Below are positions 1 to 59,609 of a DNA stretch of 59,609 nucleotides, one piece after another. Below the pieces are notes generated by a model. That model made no database searches. It saw nothing but the letters and a program-made list of their open reading frames with translations, and was not told where the DNA came from. Origin of the DNA: a virus; IMG/VR virus record IMGVR_UViG_3300046168_000017, positions 1-59,609 of that record. The stretch is one strand, 5' to 3'. The translations under genes were made by a program, and so were the position numbers. How positions within the stretch are numbered: the stretch's first letter is position 1; each line of letters opens with the position of its first letter.

Positions 1-8
1 GGTCGAAA

Positions 9-94
9 TGTCATAATGTCATAGTTATGTCATATTGTCATACGACCACAATTACTTAAATACCAGTGACTTAGTGTCATGTCACATTGTCATA
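9..94. repeat. TGTCATA short direct repeats (iteron-like)
   Basis: Exact TGTCATA occurs at 9-15, 17-23, 28-34, 36-42 and 88-94, with close variants TGTCAT at 75-80 and TGTCAC at 80-85. Spacing is 8, 11 and 8 bases within the first four copies. Regularly spaced direct repeats of this kind bind replication initiators or transcription regulators in many phages and plasmids; which of these applies here is not known. The cluster may extend beyond the left edge of the window. Confidence 0.6.
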
Positions 95-125
95 TCACTA
101 AATGTTATGAATAATGTTGATTGTT

Positions 126-266
126 ATGAAGGTTAGACATGGAATGATGAATCCGAAAGTGACTGTTAATCCTAAGGTTGTTGGTAAGTTTTCTTTTTTA
201 AACATAGATATTATTATTAGTTGTTATTCATATATACTATCTGAAAAGTTCAGATTTTGTCTGTAA
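126..266 (+). CDS. Doubtful 46-residue ORF
   Basis: An ATG at 126 opens a 46-codon frame ending at TAA 264-266. The N-terminal half contains a small internal repeat (NPKVTVNPKVV) and the C-terminal half is hydrophobic. It is not followed closely by another gene and lacks a typical A/T-rich leader. It could be a real micro-protein, but chance is as likely. Confidence 0.15.
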   Translation: MKVRHGMMNPKVTVNPKVVGKFSFLNIDIIISCYSYILSEKFRFCL

Positions 267-410
267 AAATATGATAAAAAGCCCCGAGGGTGGCCAAAAA
301 AAGTCAATTTTACTGAGAATTACAGACAGAAACGGGTAGGGGGGACACTATACCTCTCTATTTGTAACGTTTTTGGAAATAAGACATTAGCCTTTTAAGA
401 GATATAAGTA

Positions 411-428
411 ACTAGCTAGTGTCACACT
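411..428. promoter_or_regulatory. Palindrome upstream of late genes
   Basis: ACTAGCTAGT at 411-420 is a perfect 10-base palindrome. It overlaps a second inverted repeat, AGTGT-C-ACACT (418-428). The pair lies about 60 bases before the first late gene, a position suited to an operator or a promoter-proximal control site. Only symmetry and position support this call. Confidence 0.35.
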
Positions 429-485
429 TGTAAAAATTTCACTTTATCTGTAAGTATATATAGTATAAGAAACTAACAAACTATT

Positions 486-1706
486 ATGGCAAACATATCC
501 ACTTATCCTTTAGCTACGCCAACCACAGCAGATCTTATTCCAGGTACACAAAAGTATACTGACTCTACTGGTAAGCAATATAACTTAACAAAGAACTTTA
601 CTGTACAAAGTATTGTGGCTTTAGCAAATGGAGGAGCAGGATTAGGAACTGTACAGTCTATAACGTTTACTGCACCATTAACCGGTGGAGAAATTACGAC
701 TACAGGAACAGTTGGTATAACCCAAGCTAATGGAACATCAGATGGTTTTTTATCAGCTGCTGACTGGAACATATTTAACAACAAGCAAGACGCAATAACT
801 GTAACAACAACAGGAACATCGGGTCCAGCTACTTTAATTGCAGGTACATTAAACATACCTCAATATGCTGGTGGTGGCGGTGGTGGTAGTGTTGTAAGCG
901 TAGGTCTTTCTATGCCTTCAGCATTTAGCGTGGCAAACTCTCCAGTAACAGGATCAAATGTATTAACTGTAACAGGAGCCGGATCAACTGCTCAATATGT
1001 AGACGGAACTGGAGGATTACAAACTTTCCCTACAATACCATCAACCTATAACTGGGTTTCAAAAGCCGACGGAGGTACAGCTCCAACAGCAACTATTACA
1101 AGTGGAACTAATTTAACATTTGCCGGAGGTTCTGGGATCATAACATCTCAATCAGGTTCTGCAACCACTCCACCAACGGCTTCAATATTGTTTAACGTAG
1201 ATTATGCCGGTACTGATAACATAGTAGCATCCGCGCCTGCGTTCGCAGCCGGTCAAGCTGTTGAGTTAGCCGATGAAGTAATAATTGGTAATACTAATTC
1301 TGGTGCTGAAGCTGCAAACAGAACTACAGTTAAAGAAGTTCTTGAATTAGTAACCTCTAATAGTGCTGTGCCAGAAGTTTATTTCTCTATAAATGGAGAT
1401 GTTTCAACTAGCAACTTTACTAACGCTGGTAACACTAATAACACTGAGTTTAATTCTTTTGGAACAATGAGTGTAAATGTTTCATCAGCAGGAACATACA
1501 GAGTAACATGGGTTAATAGTGTAAGTACAAGTTATATAATCAACTGGACAATAGAAAGTCCAACCATAGGTTCACCAAGTACTGGTGTAGCTTTTGGAGA
1601 TGTCAGTGCTAAAGGCACTAATGGCTTTACGTTTACGTTATACAAACCTAACGGAACTAGCGTTTTAGGAGCAAACAAATTAGTTAACTTTATACTATAC
1701 AAATAA
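486..1706 (+). CDS. Tail-fibre / virion surface protein
   Basis: This 406-residue protein starts with a short module (MANISTYPLATPTTADLI...) that is shared with the next gene: an I-S-x-Y-P opening, an IGTQ/PGTQ motif and a T-K-x-F-T segment leading to a short helix. The rest is Gly/Ser/Thr-rich low-complexity sequence. Residues about 137-186 hold a module (SMPSAFSV ... QYVDGTG ... LQTFPTIP) that recurs near the C terminus of the protein encoded from 2437. Such modules are typical of phage tail fibres. It is the first gene of the late plus-strand arm. No enzymatic motif is seen. The exact place in the virion is inferred from its neighbours. Confidence 0.7.
   Translation: MANISTYPLATPTTADLIPGTQKYTDSTGKQYNLTKNFTVQSIVALANGGAGLGTVQSITFTAPLTGGEITTTGTVGITQANGTSDGFLSAADWNIFNNKQDAITVTTTGTSGPATLIAGTLNIPQYAGGGGGGSVVSVGLSMPSAFSVANSPVTGSNVLTVTGAGSTAQYVDGTGGLQTFPTIPSTYNWVSKADGGTAPTATITSGTNLTFAGGSGIITSQSGSATTPPTASILFNVDYAGTDNIVASAPAFAAGQAVELADEVIIGNTNSGAEAANRTTVKEVLELVTSNSAVPEVYFSINGDVSTSNFTNAGNTNNTEFNSFGTMSVNVSSAGTYRVTWVNSVSTSYIINWTIESPTIGSPSTGVAFGDVSAKGTNGFTFTLYKPNGTSVLGANKLVNFILYK
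894..1041 (+). repeat. Tail-fibre module, copy A
   Basis: This encodes the module SVxLSMPSAFSV ... SPxT ... TVTGxGxTxQYVDGTGxLQTFPTIP. A second copy lies at 4207-4357 in a different gene. Similarity is clear at protein level and weaker in DNA, which points to old exchange or duplication between fibre genes. Confidence 0.65.
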
Positions 1707-1709
1707 CAC

Positions 1710-2417
1710 ATGGCAAGAATAAGTTCGTATCCATTTGATACAACTGTCACAGATAATGACGCGTGGATAGGAACACAGTCGTCAAACAGACAGACAAAGC
1801 AATTCACTGCATCAGCAGTAGCTACTTATCTAAATATTAATGCTAAAGTTAATATAGCTGGTCAAATGTCATTTAAATGGTCTGATACGCAAAACGGTGG
1901 AACAGGTACTATATCTAAAACTGGCGGTGGTGGATCTGGAACGCAACTTAGCACTTTAACAGAGTTAAGAATATCTGTAAACGAGATAAATGGCCAGAAC
2001 GTTATTAAGTTTTTAGAGTATATAACAACTAAACCTATATTATTAGGTCAAGGAGATGAAATAAGTCAATTTGGTAATTATACTTTAGACACTTATACTG
2101 TAGATCCTCAAAACCCAATGTATTATATAGCAGCATTAACATACATTGGTGGTAATGGAATTATTGCTCCACAAGGAACTCAATATACATTAATACACTT
2201 TGACATACAAGGTGGTGATGTAAATTTAAAACAAAATTTTACCTCATCAACACAGTGGGTTATAAACAATACAACAGGTAAGGCAGAACCTTCAGTCACT
2301 TTAACTGACAACTCAAATCCGCCAAACGAAATAAAAGGGTGTGTAACATACACTAACGCAACAACTATAACAGTCGATTTTGATAAAACAGTAGCAGGGT
2401 CGTCAATACTAAATTAA
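1710..2417 (+). CDS. Putative tail-fibre or baseplate-associated structural protein
   Basis: This 235-residue protein begins 3 bases after the previous stop. Its first 45 residues match the N-terminal module of the preceding protein (MARISSYP, WIGTQ, TKQFTASAVATYL), so both probably attach to the same virion partner through this end. The remainder is unlike its neighbour and rich in beta-type sequence, ending in a segment with alternating Thr/Val. This suggests two adhesins with a common anchor and different tips. No homologous enzyme family is recognised. Confidence 0.6.
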   Translation: MARISSYPFDTTVTDNDAWIGTQSSNRQTKQFTASAVATYLNINAKVNIAGQMSFKWSDTQNGGTGTISKTGGGGSGTQLSTLTELRISVNEINGQNVIKFLEYITTKPILLGQGDEISQFGNYTLDTYTVDPQNPMYYIAALTYIGGNGIIAPQGTQYTLIHFDIQGGDVNLKQNFTSSTQWVINNTTGKAEPSVTLTDNSNPPNEIKGCVTYTNATTITVDFDKTVAGSSILN

Positions 2418-2436
2418 CAATATAAAAAAATAAACT

Positions 2437-4791
2437 ATGCCTATTAACTATTACTGCGCCATTGCAATGAATGGCTCTGATCTGGAAATGAACAAGAACA
2501 GTATCACATTGCCGGTCATTGATCCAAAGCAAACAGCACCCGCATCACCAGTGGAGGGGCAAATGTACTTTGATACAACAGTTGGAGACAAAACAATGTA
2601 TTTCTATAATGGATCTGCATGGATAGAAATGGATGGTTCTGGCTCAGGTGTAGAATCTTTTACAAATGCTAATGGTACATATATATCTGCAAGTACTGTT
2701 AATACAGCGGCAACAGGTGCTGTAACAGTTGGGACTATAGATCTTAGTGCTGCAGACGGAACAGATTCAAGTGGCAGGTTTTTAAGTAAAGACAATGTTT
2801 GGTCAACTATTCCTGGTGGTTATACTTCATGGACAATAAATGGGGATACTAACACTGGAACAAATACAGTATCAAACAATGAAACTGTAACTGTTGCAGG
2901 TGGTAAAGCAATTGTAACTGAAGTAAGCACAAGAACAGTGAATATTGATTTTACTCCAAGTGAGTTGAGTACAGTAACAGCGTTAAGTACAGATAAAGTA
3001 GTTATTACAGATACTAGTGATTCAAATAATCCTAAGTTAGCTCTTATAAGCGATATAATTAACGCAGGCGTTACAACCGTAGATACAACAGATGGTACAT
3101 ATATTGACTTAACTCCTACCTCGGCTACATCAGGTGCTGTAGTAGTAACTGCAGATTTAAGCGCGGTCGATGGTACGTCTGATACTACAACTAGATTTTT
3201 ATCTAAAGACAATACTTGGGATATTCCTTCTTATACCACAAACACAGACGAAACATATACATTACCAGTCGCTGCAGGTGGTGCTAATTCTGCTGTTCTT
3301 AATTTAACAGCTGGTGGTACTGGTTCAGGTATTAAATCTTCTGTAACAATAAACGGTACTACAAATGAAGTATCTATTGCAGAATCTGCTGGTAACAATG
3401 GTAGTGTAACAATTGGTTTACCAGATGATGTAACAATAGCGACTTCACTAACTATAAGCGGAACTGCAGGTGATGCATTAGATATTCCTTCTGGTAAAGG
3501 AACAAGTGCTTTAACTATAGGAACTGATCCTTCTGATACATTAACAACTAAAAGTTATGTTGATGGTTTAGTTTCAGGTGGTTTAACTTTTAAAGGTACT
3601 TTTAGAGCTGATACAGGTGCTATACTTTCAGGAGGTAATTCTGGTTCTTTCTTGTATAACTGTCCAGGTGGTGCAGGAACTAGAGTAGCCGTAACGCAAG
3701 GTGATTACTACGTAGTTGCAACAGCAGGAGGTTCTTTCTATTGTTCAGGTGTTACATTAGATATTGGTGATGCTATTATAGCTGTAGATAACGCAGCGGC
3801 TGATTCTTCAGATGCAGCTGATTGGTCAACAATATCACAAGGTGTTACTGTGAATAGCTTTACAAATGCCAATGGTACTTATATTTCTGCTGGCACGGTA
3901 AATACTAACGCTACTGGAGCGGTAACAGTAGGTACAATAGATTTATCTGCTGTAGACGGAACTTCTGATACATCTACAAAATTCTTAAGTAAAGATAATA
4001 CTTGGGATGTTCCTTCATATACAACAAATACAGACGCTAAATACGCGTTACAAGCAGATGCTAAAAGTGGATCAAACGTTCCTTTAACATTAAACGGTTC
4101 AAATGGTGGTTCAGATACTACTGTAAATCTAACGCAAGGAACAGGTATAACATTAACTAGAAATAGTGCTACACAAATAACAATAGATGCTGATAATAAT
4201 GGTACTGTTGAAAGTGTTGCGCTTAGTATGCCTTCAGCGTTTAGTGTTGCAGGTTCACCAATAACACAATCAGGTACATTTACTGTCACAGGCTCTGGTA
4301 CAACATCGCAATATGTTGATGGTACAGGTGCACTTCAAACTTTTCCAACGATACCACAAGGTGATATTACAGCTGTAAAACCTTCTATAGTTGATGACGA
4401 GCTTGGTATCACGGTGACAGACGTTAATGGACCAATACCTATTGTTGGTCTTGATATTAAAGGACTTGCTGATCTTGGAGTACCAGCTAGTGGTGATAGA
4501 TTAGCTATATATGACGTAACAGGAGATGTAAACAAATATGTTACAGCAACTAATTTAGCTCCTATTGTAAGAAAAGCAAGTACTTTTGCTGCAACAATAA
4601 CTTCATTTGGAACCGTAACACACAGTTTAGGATCTTATGATGTAATAGTACAACTATACAATGCTACTAATTATGAAACAATATATGCTTGTGTTGATAG
4701 AACCTCTACTAACGCAGTAGCTATTTCTGGAGGTAGTTTCCCAGCAGGAGATATAAGAGTATTAGTTTCTCTTGCTGATCAAGGAGTATAA
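2437..4791 (+). CDS. Long tail-fibre protein with repeats
   Basis: The 784-residue product is Ser/Thr/Gly-rich and repetitive. An N-terminal segment (about residues 25-65: SPVEGQMYFDTT ... MYFYNGSAWIEM) is a motif common in marine phage fibres. About three copies of a 60-residue unit ending in FLSKDNTWDxPSYTTNTD occur near 70-130, 215-290 and 470-540. A domain near 360-470 (KSYVDGLVSGGLTFKGTF ... GDYYVVATAGG ... GDAIIAVDNAAADSSDAADW) resembles a segment in the next protein. Copy B of the SMPSAFSV/FPTIP module lies near residues 590-640. An AT-rich leader without a ribosome binding site precedes the ATG. A role in host attachment is inferred. Confidence 0.75.
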   Translation: MPINYYCAIAMNGSDLEMNKNSITLPVIDPKQTAPASPVEGQMYFDTTVGDKTMYFYNGSAWIEMDGSGSGVESFTNANGTYISASTVNTAATGAVTVGTIDLSAADGTDSSGRFLSKDNVWSTIPGGYTSWTINGDTNTGTNTVSNNETVTVAGGKAIVTEVSTRTVNIDFTPSELSTVTALSTDKVVITDTSDSNNPKLALISDIINAGVTTVDTTDGTYIDLTPTSATSGAVVVTADLSAVDGTSDTTTRFLSKDNTWDIPSYTTNTDETYTLPVAAGGANSAVLNLTAGGTGSGIKSSVTINGTTNEVSIAESAGNNGSVTIGLPDDVTIATSLTISGTAGDALDIPSGKGTSALTIGTDPSDTLTTKSYVDGLVSGGLTFKGTFRADTGAILSGGNSGSFLYNCPGGAGTRVAVTQGDYYVVATAGGSFYCSGVTLDIGDAIIAVDNAAADSSDAADWSTISQGVTVNSFTNANGTYISAGTVNTNATGAVTVGTIDLSAVDGTSDTSTKFLSKDNTWDVPSYTTNTDAKYALQADAKSGSNVPLTLNGSNGGSDTTVNLTQGTGITLTRNSATQITIDADNNGTVESVALSMPSAFSVAGSPITQSGTFTVTGSGTTSQYVDGTGALQTFPTIPQGDITAVKPSIVDDELGITVTDVNGPIPIVGLDIKGLADLGVPASGDRLAIYDVTGDVNKYVTATNLAPIVRKASTFAATITSFGTVTHSLGSYDVIVQLYNATNYETIYACVDRTSTNAVAISGGSFPAGDIRVLVSLADQGV
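4207..4357 (+). repeat. Tail-fibre module, copy B
   Basis: Second copy of the SMPSAFSV...QYVDGTG...LQTFPTIP module found at 894-1041 in the first fibre gene. Here it is followed by a short C-terminal domain instead of a long unique region. Confidence 0.65.
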
Positions 4792-4809
4792 TAATAAAAA
4801 TAAAATTAA

Positions 4810-7800
4810 ATGGCAATAGAGTTATATTGTGATCAATCAATAAACGGGACGTTAGATACCACCGGTGTTATAACGGCTCCAGGTGGTACGTCCACTCAGT
4901 GGAATGCAGGATACGCTAATTCTGTAAATAGTTTTAGTGATTCTGGTAGTTCTACTGTAACTCTTTCGATAGGCCTACAAGGCGGAGTAACATTAAGCAC
5001 ATCATTTAGTAATCCACAAGGTACGGTTACAAGTGTAGCTACAGGTAGTGGGTTAACAGGTGGAACATTTACAACTAGTGGAACTGTTAGTGTAGACTAT
5101 GGAACATCAGGTTTAATAGCTGATGCGCCAAGTGGAACAGGGACTCCAGATATAGATGATTTAATATTGGTTGGTACAGATTCTTCATCAGGTGGTGAAA
5201 CAAGATCTTTTGCTATAACTGACTTACCATTTACTAATAATACTGGTGATATAACAGCTGTAAATGCGGGAACTTTATTAGATGGTGGTGGTTCATCAGG
5301 TTCTGTAACTTTAAATGTTGATTTATCAGAGTTAACTGGTACAACAGGGGATATGATATCAACTGATTCGTTTGTGATAACTCGATCAAATGGTAGTCAA
5401 TTTAAAACAGTACCAGGTTTAGTTCCTAATAATTTATTTCCAAATGACGCTGGTTATATAACATCAGCATCACTACCAACTGTAAATAATGGAACACTTA
5501 CAATGACCACAAGTACAGGTCTTGACGGTAGCGCTTCATTTACAGCTAATCAATCTGGCAATTCTACATTTGCTGTTACATTAGATTTAACTGAAATAAG
5601 TTTAGGTGCTGGTTTAGATGCTGGCGCTACTTCACTTAGCTTAGATTTATCTGAATTTACAGACATGACAGCGGGTATGACTGCTACCGATGAGTTTATA
5701 GTATTAGATTCAGGCGCCGAGCGTAGAAAAGCCGCAGGTGAAATAGGTCTTAGTATATTTAATAATGATTCTGGATTTATAACATCATCATCTTTACCTA
5801 CAGTAAACAACGCAACTATAACTATAGCTGCAGGTACAAACTTAACAACTGGTGGTAATTTTACAACTAACCAAGGTAGTAATGAAACAATTACTATCAA
5901 CATGGCAACTGGTGGTGTTGGATCTGGAACATACGGATCTACATCAAACAGTACAAAAATAGATACAATTTCGGTAGACGCATATGGTAGAGTAACTGCC
6001 GTAGCAACAGGATCAACTGGTCAAGTAAATACAATAAACTCTGGTAATAGTAACACATTAACTAAGAGTGGTAGTACAACTGTAACATTAACACCAAACA
6101 CAGGTGCGGTAAGTTCTTCTTCTTCTAACTTAGCAACAGGAGCACAAATACAAACAGCGATTAATACAGCTGTAACAGGAGTATTAAAATATGATGGAAC
6201 TTGGAACGCAAGTACAAACTCACCAACATTATCAAGTGGATCAGGAACAGTAGGAGAATACTACATAGTTTCAGTAGCAGGATCTACTAATTTAGATGGA
6301 ATCACAGATTGGGCAGTAGGAGATTGGGCTGTATTCTCTGATCAAGCTACAGATGCTTGGCAAAAGATAGATAATACACAAGTTGGTAACGTAACAGGTT
6401 CTGGTAGTAATACTAGGCTTGCAGTATGGAATAGTGCATCAAACATTACAAGTGACAGTGGTTTAACGTTTAATACCTCAACAAACCTTTTAACAATAGG
6501 TGGTCAGGTAAATTGGTCAGGTGGTAGTTCAGCAGAATCTAACTCCGCATATGATAACATGATCACTGGCTTTAGTGACTCAGGTTCTTCTACAATAACA
6601 TTAACACTTACACAAAATGATGGTGGTACTTTAACTACATCATTTAGTAACCCTCAAGGAACTGTAACATCTGTAGGAACTGGAACTGGATTAGACGGTT
6701 CATTTACAACGTCAGGTACAATTACTTTAGACTTATCAGAACTTACTGATATGACAGCTGCTATGACTGGAACTGATGAGTTTATAGTGTTAGACTCTGG
6801 TGCAGAACGTAGAAAGGCAGCTAACGAAATAGGATTAAGTATATTTAGCAATGACGCTGGATTTATAACTTCATCTTCAGTGCCATCAGTTGGTAATGGT
6901 CAAATTAATGGTGCTACAAGTGGTTTAGGTTTAAGTGGTTCAATGAGTGCAACTGCAAATCAAAGTGGTAACACTACATTTACAGTAACTTCAAACGCCT
7001 CAACCAGCGATGCGGCAAATACTATTGCTTATAGAAATGGTTCGGCTGATATAGCTGCAAGATTGTTTAGAGCTACTTATGCTAATCAAAGCACTATATC
7101 TGGAGCAATTGCTTTTAGAGTTAATAATAGTACAGATAATTATACACGCTATTGTAGCAGTCCTTCTGCTATTAGAACTTTTATAGGAGCAGCTTCAAGC
7201 TCGGTTGTTTCAGGTGTTACAAGTGTAGCCACGTCAGGATCAGTAAACGGTTTAACATTAACCGGAGGTGTAATAACATCAACTGGTACAGTAACTTTGG
7301 GTGGTACACTTTCTATTAGTAATTCAGATTGGTCAGGCACAGATCTATCAGTTGCTAACGGTGGTACTGGTTCAAGCACAGCATCTGGCGCAAGAACTAA
7401 CTTAGGAGTTGTCAATGATACTGGTACTCCAGCTATATTAAGTGATGGTTCTACGCCAAGTTTAAATAGCGGTATTACAGCTGCAGAAGTAAGAAATCTT
7501 ATTGGTGCTGGTACAAGTTCAAGTGCAGGTGTAACATCTGTAGCAACTGGTGGTGGACTTACGGGTGGAACAATAACTTCAACTGGAACTCTATCACACG
7601 CGGATACGTCAAGTCAAGGTGATGTAAATAATTCAGGTAATACATATATACAAGACGTAACACTAGATACATATGGACATGTTACAAGTTTAACATCTGC
7701 CACAACCACACTAGCTACGCTTGGATATACAGGTGCTACAAATGCAAATTATATTACTAACAATAACCAGTTAACTAATGGTGCTGGGTATACTACCGCT

Positions 7801-8814
7801 ACAGGAACAATGAGCAATTGGAATTTAACTGCTGATTTTGGTGGTTCAATGTCTATTGGTAACGGAACTACTGTAGATATAGCAGGTGGTACTAACATCT
7901 CAACAACACGTACTGGCGCTACTATTCAAATTAATAATAGTATTACAAATAATAACCAACTTACAAATGGCGCGGGTTATACAACAAACACAGGAACTGT
8001 CACAGGTTCAGGTGCTACTAATAGAGTACCTTTTTGGAGTAGTTCTTCAGCGCTATCATCTACCTCTGCTCTTACTTTTACAAGTAACCAATTATATTCT
8101 GAAAATGGATTTTTAGTTAAAGGAATCAACGTCGCTGAATATACAGTTACTGGAGATACTGATACAGGTTTAGGTTCATTTGATGGTAATAATGGAGTAA
8201 GTCTTGTAAGTAAAGGTAAAAAAGAAATTACTGTAAAAGAAGGAGACATTACTTTTGATAATTATACAGCTACAGCAGTAGCAACAACCGGAAGCTTGAA
8301 TGCTAATCAAAGCAACCAGGCACCATCTCAAGATACTTTAGCAACTTTAGCTGTTGATCCAGATGGCAATGTAGTAAGAGGTGAACAAGAAGGAACATGG
8401 ACATTTACAAGAGCTCAATTAAACGCAACTTTAGGAAATACTTTAATAGCAGCGCCAGGAACAAACAAAGCAATTATAGTTACGGAATCTGATTGGATGG
8501 TGAAGTATAGTGCAACAGGATCTATGAGTGGTACTCAAACTTATGATGTAAGACAAGCAAGTAATACAAATGCCTCCGCTATAATATCTACACTACCTGG
8601 AACAAGAATAAATGAAATATTAAGTGCCTCACAAGGAACACCTGTAAATCCAAGTTATGGGTTTTGTGCAAGAGATGTTCCATTACAGACAAGAACTTAT
8701 AAAACCAATACAGCAACTACATTACACAAGGCATCAAATGGTGCTTTGCCAACTGGTGTAATAAGTATATCTATAAAATTAAAATATAGAATATTTGATG
8801 CAACTACATTTTAA
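4810..8814 (+). CDS. Giant tail-fibre protein with likely receptor-binding tip
   Basis: At 1334 residues this is the largest fibre protein. It opens with MAIELYCDQSINGTLDTTG, like the previous gene's opening. It then carries long Gly/Ser/Thr-rich repeats: FSDSGSST...SFSNPQGTVTSV twice, a DLSE...MT...TDEF...GAERRKAA...GFITSSS unit at 5641-5805 and 6727-6891, and NNNQLTNGAGYTT twice. A GEYYIVSVAG...WAVGDWAVFSDQATDAWQKID segment matches one in the previous protein. The last 230 residues (from about 1100) are non-repetitive and include Tyr/Cys/Arg-rich sequence, so they are the best candidate for the receptor-binding head. Function is inferred from architecture and place. Confidence 0.75.
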   Translation: MAIELYCDQSINGTLDTTGVITAPGGTSTQWNAGYANSVNSFSDSGSSTVTLSIGLQGGVTLSTSFSNPQGTVTSVATGSGLTGGTFTTSGTVSVDYGTSGLIADAPSGTGTPDIDDLILVGTDSSSGGETRSFAITDLPFTNNTGDITAVNAGTLLDGGGSSGSVTLNVDLSELTGTTGDMISTDSFVITRSNGSQFKTVPGLVPNNLFPNDAGYITSASLPTVNNGTLTMTTSTGLDGSASFTANQSGNSTFAVTLDLTEISLGAGLDAGATSLSLDLSEFTDMTAGMTATDEFIVLDSGAERRKAAGEIGLSIFNNDSGFITSSSLPTVNNATITIAAGTNLTTGGNFTTNQGSNETITINMATGGVGSGTYGSTSNSTKIDTISVDAYGRVTAVATGSTGQVNTINSGNSNTLTKSGSTTVTLTPNTGAVSSSSSNLATGAQIQTAINTAVTGVLKYDGTWNASTNSPTLSSGSGTVGEYYIVSVAGSTNLDGITDWAVGDWAVFSDQATDAWQKIDNTQVGNVTGSGSNTRLAVWNSASNITSDSGLTFNTSTNLLTIGGQVNWSGGSSAESNSAYDNMITGFSDSGSSTITLTLTQNDGGTLTTSFSNPQGTVTSVGTGTGLDGSFTTSGTITLDLSELTDMTAAMTGTDEFIVLDSGAERRKAANEIGLSIFSNDAGFITSSSVPSVGNGQINGATSGLGLSGSMSATANQSGNTTFTVTSNASTSDAANTIAYRNGSADIAARLFRATYANQSTISGAIAFRVNNSTDNYTRYCSSPSAIRTFIGAASSSVVSGVTSVATSGSVNGLTLTGGVITSTGTVTLGGTLSISNSDWSGTDLSVANGGTGSSTASGARTNLGVVNDTGTPAILSDGSTPSLNSGITAAEVRNLIGAGTSSSAGVTSVATGGGLTGGTITSTGTLSHADTSSQGDVNNSGNTYIQDVTLDTYGHVTSLTSATTTLATLGYTGATNANYITNNNQLTNGAGYTTATGTMSNWNLTADFGGSMSIGNGTTVDIAGGTNISTTRTGATIQINNSITNNNQLTNGAGYTTNTGTVTGSGATNRVPFWSSSSALSSTSALTFTSNQLYSENGFLVKGINVAEYTVTGDTDTGLGSFDGNNGVSLVSKGKKEITVKEGDITFDNYTATAVATTGSLNANQSNQAPSQDTLATLAVDPDGNVVRGEQEGTWTFTRAQLNATLGNTLIAAPGTNKAIIVTESDWMVKYSATGSMSGTQTYDVRQASNTNASAIISTLPGTRINEILSASQGTPVNPSYGFCARDVPLQTRTYKTNTATTLHKASNGALPTGVISISIKLKYRIFDATTF
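5641..5805 (+). repeat. Intragenic repeat in giant fibre gene, copy 1
   Basis: This encodes LDLSEFTDMTAGMTATDEF...GAERRKAAGEIGLSIF...GFITSSSLPTV. Copy 2 at 6727-6891 is nearly identical in protein. A more divergent relative (DLSELTGTTGDM...DSFVITRSNGSQFKTV...AGYITSASLPTV) begins near 5320. Confidence 0.75.
6727..6891 (+). repeat. Intragenic repeat in giant fibre gene, copy 2
   Basis: Copy of the 55-residue unit at 5641-5805, with the same TDEFIVLDSGAERRKAA core. Such tandem fibre units usually fold as repeated beta segments in a trimeric shaft and can expand or contract by recombination. Confidence 0.75.
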
Positions 8815-8898
8815 GTAAAAATGGTGTAAAACCAGTGATAATACAAATATACCTGCTCGGTGAGAGCAATAACCAATGTCAAATTAAAACCAAAACCA

Positions 8899-9189
8899 AT
8901 GACACTATTTTACCAGACTAACACGTGGACTAGTCAACCACAAATTACGGAAGAAACCAAGAAAATTTGGGAACATATAGTTCAAAAGAAAAACTGGAGA
9001 ATTGTACAACTACCAAATGGATTTTACCAAACTGAATACCTTGATCCAAAAAAAGAAGATTCATGGATCGATGTAACGAGACGCGAAACAATGGAAGGTG
9101 CTGAATCAGCAATAGATGCTTCTATTAACCATTATGAGAAAAAATTAGCTCATGTTCGTGGACCACAAGTCGTTAAGACTTTTAAATAA
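8899..9189 (+). CDS. Conserved hypothetical small protein
   Basis: The frame is open from a GTG at 8860, but the ATG at 8899, preceded by an A-rich stretch, fits the leader style of this genome better, giving 96 residues. A GCTC-GGTGA-GAGC hairpin (8855-8867) lies across the GTG and argues against it. The product is charged, with many Trp/Tyr residues and a helical C-terminal half. No family is recognised. It sits alone between the fibre cluster and groEL. Confidence 0.6.
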   Translation: MTLFYQTNTWTSQPQITEETKKIWEHIVQKKNWRIVQLPNGFYQTEYLDPKKEDSWIDVTRRETMEGAESAIDASINHYEKKLAHVRGPQVVKTFK

Positions 9190-9217
9190 AATAAATCAAA
9201 TTAAATTAAATTAAATT
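9190..9217 (+). promoter_or_regulatory. AAATT-repeat start leader of groEL
   Basis: A run of AAATT pentamers directly abuts the ATG at 9218. The same type of leader stands before 16941 and 35920, and on the other strand before the primase-helicase (start at 56331). There is no Shine-Dalgarno motif. A/T-rich leaders are the known start signal style of Bacteroidetes genes. Confidence 0.55.
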
Positions 9218-10774
9218 ATGTCAGACTTAATAGTCAAGAACCTTAACTTTGGTGACAAAGCTAGGGAAGAAGTATTTAAAGGTATAACAAAACTCACAAC
9301 TGCTGTTAGCTCCACACTTGGAGCTAGCGGTAAATGTGTGATGTTAGAAGATAATACTGGAAGACCAGTAATTACAAAAGATGGTGTAACAGTTGCAGAC
9401 TCAGTAATACTAAGAGATCCTGTTGAAAACATGGGTGCTACCTTATTAAAAGAAGCTGCTCGCAAAACAGTTAGAGAAGCAGGTGACGGTACAACTACAG
9501 CCACTGTTTTAGCTCATGCTATATTAAAGGAAGCTTATAAAGTATCAGATAAAACAAACTCTAGAGAGTTAAAAGACGGTATAAGTAAAGCTGTAGATAA
9601 AGTTGTAGAGTTTTTAAAAGCAAACTCAATAGATGTACAGGGAGATATGCTTAATCAAGTTGCTTCTATATCTACTAACAATGATAAATTTTTAGGCTCT
9701 ATTATTGCAGATGCTTTTAAAGCAGTAGATAACACTGGTGTAGTAATGATGGAAACCTCTGCAGATGGAAAAACAGAGTTTGAGGTAGTTGAAGGAGTAC
9801 AATATGATAAAGGTATTACAAATTCTCATTTTATAACTAACAAACAAAGCAATTCAGCTGAACTAGAAAATCCACTAGTATTGCTAATTGAATCTCCTGT
9901 AGAAACAATTAGGCAAATTCAATCAGTGCTAGAGTACGTAATAAAAAACAACAAACCTTTGCTTATTATAGGCGATTTAGAACAAGGTGTTTTATCAGCT
10001 CTAGCAATGAATAAAATGAAAGGTAATATAAAGGTTAATGTTATTAACGCTCCTACTTACGGAATAAACAAAAAGCAAATGCTTGATGATTTGTGCTTAT
10101 TAACAGGAGCTACTATAATAAACGAAGATCTTGGTGATGATATGGATTTAATCCAAGTTGAACACTTAGGTACATGTTTAAAAAGTATTACAACTCACGA
10201 TAGCACAATAATTCAAGTGGCTCAAGCTTCGCAAGAAATAAAAGCCATAATAGAAGATATAAAAGAAAAACTATTAAAAGAGAAAAACTCTAACAAAGTA
10301 ATTAGGTTAGAAAAAAGATTAGCTATGTTAGCTGCTAGAATTGCTATAGTAAAAGTAGGCGCTAACTCTGAAATTGAATTAAAAGAAAAAATGGATAGGG
10401 TTGAAGACGCTATTTGTGCTACAAAAGCTGCGGTTAAAGAAGGTATAGTATCGGGTGGAGGTATTGCTCTGCTTAATGCCTCTAATAATATCAAATCAAA
10501 TAATATTGGTGAAGATGTGCTGCTAAAAGCAATACAAGCTCCTTTTAAAACAATATTAGAAAACGCAGGTATAGAAACATTTGACCAAAACGCTAAAAAT
10601 GGTTTTGGTTTAGATGTAGTTACAGGAAATATGGTAAACATGATTGATTCAGGTATTATAGATCCTCTACTTGTTACTAAAAGCGCTTTAACAAATGCAG
10701 CTTCTGTGGCTACTACTATATTGTCAACTGATTGTGTAATAAATAATCTTAGAATTGATGAAGGCAATAGGTAG
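9218..10774 (+). CDS. groEL: Phage-encoded chaperonin GroEL (Cpn60)
   Basis: The 518 residues follow GroEL along their whole length. The ATP site is intact: ITKDGVTVA near residue 50, AGDGTTTATVL near 88-98 (its Asp matches the catalytic Asp87 of E. coli) and a C-terminal equatorial segment with RVEDAICATKAAVKEG, whose Asp matches Asp398, followed by VSGGGIALL. The protein is about 30 residues shorter than E. coli GroEL and lacks the Gly-Gly-Met tail. The next gene, overlapping by 17 bases, is GroES, the reverse of the usual bacterial order. A complete phage-borne GroEL/GroES pair is uncommon; its clients are probably the large capsid or fibre proteins (inference). Confidence 0.95.
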   Translation: MSDLIVKNLNFGDKAREEVFKGITKLTTAVSSTLGASGKCVMLEDNTGRPVITKDGVTVADSVILRDPVENMGATLLKEAARKTVREAGDGTTTATVLAHAILKEAYKVSDKTNSRELKDGISKAVDKVVEFLKANSIDVQGDMLNQVASISTNNDKFLGSIIADAFKAVDNTGVVMMETSADGKTEFEVVEGVQYDKGITNSHFITNKQSNSAELENPLVLLIESPVETIRQIQSVLEYVIKNNKPLLIIGDLEQGVLSALAMNKMKGNIKVNVINAPTYGINKKQMLDDLCLLTGATIINEDLGDDMDLIQVEHLGTCLKSITTHDSTIIQVAQASQEIKAIIEDIKEKLLKEKNSNKVIRLEKRLAMLAARIAIVKVGANSEIELKEKMDRVEDAICATKAAVKEGIVSGGGIALLNASNNIKSNNIGEDVLLKAIQAPFKTILENAGIETFDQNAKNGFGLDVVTGNMVNMIDSGIIDPLLVTKSALTNAASVATTILSTDCVINNLRIDEGNR

Positions 10775-11018
10775 GAATTTAATAATAAAGAAAACAAAAG
10801 AAGGTACCACTAAAACTAAAGGTGGTTTGCTTCTTGCTGAAAATCAAAGGGAAGATATAAGATACGTAGAGGCAACTGTTATATCAGTTGGAACAGAAGT
10901 GTTAGGTGTTAATGAAAAAGACATTATATTTTACGATAGACACGCTGGTCATAAAATAGAGATAGATAAACAGTCTTATAATGTTATAAAAGCTCAAGAT
11001 GTAGTAGTTGTGACATGA
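10758..11018 (+). CDS. groES: Co-chaperonin GroES (Cpn10)
   Basis: The product is an 86-residue GroES-fold protein. It has the N-terminal strand (KAIGRNLIIKK), a mobile-loop-like segment with KTKGGLLLAE, which in GroES binds the GroEL apical domain, and the C-terminal strand (YNVIKAQDVVVV). A TTG lies one codon upstream at 10755, but the ATG at 10758 is preferred. The start lies inside the end of groEL and the stop overlaps the next ATG (ATGA), so translation is probably coupled. It should close the ring of the adjacent GroEL. Confidence 0.88.
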   Translation: MKAIGRNLIIKKTKEGTTKTKGGLLLAENQREDIRYVEATVISVGTEVLGVNEKDIIFYDRHAGHKIEIDKQSYNVIKAQDVVVVT

Positions 11019-11461
11019 GATCGTTAACAGCTAGTGACATTAAAGAGTTAAACTTACTTAAGCATTATAGAATAATTAGAAAATGGGCTTGTAAGAATAA
11101 TAATTTAAACGACGCTGATTTAGAGTTATTAATTTATTTAGATTCTATTGGTTTATTTAACATTAAAGATTTTAAGCAAGGTACGTATTCTTATAGTTGG
11201 GATACTCGAAGATGGAGTAGACTTGTTGACGAAGACTGGATAGTTATTTGGAGAAAAAGAAACAGAACAACACAGAAACATAACATGTATCAAGTCTCTT
11301 TTAAATGCAAACAACTTATACATAGAATATATAGAATAATGCTAGGCGAAGAAGATTTGCCTATAAGCAAAAGAAGAAATAAATTAATAGCTGGAAAAAG
11401 TTACACTGATAAGGTTTTAACTAAAGCCATTTACAGTGTAAATAAAGATAAAAAAAGATGA
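11015..11461 (+). CDS. Putative winged-helix DNA-binding protein
   Basis: This 148-residue basic protein starts in an ATGA overlap with groES. Residues about 18-50 look like a helix-turn-helix (LLKHYRIIRKW...LNDADLELLIYLDSIGLF). Residues 65-105 form a Trp-rich beta hairpin and helix (WSRLVDEDWIVIW), as in MarR-like winged helices. The C terminus is Lys/Arg-rich. It might regulate the late operon or act in the virion. The fold assignment is by eye and function is unknown. Confidence 0.5.
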   Translation: MRSLTASDIKELNLLKHYRIIRKWACKNNNLNDADLELLIYLDSIGLFNIKDFKQGTYSYSWDTRRWSRLVDEDWIVIWRKRNRTTQKHNMYQVSFKCKQLIHRIYRIMLGEEDLPISKRRNKLIAGKSYTDKVLTKAIYSVNKDKKR

Positions 11462-11916
11462 GTATAGAACAAGTATTAGGTGGAGCTTTAGGTCCTGAGG
11501 TTATAGAAAGATTAAGGCTTAGAAAAGCGGGTAAAAGCCAAAGAAATGCTTTAGTCAAACGAAATCGTGAAAATAACGCTGGCACTTTTGGTTATGCACA
11601 GGTAGCGAGACCTGGTCAAATTAAAAAATTACCAGGAGATATGACTATTAATCAAAACATGCAACAGCAGCCAACAAATACTGTAGATAATACTATTCAA
11701 CCAGAAACTGCTTATGATCCACTTACTCAATATAATCCAGCTGATTTAGATCCAACTGGTGGAGCGGCTTTAGTTCCACCATCAAATGAAGCGGCTAATT
11801 TAGCAGATCCTGCTACAAGAAGCTTTGGTGTAGCTGGCGCTGCAAATGATATGTTTGGAACACCTTTTCAAAGACAAAGATCTGTAAGTAAGAAATATTG
11901 CAAAAAAAATAAATAA
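11458..11916 (+). CDS. Hypothetical protein, possible virion component
   Basis: The 152-residue product starts in an ATGA overlap with the previous gene. The N terminus is helical and basic; the middle is rich in Gln, Asn and Pro (residues about 60-125), typical of flexible or structural phage proteins. It ends in KKYCKKNK, a Cys-Lys tail also seen in several small neighbours. No family is recognised. Confidence 0.55.
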   Translation: MSIEQVLGGALGPEVIERLRLRKAGKSQRNALVKRNRENNAGTFGYAQVARPGQIKKLPGDMTINQNMQQQPTNTVDNTIQPETAYDPLTQYNPADLDPTGGAALVPPSNEAANLADPATRSFGVAGAANDMFGTPFQRQRSVSKKYCKKNK

Positions 11917-11923
11917 ATAAACT

Positions 11924-12136
11924 ATGAATCACGATATTGATAAAATTAAAAAAAATCCTAAACTAGAAGGACAAATAGGTGAAAACGCTATATGGGACGG
12001 ACCATTAGATAAGGCTGGTTTTCCTATGGGCGAAGGATCTAGCTCTGGAATTACAGGTATGCAAGTATCTAAATATCCCACAGCTTATTCAGCTGGACCT
12101 ATAACATCTAAGAGTTCTTTATATTCTAAAAAATAA
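11924..12136 (+). CDS. Small hypothetical protein
   Basis: The 70-residue product has a central Gly/Ser/Met-rich segment (PMGEGSSSGITGMQVSKY) and ends in SKK. It is in a tight run of small genes; its stop overlaps the next ATG by one base. No known family or catalytic motif is seen. Confidence 0.55.
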   Translation: MNHDIDKIKKNPKLEGQIGENAIWDGPLDKAGFPMGEGSSSGITGMQVSKYPTAYSAGPITSKSSLYSKK

Positions 12137-12336
12137 TGTACACATCTCCACTATTTAAAGATTTCCCTGAAATAAAGGAAAAGAACAAAGGAAAGTTTAC
12201 AGCTTGGGCTAAGAAAAACGGGTTTAAAGACGCGTGCTCTGCGGCTACAGCTGTTATGGCGAAAAAAGATAAATACAGCGATGAAGTAGTCAAGATGGCT
12301 AACTACGCAAATAACTTCGGTTGTAAAAAAAAATAA
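12136..12336 (+). CDS. Small SPL-tagged protein with Cys-Lys tail
   Basis: The 66-residue, strongly basic protein begins MYTSPLFKDF and ends in FGCKKK. The middle (AWAKKNGFKDACSAATAVMAKKDKYSDEVVKMANYA) looks like a compact helical unit with a regular Ala/Lys pattern. The same N-terminal SPL/SPF motif occurs in several adjacent small genes, suggesting a shared role or target in the virion. Function is unknown. Confidence 0.6.
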   Translation: MYTSPLFKDFPEIKEKNKGKFTAWAKKNGFKDACSAATAVMAKKDKYSDEVVKMANYANNFGCKKK

Positions 12337-12585
12337 ATGAAAAGTAATTCACCATTTAAACAAGATAAATGCGCAGCTGCTTGGGCAAAGAAAAAAGAAA
12401 GCTATATGTCAAGAAAGTCTAAAACTAGTTTAGACACGTCTAAGAAAAACAAAGCTGGAGGTTATGATAAAAAAGAAATTCCAATAAGCGAAAAAGAAAA
12501 TCTAGCTGAATACAATAGAGAAAAAGGAGAATTTGAATGTGTTAACGGAAAAATTGTTCTTAAAAAAACTGGTGACGATCAATAA
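12337..12585 (+). CDS. Small SPF-tagged basic protein
   Basis: The 82 residues begin MKSNSPFKQDKCAAAWAKKK and continue very Lys-rich. The first 18 residues resemble the start of the upstream protein (SPF/SPL followed by a Cys/Ala/Trp-Ala-Lys-Lys segment). The coding start directly abuts the previous stop. No function can be given. Confidence 0.6.
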   Translation: MKSNSPFKQDKCAAAWAKKKESYMSRKSKTSLDTSKKNKAGGYDKKEIPISEKENLAEYNREKGEFECVNGKIVLKKTGDDQ

Positions 12586-12600
12586 TAAATATAATACAAT

Positions 12601-12801
12601 ATGGCATTTTATATAAATAGTCCTTTTCACATGGAAGATAAACAATGTGAGTCATGGAGAAAACAAGCAGCTAAACTTGACAAGGAAGTAAAAGCCTTAA
12701 GAGCTGAAAGCAAAAAAACAGGCAAAGTAACAAACTGGGATGCTAAAGCAGATGAATTGTCTAGAGTAAGAGAAAGAATAGCAGAAAAATGTAAAAAATA
12801 A
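12601..12801 (+). CDS. Small SPF-tagged coiled-coil protein
   Basis: This 66-residue protein opens MAFYINSPFHMEDKQCESW and is then a predicted alpha-helix with heptad-like Leu/Ala spacing, ending in AEKCKK. It shares the SPF motif and the Cys-Lys tail with neighbours. It could be a small virion or assembly factor. Unknown function. Confidence 0.6.
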   Translation: MAFYINSPFHMEDKQCESWRKQAAKLDKEVKALRAESKKTGKVTNWDAKADELSRVRERIAEKCKK

Positions 12802-12806
12802 TATAT

Positions 12807-13061
12807 ATGAAATTTTCATCACCATTTATGGCAAAAAGTCCACTTAATCAAGAGTTTGGAGAAAAAGAACCTTCTGTTGTTGAGACAGATGCTAGCAAAG
12901 AAAAAAGAGAATTATCTCAAAAAACAAAAGACTCTTTACAGCAAAAAGCTTGTAAAAGAGATAAACCTTTTTATAGTAAAAAACACGGAAAATACGTTGA
13001 ATGCGAAGATGGCGTATTAACAAATACACCAAAAAACACATCAACATACGAAAAAATATAA
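12807..13061 (+). CDS. Small SPF/SPL-tagged protein
   Basis: The 84-residue product starts MKFSSPFMAKSPLNQEFG, with two copies of the motif (SPF and SPL) within 13 residues. A charged middle region precedes CKRDKPFYSKKHGKYVECEDG, a Cys-bounded basic segment. It is one of the clearest members of the SPF/SPL group in this window. Confidence 0.6.
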   Translation: MKFSSPFMAKSPLNQEFGEKEPSVVETDASKEKRELSQKTKDSLQQKACKRDKPFYSKKHGKYVECEDGVLTNTPKNTSTYEKI

Positions 13062-13063
13062 CT

Positions 13064-13897
13064 ATGAGTTCACCATTTCAAAGAGCCTTTGCGGCTAAAT
13101 CACCACTACCAAATCATGGTAAGATACAAAAAAAACTAGACAAGCTTAATAAAAAATATGGTGACACTGATTTTTATGAAAGAGAAGATGTTCAAAATTT
13201 AATTAAGAAAAAAACAGCTGCTAAAGAAGCTCACAAGTCTGATAAAAAAACTTTACCTATTGATGATAAAAATAGTTACGACTATGACTATGATCAAAAT
13301 GAAGATATAACTACTGCTAAAAAAGCGCCATTAAAAAAAAACTATAGCCCTTTAGATCAAGGTGGTTATGTAGGAGGTGGTATGAGTAGAAGTGATTACG
13401 CACCAACTGCTGATCTTTATCAAAACATGTTTAATAAAGTAGAGTCTGCAACTAAAGACTTTATGGACGGTCAAGCTGATGTTGAAGCAAGAGCTGAGTC
13501 TGGAGAGGCTAGAGCAATGAGGAGAGATAGGAAATTTAAAAAAAAAGGCGCGTCAATGAGTAAAAAAAGGCAAGCTAGTTTCAATGAAAAAACTGATGAA
13601 GTTATTGAAAGAGCTGCTGATTTTAGAGAATTAGCTAACGCTAAACAACAGAGAGCTACAGACGCGGCTAATGCTACAAATTCAACAAAGACTACAACAA
13701 CACCGGCAACACCAACAACACCACCATCCTCAAATCCACCAAACTCACCGCAAAAACCTGCTACAAATAACGCATGGGCTAATCTTTTTAATATTGTTCA
13801 AGGATATGCGGATGAAACACAACAAGCGGCAATTAAAAATTTCAATAAAGCAATAAACCCAAATATAAACAATCAAATACAGGAAAAAAATAGCTAA
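13064..13897 (+). CDS. SPF/SPL-tagged charged structural protein
   Basis: The ATG at 13064 is chosen because the preceding frame (open from 13001) overlaps the upstream gene, and because the protein then begins MSSPFQRAFAAKSPLPNHG, again the double motif. The 277-residue product is highly charged, with a Tyr/Asp patch, a GGYVGGGMSRSDY segment, a long Lys/Arg/Ala helical middle, and a Thr/Pro-rich linker near residue 215-240. It resembles an elongated, partly disordered virion or scaffold protein. Not recognised. Confidence 0.6.
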   Translation: MSSPFQRAFAAKSPLPNHGKIQKKLDKLNKKYGDTDFYEREDVQNLIKKKTAAKEAHKSDKKTLPIDDKNSYDYDYDQNEDITTAKKAPLKKNYSPLDQGGYVGGGMSRSDYAPTADLYQNMFNKVESATKDFMDGQADVEARAESGEARAMRRDRKFKKKGASMSKKRQASFNEKTDEVIERAADFRELANAKQQRATDAANATNSTKTTTTPATPTTPPSSNPPNSPQKPATNNAWANLFNIVQGYADETQQAAIKNFNKAINPNINNQIQEKNS

Positions 13898-14334
13898 TGG
13901 GACACAAAGGACATTACGGAGAATACACTGGTAACGCTAAATGGTCAAAAGATCATGCACACACAAAGGTTACCAAAGGAAATTATAAAGCATCTGAAAG
14001 AGATGATGCTGCTCATATCGACTATTTAAAACGTGATGTTCTTTACGATGATCATCATGGGCATAGCGATGAGAAAATGACTGCTGATGAAAAGCATATA
14101 TCTAAATTAGCGGGTGATATGAAATATGATAAAAAACATCATGGTTCGCCAGCTCATATAAAAGGAAGTCAAAAAGATCACGAGTATAGTAATAAAGAAT
14201 TTGAAGAACACGAGGCTAGAGTTGGTACCGATGATCACTCGCCAGTTAAGCATAGTACCTTCGATGATCCTCACAAGCACGTAGCTGGTGGTACGTATAG
14301 AAAAGTAAATGATAAAAAACCAAAAAAAAAATAA
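13897..14334 (+). CDS. Histidine-rich protein
   Basis: The 145-residue product contains 18 histidines, many in pairs or triplets with Asp/Lys (DDHHGHSD, KKHHGSPAHI), and ends in a Lys-rich tail. It is soluble and low in hydrophobic residues. Binding of divalent metals is possible. SPA and SPV motifs occur within the sequence (HHGSPAHI, HSPVKH), echoing the SPF/SPL theme of its neighbours. Its stop/start overlap with the upstream gene suggests coupled expression. Unknown function. Confidence 0.6.
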   Translation: MGHKGHYGEYTGNAKWSKDHAHTKVTKGNYKASERDDAAHIDYLKRDVLYDDHHGHSDEKMTADEKHISKLAGDMKYDKKHHGSPAHIKGSQKDHEYSNKEFEEHEARVGTDDHSPVKHSTFDDPHKHVAGGTYRKVNDKKPKKK

Positions 14335-14355
14335 AAAACTTATAAATAACTAATC

Positions 14356-14604
14356 ATGGAATATAAATCAATGGCAAAAATGGGACACAGTCCTAACGAA
14401 ATGGAATCAGTTAAACAAGAGAAAAAAGATCTAATGAACGATAATCCAGTAGCTAGAGACGCTAGCGGAGGAAGACCAATGATATTGAAACACATGGGTG
14501 GATCAAAAATTGGTGGATCACCTTTAAAAAAGCATGATGGCAAAAAATTTGAAGATGAAGGATTTATGGATTCTCATTTTAAATCAGGAAAGCCAAGAAA
14601 ATAA
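14356..14604 (+). CDS. Small Gly/Lys/Met-rich protein
   Basis: The 82 residues include MGHSPNEME near the start and IGGSPLKKHDGKKF toward the C terminus, so it also carries SP-type motifs. Met and Gly are frequent. It ends KSGKPRK. Like its neighbours it has no visible catalytic motif or membrane segment. Confidence 0.55.
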   Translation: MEYKSMAKMGHSPNEMESVKQEKKDLMNDNPVARDASGGRPMILKHMGGSKIGGSPLKKHDGKKFEDEGFMDSHFKSGKPRK

Positions 14605-14667
14605 CAGTAGGGAACTGTAAAACCCAAGTCAAACAATAACAACAACAAAAACAAACACAACAACAAA

Positions 14668-15126
14668 ATGGCAAAATTTGTAAAATTTAAAATTAACAAT
14701 GCTACCGCTCCTGGAGCTGGTGGTAATTGGGGTGGAAGAGACGTTTTAATAGGCGTTGATGACATTGAAAACGTATCTGATGTAGTATCAGGAGCAGGAG
14801 CTTACTCTGTAGTCGTTACATTAAAAAACTTTGTAGGATTAACTGCTGCCGCTGCTCAGGTTAGTGATGTAGGTCAAACAGCAGGAACAATAGGAGGAAG
14901 AATACTTACTTTAACTGTATCTACCTCTGTAAGCGCTGCTGTTAACCCAACTGCGGTTACTGTAGATGGTAACATGCCTTCTCAGTCTATTGTTAGAGCT
15001 ATGACAGCTAACCCAGGTGGGATTGCTGCTTCTGCTCAACTAGGATTAGATGGTGGTGGAGTAAGAGCTACTGACGATCAAATGTTTTGGTCAGGCGCTG
15101 TATTCAGCTCTGTTGACGATATATAA
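14668..15126 (+). CDS. Putative head decoration or small virion protein
   Basis: This 152-residue protein is rich in Gly, Ala, Val, Ser and Thr and lacks charged clusters. It alternates short beta-like stretches (ILTLTVSTSVSAAVNP, YSVVVTLKNFV), a composition typical of capsid decoration or tail proteins. A preceding CAAC/AAC-rich leader (14630-14667) sits before its ATG. Virion location is inferred from composition and place. Confidence 0.5.
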   Translation: MAKFVKFKINNATAPGAGGNWGGRDVLIGVDDIENVSDVVSGAGAYSVVVTLKNFVGLTAAAAQVSDVGQTAGTIGGRILTLTVSTSVSAAVNPTAVTVDGNMPSQSIVRAMTANPGGIAASAQLGLDGGGVRATDDQMFWSGAVFSSVDDI

Positions 15127-15134
15127 ACTAACTT

Positions 15135-15293
15135 ATGAAATCTAGAGGTTTAGGTGACGACATAGAGAAGTTTACAAAAGCTTCTGGTATCAAAAAATTA
15201 GTTGATAATGTATCAAAAGGTTTAAACATTCCCTGCGGCTGCTCAAGTCGTAGGGATGCTTTAAACAAAATGCTTCCATACAAAAATAGATAA
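15135..15293 (+). CDS. Small conserved CGC-motif phage protein
   Basis: This short ORF encodes 52 residues: an N-terminal GLGDDIEKFTKASGIKK helix, then a CGC motif and a basic helix ending KMLPYKNR. Small proteins with a GLGDxIxxxTxxTGIKK start and CGCxxR motif occur widely in tailed phages, and this one fits that pattern (from memory, not a database search). Function is unknown. It lies between the putative decoration protein and the HExxH protein. Confidence 0.6.
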   Translation: MKSRGLGDDIEKFTKASGIKKLVDNVSKGLNIPCGCSSRRDALNKMLPYKNR

Positions 15294-15294
15294 T

Positions 15295-15603
15295 ATGGCT
15301 TTTAAATTAACAAACCCTCCTTACAAAACACATCAAACTCCAGTTTATCACGTTGATATGGAAGATGATGTAATGGGTAAAGCTAATAATAATGGAACAA
15401 TAATTATAAATAAAAACGTTGATCCTAAGGATATACCTTCTGTTATTGCTCATGAGGAAGTTCATATAGATCAAATGAAACGTGGTGATTTAGATTACGA
15501 CGATGAAAACGTTTATTGGAAAGGTAAGAAATATTCACGAGCTGCTATGGAAGAAGGTGCTAAAAACCTACCATGGGAAGCTGAAGCGTATAAAAACGCA
15601 TAA
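15295..15603 (+). CDS. Putative zinc metallopeptidase-like protein (HExxH)
   Basis: The 102-residue product contains HEEVH at residues 53-57, a HExxH zinc/catalytic motif, followed by ID. A likely third ligand glutamate lies near the C terminus (LPWEAEAY, residues 92-99), a pattern seen in small phage and bacterial Zn-dependent peptidases. There is no signal peptide. If active it could process virion proteins or help entry through the cell wall. Assignment rests on motif and short length. Confidence 0.6.
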   Translation: MAFKLTNPPYKTHQTPVYHVDMEDDVMGKANNNGTIIINKNVDPKDIPSVIAHEEVHIDQMKRGDLDYDDENVYWKGKKYSRAAMEEGAKNLPWEAEAYKNA

Positions 15604-15806
15604 TGAATTTTTCAGAAAAAGGTTATCTAAGTGATAGTCCTGATGTAGATAAACATCAAAATATAATACAAGGTAATAAAATAACAATGAAAGGTGTTGA
15701 ATTTAAAGTTCTAGGAACAGACGATAGAGGATATACTAAGATAATGTATCCAGGATATGACTACACGTTTCCAGGGGCTAAATACGTAATAGAAACAAAA
15801 ATTTAA
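15603..15806 (+). CDS. Small hypothetical protein
   Basis: 67 residues; the start overlaps the previous stop by one base. The sequence has short beta-like stretches (ITMKGVEFKVLGTDDRG, YTKIMYPGYDYTF). An SDSP motif occurs near residue 10. No known family. Confidence 0.5.
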   Translation: MNFSEKGYLSDSPDVDKHQNIIQGNKITMKGVEFKVLGTDDRGYTKIMYPGYDYTFPGAKYVIETKI

Positions 15807-15816
15807 AATAAAAAAA

Positions 15817-16176
15817 ATGAGTTCAGCATTTTATCAAAAGCATTCAGCAAAAAATCCAATAAAGCAATTACAACAAGCGTATGAAAATGCAGAAACTGGA
15901 GATCTTATAGACGAAAGTGTACATGAAAATACTACATACAAGTCTAATAACTTGAAAGATAAAATATCAGGGATGAAGTATAACGTTGAAAATATTAGTG
16001 AAATACAAGAAGATGACAAAGGTCAATTCATGACAACTCTAGATCAAGACGAGTCCTACGGTGGTCCAAGACCTACAAGTTCTACTGTTACAAATTACGA
16101 TCAAGGCAAAGATCAACCTAGAGATACGTTAAGACCTTACGCTGGAAAGTATTTTAAAAAACCAAGAAAAAGCTAG
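15817..16176 (+). CDS. Small basic/acidic protein with SPF-like start
   Basis: The 119-residue product starts MSSAFYQKHSAKNPIKQ, which looks like an altered form of MSSPF...KSPL in the gene at 13064. It is polar, with no membrane segment, and ends KYFKKPRKS. Its stop overlaps the GTG of the holin gene. Confidence 0.55.
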   Translation: MSSAFYQKHSAKNPIKQLQQAYENAETGDLIDESVHENTTYKSNNLKDKISGMKYNVENISEIQEDDKGQFMTTLDQDESYGGPRPTSSTVTNYDQGKDQPRDTLRPYAGKYFKKPRKS

Positions 16177-16574
16177 TGAAAAAAATTTGGGAATGGTTAA
16201 GCGGTAACGTTATCAAAGATGTTGGTGAGGTTATTGACAATTTAACAACCACTGAAGAGGAAAAACTTCAAATCAAAAAAGACATACAAGTTATAGTTGA
16301 GAAAGCAGCTGCTACAGCTGAAGATCAAATAACAAAACGATGGGAAGCAGATATGACGTCTGACTCTTGGCTTAGTAAGAACACGCGTCCTATGGCACTT
16401 ATTTTCTTATCGTTTATGGCTATAGCTTTTATATGGGTGGATAGTCATCATGAAATATCTTTCACTGTAGAACAAGAGTGGATAGAATTATTAAAGCAAT
16501 TATTAACAACCGTATACGTAGCATACTTTGGCTCACGTGGTTTCGAAAAATATAAATCAATAAGTAATAAATAA
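16176..16574 (+). CDS. Putative holin (gene-transfer-agent 3-TM holin type)
   Basis: The 132 residues begin with an amphipathic helix (KKIWEWLSG), a long charged helix (about 20-60), and a WLSKNTRPMAL segment followed by a membrane stretch (73-88). A second hydrophobic stretch (about 104-119, LLKQLLTTVYVAYFG) ends in SRGFEK. The pattern (WLSKNTRP, a membrane span, and a C-terminal AYFGSRG end) matches holins of GTA/phage type. It starts with GTG (16176) overlapping the previous stop. It is far from the amidase at 48.0 kb, so the lysis genes are split. Confidence 0.7.
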   Translation: MKKIWEWLSGNVIKDVGEVIDNLTTTEEEKLQIKKDIQVIVEKAAATAEDQITKRWEADMTSDSWLSKNTRPMALIFLSFMAIAFIWVDSHHEISFTVEQEWIELLKQLLTTVYVAYFGSRGFEKYKSISNK

Positions 16575-16577
16575 AAA

Positions 16578-16886
16578 ATGGGACAATACGCAAATCAACC
16601 TGACTTTATAACACATGACATAAAAGCTGTAACACCTATAGCTGTAGGCGCTTTAAAAGCTACAGATTCTTTAAATGGATCTGTATTATACATAGGAGGA
16701 AGTACAACGGGTCAAACCTTAGAAGTTATACCCGTAGGCGCTACTGGAAGTAATGGAAAAGGATTACCTGGTCAAGCTCAAGCTATCACATTTACAAATC
16801 CTCCTCAAGGAGAATGGTTTTCTGTAGTAGTTGATTATGTTTTATCAGGTAACACTAATGTCACTAACATTATAGCAGGTAAATAA
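16578..16886 (+). CDS. Small structural protein
   Basis: The 102-residue, Gly/Thr/Pro-rich protein shows repeating beta-strand-like stretches (LNGSVLYIGGSTTGQTLEVI, WFSVVVDYVL). There is no enzyme motif. The composition suits a virion decoration or tail protein; its neighbours are a holin and a coiled-coil protein. Confidence 0.5.
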   Translation: MGQYANQPDFITHDIKAVTPIAVGALKATDSLNGSVLYIGGSTTGQTLEVIPVGATGSNGKGLPGQAQAITFTNPPQGEWFSVVVDYVLSGNTNVTNIIAGK

Positions 16887-16890
16887 CTAA

Positions 16891-16908
16891 TATATAGGTG
16901 ACTATATA
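16891..16908. other. Short inverted repeat
   Basis: TATATAG (16891-16897) and CTATATA (16902-16908) are exact reverse complements around a GTGA loop. The stem is A/T-rich and no T-run follows, so this is probably not a terminator. It could be an operator or an RNA hairpin before the gene at 16941. Confidence 0.3.
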
Positions 16909-16940
16909 AATATATAATAACAATTAAATTAAATTAAATT

Positions 16941-17189
16941 ATGGCAAAAGCTAAGAAAATTAAAGAAGAACAATTAAAATTAGTTACAGCTCAGCAATCT
17001 AAATTGAGTGAACTACTAAGAAATCTTGGGGTTTTAGATTCTCAAAAAATGAACATACACACAAGCATTAAAGAACTTAGTGCTGAAATAGATTCTACTA
17101 AAAAAGAACTAGAAGAAGAGTATGGTTCAGTTAATATAAATCTAGAAGACGGATCTTATACTGATATAGAAAAAGAAGATGCCGAGTAA
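16941..17189 (+). CDS. Coiled-coil small protein
   Basis: The 82-residue product is a strong coiled-coil candidate: Lys/Glu/Leu-rich heptads across residues 8-65 (EEQLKLVTAQQSKLSELL, SIKELSAEIDSTKKELEEE). It is preceded by an AAATT-repeat leader. It overlaps the next gene by 11 bases. It may be a scaffold-like or structural assembly factor. Confidence 0.55.
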   Translation: MAKAKKIKEEQLKLVTAQQSKLSELLRNLGVLDSQKMNIHTSIKELSAEIDSTKKELEEEYGSVNINLEDGSYTDIEKEDAE

Positions 17190-17406
17190 TATTAGAAAAA
17201 TTAGTATTGGATCTGACTACAAAAATGATGCTATGCATTATTCAGTAGGTCAACAGGTTTATGGTGGTCATGAAATATCTCATATACTTTTTGAAGATTC
17301 AGACAATTCTTATAATATACATATAAAGAAAAGCAACGAAGTATTGCCGTGGAAGAAATTTAACTCTAACATGGCAATATCAGTTGAGTATGATTTAGAG
17401 TATTAA
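17179..17406 (+). CDS. Small hypothetical protein
   Basis: 75 residues, overlapping the previous gene by 11 bases and the next by one. A short N-terminal basic region is followed by beta-like strands (MHYSVGQQVYGGHEISHILF). No family recognised. Confidence 0.5.
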   Translation: MPSNIRKISIGSDYKNDAMHYSVGQQVYGGHEISHILFEDSDNSYNIHIKKSNEVLPWKKFNSNMAISVEYDLEY

Positions 17407-18011
17407 TGAATAGTTTATATGACTTTATTGTAGAACCTGTAGGTGAAAAATACAGCAATACAATAAAAGTGGGTAACAAAGAATTAGTAGTTAACACTAA
17501 AATAGAAAACTGGAAATTCGTAAATAGAATAGCTAAGGTTATTAAGACACCTTTAGCATTTAAAACTTTAATAAAAAAAGGAGACCTAGTAGTTGTTCAT
17601 CAAAATGTTTTCAGAACATTTTATGACATGAAAGGTGTTAAGAAAAAAAGTAGATCTTATTTTAAAGATAATTTATATTTTTGTGCTATAGATCAAGTTT
17701 ATTTATATAAAAATAATAAAGGTTATCACTCGTTTGGTGATAGGTGTTTTATACAACCTATAAAAGATAATCAAGATCTAACACTAGATAAAGAGCGTAG
17801 TCTTATTGGTATACTGAAATATGGCAATAGCTCGTTAAACAAGCTAGAAATAACTCCTGGTGACCTAGTTGGTTATACACCAAATGGTGAATGGGAGTTT
17901 TTAGTTGATAACGAAAGACTTTATTGTATGAAATCAAATGATATTGTAATTAAGTATGAAAACCAAGGAGACGAAGAAAAATATAATCCAAGCTGGGCAA
18001 GTAGCAGTTGA
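17406..18011 (+). CDS. Tandem GroES-like co-chaperonin
   Basis: The 201-residue protein appears to hold two GroES-type beta domains. The first (about 7-108) runs from FIVEPVGEKY through IKKGDLVVVHQNVFRTFYD to the FCAIDQVYLY strand. The second (about 109-190) runs from FGDRCFIQPIKD through IGILKYG and TPGDLVGYTPNGEWEF to MKSNDIVIKYE. This matches GroES/T4 gp31-like folds, duplicated. The C terminus (NQGDEEKYNPSWASSS) is characteristic of proteins seen in marine phages. It could act as a second co-chaperonin with the phage GroEL, or be a duplicated relative of GroES with another role. It lies directly before the terminase genes. Confidence 0.6.
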   Translation: MNSLYDFIVEPVGEKYSNTIKVGNKELVVNTKIENWKFVNRIAKVIKTPLAFKTLIKKGDLVVVHQNVFRTFYDMKGVKKKSRSYFKDNLYFCAIDQVYLYKNNKGYHSFGDRCFIQPIKDNQDLTLDKERSLIGILKYGNSSLNKLEITPGDLVGYTPNGEWEFLVDNERLYCMKSNDIVIKYENQGDEEKYNPSWASSS

Positions 18012-18231
18012 AGAATTAATAAAGGTAGCTAAAGAACCTATTGTAGATTCAGATGATGATATATCTGCTGATCGTTTAAAAAATGCAGCAGCAACAAAAA
18101 AATTAGCAATATTTGATGCTTTTGAAATATTAAATAGAATACAAGAAGAGCAAGATATGTTAGATGAAAAACCAAAAGAAATAAAACAAAGTAATTTTAA
18201 AGGCTTTGCGGAGGGTAGATCTAAAAAATAA
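17956..18231 (+). CDS. Putative terminase small subunit
   Basis: The 91-residue protein immediately precedes terL and is helical (EELIKVAKEPIV...ADRLKNAAATKKLAIFDAFEILNRIQEEQ), with an acidic patch and a Lys-rich end. It sits exactly where a small terminase is expected. The start at 17956 lies inside the previous gene (56-base overlap). No helix-turn-helix can be proven by eye, so the role is inferred from place. Confidence 0.55.
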   Translation: MKTKETKKNIIQAGQVAVEELIKVAKEPIVDSDDDISADRLKNAAATKKLAIFDAFEILNRIQEEQDMLDEKPKEIKQSNFKGFAEGRSKK

Positions 18232-20453
18232 TGTATCAACAAAGTCTATATAAAGTATTACCCAACCACATAAAACCTAAGATTCTTAAAAAGATGAATA
18301 GGTACAAAAAGTGGGAATACGGTTACAACGAGGATCATGATGTAGTTGTGATAAGTAAAACCGGTAAAATTGGAGAGGTTTATGAAATACAAAACCTAAA
18401 AATAGCTTTGCCTGAAAAAAAAGATATTCATACGTTTGATAATAACAAATGGAACAAAACTGAATATCCTAAGGTTCTAAGCAAGATAAAAACAACGTTT
18501 GACTGGAAGCAATATCCACAAGATTTTAAAGAAAAATGGTATGATTACATTGATAAAGAGTTTACCCGTAGGGAGGAAGGTTTTTGGTTTTATAACAAAA
18601 ACGTTGCTACTTACCTTACTGGTACTCATTACATGTACTTGCAGTGGAGTAAAATTGACGTTGGGGCACCAGACTTTCGGGAATCAAATAGATTATTCTT
18701 CATTTTCTGGGAAGCTTGTAAGGCCGATATACGATCCTACGGACTGTGCTACCTTAAGAATCGTCGATCAGGCTTTTCCTTTATGGCATCAGGAGAGGTG
18801 GTCAACTTGGCTACAATATCCTCCGACTCTAGATATGGAGTATTATCTAAGACTGGACCTGATGCGAAGAAGATGTTTACAGACAAGGTGGTACCGATAT
18901 CCGTTAATTATCCATTCTTTTTCAAGCCGACCCAGGACGGTATGGACAGGCCCAAGACCGAGCTTGCCTATCGTGTCCCAGCCACAAAATACACCCGTCG
19001 TAAGCTTACCTCGTCCACCACGGAAGAAATTGCCCAAGAAGAATTACAAGGCTTGGACACCACAATCGACTGGAAGAATACGGGTGACAACTCCTACGAT
19101 GGTGAGAAACTCAAACTCCTCGTCCACGATGAGAGCGGTAAATGGGAAAGGCCGAACAACATCCTCAACAACTGGCGTGTTACGAAAACAACCTTAAGAC
19201 TAGGTAGTAGAATTATAGGTAAGTGTATGATGGGATCAACATCAAACGCTTTAGATAAAGGTGGTAGAAACTTTAAGAAATTATATGACGACTCTGACGT
19301 TACAAAAAGAAACAGCAATGGACAGACTCGCTCAGGACTCTATTCTTTGTTCATACCTATGGAATGGAACTACGAAGGATACATTGATTCTTATGGCTTA
19401 CCTGTATTCGACACACCAAAAAAACCTATTGAAGGACCACAAGGTGATAAAATAAAAATAGGTGTAATAGAGTATTGGAACAACGAGGTAGAAGGACTTA
19501 AAGACGATCAAGACGGTTTAAATGAATTTTATAGACAGTTTCCACGTACAACTAAGCACGCTTTTAGAGACGAATCAAAAGAGTCTTTATTTAATCTAAC
19601 TAAAATATATCAACAAATAGATTTTAATGAAGATTTAAAAAACTCTATAAATGTAACAAAAGGTAGTTTTCAATGGGAAAACGGAGACAAAGACACTAGA
19701 GTTATATTTGTGCCAAACAAAAACGGTAGATTTTTTATAAGTTGGGTACCTCCTGTTAGTTTACAAAACAAAAGGTTTTTAAAAAATGGAGTTAATTATC
19801 CAGGTAACGAACACTGTGGTGCTTTTGGTTGTGATCCATATGATATATCAGGGACAGTAGATAAAAGAGGTTCTAATGGATCTTTACACGGTTTAACTAA
19901 GTTTAGCATGGAAGAGGTTCCAGCAAATCATTTTTTCTTAGAATACATAGCTAGACCACAAACTGCTGAGATATTTTTTGAAGATGTATTAATGGCTTGC
20001 GTGTTTTACGGCATGCCAATATTAGCTGAAAACAATAAGCCAAGATTACTTTATTATTTTAAACGTAGAGGTTATAGAGGTTTTGCTATGAATAGACCAG
20101 ATAAAAAAAGAAACAAACTATCTGTAACAGAAAGAGAAATAGGTGGTATACCTAACTCAAGCGAAGATATTAAACAAGCACACGCTTCTGCTATAGAAAC
20201 TTACATAGAGCATTTTGTTGGATTAAAAGAAACTGGATATGGTGATATGTATTTTCAACGAACCTTAGAAGATTGGTCTAAATTTAATATAAACAACAGA
20301 ACGTCTCATGATGCTTCTATTAGTTCTGGCTTAGCTTTAATGGCTTGTAACAAACATAGGTATTCACCGACAAATAGAAAAGAATTAAAACCAGTTGATT
20401 TAGGTATTAAAAAATACGACAACAAAGGAGCTATATCAAAAATTTTAAATTAA
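18231..20453 (+). CDS. terL: Terminase large subunit (TerL)
   Basis: The 740-residue packaging motor has an N-terminal ATPase and a C-terminal nuclease. A Walker A-like segment lies at about 176-183 (KNRRSGFS) and a Walker B at 297-301 (LVHDE, with D300/E301). The RNase H-like nuclease shows GCDPYD (535-538) and later acidic residues (HDASIS near the end). The start (ATG at 18231) overlaps the previous stop by one base, and the end overlaps portal. Codons 160-318 (about 18710-19185) use many G/C third positions; G+C there is about 48% by hand count, against about a third just before and after, suggesting a mosaic block. Confidence 0.9.
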   Translation: MYQQSLYKVLPNHIKPKILKKMNRYKKWEYGYNEDHDVVVISKTGKIGEVYEIQNLKIALPEKKDIHTFDNNKWNKTEYPKVLSKIKTTFDWKQYPQDFKEKWYDYIDKEFTRREEGFWFYNKNVATYLTGTHYMYLQWSKIDVGAPDFRESNRLFFIFWEACKADIRSYGLCYLKNRRSGFSFMASGEVVNLATISSDSRYGVLSKTGPDAKKMFTDKVVPISVNYPFFFKPTQDGMDRPKTELAYRVPATKYTRRKLTSSTTEEIAQEELQGLDTTIDWKNTGDNSYDGEKLKLLVHDESGKWERPNNILNNWRVTKTTLRLGSRIIGKCMMGSTSNALDKGGRNFKKLYDDSDVTKRNSNGQTRSGLYSLFIPMEWNYEGYIDSYGLPVFDTPKKPIEGPQGDKIKIGVIEYWNNEVEGLKDDQDGLNEFYRQFPRTTKHAFRDESKESLFNLTKIYQQIDFNEDLKNSINVTKGSFQWENGDKDTRVIFVPNKNGRFFISWVPPVSLQNKRFLKNGVNYPGNEHCGAFGCDPYDISGTVDKRGSNGSLHGLTKFSMEEVPANHFFLEYIARPQTAEIFFEDVLMACVFYGMPILAENNKPRLLYYFKRRGYRGFAMNRPDKKRNKLSVTEREIGGIPNSSEDIKQAHASAIETYIEHFVGLKETGYGDMYFQRTLEDWSKFNINNRTSHDASISSGLALMACNKHRYSPTNRKELKPVDLGIKKYDNKGAISKILN
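18715..19190 (+). other. G+C-rich mosaic block inside terL
   Basis: Hand counts give about 48% G+C over 18721-19200, while 18541-18600 and 19201-19320 are about 32-33%. The block uses codons such as CTC, GTC, CCG and CGT that are rare in the rest of this genome and spans the Walker A-Walker B portion of the motor. The frame and protein motifs are continuous across it. It looks like a recombined segment from a phage with another codon use, though constraint on the DNA could also play a role. Confidence 0.65.
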
Positions 20454-22858
20454 TGAATATATATACTAACACGAGAACTTCATTTCCTAGCCAAGTGGTT
20501 AGCGACGCAGAAAAAGCCAGTATTGAGTATGGTAAACAAGTCGCACAAGCAATAGAAGGCGAATGGTTTTCTCAAGGTAGAACAACTGGAAATAGATATT
20601 TAACAGCTTGGAATAATTTTCATAATCTAAGATTATACGCTAGAGGAGAGCAGTCTATACAAAAATATAAAGATGAATTGTCTATTAATGGTGATTTGTC
20701 TTATCTTAATTTAGACTGGCAACCAGTACCTATATTATCAAAATTTGTTGATATAGTTGTAAATGGAATATCTGCTAGAACATACGATATAAAAGCTTAC
20801 GCTCAAGATCCTGACTCTATAAAGAAAAGAACAGCTTATGCTTCTAAGATATATGAAGACATGCTGGCTAAAGATTATCTAGATGGATTAAAAGAAACAT
20901 TAGGTATAGATTTGTATCAAGTTCCTAATCCAGATCAACTACCAGAAAGTGAAGAAGAGTTAGAATTACATATGCAGCTTAGTTATAAGCAGTCTATAGA
21001 AATAGCAGAAGAAGAAGCTATATCTTCTGTAATGGCTCAAAATAAATATGATTTAATAAAACGTAGATTAAACATGGACTTAACAGTTTGTGGTATTTCT
21101 GCAGCTAAAACAAATTTTAACTTAGCTAATGGAATAACTATAGACTATGTTGATCCTGCTTACATGGTTTATTCATATACTGAAGATCCTAATTTTGAAG
21201 ACATATACTACGTTGGCGAAATAAAAGCTATAACAATACCGGAACTTAAAAAAGAGTTTCCAGACTTATCTAATAAAGAGTTAGAACGTATACAAAATAT
21301 GCCAGGTAATAGATCTTATATAACCGGATGGGGAGATTATGATGATAATACGGTTCAAGTTCTTTATTTTGATTATAAGACTTACCATAATCAAGTTTTT
21401 AAAATTAAACAAACAGATCAAGGCTTAATAAAAGCTATTGAAAAAGATGATAGTTTTAATCCACCTGAAAACGAAAGCTTTGAAAGAGTATCAAGATCAA
21501 TCGAAGTTTTATACAGCGGAGCTAAAGTGCTAGGTACTGATACTATGTTAAAGTGGGAATTAGCTGAGAACATGTCAAGACCTTATGCTGATACTACTAA
21601 AGTAAAAATGAACTACTCTATATGTGCGCCTAGAATATACAAAGGTAGAATAGAATCACTAGTTAGCAAGTGTATAGGTTTTGCAGATATGATTCAATTA
21701 ACTCATTTAAAGTTACAGCAGGTTATGTCTAGAATAGTGCCTGATGGTGTTTACTTAGATATGGATGGTTTAGCTGAAGTTGATTTAGGTAACGGTACAA
21801 ACTATAATCCAGCAGAAGCATTAAATATGTATTTCCAAACTGGTAGTATTGTTGGTAGATCACTCACGCAAGACGGTGATATGAATCCTGGAAAAGTACC
21901 AATTCAAGAACTAAACTCTAGTTCTGGTCAAGGCAAAATACAAAGCTTAATACAGACGTATCAATATTATTTACAGATGATACGCGACGTAACCGGACTT
22001 AATGAAGCTAGAGATGGTAGTACTCCAGACAAAAGCACTTTAGTAGGATTACAAAAAATGGCCGCTAACGCGTCCAATGTAGCTACTAGACATATAAAGC
22101 AAGCTGGTTCTTATTTAACGCTTAGAATTGCAGAGAACATAGCGCTGAAAGTGGCAGATGCTTTAGAGTTTCCACTAACAGCTGAATCACTAGTTAATTC
22201 TATAAGTGACTATAATGTAAACACTCTAAAAGAAGTTGTTAATTTAAATCTTCATGATTTTGGAATATTCTTAGAGTTAGAACCAGACGAAGAAGAAAAA
22301 CAACAGTTAGAACAAAACATACAAGTTGCTTTACAACAAGGTGGTATTGACTTAGAAGACGCTATTGATTTAAGGCAAATAAAAAATCTTAAATTAGCTA
22401 ACCAGCTTCTAAAAGTAAAACGTAAACAAAAAGCTGTTAAAGAACAAGAGAACGCTCAAGCTAATATAGTAGCTCAAAGTGAAGCTCAAGCTGCTGCTAA
22501 TGAAAAAATAGCAATGAACGAGGTTCAAAAGCAAGAAGCTATTAGTGGTTCTAAGGTTCAATACGAGCAGTCAAGAACTCAAATGGAAATTCAAAAAATG
22601 CAAACTCAAGCTCAGCTTGATATGCAGAAGATGCAAATGCAGCATCAATTTGACGTTGAATTAGCTAAGATGCAACTTCAACAACAACAAGAAAAACAAA
22701 AACAGCAAGAAGAAGCTAAAGACAAGCGTATACAAATGGAAGGTACGCAACAAAGTAAAATGATAGAACAAAGAAAAAACAATGGACTACCTATAGACTT
22801 TGAAAGCCAAGGTGCATCAAGTGAGCCATCTGTGGCGCAGAGTGAGCAACAAGCTTAA
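20453..22858 (+). CDS. Portal protein
   Basis: The 801-residue protein follows TerL directly, the canonical place. N-terminal WNNFHNLRLYARGEQS and the region up to about 650 fit a phage portal. The last 130 residues are Gln/Glu/Lys/Met-rich (QEKQKQQEEAK...) and form a long helical/coiled-coil tail, as in portals with C-terminal extensions. It forms the dodecameric ring through which DNA enters and leaves the capsid. Identity is inferred from order and sequence, not a search. Confidence 0.8.
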   Translation: MNIYTNTRTSFPSQVVSDAEKASIEYGKQVAQAIEGEWFSQGRTTGNRYLTAWNNFHNLRLYARGEQSIQKYKDELSINGDLSYLNLDWQPVPILSKFVDIVVNGISARTYDIKAYAQDPDSIKKRTAYASKIYEDMLAKDYLDGLKETLGIDLYQVPNPDQLPESEEELELHMQLSYKQSIEIAEEEAISSVMAQNKYDLIKRRLNMDLTVCGISAAKTNFNLANGITIDYVDPAYMVYSYTEDPNFEDIYYVGEIKAITIPELKKEFPDLSNKELERIQNMPGNRSYITGWGDYDDNTVQVLYFDYKTYHNQVFKIKQTDQGLIKAIEKDDSFNPPENESFERVSRSIEVLYSGAKVLGTDTMLKWELAENMSRPYADTTKVKMNYSICAPRIYKGRIESLVSKCIGFADMIQLTHLKLQQVMSRIVPDGVYLDMDGLAEVDLGNGTNYNPAEALNMYFQTGSIVGRSLTQDGDMNPGKVPIQELNSSSGQGKIQSLIQTYQYYLQMIRDVTGLNEARDGSTPDKSTLVGLQKMAANASNVATRHIKQAGSYLTLRIAENIALKVADALEFPLTAESLVNSISDYNVNTLKEVVNLNLHDFGIFLELEPDEEEKQQLEQNIQVALQQGGIDLEDAIDLRQIKNLKLANQLLKVKRKQKAVKEQENAQANIVAQSEAQAAANEKIAMNEVQKQEAISGSKVQYEQSRTQMEIQKMQTQAQLDMQKMQMQHQFDVELAKMQLQQQQEKQKQQEEAKDKRIQMEGTQQSKMIEQRKNNGLPIDFESQGASSEPSVAQSEQQA

Positions 22859-22868
22859 ATTTATTAAT

Positions 22869-22893
22869 TATTTAATTATATTATATTATGTCA
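22869..22893 (+). promoter_or_regulatory. Shared start leader, copy 1
   Basis: The bases from TATTTAATTATATTA through the start codon and Met-Ser codons at 22869-22893 are identical to 25626-25650. Both precede head genes whose products begin MS. A conserved leader that contains the start codon suggests a fixed translation or promoter element. Confidence 0.5.
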
Positions 22894-24084
22894 GAAATCA
22901 AAACAAATGAACCTGTTAAGCAGGAAGGTGAATTCAAAATAAAAAAGAAAACGCCTAAAAACCTAGTAGAAAAAGATCAAATTAAACCTATAAAAGTAGA
23001 TCTAAATAAAGATCCAAACGTTAATATAGAAAAGCCAATAAAGGTAGAAATAAAAAAAGAAGACGATGCCATTCAAATCGGAGAAACAAAGAAGGTATCT
23101 GTGGAAGAACCATCCGGAGATAGCGCAAAGGTGGGAGAACCTGTACAAGAGTCCGACGAGACTACTGAAGGGTTTTCTCCGATCAAAGAAGTAACTGATG
23201 AAGTTAAAGAAATTGAACAAGAAGTAAAAGAAGCTGTAAGAGATGAAAAGGTAATAGGTAAACCTTTACCAGAAAACATTGAAAAGCTAGTTTCTTTTAT
23301 GGAAGACACTGGTGGAACTATAGAAGATTACACTAGATTAAACGCTGATTACACAAGCGTAGATGACAATACTTTATTAAAAGAGTATTATAAAAAATCT
23401 AAACCACATTTAGATTTAGAAGAAATTAATTTCATAATGGAAGAAAACTTTGATTATGATATAGATATTGACGAAGAGCGAGAAGTCAAAAAAAAGAAAC
23501 TCGCTAAAAAAGAAGAGGTTGCAAAAGCTAAAAACTTTTTAGAGGAAACGAAAAAGAAATATTACGACGAAATCAAGTTGAGACCCGGCGTAACTCAGGA
23601 CCAACAAAAAGCTATGGATTTTTTCAACCGATATAATAAGGAGCAAGAAATAGCTACACAACAACACGATTTATTTAAACAAAAAACTAAAAATTTATTT
23701 AATGACGATTTCGAAGGTTTCGATATTAAAGTTGGAGATAAAAGATATAAGTATAATGTCGTTAATCGTGATAAAGTAGCCGAAAGCCAATCTAACATAA
23801 CAAACCTTGTCGGGAAGTTCCTAGACAGCGAAGGTAATGTGGAAGATGCTAAAGGTTATCATAAAGCTATTTATGCTGCTGAAAACGTAGATAAGATTGC
23901 CGCTCATTTTTATGAGCAAGGAAAAGCAGATGCTGTAAAGGAAGTTGTAAACAAATCAAAAAATCTAAGTGATACTGAAGGTAGAAAATCACAAGGAGAT
24001 GTATTTGTTGGCGGAATGAAAGTAAAAGCTATTTCTGGTGCAGACTCTACAAAACTTAAAATTAAAACAAAAAGGTTTAACTAA
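22888..24084 (+). CDS. Putative scaffold or head-assembly protein
   Basis: The 398-residue protein lies between portal and the capsid gene, where a scaffold is usual. It is strongly charged, Lys/Glu-rich throughout, with an acidic middle and predicted coiled coils (about 100-190 and 190-290), and it has no hydrophobic membrane segment. Scaffolds are typically such elongated, charged proteins. A separate protease domain is not visible. The role is inferred from place and composition. Confidence 0.6.
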   Translation: MSEIKTNEPVKQEGEFKIKKKTPKNLVEKDQIKPIKVDLNKDPNVNIEKPIKVEIKKEDDAIQIGETKKVSVEEPSGDSAKVGEPVQESDETTEGFSPIKEVTDEVKEIEQEVKEAVRDEKVIGKPLPENIEKLVSFMEDTGGTIEDYTRLNADYTSVDDNTLLKEYYKKSKPHLDLEEINFIMEENFDYDIDIDEEREVKKKKLAKKEEVAKAKNFLEETKKKYYDEIKLRPGVTQDQQKAMDFFNRYNKEQEIATQQHDLFKQKTKNLFNDDFEGFDIKVGDKRYKYNVVNRDKVAESQSNITNLVGKFLDSEGNVEDAKGYHKAIYAAENVDKIAAHFYEQGKADAVKEVVNKSKNLSDTEGRKSQGDVFVGGMKVKAISGADSTKLKIKTKRFN

Positions 24085-24100
24085 TTAAAATTAACAAATT

Positions 24101-25564
24101 ATGAGTTTATCTCCACAATTTGGTAGTATTGTACCTTCGCAAATCCAACAAACTTTAGCTAACAATTATTTAGCTTTTGATGGTGGTGCTAATGATTTTG
24201 CGCAACAATATTTACCAGAAATTTACGAACAAGAAGTAGAGCGTTATGGAAACAGAACGTTATCTGGCTTCTTAAGAATGGTTGGCGCTGAAATGCCAAT
24301 GACATCTGATCAAATAATTTGGTCTGAACAAAATAGATTACATGTATCATACGACGGATGTGCGCAAGCAAACGTTGGTGGTTTAAACAACGGTAGTAAA
24401 ATAACAATCGGCGGTGGCGCTACAGCGTTTAACGTTATGAGTGTAAATGACACAATTGTAGTTCTTGATCCAGCTACTGGATTAGAAGCAAAGTGTATTG
24501 TTATGGTTAGTACTGCTGGTGCTGGTGGTGCTGGAAACGTAGATGTACAATGTTTAAATCCTGCTACTAGTTTAACCACTCAAGGTTTCTCTGCAACTGG
24601 ATTAAAGATATTTGTATACGGTTCTGCTTATACTAAAGGAACAAGCTTAGGTGCTGGAGCTGCTGGAACTAATTCAGCTGCAAGAACTTCTATTACTCCT
24701 TCTTTCACACAATTTTCTAACTCACCTCTTATTTTGAGAGATCAATTCCAAATAAATGGATCTGATATGGCTCAAATTGGATGGGTTGAAGTTGCAACTG
24801 AAGATGGTGCTTCTGGTTTTTTATGGTACTTAAAAGCTGAGTCTGAAACAAGACTACGTTTTGAAGATTACCTAGAAATGGCTATGGTAGAAAGTGAGTT
24901 AAATGCTCATGCTGCAGGAAATGTTGCATATCAAGCTGGACGTTTACCAGGATCTGAAGGTTTATTTGCTGCTATCAGAAACAGAGGAAATGTAGAAGTA
25001 GGATTTACTGCTGCTGCTGGATTAGATGAATTTGATGCAATTCTTAAAAACTTAGATACTCAAGGTGCTATTGAAGAAAACATGCTTTTCTTACAGAGAC
25101 AAACTGCTCTTGATTTTGATGATATGCTAGCAAGCATTTCTGGCGGATTCGCTGGAGGAACTGCTTTTGGTTTATTTGAAAACTCAGAAGAAATGGCTCT
25201 TAACCTTGGATTCTCAGGATTTAGAAGAGGTTCTTATGACTTTTACAAAACTGATTGGAAATACTTAAATGACGCTTCTACTCGTGGAGGTATTGTTGGT
25301 GTTAATTCAATTGAAGGTGTATTAGTACCTGCTGGAACTTCTACTGTTTATGATCAAGTACTTGGTACAAACATCAGACGACCATTTTTACACGTGCGTT
25401 ATAGAGCTTCACAAGCTGATGACAGACGTATGAAATCTTGGTTAACTGGTTCTGCTGGTGGTGCTTTCACTTCAGATTTAGATGCGATGCAAATCAACTT
25501 CTTATCTGAAAGATGTTTAGTAACTCAAGCTGCTAATAACTTTGTATTATTCCAAGGATTGTAA
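24101..25564 (+). CDS. Major capsid protein
   Basis: The 487-residue product is balanced in composition, rich in Gly/Ala/Ser/Thr, and contains beta-type stretches. It follows the putative scaffold and is followed by a strong terminator, as expected for an abundantly made capsid protein. The N terminus (MSLSPQFGSIVPSQIQQ) has a likely processing or assembly arm, and the LRDQFQINGSDMAQIGW segment sits in the central region. HK97-type identity is inferred from order and size; the exact fold was not verified. Confidence 0.75.
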   Translation: MSLSPQFGSIVPSQIQQTLANNYLAFDGGANDFAQQYLPEIYEQEVERYGNRTLSGFLRMVGAEMPMTSDQIIWSEQNRLHVSYDGCAQANVGGLNNGSKITIGGGATAFNVMSVNDTIVVLDPATGLEAKCIVMVSTAGAGGAGNVDVQCLNPATSLTTQGFSATGLKIFVYGSAYTKGTSLGAGAAGTNSAARTSITPSFTQFSNSPLILRDQFQINGSDMAQIGWVEVATEDGASGFLWYLKAESETRLRFEDYLEMAMVESELNAHAAGNVAYQAGRLPGSEGLFAAIRNRGNVEVGFTAAAGLDEFDAILKNLDTQGAIEENMLFLQRQTALDFDDMLASISGGFAGGTAFGLFENSEEMALNLGFSGFRRGSYDFYKTDWKYLNDASTRGGIVGVNSIEGVLVPAGTSTVYDQVLGTNIRRPFLHVRYRASQADDRRMKSWLTGSAGGAFTSDLDAMQINFLSERCLVTQAANNFVLFQGL

Positions 25565-25582
25565 AATCCATTAATGTAATTC

Positions 25583-25609
25583 TTACCCTCGTTAAATTAA
25601 CGGGGGTAA
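25583..25609 (+). terminator. Hairpin terminator after capsid gene
   Basis: A 13-base stem (TTACCCTCGTTAA) pairs with TTAACGGGGGTAA, with one G-U wobble and a one-base centre, and is followed by the T-rich TTATTACTTTT. It lies between the capsid gene and the gene at 25645. Strong hairpins after capsid genes help set their high expression. Confidence 0.7.
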
Positions 25610-25625
25610 TTATTACTTTTATAAC

Positions 25626-25650
25626 TATTTAATTATATTATATTATGTCA
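25626..25650 (+). promoter_or_regulatory. Shared start leader, copy 2
   Basis: Identical over 25 bases to 22869-22893. It includes the ATG and first residues of the protein encoded at 25645. It begins 16 bases after the capsid terminator stem. Confidence 0.5.
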
Positions 25651-26412
25651 AAAATAAAAGAAAACCCAGTTAAAGAAACCTGGGAAATCAAAGATAGAGT
25701 TTACTATCTAAAACAAAATAAAAGTCCATTAACATTAACAATACCAGGAAAGCATACAAGAAAACATGCTTTATTGTATTTTGATGAAACAACTGGACAA
25801 CAAAGAGAATTAAGATACGCTACAAATCAAGGATCTCCTTTTGTAGACGAACAAAAAGGTGAAGCTACAATGGGTCACATAATGTTTAGAGATGGCACGT
25901 TAACTGTTAATAAAAACGATGTTGCATTGCAAAAGTTACTTTCTTTATATCACCCTTTAAGGAATAAATTATATGAAGAGTTTAGCGCTGTCACTGAAGC
26001 TGAAGATGATTTAGATGTTATAAATTTAGAAATAGATGCTATGACGGCTGCTAGATCTATAGACATTGATCAAGCAGAGGCAATATTAAGAGTTGAAAAA
26101 GGATCAGTTGTAAACACGATGAGCTCTAAAGAATTAAAAAGAGACTTATTATTATTTGCTAAAAACAATCCTAAAATGTTTATATCGTTAGCTAAAGATG
26201 ATAATGTTCAACTTAGAAACTTTGCAATAAAAGCTCAAGAAGCTGGAATTATAAAACTATCTCAAGATCAAAGAACATTTACATGGGGATCAAATGATAG
26301 AAAATTAATGAACGTACCTTTTGATGAAAATCCATATTCAGCATTTGCTGCTTTCTTAAAAACAGATGAAGGTGTTGAAATCTATAAATCTATAGATAAA
26401 AAACTAAAATAA
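25645..26412 (+). CDS. Hypothetical head/neck protein
   Basis: This 255-residue product has a N-terminal beta-rich part (about 10-90, IKDRVYYLKQ...HALLYFDETTG) and a helical C-terminal half. It contains QGSPFVDE, a chance or related SPF motif. It is isolated between two terminators, so it may be independently controlled. No family recognised; position between capsid and tail genes suggests a virion role. Confidence 0.5.
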   Translation: MSKIKENPVKETWEIKDRVYYLKQNKSPLTLTIPGKHTRKHALLYFDETTGQQRELRYATNQGSPFVDEQKGEATMGHIMFRDGTLTVNKNDVALQKLLSLYHPLRNKLYEEFSAVTEAEDDLDVINLEIDAMTAARSIDIDQAEAILRVEKGSVVNTMSSKELKRDLLLFAKNNPKMFISLAKDDNVQLRNFAIKAQEAGIIKLSQDQRTFTWGSNDRKLMNVPFDENPYSAFAAFLKTDEGVEIYKSIDKKLK

Positions 26413-26418
26413 CAAGTG

Positions 26419-26457
26419 ATACTATATATAGGCGGATTCGTCCGCCTTTTTAGTATA
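26419..26457 (+). terminator. Rho-independent terminator
   Basis: GGCGGA-TTCG-TCCGCC (26431-26446) is a perfect stem with a UUCG tetraloop, followed by TTTTT (26447-26451). Outer bases ATACTA and TAGTAT also pair, lengthening the structure. This is a textbook intrinsic terminator at the end of the gene at 25645. Confidence 0.85.
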
Positions 26458-26470
26458 TAAAAAATTAATA

Positions 26471-27271
26471 ATGGTAAACGTAAATACAGTATATACAACA
26501 GTCTTGTCTATTTTGAACAAAGAACAAAGAGGTTATGTTACGCCAGATGAGTTTAATAGGTTAGCTGCTCAGGTTCAATTAGAAATATTTGAATCTTACT
26601 TTCCTGACGGAACACAATTAAACCGTCAAAATCAAAACAATACACAAAACGATACAGAGTTTTTCAATATATTTAAAAACCAAGAAGAAAAACTTTATGA
26701 ATTTCAAAAAGAAATTAACTTTTCTTTAAATGCTCAAACACTATTGTGGTATCAAACCGCGGCAGTTAATTCAACAGATTATGTTGCTTCTATATATTGG
26801 ATGGGTGACATATTATCAACATATAATTCTTCTTTAGTAGGAAACACTGACCCTAGACCTTCTTCTTCAGGCGGTCAATTTGTTACTCAATTAGTAAGCA
26901 AGAGAGATTATAATAAAATTACAAGATCTAGACTTACTGCTCCTACGTATCAATTTCCTATAGCATTTGCTAACACATCAACAGTTGCAAATTTTGACAA
27001 TGTTGGTTTAACAATATTACCAACTCCAAACGCGGTTAATGTAAACTGCGTTGTTATGCCTAGAGTTCCTTCTTGGAGCTTTAACGTTGGACAAGCTGGT
27101 CAATATATTTTTAATCCAGGTAGCGCCGTAAATTTTCAGCTTCACATTTCTGAACAAACTAATATTATAATAGGAATATTGAAATATGCAGGTGTTATTA
27201 TAAACGACCCTACGATAATAGATGTAGCTGCTCAAGAAGCGGCTCAAGTACAAGCTAACGAAAAATCTTAA
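26471..27271 (+). CDS. Putative neck/connector protein
   Basis: The 266 residues begin with an alpha-helical segment (TVYTTVLSILNKEQRG...FNRLAAQVQLEIF) and continue Gln/Asn-rich and beta-like, with a C-terminal alanine-rich helix. It starts a transcript after the terminator and precedes the tail proteins. A head-tail connector role is plausible from order only. Confidence 0.5.
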   Translation: MVNVNTVYTTVLSILNKEQRGYVTPDEFNRLAAQVQLEIFESYFPDGTQLNRQNQNNTQNDTEFFNIFKNQEEKLYEFQKEINFSLNAQTLLWYQTAAVNSTDYVASIYWMGDILSTYNSSLVGNTDPRPSSSGGQFVTQLVSKRDYNKITRSRLTAPTYQFPIAFANTSTVANFDNVGLTILPTPNAVNVNCVVMPRVPSWSFNVGQAGQYIFNPGSAVNFQLHISEQTNIIIGILKYAGVIINDPTIIDVAAQEAAQVQANEKS

Positions 27272-27275
27272 ATAA

Positions 27276-28544
27276 ATGAGTTTAGTAACAGAAACAAATC
27301 AACAATACTACCAAGGCGCGCAGGGCTTTAGAGGTACCACACTAGCTGATGGCAGTTTACAAAGTACTTTTATAACTACTTTTGATACAGATTTAGTTTT
27401 TGGAGGCACAGACTCTAGTGGTGTAGAATCTTGGAATCCAGCTAGTATCAACTATGCTTTAAATAATTTTAAGATATACACGAGCACTGACGCTGTTCCA
27501 GGAAATTGGCAAGAATACATATTAGCTTATAGTGTTGTAGGTAATTCTATAACTTTTACAAATCCTCCAGCTGCAAATTTATATATAGTTGTTCAATTAA
27601 AAAGGCTAGATGGTGGTCAATACGCTAGCACTATAGCGGAAGAAGCATTAGGTGATGCAGTTGAAGAAAACTATGGGACTTATCAATATGTTAAATTATC
27701 TGATATTATAGACAATTACATGGTTGGTTACGTTGGTGATGGTAAAATAATACAACAAGCTAAAAAATCAGATGTATTGTTTTTTGCAAAAAGATCTTTG
27801 CAAGAATTTAGTTATGATACTTTAAAGAGTATTAAATCTCAAGAATTAACAATACCTGAAAGCTTACAATTGATAATGCCTCAAGACTATGTTAATTATG
27901 TATCTTTGTCTTGGATAGACAACTTAGGCGTGAAAAGACCTATATATCCAAATAATAATTTAACGACTAATCCTTATTCTAAATTACTACAAGACAATAA
28001 AGGAATACCTACGCAAGATAATTTTGGGGAAGACTTAGAAGGAACTTCATTAACAGTAGAAAGATGGAGAGATGCAAATGACAAACTAATAAACAATCAA
28101 GCTTATAATCAATTTTGGGACGATGCAGCTTACGGTTTGTATGCTGATGGTTTTTATGGATCTGGTCCTTGGAATTGGGGTAGACTATATGGTCTTGACC
28201 CACAAAAATCACAAGTAAACGGTTGGTTTGGAATAAATGAAAGAGATGGTATGTTTACTTTTTCTAGCAACTTAGTAGACAGACTTATAGTTTTAGAATA
28301 CATATCTGATGGCTTAGCTTATGATCTAGATACTAGAGTTCCAAAGCTTGCTGAAGAGGCGATGTACATGAGTATATCATATAATTTACTAGCTAATAGA
28401 GCCAATACATCAGAAGGCATAATAGCTAGATTTAAGAAAGATAGAAGAGCAGCTCTTCGAAACGCTAAGATAAGATTATCTAATATTAAACTTGAAGAAA
28501 TAGTACAAGTTATGAGAGGTAAATCTAAATGGTTAAAACACTAA
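27276..28544 (+). CDS. Putative tail or neck structural protein
   Basis: The 422-residue product is rich in Asn, Gly, Thr and Tyr and shows alternating beta-type stretches. The middle (about 130-200, YQYVKLSDIIDNYM...QAKKSDVLFFAKRSLQEF) is helical, and the C-terminal 60 residues are basic and helical. It is similar in kind to virion proteins of marine phages. No enzymatic motif seen. Confidence 0.5.
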   Translation: MSLVTETNQQYYQGAQGFRGTTLADGSLQSTFITTFDTDLVFGGTDSSGVESWNPASINYALNNFKIYTSTDAVPGNWQEYILAYSVVGNSITFTNPPAANLYIVVQLKRLDGGQYASTIAEEALGDAVEENYGTYQYVKLSDIIDNYMVGYVGDGKIIQQAKKSDVLFFAKRSLQEFSYDTLKSIKSQELTIPESLQLIMPQDYVNYVSLSWIDNLGVKRPIYPNNNLTTNPYSKLLQDNKGIPTQDNFGEDLEGTSLTVERWRDANDKLINNQAYNQFWDDAAYGLYADGFYGSGPWNWGRLYGLDPQKSQVNGWFGINERDGMFTFSSNLVDRLIVLEYISDGLAYDLDTRVPKLAEEAMYMSISYNLLANRANTSEGIIARFKKDRRAALRNAKIRLSNIKLEEIVQVMRGKSKWLKH

Positions 28545-28550
28545 AATTTA

Positions 28551-31487
28551 ATGGCTAAAGTTCAAAATACTTTTTTAAAGTCCAAGATGAATAAAGACTT
28601 GGACGCTCGTATATTACCAGAAGGTGAGTACAGAGATGCTAGAAACGCACAAATAAGTAAGTCTGAAAGTTCTCAAGTTGGAAACTTAGAAAACACTTTA
28701 GGTAATCATTCTATACAAAATTATCAAACGTTAACTCAAAGCACAAACATAAAATGTATAGGACATTTTTCAGATGAAATAAACTCTACAGTTTATTTGT
28801 TTTTTACTGATTATATTGATTCTTTTCCAAACAGATTTATATATAATCCTCAAGCTAAAAACTTTATAATATCTACAAATGTTTTAACTAATCAGTCTAA
28901 TATATTAGTTCAAGGTGCTTTTTTAAATTTTTCTCAAACAAATATTATAACTGGAGTTAATATACTAGAAGATCTATTATTTTTTACTGATGATAGAAAT
29001 CAACCTAGAGTAATAAATACTTTATTAGCAAACCCAGATCCTACTAATATATTTCCTACTTATTATTCAACTGAAGATCAAATATCAGTAGCTAAATATA
29101 ACCCATATAGTTGCATGGAAATGTTTCAAAAAAGCACTTTAGATCCAGGCTCTTATGAAACTACTATGAAAGATGTTAGTAGTAAATTTTTACCTAACGG
29201 AGGCCAAGCTACAACTACTAGTAATCAAACAGGCGCTACTATAAATGTAGCTCTTAATATAATAGGTCAAGTTAATACAGCAACGTCTCCTTGGGGATCT
29301 GCAAATGTTTCATTGTTTGATTCATTTGATAACACCTTAATACCTACTGGAGCAACAGTAAACAGCATCACTTTAGATACAAGCACGTCACCAAACAGTT
29401 ATAACATTGCATTAGACACTAGTATAACAACTACTTCAACAAGAAACACATTGGTGTTTGAACCAAATCCGTATTTTAACGGAGCTTTTGGTGGAGATGC
29501 AGATTACTTAGAAAGTATATTTCCAAGGTTTAGCTATAGATTTAAATTTACGGACAATACATATTCTATATTTGCACCTTTTACTCAAATAGCATTCATA
29601 CCTAAGCAAGATGGTTATTTTATGTTTGCTGAAAATCCTGATCAAGAAAAAGACGATCAAAACGAAGCTTATAGAAGTACAATAGTTTATTTTGTAGAAA
29701 ACAAAGTAAACAATATTGGTTTAAGAATACCATTACCTTTTAATAACTATACTTTATCAAATGCTTTAAAAATAGAAGAGATAGATATACTGTATAAAGA
29801 ATCTGATGGCATTGCTGTTAGAGTTGTAGAAACTGTACCAATAGGCAGAGTTCAAAGTCAATCAGGTGTTTGTTTAACTAATGGTGCTCAAACACCAGGA
29901 GCTTCGGGTAATAATATAGCAATAGATAGTCTTCAAGGCGGCATAACAATAGGTGATCCAATAACAGGTCCAGGTATTAATGATGGAACTACAATTTTAA
30001 GTTTTACACCTACAGACCCTAGTAACGCTGTGTCTGGAAACATAACTGTAAGCTCAACTGTTCCTCAATTAGATGACAATGTTTTATTAACAATAGGTAG
30101 TCCAAACTTTTTTGTTTATGATTACACATCTACAAAACCTACAAAAACTTTACCTGAATCTAATTTAGTTAGAGTTTTTGATAAAATACCAGTAAGAGCT
30201 AAGGCTCAAGAAGTTACTGGTAATAGAGTTATATATGGTAATTTTTTAAATAAAATTGATCCACCTGCTTTTTTAAACTATAATGTAGCTTCTACTGTTA
30301 AACCCGAGTTTGCAATAAACGAAATAACAGCGGCTTACGCTGGAGCAGCGGCAACGTATACAGCTTTTGTAGATACTATAGCTATAAATGTATCAAAATC
30401 AGACTCACCATGGTACGTTGGGTATACTATAACTTCTAATACATACGGAGTTATAATTCCTCCAGGCACGCAAATAGCTAGCACAGATAGTAATACTACA
30501 GGTGCAGCTAATATAACTTTAACTGAAACAGTTACTTTTCCAGCAGGCACACCTATAAACGTTGTTTTAATAATGGAACCTGGAGCTGATACAGAAAACT
30601 CAGAATCTATTATAGAATACCCAAATCACTCTGTTAAAACAAATAGAAATTATCAAATTGGTTTTGTATTATCAGATAGATACGGAAGACAATCAAGCGT
30701 TATACTGTCTAATAATGAAACTAAAATAAAAGTTGCTGGAGTAGAATACTCAGGCTCTACTTTATTTTCTCCATATATAGATGAAAGTGTAAATACAACT
30801 TCTTGGCCAGGTAATTCTTTAAAAGTTTTAATGAATGAACCTATTAATGAAAATTTATATAATGGAGATGTAACAAGTGCGGATTATAATCCTTTAGGTT
30901 GGTATTCATATAAAATAGTCGTAAAGCAAACAGAACAGGAATATTACAATGTTTATCTTCCTGGTATTATGGCTTCTTATCCTGAGGATCGAACTCTTGA
31001 AATTGGTCAAACATCTCATATTGTTTTAATAAATGATAATATAAATAAAATTCCAAGAGATTTAACAGAGGTTGGTCCTGATCAAAAACAATTTAGAAGC
31101 TCTGTTCAATTATTTGGTAGAGTTCAAAACATAACAACAGCTACTACGCCTATTTCTGGAAACACTAACACACAGTATTATCCAGGAACTAATTCAGATA
31201 CTGTTTCAATAATTTCTACTGTTAATGATTTATTTGATTACAATCCTATAAACCCAAATCAACCAAATTATTTTCCTCAGTTTTATTCTTTAGATTCAAA
31301 TCCTTTAGTAGCTAGAATATCGACAGAAGCTCAAATAGGACAAATAGCAACAACTGGTCAAACATATAACTACATACCAGCTGCTGGTACTATAGTAAAC
31401 CCTCCTAACACACTGATGATGGTATCCTGGAAATCCTGTTGTTCCACTAGTACCAACAAATCAAATACTTATAACAAACGTAGCTAG
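28551..31487 (+). CDS. Large tail protein, N-terminal part
   Basis: The 978-residue frame starts MAKVQNTFLKSKMNKDLDARILPEGEYRDARNAQISKSE, a start typical of large tail proteins of marine phages. It is rich in Asn, Thr, Ser and Tyr with many short strands and no catalytic motif. The last about 20 residues (SWKSCCSTSTNKSNTYNKRS) look unlike the rest. In the +1 frame the reading continues with similar tail-type sequence from 31420, so the true protein probably extends into the next frame (see finding). Confidence 0.65.
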   Translation: MAKVQNTFLKSKMNKDLDARILPEGEYRDARNAQISKSESSQVGNLENTLGNHSIQNYQTLTQSTNIKCIGHFSDEINSTVYLFFTDYIDSFPNRFIYNPQAKNFIISTNVLTNQSNILVQGAFLNFSQTNIITGVNILEDLLFFTDDRNQPRVINTLLANPDPTNIFPTYYSTEDQISVAKYNPYSCMEMFQKSTLDPGSYETTMKDVSSKFLPNGGQATTTSNQTGATINVALNIIGQVNTATSPWGSANVSLFDSFDNTLIPTGATVNSITLDTSTSPNSYNIALDTSITTTSTRNTLVFEPNPYFNGAFGGDADYLESIFPRFSYRFKFTDNTYSIFAPFTQIAFIPKQDGYFMFAENPDQEKDDQNEAYRSTIVYFVENKVNNIGLRIPLPFNNYTLSNALKIEEIDILYKESDGIAVRVVETVPIGRVQSQSGVCLTNGAQTPGASGNNIAIDSLQGGITIGDPITGPGINDGTTILSFTPTDPSNAVSGNITVSSTVPQLDDNVLLTIGSPNFFVYDYTSTKPTKTLPESNLVRVFDKIPVRAKAQEVTGNRVIYGNFLNKIDPPAFLNYNVASTVKPEFAINEITAAYAGAAATYTAFVDTIAINVSKSDSPWYVGYTITSNTYGVIIPPGTQIASTDSNTTGAANITLTETVTFPAGTPINVVLIMEPGADTENSESIIEYPNHSVKTNRNYQIGFVLSDRYGRQSSVILSNNETKIKVAGVEYSGSTLFSPYIDESVNTTSWPGNSLKVLMNEPINENLYNGDVTSADYNPLGWYSYKIVVKQTEQEYYNVYLPGIMASYPEDRTLEIGQTSHIVLINDNINKIPRDLTEVGPDQKQFRSSVQLFGRVQNITTATTPISGNTNTQYYPGTNSDTVSIISTVNDLFDYNPINPNQPNYFPQFYSLDSNPLVARISTEAQIGQIATTGQTYNYIPAAGTIVNPPNTLMMVSWKSCCSTSTNKSNTYNKRS

Positions 31488-33933
31488 CCAAGCACCTATT
31501 ACGCTAAATAGTCTTGTAAATTATTTAGTAACAGGTCAAGGCGTGCCAGAAGGAACGTATGTAAGTGGCAATAATGCAGCAGCCGCAGATGGTAGTGTAA
31601 ATAATATAACCTTAGTTAACAGCGCTAATGTTTCTGTTTTTGTAAATTTAACAGATGGAATAGAAGTGGTCTTTACACCGGCGTCAGCTACAACAGATTT
31701 ATTAACACCAGGTATTCAGTATTTAGCTGTTTACGAAACAGAAGCTGTAAAGAGTGCTATTGATATATTTTGGGAATCATCTTCAACTGGTTTAATAGGT
31801 GATCTTAACGCAGCTATACTAAACAATCAAGATCAACCTGCTGGGTCAAACATATCTTGGAATCCAAGTGAGTTTAATGAAGGTTTAGCCGCACAAGGCA
31901 GCATATTAAACGGTAACGGATTTAACATAGTAGATAATTTTGGACAAACAATAACTATAGATCCATCAACTGACACTGTAGAATTTGGAGCACCTAACAA
32001 TTTACCTGCAATAACAGATGGCTACGGAAATGACTGTAATGGATCTCCTTCTACAAGCACAACCGAAGTTAGAGATTATTTTAGACTAGTACCGCAATCA
32101 AGCACAGGTCCTTGGCAGGTTAGAACAACATCTCAAACAGATGGTTTAGCAGAAAGTGTAAATTATTTTGATAATATTTTTTACATGTATGATGATAACG
32201 AAGCTCTAAGGCAGTTTAATTTTAATTTTAAAATAACAGTAGGTGGTCAAGTTAATTACATAACAAATGTTCAAGCTAATCTTCAGAATGTAGCGCCTGA
32301 ATACTACAAAATAACAGCTAAAAATACTGTTAATGCTGGTGATGTAACATATGGTCCAGGTGGAACTCTTCCACTTCAAGAATTTATACCTGTAAGAACT
32401 AGAAAAAATGATGGAGATATCGCGATCATAAACTTTAGTAACGGTTCAGCTAACAAAAATGACTCGCTAAGTAGTGGAGCTTTATCTGTTAAAGATCTAC
32501 AAATAATTAATTCTTTTGGTGATAATTTTAGCGTTTATGATCAAAGAATAGGTAGTCCAAATGGACAACCAGCTGAGGTGTTATTTATGGGTGATACAGA
32601 ACCTATATTTGCTATTCAAGAAGAATCTAGTAGTAGTGAAGCAGGGACTCTGCAAGTAAAACTAATAAATCAATTTGCAAATAATGAACAAGCGAACGTG
32701 CCTGCCGCTCTTTATTTTGTAACAGTACTTATACAAGATGGTCAAACTACTGTTGAACAAAAGTTTGAAATTGATATGAGACTAGAGCTCAACAACAATA
32801 ATTTTTTAAATAAATTTCAAAGATCTAAAGACTTTGGTGCAGCCGATGTTCAAGGTCAATTTAACGCAGTACCGACCCCTGATTCGATTACTAAATATGG
32901 GCAATGTGGTACAAACGATTTTTATATTTACGGGGAAAGCAGTAAAGACTGGAAATCTCATAATATGACATTAATAAATATACCTTCAACAACACCGGGT
33001 ATAGGGAATGATGAAATTGGTTATTATATATATGCCGCTGGATTCTTTAAAAACCACAATCCAGTGTTATCACAAGGTTGCACGGAAGAATATTCTCCTA
33101 GCGTAGACTTAGTTACTTACGCTCAAAACGCTAATGAAGTTTTTAACAACACTATAACAATTCCATTTAATACTCCAAATATATGGGGTCACAAGGTTCA
33201 AAAACAAAAATCTTTTGTTACAAGTGAAAATTGGCAGCTACCGCCTTATTGTCATGGTAAAGGAAAAGTAGTTGGAACTAACATTAATGTTGATGGTATT
33301 ACATATAATTATGAAATAGAACCAGTTGGATCAGAAACAACTCAAAATGACATAAGCGCGTGTATGTTGTTTTTTAAAAATTCCTGGAATAATGGAACCG
33401 CTGACGCAGGAGAGCATGTTAGGCAAGGAAGAAAAGCTAATACAATAAATACAGGGGATGCTTCTAATAGAATCGCCGCAGCTGTTAATTTAAACAACGG
33501 AAACGTAGCTATTAAATTTTCACCAAATACTTATGATAATATCTCTTTACAATTAAATGATCACATATATACATATGGCGGTGGTTTTAATGAGACAACA
33601 AGTCCTTGGTTTTTTTCCCCAGGCATAGACTCTGATTCTGTAATGAAAGTGTGGGCGATGTGGATATACAGCGAATGGCTTCCACCGTATTGGGAAAATT
33701 CAGATAGAAATTTTTCAAGATGGTCTCCAGCGTGGGAGCCATATACTGGCCCTAACACAACGGGTGAACCCGTACCTAATTTTCCTTTAGTTATAGCTGC
33801 GTTTTCTCAAGAAGACTGGATGTCTCAGGTTAATTCTAGTTCTACACAAGAACAATGCGCTTCAGCTCCTATATATGTTAATCAAAACTACGAGGTTACA
33901 GAGGCTAACAACTATCTTTATTCAATACAGTAA
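31420..33933 (+). CDS. Large tail protein, C-terminal part (frame +1)
   Basis: The first in-frame start codon is a GTG at 31543, but the frame is open from 31420 and reads YPGNPVVPLVPTNQILITNVASQAPITLNSL before it, so the sequence very likely joins the upstream protein by a +1 shift within the 31420-31487 overlap. The rest (about 796 residues from 31543) is Asn/Gly/Thr-rich, tail-like, ending YLYSIQ. No enzyme motif. The gene could also be a genuinely separate ORF with GTG start; the poor start context makes that less likely. Confidence 0.6.
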   Translation, partial: WYPGNPVVPLVPTNQILITNVASQAPITLNSLVNYLVTGQGVPEGTYVSGNNAAAADGSVNNITLVNSANVSVFVNLTDGIEVVFTPASATTDLLTPGIQYLAVYETEAVKSAIDIFWESSSTGLIGDLNAAILNNQDQPAGSNISWNPSEFNEGLAAQGSILNGNGFNIVDNFGQTITIDPSTDTVEFGAPNNLPAITDGYGNDCNGSPSTSTTEVRDYFRLVPQSSTGPWQVRTTSQTDGLAESVNYFDNIFYMYDDNEALRQFNFNFKITVGGQVNYITNVQANLQNVAPEYYKITAKNTVNAGDVTYGPGGTLPLQEFIPVRTRKNDGDIAIINFSNGSANKNDSLSSGALSVKDLQIINSFGDNFSVYDQRIGSPNGQPAEVLFMGDTEPIFAIQEESSSSEAGTLQVKLINQFANNEQANVPAALYFVTVLIQDGQTTVEQKFEIDMRLELNNNNFLNKFQRSKDFGAADVQGQFNAVPTPDSITKYGQCGTNDFYIYGESSKDWKSHNMTLINIPSTTPGIGNDEIGYYIYAAGFFKNHNPVLSQGCTEEYSPSVDLVTYAQNANEVFNNTITIPFNTPNIWGHKVQKQKSFVTSENWQLPPYCHGKGKVVGTNINVDGITYNYEIEPVGSETTQNDISACMLFFKNSWNNGTADAGEHVRQGRKANTINTGDASNRIAAAVNLNNGNVAIKFSPNTYDNISLQLNDHIYTYGGGFNETTSPWFFSPGIDSDSVMKVWAMWIYSEWLPPYWENSDRNFSRWSPAWEPYTGPNTTGEPVPNFPLVIAAFSQEDWMSQVNSSSTQEQCASAPIYVNQNYEVTEANNYLYSIQ

Positions 33934-33962
33934 TTTAAATATAAAACAAGTAATAATTAATT

Positions 33963-35909
33963 ATGGCAGGTGCAGTAATAGAAGTAAAATACTTTAATAC
34001 CTTTTTGCTTAAAAAAGTAAACGATTCATCAAATAAAGTTGTTTGGAACGGTTCTAGAGGTATCCCAAAAGATATTGGAGGTTATCCTGCTATAACTGGA
34101 TTAAACAATGACGATACTTGGGCTATTGAAGAATCAAGAATTAGAGGTGGGTATAATAATACTTCTGTTGATTTTGGAGCAAAAGCTTACTTAGTTGAAG
34201 ACGAACCTAACGGCACAAGAAGGTTTAATACTTTAATATACTCTGGAATATTTAATTCAAGAACAGGTATAAACAATACAAATGTTTTTTCTGTAGCAGA
34301 CGATATAACTAAATCAGCTGATCCAGCTAATGGTTCAATACAAAAACTATACGCTGAGGATACTAATTTAACTATATTTCAAGAGTTAAAATGCTCAAGA
34401 GCTTTAATAGATAAAGATGCTATATACTCTGCAGAAGGCGGTGGTGCTGTGACAGCTAGTAATTTAGTTATTGGTGTTATTCAACCAATAGCTGGAAAAT
34501 ATGGAATATCTAAAAATCCAGAAAGTTTTGCTGTTTATGGTAATAGAAAATATTTTTCTGATGAAAACAACAATGTAATACTTAGACTTGCTGGTGGTAT
34601 AGAAGAAATATCTTCTAATGGCATGAAAGACTTTTTTAGAGACGAGATAAATAAAATAAATTCAGCTGGAGCATTAGGCAATATAATTGGAGCCTATGAT
34701 ATATACGGAAGCGAATATGTTATATCTCTACAAACACCTTCTTCTTTAAGAACTGTTTCTTTTGATCCAACTCAGACTAATAATCCTGATTTATACAAGA
34801 CTTTAAACTTTGACGAAAGATCTAGAGGTTGGGTTAGCTTTTTTGACTACAAGCCAGATCAAATGTTTAGTTTAAGAAATAATTTTTATTCTGTTAAATC
34901 TACGCCAGGGCGTGGAACTGTTGCTAGTAGTGGAACCGGTTTTACTTTTGTTTTAAACAATGTAAGTGGATTTATACAACAACACTCTACTGTAACAGGT
35001 ACTGGTATTCCTGCTGGAACCACAGTAACTAGTTTTGTTTCTGCAACAAATACTGTGACCATCAGCATTGGAGCTACGCTGTCAGCTGGAACAATACTTA
35101 GATTTAGTAGCGTGCCACAGTTATGGAGACATTATGATAGTAGTGTTAATAGAAGTAATTTTTATGGTGTAGATTATCCAAGTACTATTACTTTTATTTT
35201 TAATCCAAACGCAACTAATTCTAAAAGTTTTAAAACAATAGGTTACGAAGGAAGTAATGGTTGGCAAGTTAATAGTTTTTCTTCTGATAGCACAGGTGCT
35301 AGACTAACAGCAGCTGGCGCTGGTTATAATTCTTCTGAAGATAGTACTAGTAGAAATGTTTCTGGTATTGGTGAAGTAACAACAGTAAGCTATAACGATG
35401 GAGAATATATTTTAACCGAAGGTCAAGGTTCTGTTGCTTTAAATACTACAACCACAAACGTAGTTTTAGAATTAAGCACTGTTAATGGATATATAAATGT
35501 TGGTGATATTGTTACTGGATCTTCTTTGCAATCGCAGAGAACAGTAGTTTCCTATAATAGCAACACAGGAGCTTTAGTATTAAATCAATTGACTACTTTA
35601 AGCGCTGGAGATATTTTGTATTTTAACGGTGTAGCTTATAGAAATAATTACTTATCTGTATTTGGTACTGTAAACCCTCCATTTCCAAAACATTATTCAG
35701 GTTTTAATTTAAAAGAGAATAAATACGTTGCTAATTTACTTAACTTTTCTAGTCCTAATAATAAAGAAATTTTATATGGTCAATCTATTAGCGGTGTAAA
35801 AGGTTTCTATGCAACAGTAAAAATGTCTACAGATTTAACTACTGATTTTGGAGGTGAAAAAACATTATTTTCTGTTGAGAGTGCATACGACATGAATAAC
35901 GGATATTAA
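33963..35909 (+). CDS. Tail structural protein
   Basis: The 648-residue protein is Asn/Gly/Ser/Thr-rich with many beta-like segments, including YFNTFLLKKVNDSSNKVVWNG near the start and TNVVLELSTVNGYINVGD later. It follows the split tail protein and probably belongs to the same tail structure. A leader with AAT/TAATTAATT precedes the ATG. No catalytic motif seen. Confidence 0.55.
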   Translation: MAGAVIEVKYFNTFLLKKVNDSSNKVVWNGSRGIPKDIGGYPAITGLNNDDTWAIEESRIRGGYNNTSVDFGAKAYLVEDEPNGTRRFNTLIYSGIFNSRTGINNTNVFSVADDITKSADPANGSIQKLYAEDTNLTIFQELKCSRALIDKDAIYSAEGGGAVTASNLVIGVIQPIAGKYGISKNPESFAVYGNRKYFSDENNNVILRLAGGIEEISSNGMKDFFRDEINKINSAGALGNIIGAYDIYGSEYVISLQTPSSLRTVSFDPTQTNNPDLYKTLNFDERSRGWVSFFDYKPDQMFSLRNNFYSVKSTPGRGTVASSGTGFTFVLNNVSGFIQQHSTVTGTGIPAGTTVTSFVSATNTVTISIGATLSAGTILRFSSVPQLWRHYDSSVNRSNFYGVDYPSTITFIFNPNATNSKSFKTIGYEGSNGWQVNSFSSDSTGARLTAAGAGYNSSEDSTSRNVSGIGEVTTVSYNDGEYILTEGQGSVALNTTTTNVVLELSTVNGYINVGDIVTGSSLQSQRTVVSYNSNTGALVLNQLTTLSAGDILYFNGVAYRNNYLSVFGTVNPPFPKHYSGFNLKENKYVANLLNFSSPNNKEILYGQSISGVKGFYATVKMSTDLTTDFGGEKTLFSVESAYDMNNGY

Positions 35910-35919
35910 ATTAAATTAA

Positions 35920-36441
35920 ATGAGCAATACCTTAATAAAACAAGAGCAAACATTAGAACAGATAAAACATATAGAGCGTTTTAGAGAGTTAATAATGGAC
36001 TTTGAAGATAAACTATTAGATTTACCAGACTCTTATGGTGATCCTGAAAAGCCGGGTCAAGATAAAATGGCTAATACAATAAATCCACTTAAGCATACGT
36101 TTGCAGACGGACTATATATTAGAGAGATATTTATGCCTAAAGGTCAAATAATCTCTACTGGTATACACAAAAAAGAGCACCCGTATTTTGTTTTAAAAGG
36201 CGATATATCTGTATTAACAGATAAAGGTATTAAACGCATAAAAGCACCTTTCAACGGAATAACAAAACCAGGAACAAAAAGATTGATATACATGCATGAA
36301 GACAGTATTTGGATAACTGTACATGCTACAGATAAGTCTACGCCTGAAGATGTATTAAATGAAGTCGTAGCTAAAGACTTTGATGATCCAGACATTAGCA
36401 TTGAAAGCATGATAAAAAAATTAAAATTAAAAAATAAATAA
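35920..36441 (+). CDS. Cupin-like protein
   Basis: The 173-residue product looks like a single-domain cupin. Residues about 60-140 form a likely beta barrel: LYIREIFMPKGQIIS..HKKEHPYFVLKGDISV (H83 and H87 in the motif region) and WITVHAT with H135, as in cupin metal sites. The flanks are helical and charged. Phage cupins of this type are known but their function is unclear. It sits between tail and internal virion genes and has an AAATT-repeat leader. Confidence 0.55.
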   Translation: MSNTLIKQEQTLEQIKHIERFRELIMDFEDKLLDLPDSYGDPEKPGQDKMANTINPLKHTFADGLYIREIFMPKGQIISTGIHKKEHPYFVLKGDISVLTDKGIKRIKAPFNGITKPGTKRLIYMHEDSIWITVHATDKSTPEDVLNEVVAKDFDDPDISIESMIKKLKLKNK

Positions 36442-36442
36442 T

Positions 36443-37111
36443 ATGACTGTAGTAGCAGCCGGCGTTGGCGCGGCAGTAAGTATCGGAGGCGGTATTTTCG
36501 GCTCAAGTGCGGCTCGAAGAGCAGCTCGTAGAGCTAGAAGAAAAGCTAGAAAATTAGAAAAAAAATTATCTCAGCTAGAAGCAAATCGCCAAGAAATTAT
36601 AAATCCCTATGAAGGAGTTACGAGTTTAAGCGCTATGCTTAGTAATCCATTTGAAAAATTAACTGTAGCCACTAAAGCTACTGAAATGCAAATGGAGCAA
36701 ACTGATATTGCTTTAGCTAATACTTTAGACACTTTAAGAGCCACTGGAGCTTCCGCTGGGGGAGCAACAGCATTAGCACAAGCTGCTCTTCAAAGCAAAA
36801 AAGGTATTGCAGCTGATATAGAAAGACAAGAGTCTAGTAACAACCAGCAGCGATTATCTGGAGAGCAAAGACTTCAAGCTCAAAAAATGGCTGAAGAGCA
36901 AAGAATGCAGCAGGCGGATGTTGCTGGAAAACAGTTTGTGTTTTCAAACACAGAAAGAAGAGAACAACAACAGCTTGACAGGGTTTCTAATCAAATATCT
37001 GCGCTAAGAGGTCAAGCAGCTGCAGCTCAAAGAGATTCAACAGCAGCCATAACAGGAGCAATAGGTTCTGTCGCTGGTATAGCTGGAGGTTTAGGCGGTA
37101 AACTAGGTTAG
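36443..37111 (+). CDS. Putative internal virion / DNA-ejection protein
   Basis: The 222-residue product has a hydrophobic Gly/Ala/Val-rich start (about 3-20), a very basic patch (RRAARRARRKARK), a Gln/Glu/Arg/Ala-rich helical middle, and a Gly/Ala-rich hydrophobic end (ITGAIGSVAGIAGG). This layout resembles the T7 internal virion proteins that leave the capsid at infection. It precedes the giant protein, as in podophages. Function is inferred. Confidence 0.55.
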   Translation: MTVVAAGVGAAVSIGGGIFGSSAARRAARRARRKARKLEKKLSQLEANRQEIINPYEGVTSLSAMLSNPFEKLTVATKATEMQMEQTDIALANTLDTLRATGASAGGATALAQAALQSKKGIAADIERQESSNNQQRLSGEQRLQAQKMAEEQRMQQADVAGKQFVFSNTERREQQQLDRVSNQISALRGQAAAAQRDSTAAITGAIGSVAGIAGGLGGKLG

Positions 37112-37127
37112 TAAATAAAAACATAAA

Positions 37128-38228
37128 ATGGAAAACAAAAACACGTTATATAATCTTTCTTTAAAACAAACTAATAAAAGTAATGCTTTAGCTTATGATA
37201 AAAACTATGTGGCTTCAAACATTGACACTACGTTTGGTATATTAGACGGAGCTTATGCTAACACAGGTGTTGCATACGCTAAATTTAAAATGGCTGTAGA
37301 TTCAGGTAAATGTGTTAGTGAAAACTGTGATTATGAACATAAGCAACTTAAAATTCTAGAAGCAGCTCCTAAAAAATCTCTACAGTTTATACAAACACTT
37401 GTTGATCAACTAGCTACGACCGACGATACATATTATGATGTTAATAATAACTATGTTTATTTAGTAGCTAATTCTATAATGACAAACAAACCTGGTTTTT
37501 CTAAAACAGAGGGATACAATGTTTATTTAAATCTAATTGACGATGGCTCTCAAAGTATAACTTTTGAAGGTCCTCTTTTTCCAACTCCGCTAGTTATAAA
37601 TAGTAACACTTTATTAGCTTTAATAGGCGCAGGTACAGATCTTGTAGCAACAACTCCAGACATAAATAAAGACATGTTGAAATTGTTAACAGACGTCGGT
37701 GTTATGGCGGAAGGAGCAGCAGATGAAGAAGGTAACTTACTACCTGGAGCTACAATAGATGATGAGTTTGTATTGAAAAATTCTGATGGTTCTTATGATT
37801 ATGAAATAATAGATATAGGAATGGGTAAAGGTAGAAACATACTTAAGTTTGATTTAGATAAAATTAAGAAAAAAGTAAAACCTTTTATAAACGCTGAGGT
37901 TGCTGGTCTATTACAGCAAGAACAAGAAGTTGTAGCTGCATGGAATGTGTTTATATCTAAAGGTTCTAGTGTTGAAGAAGATGATCAGATGGCTCAGAAC
38001 GCTAACGCTGGATCTACTTCTTGGTCTTACGAAAAGCATTTGCCATTAGACCAAAAAAGAAAACAATTATTTGAAGAAAAATACACAGAATATTTTATGA
38101 ATAATTATTTAAAACAATTTATAACTCAAAAATTACCAACAGTAGAGCAAGATGCTGCTGTGTTTGATTTAGAACAAGCAAAACAAGCTAAGTCTGATAA
38201 GTTTCTACAAGATAACAAATTAAATTAA
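37128..38228 (+). CDS. Hypothetical virion-associated protein
   Basis: The 366-residue polar protein has helices in the second half and an acidic patch (VEEDDQMAQN). No signal peptide or membrane segment and no known domain are seen. It lies in a run of ejection-like genes, so a virion-internal role is possible. Confidence 0.5.
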   Translation: MENKNTLYNLSLKQTNKSNALAYDKNYVASNIDTTFGILDGAYANTGVAYAKFKMAVDSGKCVSENCDYEHKQLKILEAAPKKSLQFIQTLVDQLATTDDTYYDVNNNYVYLVANSIMTNKPGFSKTEGYNVYLNLIDDGSQSITFEGPLFPTPLVINSNTLLALIGAGTDLVATTPDINKDMLKLLTDVGVMAEGAADEEGNLLPGATIDDEFVLKNSDGSYDYEIIDIGMGKGRNILKFDLDKIKKKVKPFINAEVAGLLQQEQEVVAAWNVFISKGSSVEEDDQMAQNANAGSTSWSYEKHLPLDQKRKQLFEEKYTEYFMNNYLKQFITQKLPTVEQDAAVFDLEQAKQAKSDKFLQDNKLN

Positions 38229-38233
38229 TTCAA

Positions 38234-39532
38234 ATGACAGTAGGTGAATATGCTAGATCTTTAGTTGATCAAAATTACTCTCAGACAGAAATGTACGATA
38301 TGGTTTTAGCTTTTAAGGCTAAACAAAAACAAGAGAAGAAAACTGAAGTTGTAGCTGAGCAAGTAAAGAACACCGACTCCACGCCGCAGGATCCGAACGT
38401 AGAGTCAACAAACAATACAGGATCCGAATCGGAAAATGGACAATCACAGCCTCAAGAGCTTGAAATAATTACTGATAAAGAACAAGCTTTAAATGCTAAG
38501 CCTGGTCAAGTTTACAGTGATCATGGTTATGAGTACAAGTATGAAGTAAACGAAGAAGGTAAAGGCGATTATTATACTAAAAAACCAGATGACACTGATT
38601 GGATTAAAGCTAAAGGAATAGCTCAAGCTTCAATAGCTAGTCAATTTGGTCATAGTGATTTTGACAAAGAAAGTTATTTTAAAGCTAAATATGCTAGACA
38701 AGAGCGAGAAGAAGCTCTAAAATTAGCTAATGCCAAACAAATTAAAGAAGCTGAGAGGTTACAAAAAGAAATAGACGAATCAATACCTTTAGTTAATGAA
38801 GTTGAATCAGAAATTGACTACGTAAACACTGTGGATAAGTGGAGTCAATTAGAAAATATAAAAGCAGACAAAAATAAAACAAGGAAAAACACTTCAACTG
38901 ATAGAGAGTTGAAACAGGGCATTGTTAAAGGAGAAGACGTATTAGGTGATGGAACTCTTGATTTAGATGATTTTAATGGAGATGAAAAGCAGTTTGAAGA
39001 TTACAAAAAATACAAAGATATTACAAACAGATTAGCTGTTAATAAAAATTACAAAAATCAATACGGATCAGGCAGGGATAGAATTAAAAGACAAGACGGT
39101 GAATCTATTGAAGAATTAAAAGAAAGACTTAAAAAAGAAGGTAGAAACCCATATGTTAGCAAAGATAGCCTAGGTAAATACATAGTGGCTGATCCAGAAG
39201 GAAAAATATCTAAAGAAGAGTGGACTAAGCTTAATGAAGAAAGAAAAAAATTAGAGGCTTCTTTTGACGAAGGTAAATTTGAATTGAAAGACGAAGGTTG
39301 GCTTATGAGAGGTTGGAATGCTTTTATGGCAAATCCAGAAAGCAGAGTGCAAAAAGTAAAAGCTAAAGAGCTTGTTCCTACTCCAGAAGCTGTTACTGCT
39401 TTTGATAAAAAATACATACAGCCTCAGGAAGACGGAGACAATACTGAAGGTATTAACTTTGCAGAGATAACAGACGAGGCTTTGCTTTCAGAAAAACTAG
39501 ATGAGGCAATTAGAACCGAAGTTCAAAGCTGA
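38234..39532 (+). CDS. Highly charged helical protein
   Basis: The 432 residues are dominated by Lys/Glu/Asp with long helical segments and likely coiled coils; the N terminus resembles a small helix motif (VGEYARSLVDQNYSQTEMYDM). A Ser/Asn/Pro-rich linker lies about residues 50-75 with G/C-richer codons. The 3' end overlaps the next ORF by 32 bases in the +1 frame. Possibly part of the ejection apparatus. Confidence 0.5.
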   Translation: MTVGEYARSLVDQNYSQTEMYDMVLAFKAKQKQEKKTEVVAEQVKNTDSTPQDPNVESTNNTGSESENGQSQPQELEIITDKEQALNAKPGQVYSDHGYEYKYEVNEEGKGDYYTKKPDDTDWIKAKGIAQASIASQFGHSDFDKESYFKAKYARQEREEALKLANAKQIKEAERLQKEIDESIPLVNEVESEIDYVNTVDKWSQLENIKADKNKTRKNTSTDRELKQGIVKGEDVLGDGTLDLDDFNGDEKQFEDYKKYKDITNRLAVNKNYKNQYGSGRDRIKRQDGESIEELKERLKKEGRNPYVSKDSLGKYIVADPEGKISKEEWTKLNEERKKLEASFDEGKFELKDEGWLMRGWNAFMANPESRVQKVKAKELVPTPEAVTAFDKKYIQPQEDGDNTEGINFAEITDEALLSEKLDEAIRTEVQS

Positions 39533-40040
39533 TCCTTTGGTTAGAAAAATACAATTAGAAGCTGAGGTCAGAGTAAAGCCCTTAATGGCTAAATTCCAAC
39601 AAGACCTTTACAAAAAACATGACACTGATACTCCAGAAGGAGTTGCTGCTTTTAATAAAGAAAGTGAGAAAAAATACTCAGAGCTTATTAATCAAGATTT
39701 ATCTTCTAACGACGATTATTCGGATAGAGTAAAACAAATAGCTGCTGTAGGAAACAAAGCTTTTCAAACAGCTAATAACGCTTTTAATAGAGACAATAGC
39801 TGGTTAGGTTTTTTAGATGATGCTCAAGAAATGGCAGATGGTCTTGGACCAGTCGAATTTTGGGTTGATCTTGCGGCAAATTCAATTGAAGGTTTTGCAA
39901 AAGGTAGTAGAGGCATCGGAACTGGTATTGATAAAATGCAAGCTAGTTACGATGTTCAAAGGGCAAAACAAGCTAAAGATAAATTAAAAGATTTAGATAA
40001 TTTACAAAAAGCAGGTAAATTAAAGGAGACTCTAAAGTAA
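39501..40040 (+). CDS. Charged helical protein, possible continuation of upstream gene
   Basis: The 179-residue frame starts in a 32-base overlap with the gene at 38234 and ends one base into the next. The sequence is helical, Lys/Asp-rich and matches the preceding protein in style. A +1 shift would fuse the two. No separate family is recognised. Confidence 0.45.
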   Translation: MRQLEPKFKADPLVRKIQLEAEVRVKPLMAKFQQDLYKKHDTDTPEGVAAFNKESEKKYSELINQDLSSNDDYSDRVKQIAAVGNKAFQTANNAFNRDNSWLGFLDDAQEMADGLGPVEFWVDLAANSIEGFAKGSRGIGTGIDKMQASYDVQRAKQAKDKLKDLDNLQKAGKLKETLK

Positions 40041-43000
40041 TGTATTACGGTAGAAAAATAACTGTTAACGAAGCCCGTAAAGCATTAGAGTTAGAAGAAA
40101 AAGACTGGACTAAAGCTTTAGAAAATAATTTAGACGAAATAAAATTATCTGATGAAATTTTAAAAAAATACCAATCAGCTGATCTTTCAGACGGTGACAT
40201 AAGCTGGAAAGATATTGTTTTAACAACTTCTGAAGCTTTACCTCAAATAGCTTTAGCAACAGCTGGTGCTGCCGCGGGAGCTGCTACTGGCGGAGCAGCT
40301 ATAGCTCCTTTACTAGGCGCCCTTGGTACAGTTACTATGGGTGTTACAATGTATGGTGACGCATATATGGACGCGGCAGAAACTGGAGCGCAAGAAGATT
40401 ACGATGCAATTAATGGAGCTGGATCATATAATCAACTAGAAGATAAGGATAGAAGAGAGTTTTTAATAAAGGGTCTTAAAAGTGGTAGATATCATAATAT
40501 TGGAGAAGCTGCTTTAACAGCTGCTGTTCAAACTGGCATGGAAAAAATTGGTGCTGGTAAGATTTTATCTAAAACTCAAAAAGCTTTAGGTGTTGGTAAA
40601 AACGGTTTGTCTTCTATAATAGCAGGTGACTTAAGATCAGGTTTAAAAAACATAACAGCTGGAGCTTTAAGTAAGCTAGAAGCTGGAGGTACAGAGTTTA
40701 TAACAGAATGGGGTCAAGAAATAATTGGTGGCATAGGTAAAGGTATGATGGTTGAAGGTTCAGGGAACCAAGGAGCTATGAGATATGTTGACATGGATGC
40801 TGCTTACGACGCCGCTAAAGCTGGTGGAATAGTTGGTATTGCTATACCATTTGCTGGTAGCGTTGCAAAGCAAAGTAGTATAGAGGTTAGAAACATGGCT
40901 AGAAATGTAGCTATAAACTTTGCACCAAGTAGTAATTTCGGTAAATCAGCTGCAGTCAATGCTCAGTTTTTTAAAAATGCTCAAAATCAATTAGACAAAA
41001 GATTAAAATCTGGTAAAAATCCAGACGGAACACCTTACACTAAAGAACAGCATCAAGAGGATTCTATAAATTTAGCTAATGTTAAGAATGCTGGTGATAA
41101 AATACCTTCTTCTGTTACTGATCCTCAGACTAGAGGTAAAATGTTAGATCTTTTAATTAAAAGAGATAATCTTGAAAGAAAAATAGCTGACGTAGATGAC
41201 AGTGACTTAACCGCTGAAGAAGACGCAGAACTACAAGAGACAAAACAAGAGCTAAGAGAGGTGATGAAGCAAGAGTCTTTGTTTTCTACTAACAACAATG
41301 TAAGAGCCGCTATAGAAAAATCTGGCAAAGGTAATATTGAATTTCAAGACTTTGGAAATGCTCAAGAAATGAATGACTATGCTAAGCAAAAGAAAATTGA
41401 TGGTTGGCAGGAGAAAAACTCAGCTAATCACGGTGTGGTTTTATATGATTCTAAAACAGGTAAAGAACAAATACTCATTAACAATGAACTGTCATTAAAA
41501 GACTCTAATGTAAATGTAGGAGCTCATGAATTTTTACATACCGTATTAAGAAGCACGGTTCAAAACAGTAAAGGAACAGCTATTGCCTTAGGTAAAAGCT
41601 TACAAACTTATATCGAAGGAATAGATAGCACTCAAGTTGATAGTAATTCTGATTATGGTAAAAGACTAGCTGCTTATAAAGACGATCCAGCTAGTATAAG
41701 AGGTGAAGAAGCTATAACACTATTTAGTGATGGTATTGCTAATGGCTCTATAAAGTTCAACGAAGGTGTTTTTACTAAAATAGGTGATGCTATACGTAGA
41801 ACATTGCAAGCAGCAGGTATTAAAAACGTTAAATTTAATACAGGTAAAGATGTTTATAATTTTGTTAAAGACTACAACAAAAGCATTGAAAAAGGTAAAG
41901 GATTAAACAAAGCTCAACAAGCGTTACTAGATGGTAGAGCAGAAGGAGATTTAGTTAAAAGAGAATATAAAAGCAAACCTAAAACAGACAGCTCTGTAGA
42001 TATGGGGTTAGAAACAGAGGTTGATTTAGGTGTTGTTAAATCTTCTAAACCTACAGTTTTAGAATCAATAAACGAAACAGTACCTAAAGATATATCTACA
42101 AAAGCAGATTATGACGCTATGCTTAGAGATCCTAAAAAAGGTTCTACTGTATTAAACTCTGTTATAAACGAAGGTGGAGCTATTAATAACTATATTAGAA
42201 GTAGATCGACAAGTAAGGCTGAAGCAGAAAAAGCTATAGAAGGTGTAACTGATAGAATACTAAACTTTAATCCTGAAGCGTTAAGAGCTGATGGTAAGAA
42301 AGTTGGTATGGAAGGATTTGGTGAGGCTATATTTGCTAACACTAGATTTGCAAAAATGGATGCTAAAAAAGCTTTAGCAAAAGAATCAGAAAAAGCTAAA
42401 CAAGAACAAAGCACAGATAGTGATATTGTTAGAGAAATAGCTAGCACACCTGAAAGCTCTACATCTACAGAGAAACAAACAGCAAAAGCTCAATCACCTA
42501 GAGCAACAAATCAATTTACACCTTCTTTTTCTCAAGGACTACAAGTTGATACAGAAGGTAAAACTACTGCTGAAGTAAATGAAGAAATAAACCAACAGTT
42601 TGATAAAGCTATTGATTCTGATTTACAAGCATTAGGACAGGTTACTAGCTTTGGTCAAACTAAAAACATAGGACCTGCTGTAGCTGCTTTAATGGAGAAA
42701 GCAACAGGTATGCCTGCTAAAGTTTTTACAGATAAAAGCAAAAACATAGCAAAAAAAGATGCTACATCTGGAGCTTTAACAAACGTAAAACAATATCTTA
42801 ATAAAAATGCTCAAAGAGATTTTAAAAATCTTCCTGATGCATTTGCTAAAGATAGCGGTAAAGCTACTTTTATACCTGAAAATGTTAAAAAGGCTTTATA
42901 TAAAAAGAACGATAAAGGTCAATTTGTCTTAGATAAAAGTAAAACTTTAAAAGATTATAAAGAACTACTTGGAGACATGGAAAAACCTGTTTATAGAGCT

Positions 43001-46000
43001 GCTGAAGCTCAAACTATAAAAGGTTTAGTTGCGCTTTCTCTTAGAAACATGATGTTTGAAAAAGCTGTTCCAAGTACACAAGCAAGAGCAACAACAGGTG
43101 TTAAGTTTAGTAAGCAAATACCTGCAGATACCGACAAAGGTAAATCTCAGCTTAAAGACATAGGTGTTGCTAGAGACATGAATAAAGTTGCTGAAATTTC
43201 TGGTGTAGGTAAAATCGGTATTACTCCTGAAAACATAGCAGAAAAAAGAGCTCAAATGACTAGCTCTATAGTAGATCAAAACATATCAAGCATAGCTTTT
43301 AATAATGGAAAATTTGCTAACTTTGGTAGATCATACAAAACTATAGATGGTGTAAAATATTTCAAGCTAACAAACGGTAAGACAGTTAAAAATGGCAGCA
43401 AAGAGTATAAAAAAGCTGTAAAAGACGAAACATTTATGCCGGCAAAAGGTAGCTTATATTATTCAACAAAGCAAAAAGCATATATAGCAGATCAAGAACT
43501 AGCTGCGGCTAATGATGCTATGTATCCTAATCTACCAAAAGCAAAAAGAGTTAATGTAAAAGACGCTGGAACTAAAAAAGCAAATGCCCAGTCTAAAGCT
43601 AATTTAGATATATTAGAAGCCGTTGCCACTCAATTAGAAACAGCAGTTGCTAATGGTATGCCTATGGAAATAGCTGCTTTGTTTATAACTTCTAGTTATC
43701 AAGCCACTACAGGTTTAATAAAAATATCAGCTCCTTTTTCTGCAGAGTCAGATAAAATGGAATATGCTGAGATTGGTAAATCAAATCAAGTTGGAGGTAA
43801 AGAAGCTTTTAGAGAAGAACATAGTCCACCTGCTTCTGTTGTAGGTGGTAGTTTAATTTGGGCTATTAAAAATGGTCAAGTTAAACAAATAATGCAAGGA
43901 ATAAGAGATAATTATATACAAGTAAAGTTATCTAAAAAAGACGATGTAAAACTAGACAATGCTAAATTAGATTCTACCTTACCAGAAGGCGTTAGCATAA
44001 TTACACCAAATGCTGGTATAATAAGAATGGCGGAAGCTGGAATAGATTTAAATAGTATAACAGATTATAAATCAGGAAAAAGCTTTGCTGATATAATGGG
44101 TGTTGGTGTTGACTTAAAATCTAGTAAAAGAAATCCTAATATAATATATGCTCAAAATGCTTTAATATCTGAGCAAATAAATAATGACTTAGATCCAAAA
44201 ATAACTCAAGCGAGAATAAAAGCTTATGAACCTATTGCAGCGTTAGAAGTTAAAGCTAGTAAATCAAACAATAAAACTTTTAGTGGTAAGGTTAATACTG
44301 AAATGACAATAGCTGATCAACTTACAACCTTAGGAGCTTACGACCAAGCTGCTAGAAAAGCTAGAGCTTTAGATACACCTAAAAAAGGTATAAGTGTATT
44401 TGACTTTGATGATACGCTTGCTAGAACTAAAGAAAAAGTTATAGTAAACAAACCAGGTGAAGTTTCAGTAGAGATATCTGCAGCTAAATTTGCAGAAACA
44501 GCTAGTCAACTAGAATCAGAAGGAGCTACATTTGACTTTAGCAACTTTGAAGGAGTTGCAGATGGAACTAAAAAAGGTCCTTTAGCAGATTTAGCTTTGC
44601 GTAGACAAGAAAAATTTGGTAACAAAGATATATTTGTTTTAACTGCTAGACCTCAAGTGTCAGACAAAGCTATTAAAACTTTTCTAGATGGTATTGGTTT
44701 AAACTTACCTATAGGAAACATAACAGGATTAGGAAACGGAACACCTGGCGCTAAAGGTAATTGGGTTGCTCAAAAAGCCGCCGAAGGATATAATGATTTT
44801 TATTTTGCTGATGATGCTTATAAAAACGTAGAAGCTGTGCAAGAAGTTTTAAGTCAAGTAGATGTTGATTCAGAAGTGCAAATAGCTAAGTTTAGTAAAG
44901 TTAAAACTTTTGATAAAATATTTAATGATATAATAGAAAGTTCTACTGGTATTGAGACTTTTAAAGAGTATTCTAAAGCAAGAGGTCAAATGACAGGTAA
45001 GAAAAAAGGTAGATTTAGTTTTCTTACAAGTCCTTCTGCTGAAGATTTTTTAGGTTTATTATACAAAACACTAGGCAAAGGAAAAATAGGAGATGCTCAA
45101 CTAGATTTTTACAAGAAAAATTTAATCGATACATACGATAGAGCGGAATTAGCAGTAACAAAAGCTAAGATACAGGCTGCTAATGATTTTAAAGCTTTAA
45201 AAAAGAATTTAAAAACACTACCTAAAAGTTTATCAAAAGAAATGGGTTATGGTGGTTTTACTTTTTCTCAAGCAGCTAGAGTTGCAGCTTGGACAAGACA
45301 AGGTTTAAACGTACCTGGTTTATCTAAAACTGACTTAAAAGCTCTTAATGATTTTATAGACAATAATCCTGAAATGAATACCTTTGTTGATGAGCTTATT
45401 AAAATCCAAAAAGGTAAACCATATCCTGCTCCAAGTAAAGACTGGCTAGGTGGAACTATTACTAGTGATATATTAAATGACATAAACAAAGTAAATAGAA
45501 AACAGTACTTACAAGAGTGGCAAGAAAATGTAGACATTATATTTTCTGAAAAGAACATGAACAAGCTAGAGGCTGCGTATGGTCCTAAATACGTAGAAGC
45601 GTTGCGAGATCAACTTCGTAGAATGAAGAGTGGTTCTAATAGACCTATTGGCGGATCTAGAGTTGTTAATCAATTACTAGACTGGCTTAATAATTCAGTT
45701 GGTGCTATTATGTTTCTTAACACTAGATCAGCGGTTTTACAGACGCTTTCAGCGGTTAACTTTATAGGTGTAGGAAATAACGGTATCATAAACTCAGCTA
45801 AAGCTTTTGCTAATCAAAAACAATATTGGTCAGATTTTAAAACATTAATGAATTCTCCTTATTTAACGGAAAGACGTAATGGTTTAAAAATAAATGTAAG
45901 TGAATCTGAAATAGCAGATGCTGTTGCTGAAAGTTCAAACAAACCTAAAGCAGCTTTAAGTTTTCTTCTTAATAAAGGATTTATACTTACTAGATTTGCA

Positions 46001-47053
46001 GATAGTTTTGCTATAGCAACTGGAGGCGCTGCTTTTTATAGAAACCAATTAAACATGTATGTTGAGCAGGGTATGCCGATGGAGATGGCTCAAAAGAAAG
46101 CTTTTCAAGATTTTTATACTATAGCAGAGAAAAATCAGCAATCAAGTAATCCAAGTAAAATATCACAACAACAAGCTTCAGGTGCTGGACGTGTTGTACT
46201 AGCGTTTGCTAACACACCTATGCAGTATGCTCGTATAATAAAAAGATCTTCTCAAGATTTATTAAACGGCAGAGGTGATTGGAAGAAGCATGTTGGTACT
46301 ATAGCTTTTTATGGTGTTGCACAAAACCTTATATTTAGTGCTTTACAGAACGCTTTATTTTCTGAGGCGTTTGGAGAAGATGAAGAAGATGAACAAAAAG
46401 AAGATAAAGCTGGTAGAATAGCAAATGGCATGGCTGATTCATTATTGTCAGGTTTAGGTATACAAGGTAAAGCTGTTTTATCTTTGAAAAACGCTTTAAT
46501 AACTTTAGCCAAAGAAAACGATAAAAGATCACCTAAGTTTGTAAAAGCTGTTTATGATTTATTTGATTTTTCACCTCCGCTAGATTCTAAATTTAGAAAA
46601 CTAAGATCAGCAGCTAACACTTTTACTTGGGAAAGAAAAACTATGGACGAAAAAGGTTTTAGTCTTGATAATCCAGCTTATTTAGCAGGAGCTCAAGTTA
46701 TATCTGGTTTAACTAATCTACCTCTTGACAGAGCTATATCTAAGTTAAACAATATTAGAGGTATAATGAGTGAGCAGTCTGAAAAATGGCAAAAAGTTGC
46801 ATTAGCTTTAGGCTGGTCAACATGGGATGTTGGATTAGGTTACTATGGTGGATTTGATCCAGTTAAACCGTTGACTGAAAAAGAGCAGTATGAAGTTGAT
46901 GTAAAAACAATGAAATTAGACACAAATACTAAGCAGCAGAAACAAATGCTATTAGATTTAGGTTTAACAAAAGCTGAAATTAAAAAACTTCGCTATGAAG
47001 AAGATAGAGTTAAAAAAATAATTGCATTACAAAAAAAGAAAAAAGATAAATAA
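40040..47053 (+). CDS. Giant polyvalent internal virion protein (metallopeptidase-like and HAD motifs)
   Basis: At 2337 residues this is the largest gene. Hydrophobic Ala/Gly segments (about 70-110) could cross a membrane. An HExxH motif (HEFLH, 496-500) suggests a zinc metallopeptidase. A HAD-type phosphatase domain lies about 1450-1620: DFDDT (D1455/D1457), LTAR (T1535) and FADDA (D1591/D1592). C-terminal sequence with ANTPMQYARIIKRSSQDLLNGRGDWKKH is characteristic of large marine phage virion proteins. It probably enters the cell with the DNA and modifies nucleic acids or proteins early (inference). Confidence 0.65.
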   Translation: MYYGRKITVNEARKALELEEKDWTKALENNLDEIKLSDEILKKYQSADLSDGDISWKDIVLTTSEALPQIALATAGAAAGAATGGAAIAPLLGALGTVTMGVTMYGDAYMDAAETGAQEDYDAINGAGSYNQLEDKDRREFLIKGLKSGRYHNIGEAALTAAVQTGMEKIGAGKILSKTQKALGVGKNGLSSIIAGDLRSGLKNITAGALSKLEAGGTEFITEWGQEIIGGIGKGMMVEGSGNQGAMRYVDMDAAYDAAKAGGIVGIAIPFAGSVAKQSSIEVRNMARNVAINFAPSSNFGKSAAVNAQFFKNAQNQLDKRLKSGKNPDGTPYTKEQHQEDSINLANVKNAGDKIPSSVTDPQTRGKMLDLLIKRDNLERKIADVDDSDLTAEEDAELQETKQELREVMKQESLFSTNNNVRAAIEKSGKGNIEFQDFGNAQEMNDYAKQKKIDGWQEKNSANHGVVLYDSKTGKEQILINNELSLKDSNVNVGAHEFLHTVLRSTVQNSKGTAIALGKSLQTYIEGIDSTQVDSNSDYGKRLAAYKDDPASIRGEEAITLFSDGIANGSIKFNEGVFTKIGDAIRRTLQAAGIKNVKFNTGKDVYNFVKDYNKSIEKGKGLNKAQQALLDGRAEGDLVKREYKSKPKTDSSVDMGLETEVDLGVVKSSKPTVLESINETVPKDISTKADYDAMLRDPKKGSTVLNSVINEGGAINNYIRSRSTSKAEAEKAIEGVTDRILNFNPEALRADGKKVGMEGFGEAIFANTRFAKMDAKKALAKESEKAKQEQSTDSDIVREIASTPESSTSTEKQTAKAQSPRATNQFTPSFSQGLQVDTEGKTTAEVNEEINQQFDKAIDSDLQALGQVTSFGQTKNIGPAVAALMEKATGMPAKVFTDKSKNIAKKDATSGALTNVKQYLNKNAQRDFKNLPDAFAKDSGKATFIPENVKKALYKKNDKGQFVLDKSKTLKDYKELLGDMEKPVYRAAEAQTIKGLVALSLRNMMFEKAVPSTQARATTGVKFSKQIPADTDKGKSQLKDIGVARDMNKVAEISGVGKIGITPENIAEKRAQMTSSIVDQNISSIAFNNGKFANFGRSYKTIDGVKYFKLTNGKTVKNGSKEYKKAVKDETFMPAKGSLYYSTKQKAYIADQELAAANDAMYPNLPKAKRVNVKDAGTKKANAQSKANLDILEAVATQLETAVANGMPMEIAALFITSSYQATTGLIKISAPFSAESDKMEYAEIGKSNQVGGKEAFREEHSPPASVVGGSLIWAIKNGQVKQIMQGIRDNYIQVKLSKKDDVKLDNAKLDSTLPEGVSIITPNAGIIRMAEAGIDLNSITDYKSGKSFADIMGVGVDLKSSKRNPNIIYAQNALISEQINNDLDPKITQARIKAYEPIAALEVKASKSNNKTFSGKVNTEMTIADQLTTLGAYDQAARKARALDTPKKGISVFDFDDTLARTKEKVIVNKPGEVSVEISAAKFAETASQLESEGATFDFSNFEGVADGTKKGPLADLALRRQEKFGNKDIFVLTARPQVSDKAIKTFLDGIGLNLPIGNITGLGNGTPGAKGNWVAQKAAEGYNDFYFADDAYKNVEAVQEVLSQVDVDSEVQIAKFSKVKTFDKIFNDIIESSTGIETFKEYSKARGQMTGKKKGRFSFLTSPSAEDFLGLLYKTLGKGKIGDAQLDFYKKNLIDTYDRAELAVTKAKIQAANDFKALKKNLKTLPKSLSKEMGYGGFTFSQAARVAAWTRQGLNVPGLSKTDLKALNDFIDNNPEMNTFVDELIKIQKGKPYPAPSKDWLGGTITSDILNDINKVNRKQYLQEWQENVDIIFSEKNMNKLEAAYGPKYVEALRDQLRRMKSGSNRPIGGSRVVNQLLDWLNNSVGAIMFLNTRSAVLQTLSAVNFIGVGNNGIINSAKAFANQKQYWSDFKTLMNSPYLTERRNGLKINVSESEIADAVAESSNKPKAALSFLLNKGFILTRFADSFAIATGGAAFYRNQLNMYVEQGMPMEMAQKKAFQDFYTIAEKNQQSSNPSKISQQQASGAGRVVLAFANTPMQYARIIKRSSQDLLNGRGDWKKHVGTIAFYGVAQNLIFSALQNALFSEAFGEDEEDEQKEDKAGRIANGMADSLLSGLGIQGKAVLSLKNALITLAKENDKRSPKFVKAVYDLFDFSPPLDSKFRKLRSAANTFTWERKTMDEKGFSLDNPAYLAGAQVISGLTNLPLDRAISKLNNIRGIMSEQSEKWQKVALALGWSTWDVGLGYYGGFDPVKPLTEKEQYEVDVKTMKLDTNTKQQKQMLLDLGLTKAEIKKLRYEEDRVKKIIALQKKKKDK

Positions 47054-47054
47054 A

Positions 47055-47366
47055 ATGAAGTCACCTATAAAACATTGTTTTAGTACACTAATGCACACGG
47101 AACCTTGGAATAAAATGAGAGGAACTACCGCTAAAGTATCAGGACGTGGAACTGGTAACAAAGTTGCTTTAAAACAAGCTAAAGAAAAAAGAAATACACC
47201 TATGGAACAATCTTCACCACTATATGGAAAAATAAGCGGCGCATGTAAAGCTGCGGCAAAAAAGAAATTTAAGGTTTGGCCTAGCGCTTACGCTTCTGGT
47301 TGGGGAGTAAGATGCACGAAGGCGGGTGGACCTGGTAACTTTGGTGGAGGTAAAAAGAAAAAATAA
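47055..47366 (+). CDS. SPI/SPL-tagged small basic protein
   Basis: The ATG at 47055 (after the giant gene) gives 103 residues beginning MKSPIKHCF, with EQSSPLYGK inside. A KVWPSAYASGWGVRC segment matches a short motif family of unknown function that is common in phages and large viruses (from memory). Many Gly/Lys at the C terminus. It is again an SP-tagged protein, far from the main group. Confidence 0.6.
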   Translation: MKSPIKHCFSTLMHTEPWNKMRGTTAKVSGRGTGNKVALKQAKEKRNTPMEQSSPLYGKISGACKAAAKKKFKVWPSAYASGWGVRCTKAGGPGNFGGGKKKK

Positions 47367-47719
47367 TGGCTTATATACAAAAAGGTTCTCCATTTGCTTG
47401 TTGGACAGGTTATAAAAGAAAACCTGGTACTAAAGAGTTTAGCAAAGGTAGTTGCGTTAAAGCATCACCTGTAACAAAACAAAAAGGTGGTGGCACTACT
47501 AAAACATGTTTACCTAAATCTAAAATAGATAATTTATCAGATGAAAAGAAAAAAGAATTAGTTAATTCTAAAAAATCCGCTGGAGCTAGCGGTAAATATA
47601 AAAGATCGTCTAAGACTAATGTTAAAGGCGCTCGAAAAAAAGGAGCTACACTTAGAGACTGGTTTGAAAAAGAAGACTGGAGAAGAGTTGATGATCCATC
47701 AAAAAAATGCGGAGAATAA
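47366..47719 (+). CDS. SPF-tagged small basic protein
   Basis: The 117 residues start MAYIQKGSPFACW and continue very Lys/Ser-rich, with KASPVTKQ and a C-terminal LRDWFEKEDWRR..DDPSKKC segment. Related C-terminal motifs occur in phage and virus proteins of unknown function. It overlaps its predecessor by one base. Confidence 0.6.
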   Translation: MAYIQKGSPFACWTGYKRKPGTKEFSKGSCVKASPVTKQKGGGTTKTCLPKSKIDNLSDEKKKELVNSKKSAGASGKYKRSSKTNVKGARKKGATLRDWFEKEDWRRVDDPSKKCGE

Positions 47720-47732
47720 TAAAACAAAAACT

Positions 47733-47873
47733 ATGGGAAAATTATTAGTAAAATTAGGATTAAAAATACAAGCATGGTGGTGTTTGTTTGAGTGTTGGTG
47801 GAATAGCATAGTAGCTAAACTTATGTTTAATGTTGAGACATGTCCTCACAAGTTATGCAAATGTAAGAAATAA
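47733..47873 (+). CDS. Small Trp/Cys-rich protein
   Basis: The 46-residue product has an amphipathic helix with WWCLFECWW and a Cys-rich tail (CPHKLCKCKK). The frame is open upstream to 47619, but the ATG at 47733 lies just after the previous gene and is preferred. Possibly membrane-interacting and part of the lysis region (inference). Confidence 0.45.
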   Translation: MGKLLVKLGLKIQAWWCLFECWWNSIVAKLMFNVETCPHKLCKCKK

Positions 47874-48037
47874 TGACTGAGCAAATAAAACTATACATAA
47901 TAAATGCCTCAACGCTAGGTGTTACAACTTTTACTACCTTAGAAATGGGTATGAAAATATTGCTTTTAGCAGTAACAATAGGTTATACCGTTACTAAATG
48001 GATAAATTTAAATAAAAAAGATGAGGACAATAAATAA
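47873..48037 (+). CDS. Small membrane protein, possible second holin or lysis factor
   Basis: The 54 residues carry one hydrophobic span (about 26-43, GMKILLLAVTIGYTVTKWI) with a short polar N terminus and a charged Lys/Asp end. It starts overlapping the previous stop and ends overlapping the amidase start by 17 bases. Single-span proteins beside endolysins often act as holins or pinholins. Confidence 0.55.
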   Translation: MTEQIKLYIINASTLGVTTFTTLEMGMKILLLAVTIGYTVTKWINLNKKDEDNK

Positions 48038-48446
48038 AATTATTGTTCACTGTTCAGCTACACAAGAAGGTAGAGATTTAGATGCCGCTGAAATAAATAA
48101 ATGGCATTTAAAAAGAGGTTGGAACGGCATTGGTTACCACTATGTAGTTTTATTAGATGGTACTATAGAATACGGCCGTAGTATATACAAACAAGGCGCT
48201 CATGTTAAAGGTGAAAATGAAGGTTCTATAGGAATTTGTTACATTGGAGGCGTCGAATCAGAACGTGGATCTAACGGCAAATGGATTGCTAAAGATACTA
48301 GAACACCTGAACAAAAAGAAAGCTTGTTATTGTTGCTTAAAACATTAAAAAAAATGCATTCGAAGGCTACAATACATGGTCACAACGAGTTTGCAGCAAA
48401 GAGCTGCCCGTGCTTTGATGCTAATAAAGAATATTGTAATATATGA
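48021..48446 (+). CDS. N-acetylmuramoyl-L-alanine amidase (T7-lysozyme-like endolysin)
   Basis: The 141-residue product matches T7 lysozyme in size and motifs. Zinc ligands H10, H121 and C129 match H17, H122 and C130 of T7 lysozyme, and K127 matches its K128. It cleaves the bond between the glycan and the peptide stem of peptidoglycan, releasing progeny. It has no signal peptide, consistent with holin-dependent export. In T7 this protein also inhibits the phage RNA polymerase; no such polymerase is seen here. ATGA overlap with the next gene. Confidence 0.88.
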   Translation: MRTINKIIVHCSATQEGRDLDAAEINKWHLKRGWNGIGYHYVVLLDGTIEYGRSIYKQGAHVKGENEGSIGICYIGGVESERGSNGKWIAKDTRTPEQKESLLLLLKTLKKMHSKATIHGHNEFAAKSCPCFDANKEYCNI

Positions 48447-48727
48447 AATCACCATTAAACATAAAAGAAAAAGCTTACGAAAAGCAAAATAGAAAAATGC
48501 GTAAAGATTATACCAAAGAAACTGGTAAAACTTTAGGTTCAAGACAGACGTCTGGAACTGGAAAGAGAAGAGTTTCATTTGCTTGTAGATTTGCTGGTAT
48601 GGCTGGAGCAATGAAAGACGCTAAAGGAGAGCCAACTAAAAAGGCGATGGCTTTAAAGAAATGGGGTTTTGGTAGTGTTGAAGCTGCTAGAAATTTTTGT
48701 CAAAAAAATAAAGAGAAAAAATCATAA
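48443..48727 (+). CDS. SPL-tagged small basic protein
   Basis: The 94 residues begin MKSPLNIKEKAYEKQNRK and continue with SFACRFAGMAGAMKDAKGEPTKKAMALKKWGFGSVEAA, a motif family seen in several phages, function unknown (from memory). It is the last plus-strand gene before the convergent terminator and is translationally coupled to the amidase. Confidence 0.6.
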   Translation: MKSPLNIKEKAYEKQNRKMRKDYTKETGKTLGSRQTSGTGKRRVSFACRFAGMAGAMKDAKGEPTKKAMALKKWGFGSVEAARNFCQKNKEKKS

Positions 48728-48729
48728 TA

Positions 48730-48770
48730 AGGAACAAAGATAAATGGGCGTACCATACCCAAAAGTTCCT
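48730..48770. other. Nested inverted repeat next to convergent terminator
   Basis: AGGAAC (48730-48735) pairs with GTTCCT (48765-48770), and inside it TGGG pairs with CCCA around CGTACCATA. This RNA structure stands directly before the terminator stem. It may be part of a compound terminator or an anti-terminator. Confidence 0.3.
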
Positions 48771-48779
48771 GTAACCAAG

Positions 48780-48810
48780 AAAGGGGATCACTAACGTGGT
48801 CCCCTTTTTT
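48780..48810. terminator. Convergent bidirectional terminator
   Basis: A stem AAGGGGATCAC pairs with GTGGTCCCCTT around TAAC, with one G-U wobble, and is flanked by T6 on one strand (48805-48810) and A-rich sequence on the other. It sits between the last plus gene and the end of nrdA on the minus strand, so it can stop transcripts from both sides. Confidence 0.8.
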
Positions 48811-48821
48811 GATTTAACTAA

Positions 48822-50540
48822 CTAACCATCACAAGCTAAACAATCTTCATTCATTGCTTGCTGTGCAATATCTCCACGCAAGACAGATTCTGTCCTCGTG
48901 TAATATAAGGTTTTAACACCTTTTTTCCATGCTTCAAAATGAACCTTGTTAATCCACTTTGGTGTTGCTACGCTAGGAAAAGCTAAGTTTAAACTAACCG
49001 ACTGATCTACATATTGCTGTCTTAGTCCAGCTTGATTAACTAATTCTAATTGATTAATCTCCTTAAAAGTTTTAAATACCTCCTTTGCGGGTGTTTCGTG
49101 TGCCAACACAACATCATCAAGCTCAATAATATTTTGCACACTACCACCATCAGCCATGATTTTATCCCACGTTTCATTATTATTTATTTTAAGTTTTCTT
49201 AATAGTTTCAATAAAGTAGGATTCTTACGTATAAAGGTTCCTTTGGCCGTCTGCTCTGTAAAAACATTTGCTGCCCAAGGTTCTATACCCGGCGAAACAT
49301 TGCCACTAAGCTTGCTATTAGAAACAGTGGGAGCCACAGCGCGTAAATGAGTATTACGCATACCAGTTCCAGAACACCATAAAGGTTCTCCATAAGTTTC
49401 TGCAAGTGCCATACTAGCCCTTTCACTTTCAATTTTAATTTGACTAAATATTTTCCTAGTTTCAAACTGAGCAAGTAAACCTTCGAACGATATACCTTTT
49501 TCTTGTAAGTACGTGTGCCAGCCCAAAACTCCCAAGCCAAGCGCTCTTCCTTTCGTAGCTGACCTAACCGCGTTTTCAAAGCCTCGTAAGCCTTTAGCTC
49601 GTTGTATAAACTCTTCCATGACTCCATCAAGGAACCATATACTGTCGTAAATAAGGTTTGTACCTTTCCACTCTTCATATTTTGCTAGATTTAATGATGA
49701 TAAACAACATACAAAACTGTGGTTTTCATCAGTGTGTAACGTGATCTCTGAGCATATGTTTGTCATGTGTACTTTGAGACCATTGTCTTTGTACGCTTTG
49801 GGGTTATTTTTATTTGTGTTCCCTTTAAATAGGATATAAGGTTCTCCAGTAGCTTTACGTTTTTGAAGAAGTTTTCCCCAACGTTTTCTTGCTTGTTTAT
49901 CTCCAGCTTCAAGTCTTCGCATGAATTTATCGCCGACAATAGCACACTGGTGCAAGTTGAGCGATTGACGATTGACGTCTCCTTTGGGTTCACGTATTTC
50001 AAGCCACTCTTCGAAATCGGCGTGATCAATATTAATATTAACCGATGCTGCTCCTCGTCGGACAGATCCTTGATTAGTGGCAAGTATAGTTGAGTCGTAT
50101 ATTTTACAAAACGGCACAACTCCATCACTTGTTCCATTACCTGTTATTTTAGCGCCGGCGGGTCTTATTTGATTTATACCGATACCTACTCCACCGCCGT
50201 GCTTAGCGAGTAGCATCATCTCTAAGTTTTTTTGCCCAATGTCTTGTATAGAATCAGCCACATCGATACCAAAACAGCTAATAGGTAAACCGCGATCAGT
50301 ACCTGTATTGGACAACACAGGACTAGCCAAACAAAGCCAACCATTCCAAATGTAATCAAAAAACCTTTCTGCCATTTCGGGTTTATATAATCGTCTAGCA
50401 ACAGTTTTAGCCACACGCATATAAGCATCACGTGGAGTTTCATCTTGTAGTAAATACCCACCAGATATTGTTTTTTTATACACTTCAGTATCTCCCCACT
50501 TTGGGTAGTCTTCTCCTTTAATCCACTCATTGTTCCACAT
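48822..50540 (-). CDS. nrdA: Ribonucleotide reductase large subunit (NrdA)
   Basis: The frame is open from 50678, but the ATG at 50540 is chosen because the upstream membrane protein ends just 2 bases before it; this gives 572 residues. The catalytic pattern NICSE, radical-path Tyr pair (LYYTRTES) and C-terminal thioredoxin-type pair (CLACDG) are visible. An N-terminal ATP cone is absent, so overall allosteric control is likely lost. It converts ribonucleotide diphosphates to deoxy forms with NrdB and supplies phage DNA synthesis. Confidence 0.9.
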   Translation of the reverse strand: MWNNEWIKGEDYPKWGDTEVYKKTISGGYLLQDETPRDAYMRVAKTVARRLYKPEMAERFFDYIWNGWLCLASPVLSNTGTDRGLPISCFGIDVADSIQDIGQKNLEMMLLAKHGGGVGIGINQIRPAGAKITGNGTSDGVVPFCKIYDSTILATNQGSVRRGAASVNINIDHADFEEWLEIREPKGDVNRQSLNLHQCAIVGDKFMRRLEAGDKQARKRWGKLLQKRKATGEPYILFKGNTNKNNPKAYKDNGLKVHMTNICSEITLHTDENHSFVCCLSSLNLAKYEEWKGTNLIYDSIWFLDGVMEEFIQRAKGLRGFENAVRSATKGRALGLGVLGWHTYLQEKGISFEGLLAQFETRKIFSQIKIESERASMALAETYGEPLWCSGTGMRNTHLRAVAPTVSNSKLSGNVSPGIEPWAANVFTEQTAKGTFIRKNPTLLKLLRKLKINNNETWDKIMADGGSVQNIIELDDVVLAHETPAKEVFKTFKEINQLELVNQAGLRQQYVDQSVSLNLAFPSVATPKWINKVHFEAWKKGVKTLYYTRTESVLRGDIAQQAMNEDCLACDG

Positions 50541-50542
50541 AT

Positions 50543-50782
50543 TTAAATTATAAAATGTTTGATCCAAGCTATTAAACCATTTAAATTTAAAGCTACTAAA
50601 TTCCATTGTTTTCTTGATGACACTTGTATTATTACACATATAAAGCCTATAATAAATAATATAGGCTCTAATGTCCATTGGCCTGCCATCACAAAGCCAG
50701 CACCCATATAACCTACTCTAGTTGCTATCCGTTTCCACGGACTCAACCTTTTCTGTCTCACTAGGTTTTTCAGTAACTTCAT
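50543..50782 (-). CDS. Small membrane protein in the RNR operon
   Basis: Start is uncertain: ATG at 50782 is used, with GTG/TTG alternatives downstream and an overlap with the neighbouring gene. The product has hydrophobic stretches (VGYMGAGFVMAGQWTLEPIL, FIIGFICVII) followed by QWNLVALNLNGLIAWIKHFI. Similar small membrane proteins occur in phages. Its stop lies 2 bases before nrdA. Confidence 0.5.
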   Translation of the reverse strand: MKLLKNLVRQKRLSPWKRIATRVGYMGAGFVMAGQWTLEPILFIIGFICVIIQVSSRKQWNLVALNLNGLIAWIKHFII

Positions 50783-50948
50783 TTTTAAGTTGCTCCAACG
50801 CTTCGTCATATCCTGGCATTTTTTTAATTGTTTCTAAAGAACCTACAGCTACTTCTCTAGTAAATTGTATTTCAGTTATAAGCTGTTGCATAACTCTAGC
50901 CATTGCATCAACTTTATTTTTCATTTCTATTAATTTGTTTTCTTTCAT
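50718..50948 (-). CDS. Small acidic helical protein
   Basis: 76 residues, helical and acidic at its C terminus (EKPSETEKVESVETDSN). It sits between nrdB and nrdA and is coupled by ATGA overlap with an upstream frame. No known family is recognised. Confidence 0.5.
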   Translation of the reverse strand: MKENKLIEMKNKVDAMARVMQQLITEIQFTREVAVGSLETIKKMPGYDEALEQLKNEVTEKPSETEKVESVETDSN

Positions 50949-51163
50949 TTTAAGTTTTCTTTTTTTACAAAGTCTCTTACACCTGTCCAGTTTAGATCGT
51001 TGTATATATCTTGTTCAGTTATATTTATCTTACCAGATATCTTCGAAGTCTTCCCCTTCGTTAGCTTTACTATAGTCCGTTGGACGAATAGCAAAAAAAT
51101 CAGTATGGGTAATGCCCCCGGTAAGATGATAAAACCAATCAAGATTAGCTGCTGCTTTAGTGT
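50945..51163 (-). CDS. Uncertain small ORF overlapping nrdB end
   Basis: The frame contains INITEQDIYNDLNWTGVRDFV and ends in an ATGA overlap with the acidic protein, which supports it being translated. Upstream it lies in another frame inside nrdB and is hydrophobic; only about 28 codons lie outside nrdB. The start used here, ATG at 51163, is a guess; a longer frame opens at 51217. Confidence 0.3.
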   Translation of the reverse strand, partial: TLKQQLILIGFIILPGALPILIFLLFVQRTIVKLTKGKTSKISGKINITEQDIYNDLNWTGVRDFVKKENLK

Positions 51164-51998
51164 CATACGCGAAATACGATCCAAGGTCAACATAACCAAG
51201 TTCCACAAGTTTTTCATTTGCTCTCTTTTTTATAAATTGTTTTAAATCATTAGCTGATATACCCTCAATGTCTCCAGCTTCAAACATTTTGTCAATATAG
51301 CTACTTTCAAGATTAACCATTGTTTCAGCAGCTTTAATTATATCTTCTCTACATAAATGCAGTAATTGATCGTTTTCACTGCACATATCGCGATATAGCT
51401 TGCAACCCATTTTACTATGTAGTGATTCATCTCTTACTGACCATTTCATTTGTTGCCCGATACCCTTAAGTAAATTTCGAAGCTGAAAACTATACAACAC
51501 TGCAAAAGCACTATACAGACTAACTCCTTCAGCGAAGGCTGAAAATACAGCCAAGCTTTTCGCAATACCCACAGGATTATTACCGTCGTAAGCAACCAAA
51601 TTATCAAATCTAGCAGACGTTGCTGGTTCATGTAAAAATGCTTCATAGTCTTCTAGCTTTAAAGTTTCATTTAAGTAACTATATGCTACGGCATGCACAG
51701 TTTCCTGTGAGCCAAACATCATAGCCATTTGTCTTATTTCGTGTTTAGGAAACCACGATACGACGTTCTGGGTCCAATAGTCTGATACCGCGCATTCTGT
51801 CTGCGCGAAGCCAAGAAGTATGTTCCCGACAAGGTGTTTTTCTTTTTCGTTAAGTCTTTCATTCCAATCTTTTATATCGCTTTGCATTGAGATCTCAGTG
51901 TGTAACCAAAATGCTTGTGCTTGTTTTAACCAACCTTCATTGTAGTATTCAGGATATTCAAATGGTTTGTACGCTATGCGCTCATCAAATAATCCCAT
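51030..51998 (-). CDS. nrdB: Ribonucleotide reductase small subunit (NrdB)
   Basis: The 322-residue ferritin-like protein has the six metal ligands in order: E68, E99, H102, E157, E191 and H194. Y74, beside the first ligand, is the radical Tyr candidate. The C-terminal FEDIW tail would dock on NrdA. It generates the radical needed by NrdA. It is followed by a 49-residue protein gene starting just upstream on this strand. Confidence 0.9.
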   Translation of the reverse strand: MGLFDERIAYKPFEYPEYYNEGWLKQAQAFWLHTEISMQSDIKDWNERLNEKEKHLVGNILLGFAQTECAVSDYWTQNVVSWFPKHEIRQMAMMFGSQETVHAVAYSYLNETLKLEDYEAFLHEPATSARFDNLVAYDGNNPVGIAKSLAVFSAFAEGVSLYSAFAVLYSFQLRNLLKGIGQQMKWSVRDESLHSKMGCKLYRDMCSENDQLLHLCREDIIKAAETMVNLESSYIDKMFEAGDIEGISANDLKQFIKKRANEKLVELGYVDLGSYFAYDTKAAANLDWFYHLTGGITHTDFFAIRPTDYSKANEGEDFEDIW

Positions 51999-52148
51999 TT
52001 ATTTAAAAATTTCTAATGCTATGTCAATAAAAGGTATATATAATACATGTGTTATTTGATCTTTTTCATCATAAGTTCTTGCTCCTAATAATACACCTGG
52101 ATATGTACCTACTGATAAACTCCAGTTTTTATTCTGCTTTGATTCCAT
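51999..52148 (-). CDS. Small protein upstream of nrdB
   Basis: A 49-residue ORF ends in TAA directly before the nrdB ATG. It has a WSLSVGTYPGVLLGARTY segment and a C-terminal IPFIDIALEIF stretch, like small conserved phage proteins. Tight packing supports it. Function is unknown. Confidence 0.55.
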   Translation of the reverse strand: MESKQNKNWSLSVGTYPGVLLGARTYDEKDQITHVLYIPFIDIALEIFK

Positions 52149-52299
52149 ATTTATCTTGTATTTCTACTAATTCTTTAAATTTAACTTTGTTTCTAACTTC
52201 CCAGCTCCATTTCCACCATTTATCTATTTGCCGTTCAGCATACTTTTTTCTAGCTAATCTTTTAGCTTCGAAAGGATTAACCTTACTGTCTCGTCGCAT
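52129..52299 (-). CDS. Small Lys/Trp-rich protein
   Basis: A 56-residue ORF overlapping its downstream neighbour by 20 bases and the upstream endonuclease I gene by 46. It is basic and helical (KRLARKKYAERQIDKWWKW) and may bind nucleic acid. Unknown function. Confidence 0.5.
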   Translation of the reverse strand: MRRDSKVNPFEAKRLARKKYAERQIDKWWKWSWEVRNKVKFKELVEIQDKYGIKAE

Positions 52300-52709
52300 T
52301 CCTTATGATTTTGTGGTTTATATAATGTAAGTGGTCCTAATCGTCTTTCAGTAATAAGTTTTTTAAATAATTTCCAACGTAACGGAAACGATTCATTAGC
52401 TCTACCTTTAGTTTCAATTATAAAACCCTTACCTACAAAGTCTGGTGTATATTTTATATTAAGTATTTTTTTGTTACCTCTGTTTTTGTAATCTCCTTTA
52501 CCATTACCACATCTTTCATATGACTCAAATGGAAAATCAAAAGACTCTGACAACTCAAATGTTTGACCCTCATATAAAGCAGTTATTTTAGCTTTGCGTA
52601 AAGCCATATACATATAACGCTCAAGACCAGACGCGAAGTTGATCCCATCATATGAGATCTTCTTCGACTGAACTGGGCCTTTTTTTCTTTTATAAGATTT
52701 CTTCTTCAT
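52254..52709 (-). CDS. Endonuclease I (T7 gp3-like Holliday junction resolvase)
   Basis: The 151-residue product has the endonuclease I pattern: E30 (FASGLERY), D90 (YTPDF), E99 and K101 (IETKG), as in T7 gp3. It resolves branched DNA and in T7 helps degrade host DNA. It is coupled to the neighbouring MazG-like gene (20-base overlap). Confidence 0.85.
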   Translation of the reverse strand: MKKKSYKRKKGPVQSKKISYDGINFASGLERYMYMALRKAKITALYEGQTFELSESFDFPFESYERCGNGKGDYKNRGNKKILNIKYTPDFVGKGFIIETKGRANESFPLRWKLFKKLITERRLGPLTLYKPQNHKECDETVRLILSKLKD

Positions 52710-53004
52710 TTATTTCTATGTCGTGATAGTGTAAACCATCGTTACCGTTTTGGCCTACAATATTCATTCTATTAAGCATAGCTTCTTCTATTTCATCTTG
52801 TAAACAATGTCTAGCTGATTCTAAGTATAGTATTGCGTCCATTAATTCTTCTTGTACATCAACAATAAATCTGCTAAGATCTTTTTTTTGACCTTCGATC
52901 TCTTGCATCATTGTAGCTCCATATTTCTTTTGACCTATTAAGCTACGTTCGTCCATCTTCCTTAGTACGTTTTGTACTATCTTATCTTGTGTTTTAATCT
53001 GCAT
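52690..53004 (-). CDS. MazG-like / NTP pyrophosphohydrolase-related small protein
   Basis: The 104-residue helical product has VDVQEELMDAILYLESA, resembling the metal-binding helix of MazG/phage nucleotide pyrophosphohydrolases. Such enzymes cleave (d)NTPs and clear unusual nucleotides. Key residues are fewer than in full MazG, so activity is uncertain. It overlaps the MazG fusion gene. Confidence 0.5.
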   Translation of the reverse strand: MQIKTQDKIVQNVLRKMDERSLIGQKKYGATMMQEIEGQKKDLSRFIVDVQEELMDAILYLESARHCLQDEIEEAMLNRMNIVGQNGNDGLHYHDIEINEEEIL

Positions 53005-53752
53005 CTTTTACAAAAGTTCCGTTAATCATTTTACCTGTTCTTGCTGCTATCTCTGTGTAAGCAGCGTCAATACAGTCTTCAATTTCAAAGCCTTCTTGAT
53101 AAGCTAGGTTAGTTAATACAACAACCATATCACCTATAGCGTCTTGTATTTCTGGTTTATCTTTTTTAAGCAATGCTTGAGCAAGTTCACCAGCTTCTTC
53201 CATAAGCTTAACATACTGCGTGTGTGAGTTACCTGTTTGATATATGCCTCTTTCCGCAGCCCAACTACGTATTAAATCAAATCTTTCAATTGTAGTGTCA
53301 GGTGTATGTGTTGGATTAAAAAATGCTTCGTAGAAAGCTTTATTATAAATATAAGATCTATTGTTGTTGTACATAGATTCTTTCGCGTTAGCCATTATCC
53401 ACGGTATGTTTTCTTTTGTTATTTCAAACTGGCCAAAACTTGTTTTCCAATTTAAACCTATATTATCGCTTAATCTACCTTTTAATTTATTAAGAGGTAC
53501 AGGGAATGTTGAGGTTTGTTCTGTTGCGTTTATTTTCATTTTATTAAATAAGTTTTTATATAATTTTCTGTCGACTTTATAGCCGTAAGACTTTTGAAGT
53601 TCTATTTCACGGTCTGATATATACTCTATATCGTCTGACTGTTCAAGAACTTCATACTCATTCTCCTTATAACCTTGCATAAGGGTAACCCGTGTATTAA
53701 GATTACGTGTAACACCGATCTTTTTACCTGGTATGTGGTATAAATAATACAT
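52994..53752 (-). CDS. GIY-YIG-like / MazG fusion protein
   Basis: The 252-residue product joins two domains. Residues 1-70 look like a GIY-YIG nuclease: YLYHI...KKIGVTRN..TR, with a downstream Glu (DREIELQKSYG). Residues about 160-250 are a MazG all-alpha pyrophosphohydrolase: EEAGEL (E185/E186/E189), then D204 and D208 in DAIGDMVVVL. The combination may cleave DNA or nucleotides linked to nucleotide-pool control. Whether the nuclease is active is unclear, as the usual motif is partly altered. Confidence 0.65.
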   Translation of the reverse strand: MYYLYHIPGKKIGVTRNLNTRVTLMQGYKENEYEVLEQSDDIEYISDREIELQKSYGYKVDRKLYKNLFNKMKINATEQTSTFPVPLNKLKGRLSDNIGLNWKTSFGQFEITKENIPWIMANAKESMYNNNRSYIYNKAFYEAFFNPTHTPDTTIERFDLIRSWAAERGIYQTGNSHTQYVKLMEEAGELAQALLKKDKPEIQDAIGDMVVVLTNLAYQEGFEIEDCIDAAYTEIAARTGKMINGTFVKDAD

Positions 53753-53757
53753 ATTTT

Positions 53758-54402
53758 TTATAGTTTATTGTTATACAAATGCATGTTATGTGCGTGATGG
53801 TAATACCAGCCTATTTCTAAATTAAGACGTCTAGCTATTAGTTTTTGTAATGATGAAAATTGATACTGATCATTACAGAAACCGTACCAGATGTCATTAG
53901 AACGCATGTAGACAGACATACAAAGCTTATCGTTTATAATTGTAAACTGAACTGCGTACGTACATGGCGTGTCTTTCTTATATTTATCATATTCTTTACC
54001 ATCGTATATACTTATCGCTGCATGTCTAGTATTTTTATTTGTTTTTAATTTAGCGCAAACATAATCTATTTGACAACTTCGTTTCCATTGATAACCATAG
54101 TTAGAGTTTACTTTTCTATCGCCGTCAGCCATTCGCTCCCATATTGGTGGTATTTTACCGTACAGTTCGCCTAGCTTGTCAATACTAGGATCACCTGATA
54201 AATACCATTGCCATTCAGCTTCAGCATATTCTAAGCTCCAATTACGTTCTTTGTTAGTAATATGATTTTGTGTAGGGTTTTCTATATAAAAACCACAATT
54301 AAACAAAGCTTTAGTATCATCAAAATCTTCACCATATCTAATAGCTTGATCTAACAAAAACTCATATGCTTCATTTGCGTTTTTAAATCTTGTGTTTATC
54401 AT
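53758..54402 (-). CDS. Thymidylate synthase / dCMP hydroxymethylase-family enzyme
   Basis: The 214-residue protein (short for ThyA) has the catalytic Cys (TPC at 147), the RS-ND motif with R167/S168/D170, and G174. At the position matching E. coli ThyA N177, which selects dUMP, it has D178, as in T4 dCMP hydroxymethylase. A one-residue shift would give N177 instead, so the call is tentative. H202/H203/H205 near NMHLY match the C-terminal active-site loop. It may methylate dUMP or modify dCMP. Confidence 0.65.
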   Translation of the reverse strand: MINTRFKNANEAYEFLLDQAIRYGEDFDDTKALFNCGFYIENPTQNHITNKERNWSLEYAEAEWQWYLSGDPSIDKLGELYGKIPPIWERMADGDRKVNSNYGYQWKRSCQIDYVCAKLKTNKNTRHAAISIYDGKEYDKYKKDTPCTYAVQFTIINDKLCMSVYMRSNDIWYGFCNDQYQFSSLQKLIARRLNLEIGWYYHHAHNMHLYNNKL

Positions 54403-54625
54403 AATAATATTTATAGTATTTAAATATTGTCTCCCACAACTCTCTTGGGTTGAAAGCCTGAGGTGATCTATTTATTTTTTTGTTTATCTCTATATCTATA
54501 TACCACCAAGCAAAGTTTTCTTTACAAAATGGCGATATATATATTCCATTGTTAATACACCAATGATAAGCTTTAAATTCATCAGGTGAATATTGATATT
54601 CTACTGATTTCTTTTTTACTCCCAT
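54383..54625 (-). CDS. Small conserved hypothetical protein
   Basis: The 80-residue product is rich in Tyr, Trp and Lys with KAYHWCINNGIYISPF and FAWWYIDIEIN segments. It overlaps both neighbours (20 and 10 bases). No function known. Confidence 0.5.
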   Translation of the reverse strand: MGVKKKSVEYQYSPDEFKAYHWCINNGIYISPFCKENFAWWYIDIEINKKINRSPQAFNPRELWETIFKYYKYYYDKHKI

Positions 54626-56331
54626 GGCATTGGCTCGTCATTAGATATAGGTTCATGAGGTATAAAACAACCAGACTTTGGTTCCCATTTAAAATGTGCT
54701 TCAGCTCCATTTTCACCTAAGTTTTGAAACTTAACTTTAAGAACTTTAGCTTTAACTGTTCTAGCTTCATAATCTCTATGAACTAATATACCATGATAAC
54801 TAGCATCGTACCATTCACCACCACCTTTAATATTATACATTGTAGGCTCTTCCATTTTACCGTCTTTGTCTTTATACATTTTAGTTGGGTGAGCAACAAC
54901 AAATACTAATACATCAAACTTCTTAGCAAAGACTTCTATCTTTGTTAAGTATTCCATAGTGTATCTATTAACGTCTTCTGTTTTACAGTCTATGTCTCTT
55001 ACTTTATTAAACGGATCAATAACTAAACATTTAATACCTTTACGCTTAACAAGTTCTGCGCCTTTTCTAAGTACAGACTCTAACGTATAGCGCTCCATGT
55101 CAATATGAAAGTAATTAGTATTACAGTGATCTGCTATTTGATTCCATTTTTCGCTATGTATATCAGCTGACGTTGGCATGCCTTCCCAAGTCTTACGCAT
55201 TAACTTATGCGCATGTAAATACGTAGGAGCATTTTCTGGTGATGCAAAAGCTGTTTTCCAACCATAGTTACGATTGTAACCTACAACCATCTGATCAACA
55301 AAATCAGACTTACCGCTACTAGGTATACCAGTAACAGTAATAAACTGACCGGTGTACGTGCTAAATATGTCATCAAAGTTTTCCAAGCCGACTTGATATC
55401 CTTTCTTAAAACCGTTGCGTACAAAGTCTGTAACTTCGTCTTCGATGTCTTTAAAGGTTGTAACGTTTTCAAGCGGTACTGGTCGTGATTGAGAAATACG
55501 CTCTGCCAGTTTTTGTTTTCCATATTTTAAAAGGTATTCATTAGCATCTTTACAATCATCAAACGACGCTAGATAACAAACTTCAGCTCCAAGTCTACGG
55601 ACTAATTCTGATTGTAGTGCTTGACCTGCTTCATCTGAGTCAACAGCTAATATTACTTTTTCTTTATCTTCAAAATAATCTATACAATTATCAAGATAAT
55701 CAAGATTATTTGAATTTAATGTTGCACCATTAGGGACTGATATACTATTAGGTATACCAGCCTCATGTAGTGCTAACACATCCATTTCACCTTCGGTTAT
55801 AATACAATATTCATAACCTACTATGCTATTTATATTATAGAATACTTTTTCAGCACCCTTATATAATTTAAAGTTTTTTCTACCATCGCGATACTTAATA
55901 TTAATAAGTTGATCACCCATGAAATAGTTGAACTTTATAGCGTTCTCGGTTTTACCGGTCTGAGGCATATACTCAGAGCCTTGAGTAACTTTACAGTCAA
56001 GCAAGGTCTCTGGTGATATTCCTCTAGTTTCAAACCATTTCAATACTTTGTCATCTGCTAGTTCCGGATATTCAGGATCTGGTTGTACAGGTCTAGCGTA
56101 TTCTTTTTCACTAGCTCCTTTACGTTGATAACTATGTAACTGAAATGAAGTGTTACAATTATGACAAGTTCCGAGACCACGTTCCCAATCATAAGACGCA
56201 CATTTTGCCTTTTGATTTTTAGGTTTTCTATCATGAGAACATAAAGGGCATATACCCTGTTTCTTACCCTCTTCAAGCTTATATTGATTGAAATCATCAA
56301 TCAAGAATCCATTGATCTCTGTTGTCTGCAT
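54616..56331 (-). CDS. Primase-helicase (T7 gp4-like)
   Basis: The 571-residue protein has an N-terminal zinc ribbon (C28/C31 and C56/C59), a Toprim primase core (E180, with D184; D231/D233) and a DnaB-type helicase with Walker A at 335-342 (GIPSSGKS). The C terminus is acidic and ends PMPWE. It primes and unwinds phage DNA for replication. An AAATT-repeat leader precedes the start on the minus strand. No phage DNA polymerase is found in this window. Confidence 0.9.
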   Translation of the reverse strand: MQTTEINGFLIDDFNQYKLEEGKKQGICPLCSHDRKPKNQKAKCASYDWERGLGTCHNCNTSFQLHSYQRKGASEKEYARPVQPDPEYPELADDKVLKWFETRGISPETLLDCKVTQGSEYMPQTGKTENAIKFNYFMGDQLINIKYRDGRKNFKLYKGAEKVFYNINSIVGYEYCIITEGEMDVLALHEAGIPNSISVPNGATLNSNNLDYLDNCIDYFEDKEKVILAVDSDEAGQALQSELVRRLGAEVCYLASFDDCKDANEYLLKYGKQKLAERISQSRPVPLENVTTFKDIEDEVTDFVRNGFKKGYQVGLENFDDIFSTYTGQFITVTGIPSSGKSDFVDQMVVGYNRNYGWKTAFASPENAPTYLHAHKLMRKTWEGMPTSADIHSEKWNQIADHCNTNYFHIDMERYTLESVLRKGAELVKRKGIKCLVIDPFNKVRDIDCKTEDVNRYTMEYLTKIEVFAKKFDVLVFVVAHPTKMYKDKDGKMEEPTMYNIKGGGEWYDASYHGILVHRDYEARTVKAKVLKVKFQNLGENGAEAHFKWEPKSGCFIPHEPISNDEPMPWE

Positions 56332-56340
56332 TTAATTTAA

Positions 56341-56646
56341 TTAAAATGGTAAATCATCTGCCGGTGCTGCAGCCGGCGCTGCTTTTGGTTGGTCTTGTCT
56401 TGGAGCTGCGGCAACATTATCACCGTTCGTCCATACAACTTGAACATTACCTAAGTACGTTTTAGCTACTTTAGCTTCACGTTCTTCTTTTGTCTGTGCA
56501 ATTACCACAGGTCCTTGATTACCGAATTGATCCGGCTCGTCATTTAAGGTTATAGTAATTGGCAAGTACTTACCTTTCTTACCATCGATAACTTTTGATT
56601 TATCTATGTTAGTAAGGTTTATACTACATTTAATTATACTAGCCAT
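56341..56646 (-). CDS. ssb: SSB-like single-stranded DNA-binding protein
   Basis: The 101-residue product has an N-terminal OB-type beta pattern and a disordered Ala/Pro-rich C-terminal region ending DDLPF, the acid-Pro-Phe tip typical of SSB. The tip normally recruits partner proteins. It lies directly upstream of the primase-helicase. Confidence 0.65.
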   Translation of the reverse strand: MASIIKCSINLTNIDKSKVIDGKKGKYLPITITLNDEPDQFGNQGPVVIAQTKEEREAKVAKTYLGNVQVVWTNGDNVAAAPRQDQPKAAPAAAPADDLPF

Positions 56647-56647
56647 A

Positions 56648-56827
56648 TTATACGTAATTATTTATTTGATTAAACATTCTTTGCATTTGGTCTTTAGTAG
56701 CGTTTGTATTTCTACGCATGTTATCTACTGCTTTAACGTGGTTTTGTCCTGTGTAAAAATTATTTACATTAGTTTCAATTCCTGTTACTGTACAAATTTT
56801 TGTTTGGTTTTTTCTGGTTCTTGCCAT
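56648..56827 (-). CDS. Small basic protein beside SSB-like gene
   Basis: The 59-residue Asn/Lys/Arg-rich product (MARTRKNQTKICTVTG...) is helical near its C terminus and ends NQINNYV. It fits exactly between the exonuclease and SSB-like genes. It might bind nucleic acid; no motif proves this. Confidence 0.5.
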   Translation of the reverse strand: MARTRKNQTKICTVTGIETNVNNFYTGQNHVKAVDNMRRNTNATKDQMQRMFNQINNYV

Positions 56828-56829
56828 AA

Positions 56830-57561
56830 TTAAAGGGTTTTGTTAATAAAATATTGTGTAGGATCAAAGCCTTCAGACTTATAAAATAACTCATAAGCCT
56901 GTACTGCTCTTTCGACTTTGTCCTTACCACGTTCGTAAAATTCTGGTGAGCAGTCAAATATACCTATTTGATGTGTATTTTTATCTATAACAATAAAAAT
57001 CATTTCATAACCAAATAGTTTACTATAAATATAAGCTTGACTATCGTAATTGTACTTGGATGCTGAATATCTAAATTTATTAAGATCTGCTGTCGTCTTT
57101 AAATCAATGATCAGCTTTTCATTGTGGTTTATTATATCTGCCTTACCTTTCCATAGTTGACCTTCAAGCTCTGTTATACCTGGTGTTTCATATTCTGTGT
57201 TTGTATCACGTATCAAGCCTTTACATATATCATTAGCTAACATTTTTTCTGTCATTAACTCTATTGTATCAACTTCGTGTTGCAATAAACATAGTTCGCC
57301 ACCTGATATCTCTTTGTATGCTTTAGTATTTCTAGTTGTTGCTTCTATTATCTTAAACTTATTAAGCTTTTCTGGCTCTAATATAGCTGTGTGAAAATAT
57401 CCGCCAACTAGAAAAGCAGGTCGCGGTGCTTGCTGCTTTCCTAAAGCCAAAGGATTTGTAAGCAAAGTACTGATGTCAGAATTACTTAGATATTTCTTAC
57501 CGAAAGATCCATAATAATGCTCGTCATCACGTAGCTTTTCAATTGCTTTTTCTTTGTTCAT
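56830..57561 (-). CDS. PD-(D/E)XK exonuclease (RecE/YqaJ-type)
   Basis: The 243-residue protein has the nuclease core: H57 (GGYFHTAI), D142 (GKAD), D153 and K155 (IIDLKTT), and a downstream Q175. It probably resects DNA ends to ssDNA, feeding the ERF protein just upstream. This is a typical phage exonuclease-annealase pair. Confidence 0.8.
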   Translation of the reverse strand: MNKEKAIEKLRDDEHYYGSFGKKYLSNSDISTLLTNPLALGKQQAPRPAFLVGGYFHTAILEPEKLNKFKIIEATTRNTKAYKEISGGELCLLQHEVDTIELMTEKMLANDICKGLIRDTNTEYETPGITELEGQLWKGKADIINHNEKLIIDLKTTADLNKFRYSASKYNYDSQAYIYSKLFGYEMIFIVIDKNTHQIGIFDCSPEFYERGKDKVERAVQAYELFYKSEGFDPTQYFINKTL

Positions 57562-57562
57562 A

Positions 57563-58111
57563 TTATAGTGTATTTAGTGCGCCTTCTACTTCTTGAGAAA
57601 GAGCATACTTGGCTTTAATAGCCGATACTTTACCACCTGCTTTTATGTAGTCCTGGGCTTTACTAAAAGCTGGATCTTTTGTTGAGGTTAAAGTTGGTTT
57701 TTTTGGCGTAAATTTCTTTTTGCCATGATCATTTGTAGCGTCACTATCTGCAGTATCATCAATTAAGAATAAATTACCTAATGCGTATTTTTTAGCATAC
57801 GAAGATGCTGAACCAAATTGCTGAGGTGTTTGCATGCCTTTTTGATTTAAGTCTACACCAACTATAGCTGTAGCTTGTATAGCATTTTCGCCATCGGATA
57901 CAGTTGCAGTTGTTTGCATTATAGGCATATTGTGGTTATCGATTAGTTCTTCATTAATCGTTACCGATACTCCTAATTCTAATAAAAAGGGTTTTGTTGC
58001 TTCTAGGATGTCTTCGGCTGATCTGAAGTTGTACTTGCCGAAGGAGTTAAATCTACTTTTTTTCGATTTGAACTTTGTTTGAATTGTCGCTAATTTTTCG
58101 TTTATAGTCAT
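57563..58111 (-). CDS. erf: ERF-family single-strand annealing protein
   Basis: The 182-residue product has the ERF pattern: FGKYNFRSAEDILEATKPFL near residues 24-43 and QFGSASSYAKKYALGNLFLIDD about 97-118. It anneals complementary ssDNA and works with the exonuclease, whose start lies 2 bases beyond its stop. The Lys/Thr-rich C terminus is variable. Confidence 0.8.
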   Translation of the reverse strand: MTINEKLATIQTKFKSKKSRFNSFGKYNFRSAEDILEATKPFLLELGVSVTINEELIDNHNMPIMQTTATVSDGENAIQATAIVGVDLNQKGMQTPQQFGSASSYAKKYALGNLFLIDDTADSDATNDHGKKKFTPKKPTLTSTKDPAFSKAQDYIKAGGKVSAIKAKYALSQEVEGALNTL

Positions 58112-58185
58112 TCGTTTGTGTTTAAATTGCTTATTATTATAATTACATGTTTAATTGTTTGTTTACATTTTTCACTCTACTTAAC
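58112..58185 (-). other. AT-rich gap between sigma factor and recombination genes
   Basis: A 74-base AT-rich gap with several ATTA/TAAT motifs. It is the only sizeable gap in this part of the minus arm, so a promoter for the erf-to-nrdA run is plausible. No consensus could be recognised. Confidence 0.25.
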
Positions 58186-58947
58186 TTACACTATATCAAG
58201 TACTTGCGAGTGATCTACATTGTCTATTAGTTTTTGTACAGCTTGTTTTTTTAGTTCAGAAACACGTACATAAGCGCTGACACCATTTATTTTTAAATGA
58301 TCAGCTATTTCTCTTGCAGAGTGCTTATTACAATCTAAACCGTAGCTTAGTCTCAATGCTTCATACTCATTATAGTTTAAATATTTTTGCATTAAACCTT
58401 TTAGATATACGTTAAGTAACTGTATATTGTAAGGTTCTGATTTGTCGGCTATTTGATACATCATATTCTCTTCGTCATCGTTTGTAACTTGAGCGTCAAT
58501 ACTTAAAAATACAGAGTTAAAAAACAGTTCAACCATTTTTTTATCTTTAGGGTTTTTACGTATTTCATTTAGCTTATGCTCTGGTATACGCATATCGCCG
58601 CGAGCCATATCAATTCTACGTCTAATATTACCTTTAATTCTTTTACTAAAAAATGATTTTAATGTTTTCTCTATATCTTCTGATTCATTTAACATTTCCC
58701 AGTCAAGCTTATCTACAGCTTTAATTAAGCCTTCGTTACCTATTTGAAGTAAGTCATTAATACTTAAAACACCTGACGCTTGTTGTGTAGTTGAAAACTT
58801 ACGCGCTAGGTTTTCTACAAGAGGCATAAACTTAACGATGAGTTGATCTCTACTGTATTCATTCCATGTTAAACCTTCCATGTTTGCTATAGAAGTCTTT
58901 ACATCGTTTTTATATCTTATGTAGTTTTGTATGTTATATTTTTTCAT
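58186..58947 (-). CDS. Phage RNA polymerase sigma factor
   Basis: The 253-residue protein shows sigma-70 family layout: region 2 (LIVKFMPLVENLARKF...LSINDLLQIGNEGLIKAVDKLDW, and FFSKRIKGNIRRRID) and region 4 (YEALRLSYGL...SAREIADHLKINGVSAYVRVSELKK). It would direct host RNA polymerase to phage promoters, probably the late plus-strand arm. Confidence 0.8.
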   Translation of the reverse strand: MKKYNIQNYIRYKNDVKTSIANMEGLTWNEYSRDQLIVKFMPLVENLARKFSTTQQASGVLSINDLLQIGNEGLIKAVDKLDWEMLNESEDIEKTLKSFFSKRIKGNIRRRIDMARGDMRIPEHKLNEIRKNPKDKKMVELFFNSVFLSIDAQVTNDDEENMMYQIADKSEPYNIQLLNVYLKGLMQKYLNYNEYEALRLSYGLDCNKHSAREIADHLKINGVSAYVRVSELKKQAVQKLIDNVDHSQVLDIV

Positions 58948-59044
58948 ATTTTTCTAGCTTTTCAAATGCTTGTGACATTAGTTCGTTATCAGCGTAGTAT
59001 ATATTACCTATACTTGCCATCCATTCGTTAAAATCTTTAATCAT
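58934..59044 (-). CDS. Very small ORF overlapping both neighbours
   Basis: A 36-residue ORF (MIKDFNEWMASIGNIYYADN...) starts in an ATGA overlap with the end of the HTH gene and ends inside the start of the sigma gene. The overlapping signals at both ends suggest translation coupling. Could be a small regulator; function unknown. Confidence 0.4.
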   Translation of the reverse strand: MIKDFNEWMASIGNIYYADNELMSQAFEKLEKYEKI

Positions 59045-59609
59045 ATTTCTTGATTTAATATTGCTTTTTCTTTTCTTAAACAATCGTTTAAATTACGTTG
59101 TATAGTTCTAGTAGAACAGTTTAATAAACCAGCTATTCTACCCCATGTTATTGTTTTACCCATATCGTTTAGATCTAGCATGCATTGATAAATTGCTTCA
59201 CCATCTACACGACTAGATCTACCGATAAGCTTGCCAACGATACTCATCTTTTCGTTAGCAGTTAATCCGCTATAGTCTTTAAATATTATCTTACGTATTT
59301 TGTTTACAGGTGGTTCGCCACCATTTTTAAACACATCATCTATCATAGCTTGTAGCTTTTTATCACTTATAAAAAATGTTACAAAACCATTTTCTTTGTT
59401 AGCTATAAATTCATATACATGCGTAGGTAATAAACCTCTATCTTGATTAAGATAATATAAAACATAAAAATGCCACTTCAAAGATTTATATGTTGTAATC
59501 TTTGCTTTACTACGAAACAAATGATAACATTCATATGTACCATCTTCATAGTAACTATACAATGAGGTTTCGATCGTAGGTTTATCATTAACAGGATCTT
59601 TCCTGTAAT
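59041..59609 (-). CDS. Helix-turn-helix protein, 5' end cut by window edge
   Basis: The frame has no stop up to the right edge, so the start probably lies beyond 59609; a TTG at 59562 is a weak candidate. The C-terminal part has ITWGRIAGLLNCSTRTIQRNL, a clear helix-turn-helix, preceded by charged helical sequence with an EKMSIVGKLIGRSSR segment. It may be a phage regulator or a replication-associated protein. Confidence 0.6.
   Translation of the reverse strand, partial: YRKDPVNDKPTIETSLYSYYEDGTYECYHLFRSKAKITTYKSLKWHFYVLYYLNQDRGLLPTHVYEFIANKENGFVTFFISDKKLQAMIDDVFKNGGEPPVNKIRKIIFKDYSGLTANEKMSIVGKLIGRSSRVDGEAIYQCMLDLNDMGKTITWGRIAGLLNCSTRTIQRNLNDCLRKEKAILNQEI

Follow-up and report, generated by a model that had tools for sequence, protein, structure and literature searches.

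In the stretch of viral DNA analysed here (the window, 59,609 nucleotides), three short plus-strand open reading frames with a related serine-proline-hydrophobic start flank an endolysin gene between 47 and 48.7 kb. The first (47055..47366, 103 aa) fuses an MKSPIKHC module to an SSPLYGKIS module. A TTG start at 47022 would overlap the preceding gene, so a longer form is unlikely. Its match to DUF5872 (PF19197) scored 14.5 bits, below the gathering threshold of 27.5, and is taken as a resemblance only. The second (47366..47719, 117 aa) starts with MAYIQKGSPFACW and joins the MAYIQKGSPFACW module to a SPVTKQKGGGTTKTCLP module. The third (48443..48727, 94 aa) carries an MKSPLNI tag and a DUF6321 domain (PF19846; E=9e-11, 42.7 bits, gathering threshold 28.5), identified via Pfam, an alignment of orthologues (A1) and an AlphaFold model. 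The endolysin is an N-acetylmuramoyl-L-alanine amidase (48021..48446, plus strand; Amidase_2, E=2e-12, 48 bits, gathering threshold 26). A hydrophobic plus-strand protein of 54 aa (47873..48037), for which the Pfam search returned no match, is a candidate holin by its sequence. The three frames with a shared type of start beside the endolysin, as described in an earlier note on this DNA, were thus confirmed. That note missed that several proteins of this lysis-side island are fusions of modules, with an SPx of its own leading each module. The SSPLYGKIS half of the first protein is found as a separate gene, MSSPLYGKIS, in relatives.

The AlphaFold model of the DUF6321 protein has a mean pLDDT of 86, and its first helix begins at residue 4, at the SP. 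The model of the second protein is of low confidence (62). A fold search of the PDB with the DUF6321 model found no significant match, and a search for solved-structure relatives of DUF6321 and KGGG-module proteins gave none that was convincing. Before the island, at 40040-47053, lies a 2,337-aa protein with a HEFLH motif and no Pfam match. Proteins of 2,800-3,100 aa occupy the same place in relatives. It probably belongs to the virion, as an internal protein or as one that is ejected.

A second group of tagged plus-strand genes lies on the terminase side at 12-16 kb (island A). It opens with frames of 66 aa (12136..12336, MYTSPLFKDF..., SPLF or SPFF in orthologues), 82 aa (12337..12585, MKSNSPFKQDKC..., orthologues at 18 loci with the SPF before QDKC kept), 66 aa (12601..12801, MAFYINSPFHM..., with an orthologue at locus L260) and 84 aa (12807..13061, a double tag MKFSSPFMAKSPL, also with orthologues). 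The following 277-aa protein (13064..13897) starts with the full tag MSSPFQRAFAAKSPL, which is kept in relatives (L182/L260). This bipartite peptide is the best-developed tag of the window and was likewise missed in the earlier reading; an ATG at 13001, upstream of the gene, is probably unused. Further along, a zincin-like metallopeptidase of 102 aa (15295..15603, HEEVH) begins with the tag variant MAFKLTNPPYK, and its orthologues carry KSPF/TSPF or NPP. It matches DUF6782 and the phrog_87 metallo-protease weakly. The next gene encodes a 67-aa protein (15603..15806, GYLSDSPDV...GNKITMKGV). Its homologue (36% over 66 residues) is the N-terminal region of the 895-aa gp040 of Cellulophaga phage phi4:1, a protein that its MS/MS-based annotation assigns to the virion. 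This domain is free-standing in the window phage and forms the N-terminus of a virion protein in phi4:1. A 119-aa protein (15817..16176) has the tag-like start MSSAFYQKHSAKNPIKQ, and the neighbour gene in the same place in L260 has MSSPFYQQFSAKSPL. The frame at 16176-16574 resembles GTA_holin_3TM (20.3 bits, below the cut-off of 24.8), so island A may also hold a lysis gene, in parallel to the endolysin of the other island. Directly upstream of island A are GroEL and GroES-like genes (9218-11018), which tagless relatives have too.

The frequency of the motif was compared with chance. Within residues 2-26, SP[FLMI] is present in 8 of the 66 window genes; shuffled N-termini gave 0.71 such genes on average and never more than 6 in 5,000 trials. 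All 8 lie within the two islands (11.0-18.1 kb and 47.06-48.73 kb; 27 genes against 39 elsewhere, Fisher p=4e-4). The comparison was extended to about 260 related viral loci, in which ORFs were called and reduced to 60% identity. Unprompted k-mer enrichment over 830 short-ORF representatives returned SPF as the top N-terminal tripeptide (53 vs 4.05 expected), followed by SPL (37 vs 4.95 expected); at the N-termini of long proteins of related contigs, SPF was counted 5 times vs 0.4 expected. By position, the motif was found in 86/700 proteins at residues 2-26 and in 26/688, 14/540 and 8/358 in the three bins that follow. Immediately before P[FLM], Ser was counted 98 times (7.5 expected), Thr 20 times (4.9 expected) and Asn 12 times (5 expected). 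Chance or composition as the source of the tag was rejected by the k-mer enrichment, the shuffles and these pre-proline counts. The tagged proteins are also lysine-rich (16% vs 9.4%, p=5e-17) and positively charged.

The tag residues were then followed through the orthologues of the three lysis-side genes. For the DUF6321 protein, proline was found at the same spacing in 41/48 distinct orthologue N-termini, mostly as [ST]P, with GPA in a minority; two sequences in alignment A1 (L092, L093) begin beyond the tag position and have no tag. Module 1 of the 47055 protein keeps [ST]P[MLFI] in 14/14 relatives. In the 47366 protein, [SN]P[LFM] stands at identical spacing in 24/38 relatives, and several others have SPF slightly upstream. 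Its alignment (A2) shows SPx at every module start where the CWxGY module is present, and the tag directly joined to the next module where it is absent. The three proteins carry only the minimal tag, [ST]P[FLIM], in which proline is kept more strictly than the serine and the third letter. The earlier note had named a lack of conservation in these orthologues as the result that would overturn a functional tag; the residues are conserved in all three sets, and that refutation fails.

Many proteins of relatives start with a longer form, MSSPFQKxFSAKSPL. A search of IMG/VR with the DNA pattern for MSSPFxxxFxxKSP[LIMV] found at least 80 stretches, many with two or three copies; in 257 Gb of cellular genomes a single stretch was found, which is about the chance level. 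The 71 complete proteins with the full tag have remainders that fall into 22 unrelated families. Positions outside the fixed pattern are conserved as well (Q6 in 62/71, S10 in 56/71, L15 in 48/71). Information is 2.9 bits at residue 15 and about 1 from residue 16, where conservation ends. With the shorter motif, 309 tagged proteins gave 67 core clusters, several of them with both serine codon families (TCN and AGY); single-linkage clustering of the cores without composition correction had merged lysine-rich proteins, and the stricter run is the one reported. A literature search for the peptide strings found nothing relevant, and a comparison of the tagged proteins with PADLOC matched no known defence or counter-defence family. 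One pattern match lies in a 266,899-base contig (L328) with neither the clade terminase nor the clade capsid; it may be chance or a transfer to a much larger phage.

S, T and N are classic helix N-cap residues. The [ST/N]P[hydrophobic] pattern could thus be a mere helix N-cap with a hydrophobic staple, recurring from protein design and module shuffling without a common partner. The S, T or N before the proline and the helix beginning at the SP in the model of the 48443 protein fit this explanation. It leaves unexplained the conservation of Q6, K7, S10 and A11 on 22 unrelated remainders, and also the absence of the tag from sister clades and from the cellular genomes beyond that one chance-level hit. 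We consider it improbable as a full account.

Neutral descent is a further explanation, in which recent duplication, or recombination at a common start sequence, would have left the tag behind. Several tagged genes are adjacent, and a contig often has two or three full tags, as this explanation would predict. It was examined on contigs with two full tags. The two peptides are 87% identical, a value inflated by the fixed pattern positions, whereas identical residues are encoded by different codons in 38% of cases, a figure that this inflation does not touch. The 45 bases flanking the paired tags show an identity of 0.40 upstream and 0.34 downstream, near chance. Synonymous divergence together with chance-level flanks excludes recent duplication, tandem duplication included, and implies selection on the peptide. 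With the residues also retained in orthologues, the neutral explanation is largely refuted and is very improbable. The tag is almost certainly a selected, clade-specific feature. The earlier argument for a functional tag and against recent tandem duplication is therefore supported by the codons, the flanks, the unrelated remainders and the orthologues; the dispersion of the genes, on which that argument was built, is weaker evidence.

The distribution of the tag was compared with phage relationships. The capsid and portal of the window are closest to those of the flavobacterial podoviruses Maribacter Panino, Flavobacterium elemo and Cellulophaga phi38:1, and a marine flavobacterium is the presumed host on the strength of these relatives. 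Among 44 contigs with tagged genes, the window terminase (at least 71% identity) was found in 42 and the window capsid protein in 37; several of the others are fragments. The terminase frame is interrupted in two relatives, by stop codons inside the match in G004 and by a match in three pieces in G001, from assembly errors or inserts. The tagged set was sought in cultured relatives and sister clades, such as elemo and phi38:1, and was absent. The tag is confined to one uncultivated marine podovirus clade. The closest cultured relatives by capsid and portal, the flavophages of Elemovirus and Pervagoviridae/Pachyviridae (elemo, phi38:1, phi19:3, Panino, Gundel), differ from this clade in having neither the tagged set nor the zincin.

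In five long relatives, the tagged genes lie mainly before the terminase and after the giant protein of 2,000-3,000 residues. Both islands are within the late operon and flank the structural block. In one of the five (G009), the DUF6321 gene is in the terminase-side island and not in the lysis-side island, which indicates that the islands are interchangeable and that the two groups are one system. This bears out the earlier view that the starts at 47-48 kb are of the same kind as those at 12-16 kb. In G015, the most remote of these relatives, the tagged genes number only two; the set thus shrinks away from the window's branch.

The modules themselves have a wider distribution than the tag. DUF6321, to which the 48443 protein belongs, is found outside the clade in pelagiphages and Methylophilales phages, and an algal giant virus has a listed protein of DUF5872, the family that the core of the 47055 protein resembles (PMC12085832). 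Both are families of unknown function that are not defined by the tag, and the clade tag extends to proteins outside both. DUF6321 and CWxGY lysine-rich modules also occur without the tag in pelagiphages, Methylophilales phages and cyanophage P-RSM6, some of them beside capsid or terminase genes; SP[FLM] was absent from the CW-module protein of P-RSM6.

The reading that we favour, with a probability of roughly 45%, is that the tagged proteins are loaded into the virion. The unrelated remainders, the richness in lysine, the late islands, the homology of the 15603 protein to virion protein gp040 and the precedent of T4 point to it. Weighing against it are the DUF6321 genes of phages outside the clade, the two untagged sequences of A1, the lack of a sequence link to the T4 peptide and of a recognised prohead protease, and the equally good fit of lysine richness to nucleic-acid binding in the infected cell. 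The SPF/SPL residues are what is seen of an N-terminal tag, specific to the clade, that selection maintains on many unrelated small late proteins; its minimal form is [ST]P[FLMI] and its full form MSSPFQKxFSAKSPL. This tag would act as a loading signal in the manner of the capsid-targeting sequence (CTS) of the T4 internal proteins. It would dock all of these proteins to a single invariant assembly partner, for example the scaffold, the portal or the prohead; the scaffold candidate of the window lies at 22888-24084. The docking element would probably be a short capped amphipathic helix, and the full tag resembles a pair of short helices, each capped, with F5 and F9 sharing one face. Lysine-rich proteins from a changing repertoire, associated with DNA or directed against defence, would then enter the particle along with the genome and be ejected into the host.

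The same peptide could dock late proteins inside the infected cell to one host or phage partner, such as the nucleoid, RNA polymerase, the membrane or the phage chaperonin encoded beside island A, without their ever entering the particle. Many docking motifs are likewise short and Pro/hydrophobic, richness in lysine also fits nucleic-acid binding in the infected cell, and the chaperonin genes adjoin island A. Yet the tagless cultured relatives also encode chaperonins, the tagged genes sit within the late structural arm, and the 67-aa island protein has its homologue in the N-terminus of a virion protein. Intracellular docking is therefore judged unlikely. SPx may instead be a processing site, with multi-module precursors and tagged proteins cut at SP[FLM] or close to it and the island zincin as a possible protease. 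An SPx stands at each junction of fused modules, and the small HExxH zincin, located within the island, was found in 28/30 clade records but in 0/6 tagless relatives. Most tags, however, stand so close to the N-terminus that a cut there would free almost nothing; zincin homologues occur in 236 viral stretches and in T4-like phages of unrelated hosts; and no tag was seen where the major capsid and portal proteins of the window begin. Such a role for SPx is doubtful. The alternatives to virion loading thus rank in the order intracellular docking, processing site, helix cap and neutral leftover.

Virion loading was compared with two known systems. T4 internal proteins are diverse, and the CTS alone is their common conserved part (PMC3012670). 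The likeness of the clade's proteins to IPI, IPII and IPIII covers the short conserved N-terminal peptide, the diverse remainder, the small lysine-rich late proteins and a location by the lysozyme, since the T4 ipII and ipIII genes adjoin the lysozyme gene. Unlike T4, the clade has several tagged genes in two islands. Neither SP[FLM] nor [STN]P[FLMIV] was found in the first 30 residues of T4 ipII and ipIII, a check of two proteins and not a full profile comparison, and it gives no sequence link between the tag and the T4 CTS. Comparison of the window with Pfam, PHROG and NCBIfam brought up no recognisable gp21-type prohead protease; the putative small zincin is present. The tag may thus work like the T4 CTS and yet appears to lie outside that family. 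Similarly, phages of Bacteroidota in the Crassvirales store many proteins in the particle for ejection, with gp45, gp46 and RNA polymerase subunits described as such cargo in phi-crAss001 (PMC10172136). That cargo is large (60-277 kDa), and the portion of the report drawn on here names no common N-terminal tag; the clade's proteins are small and variable.

The small late genes of marine phages are mostly without known function or detectable relatives, and a selected common tag gives one testable property for dozens of families together. Should the tag be a loading signal, carriage into the host is predicted for every gene that bears it. Carried proteins of the T4 type may counter defence or bind DNA. 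The T4 system would in that case also have a second counterpart, built on an unrelated peptide, and there would be a simple peptide to direct proteins into flavobacterial phage particles. A broader proposal, held more tentatively than loading itself, is that throughout the clade one transplantable address tag with no sequence relation to the T4 CTS loads an open-ended set of rapidly exchanged small proteins into the particles, with the two islands as dedicated swap sites.
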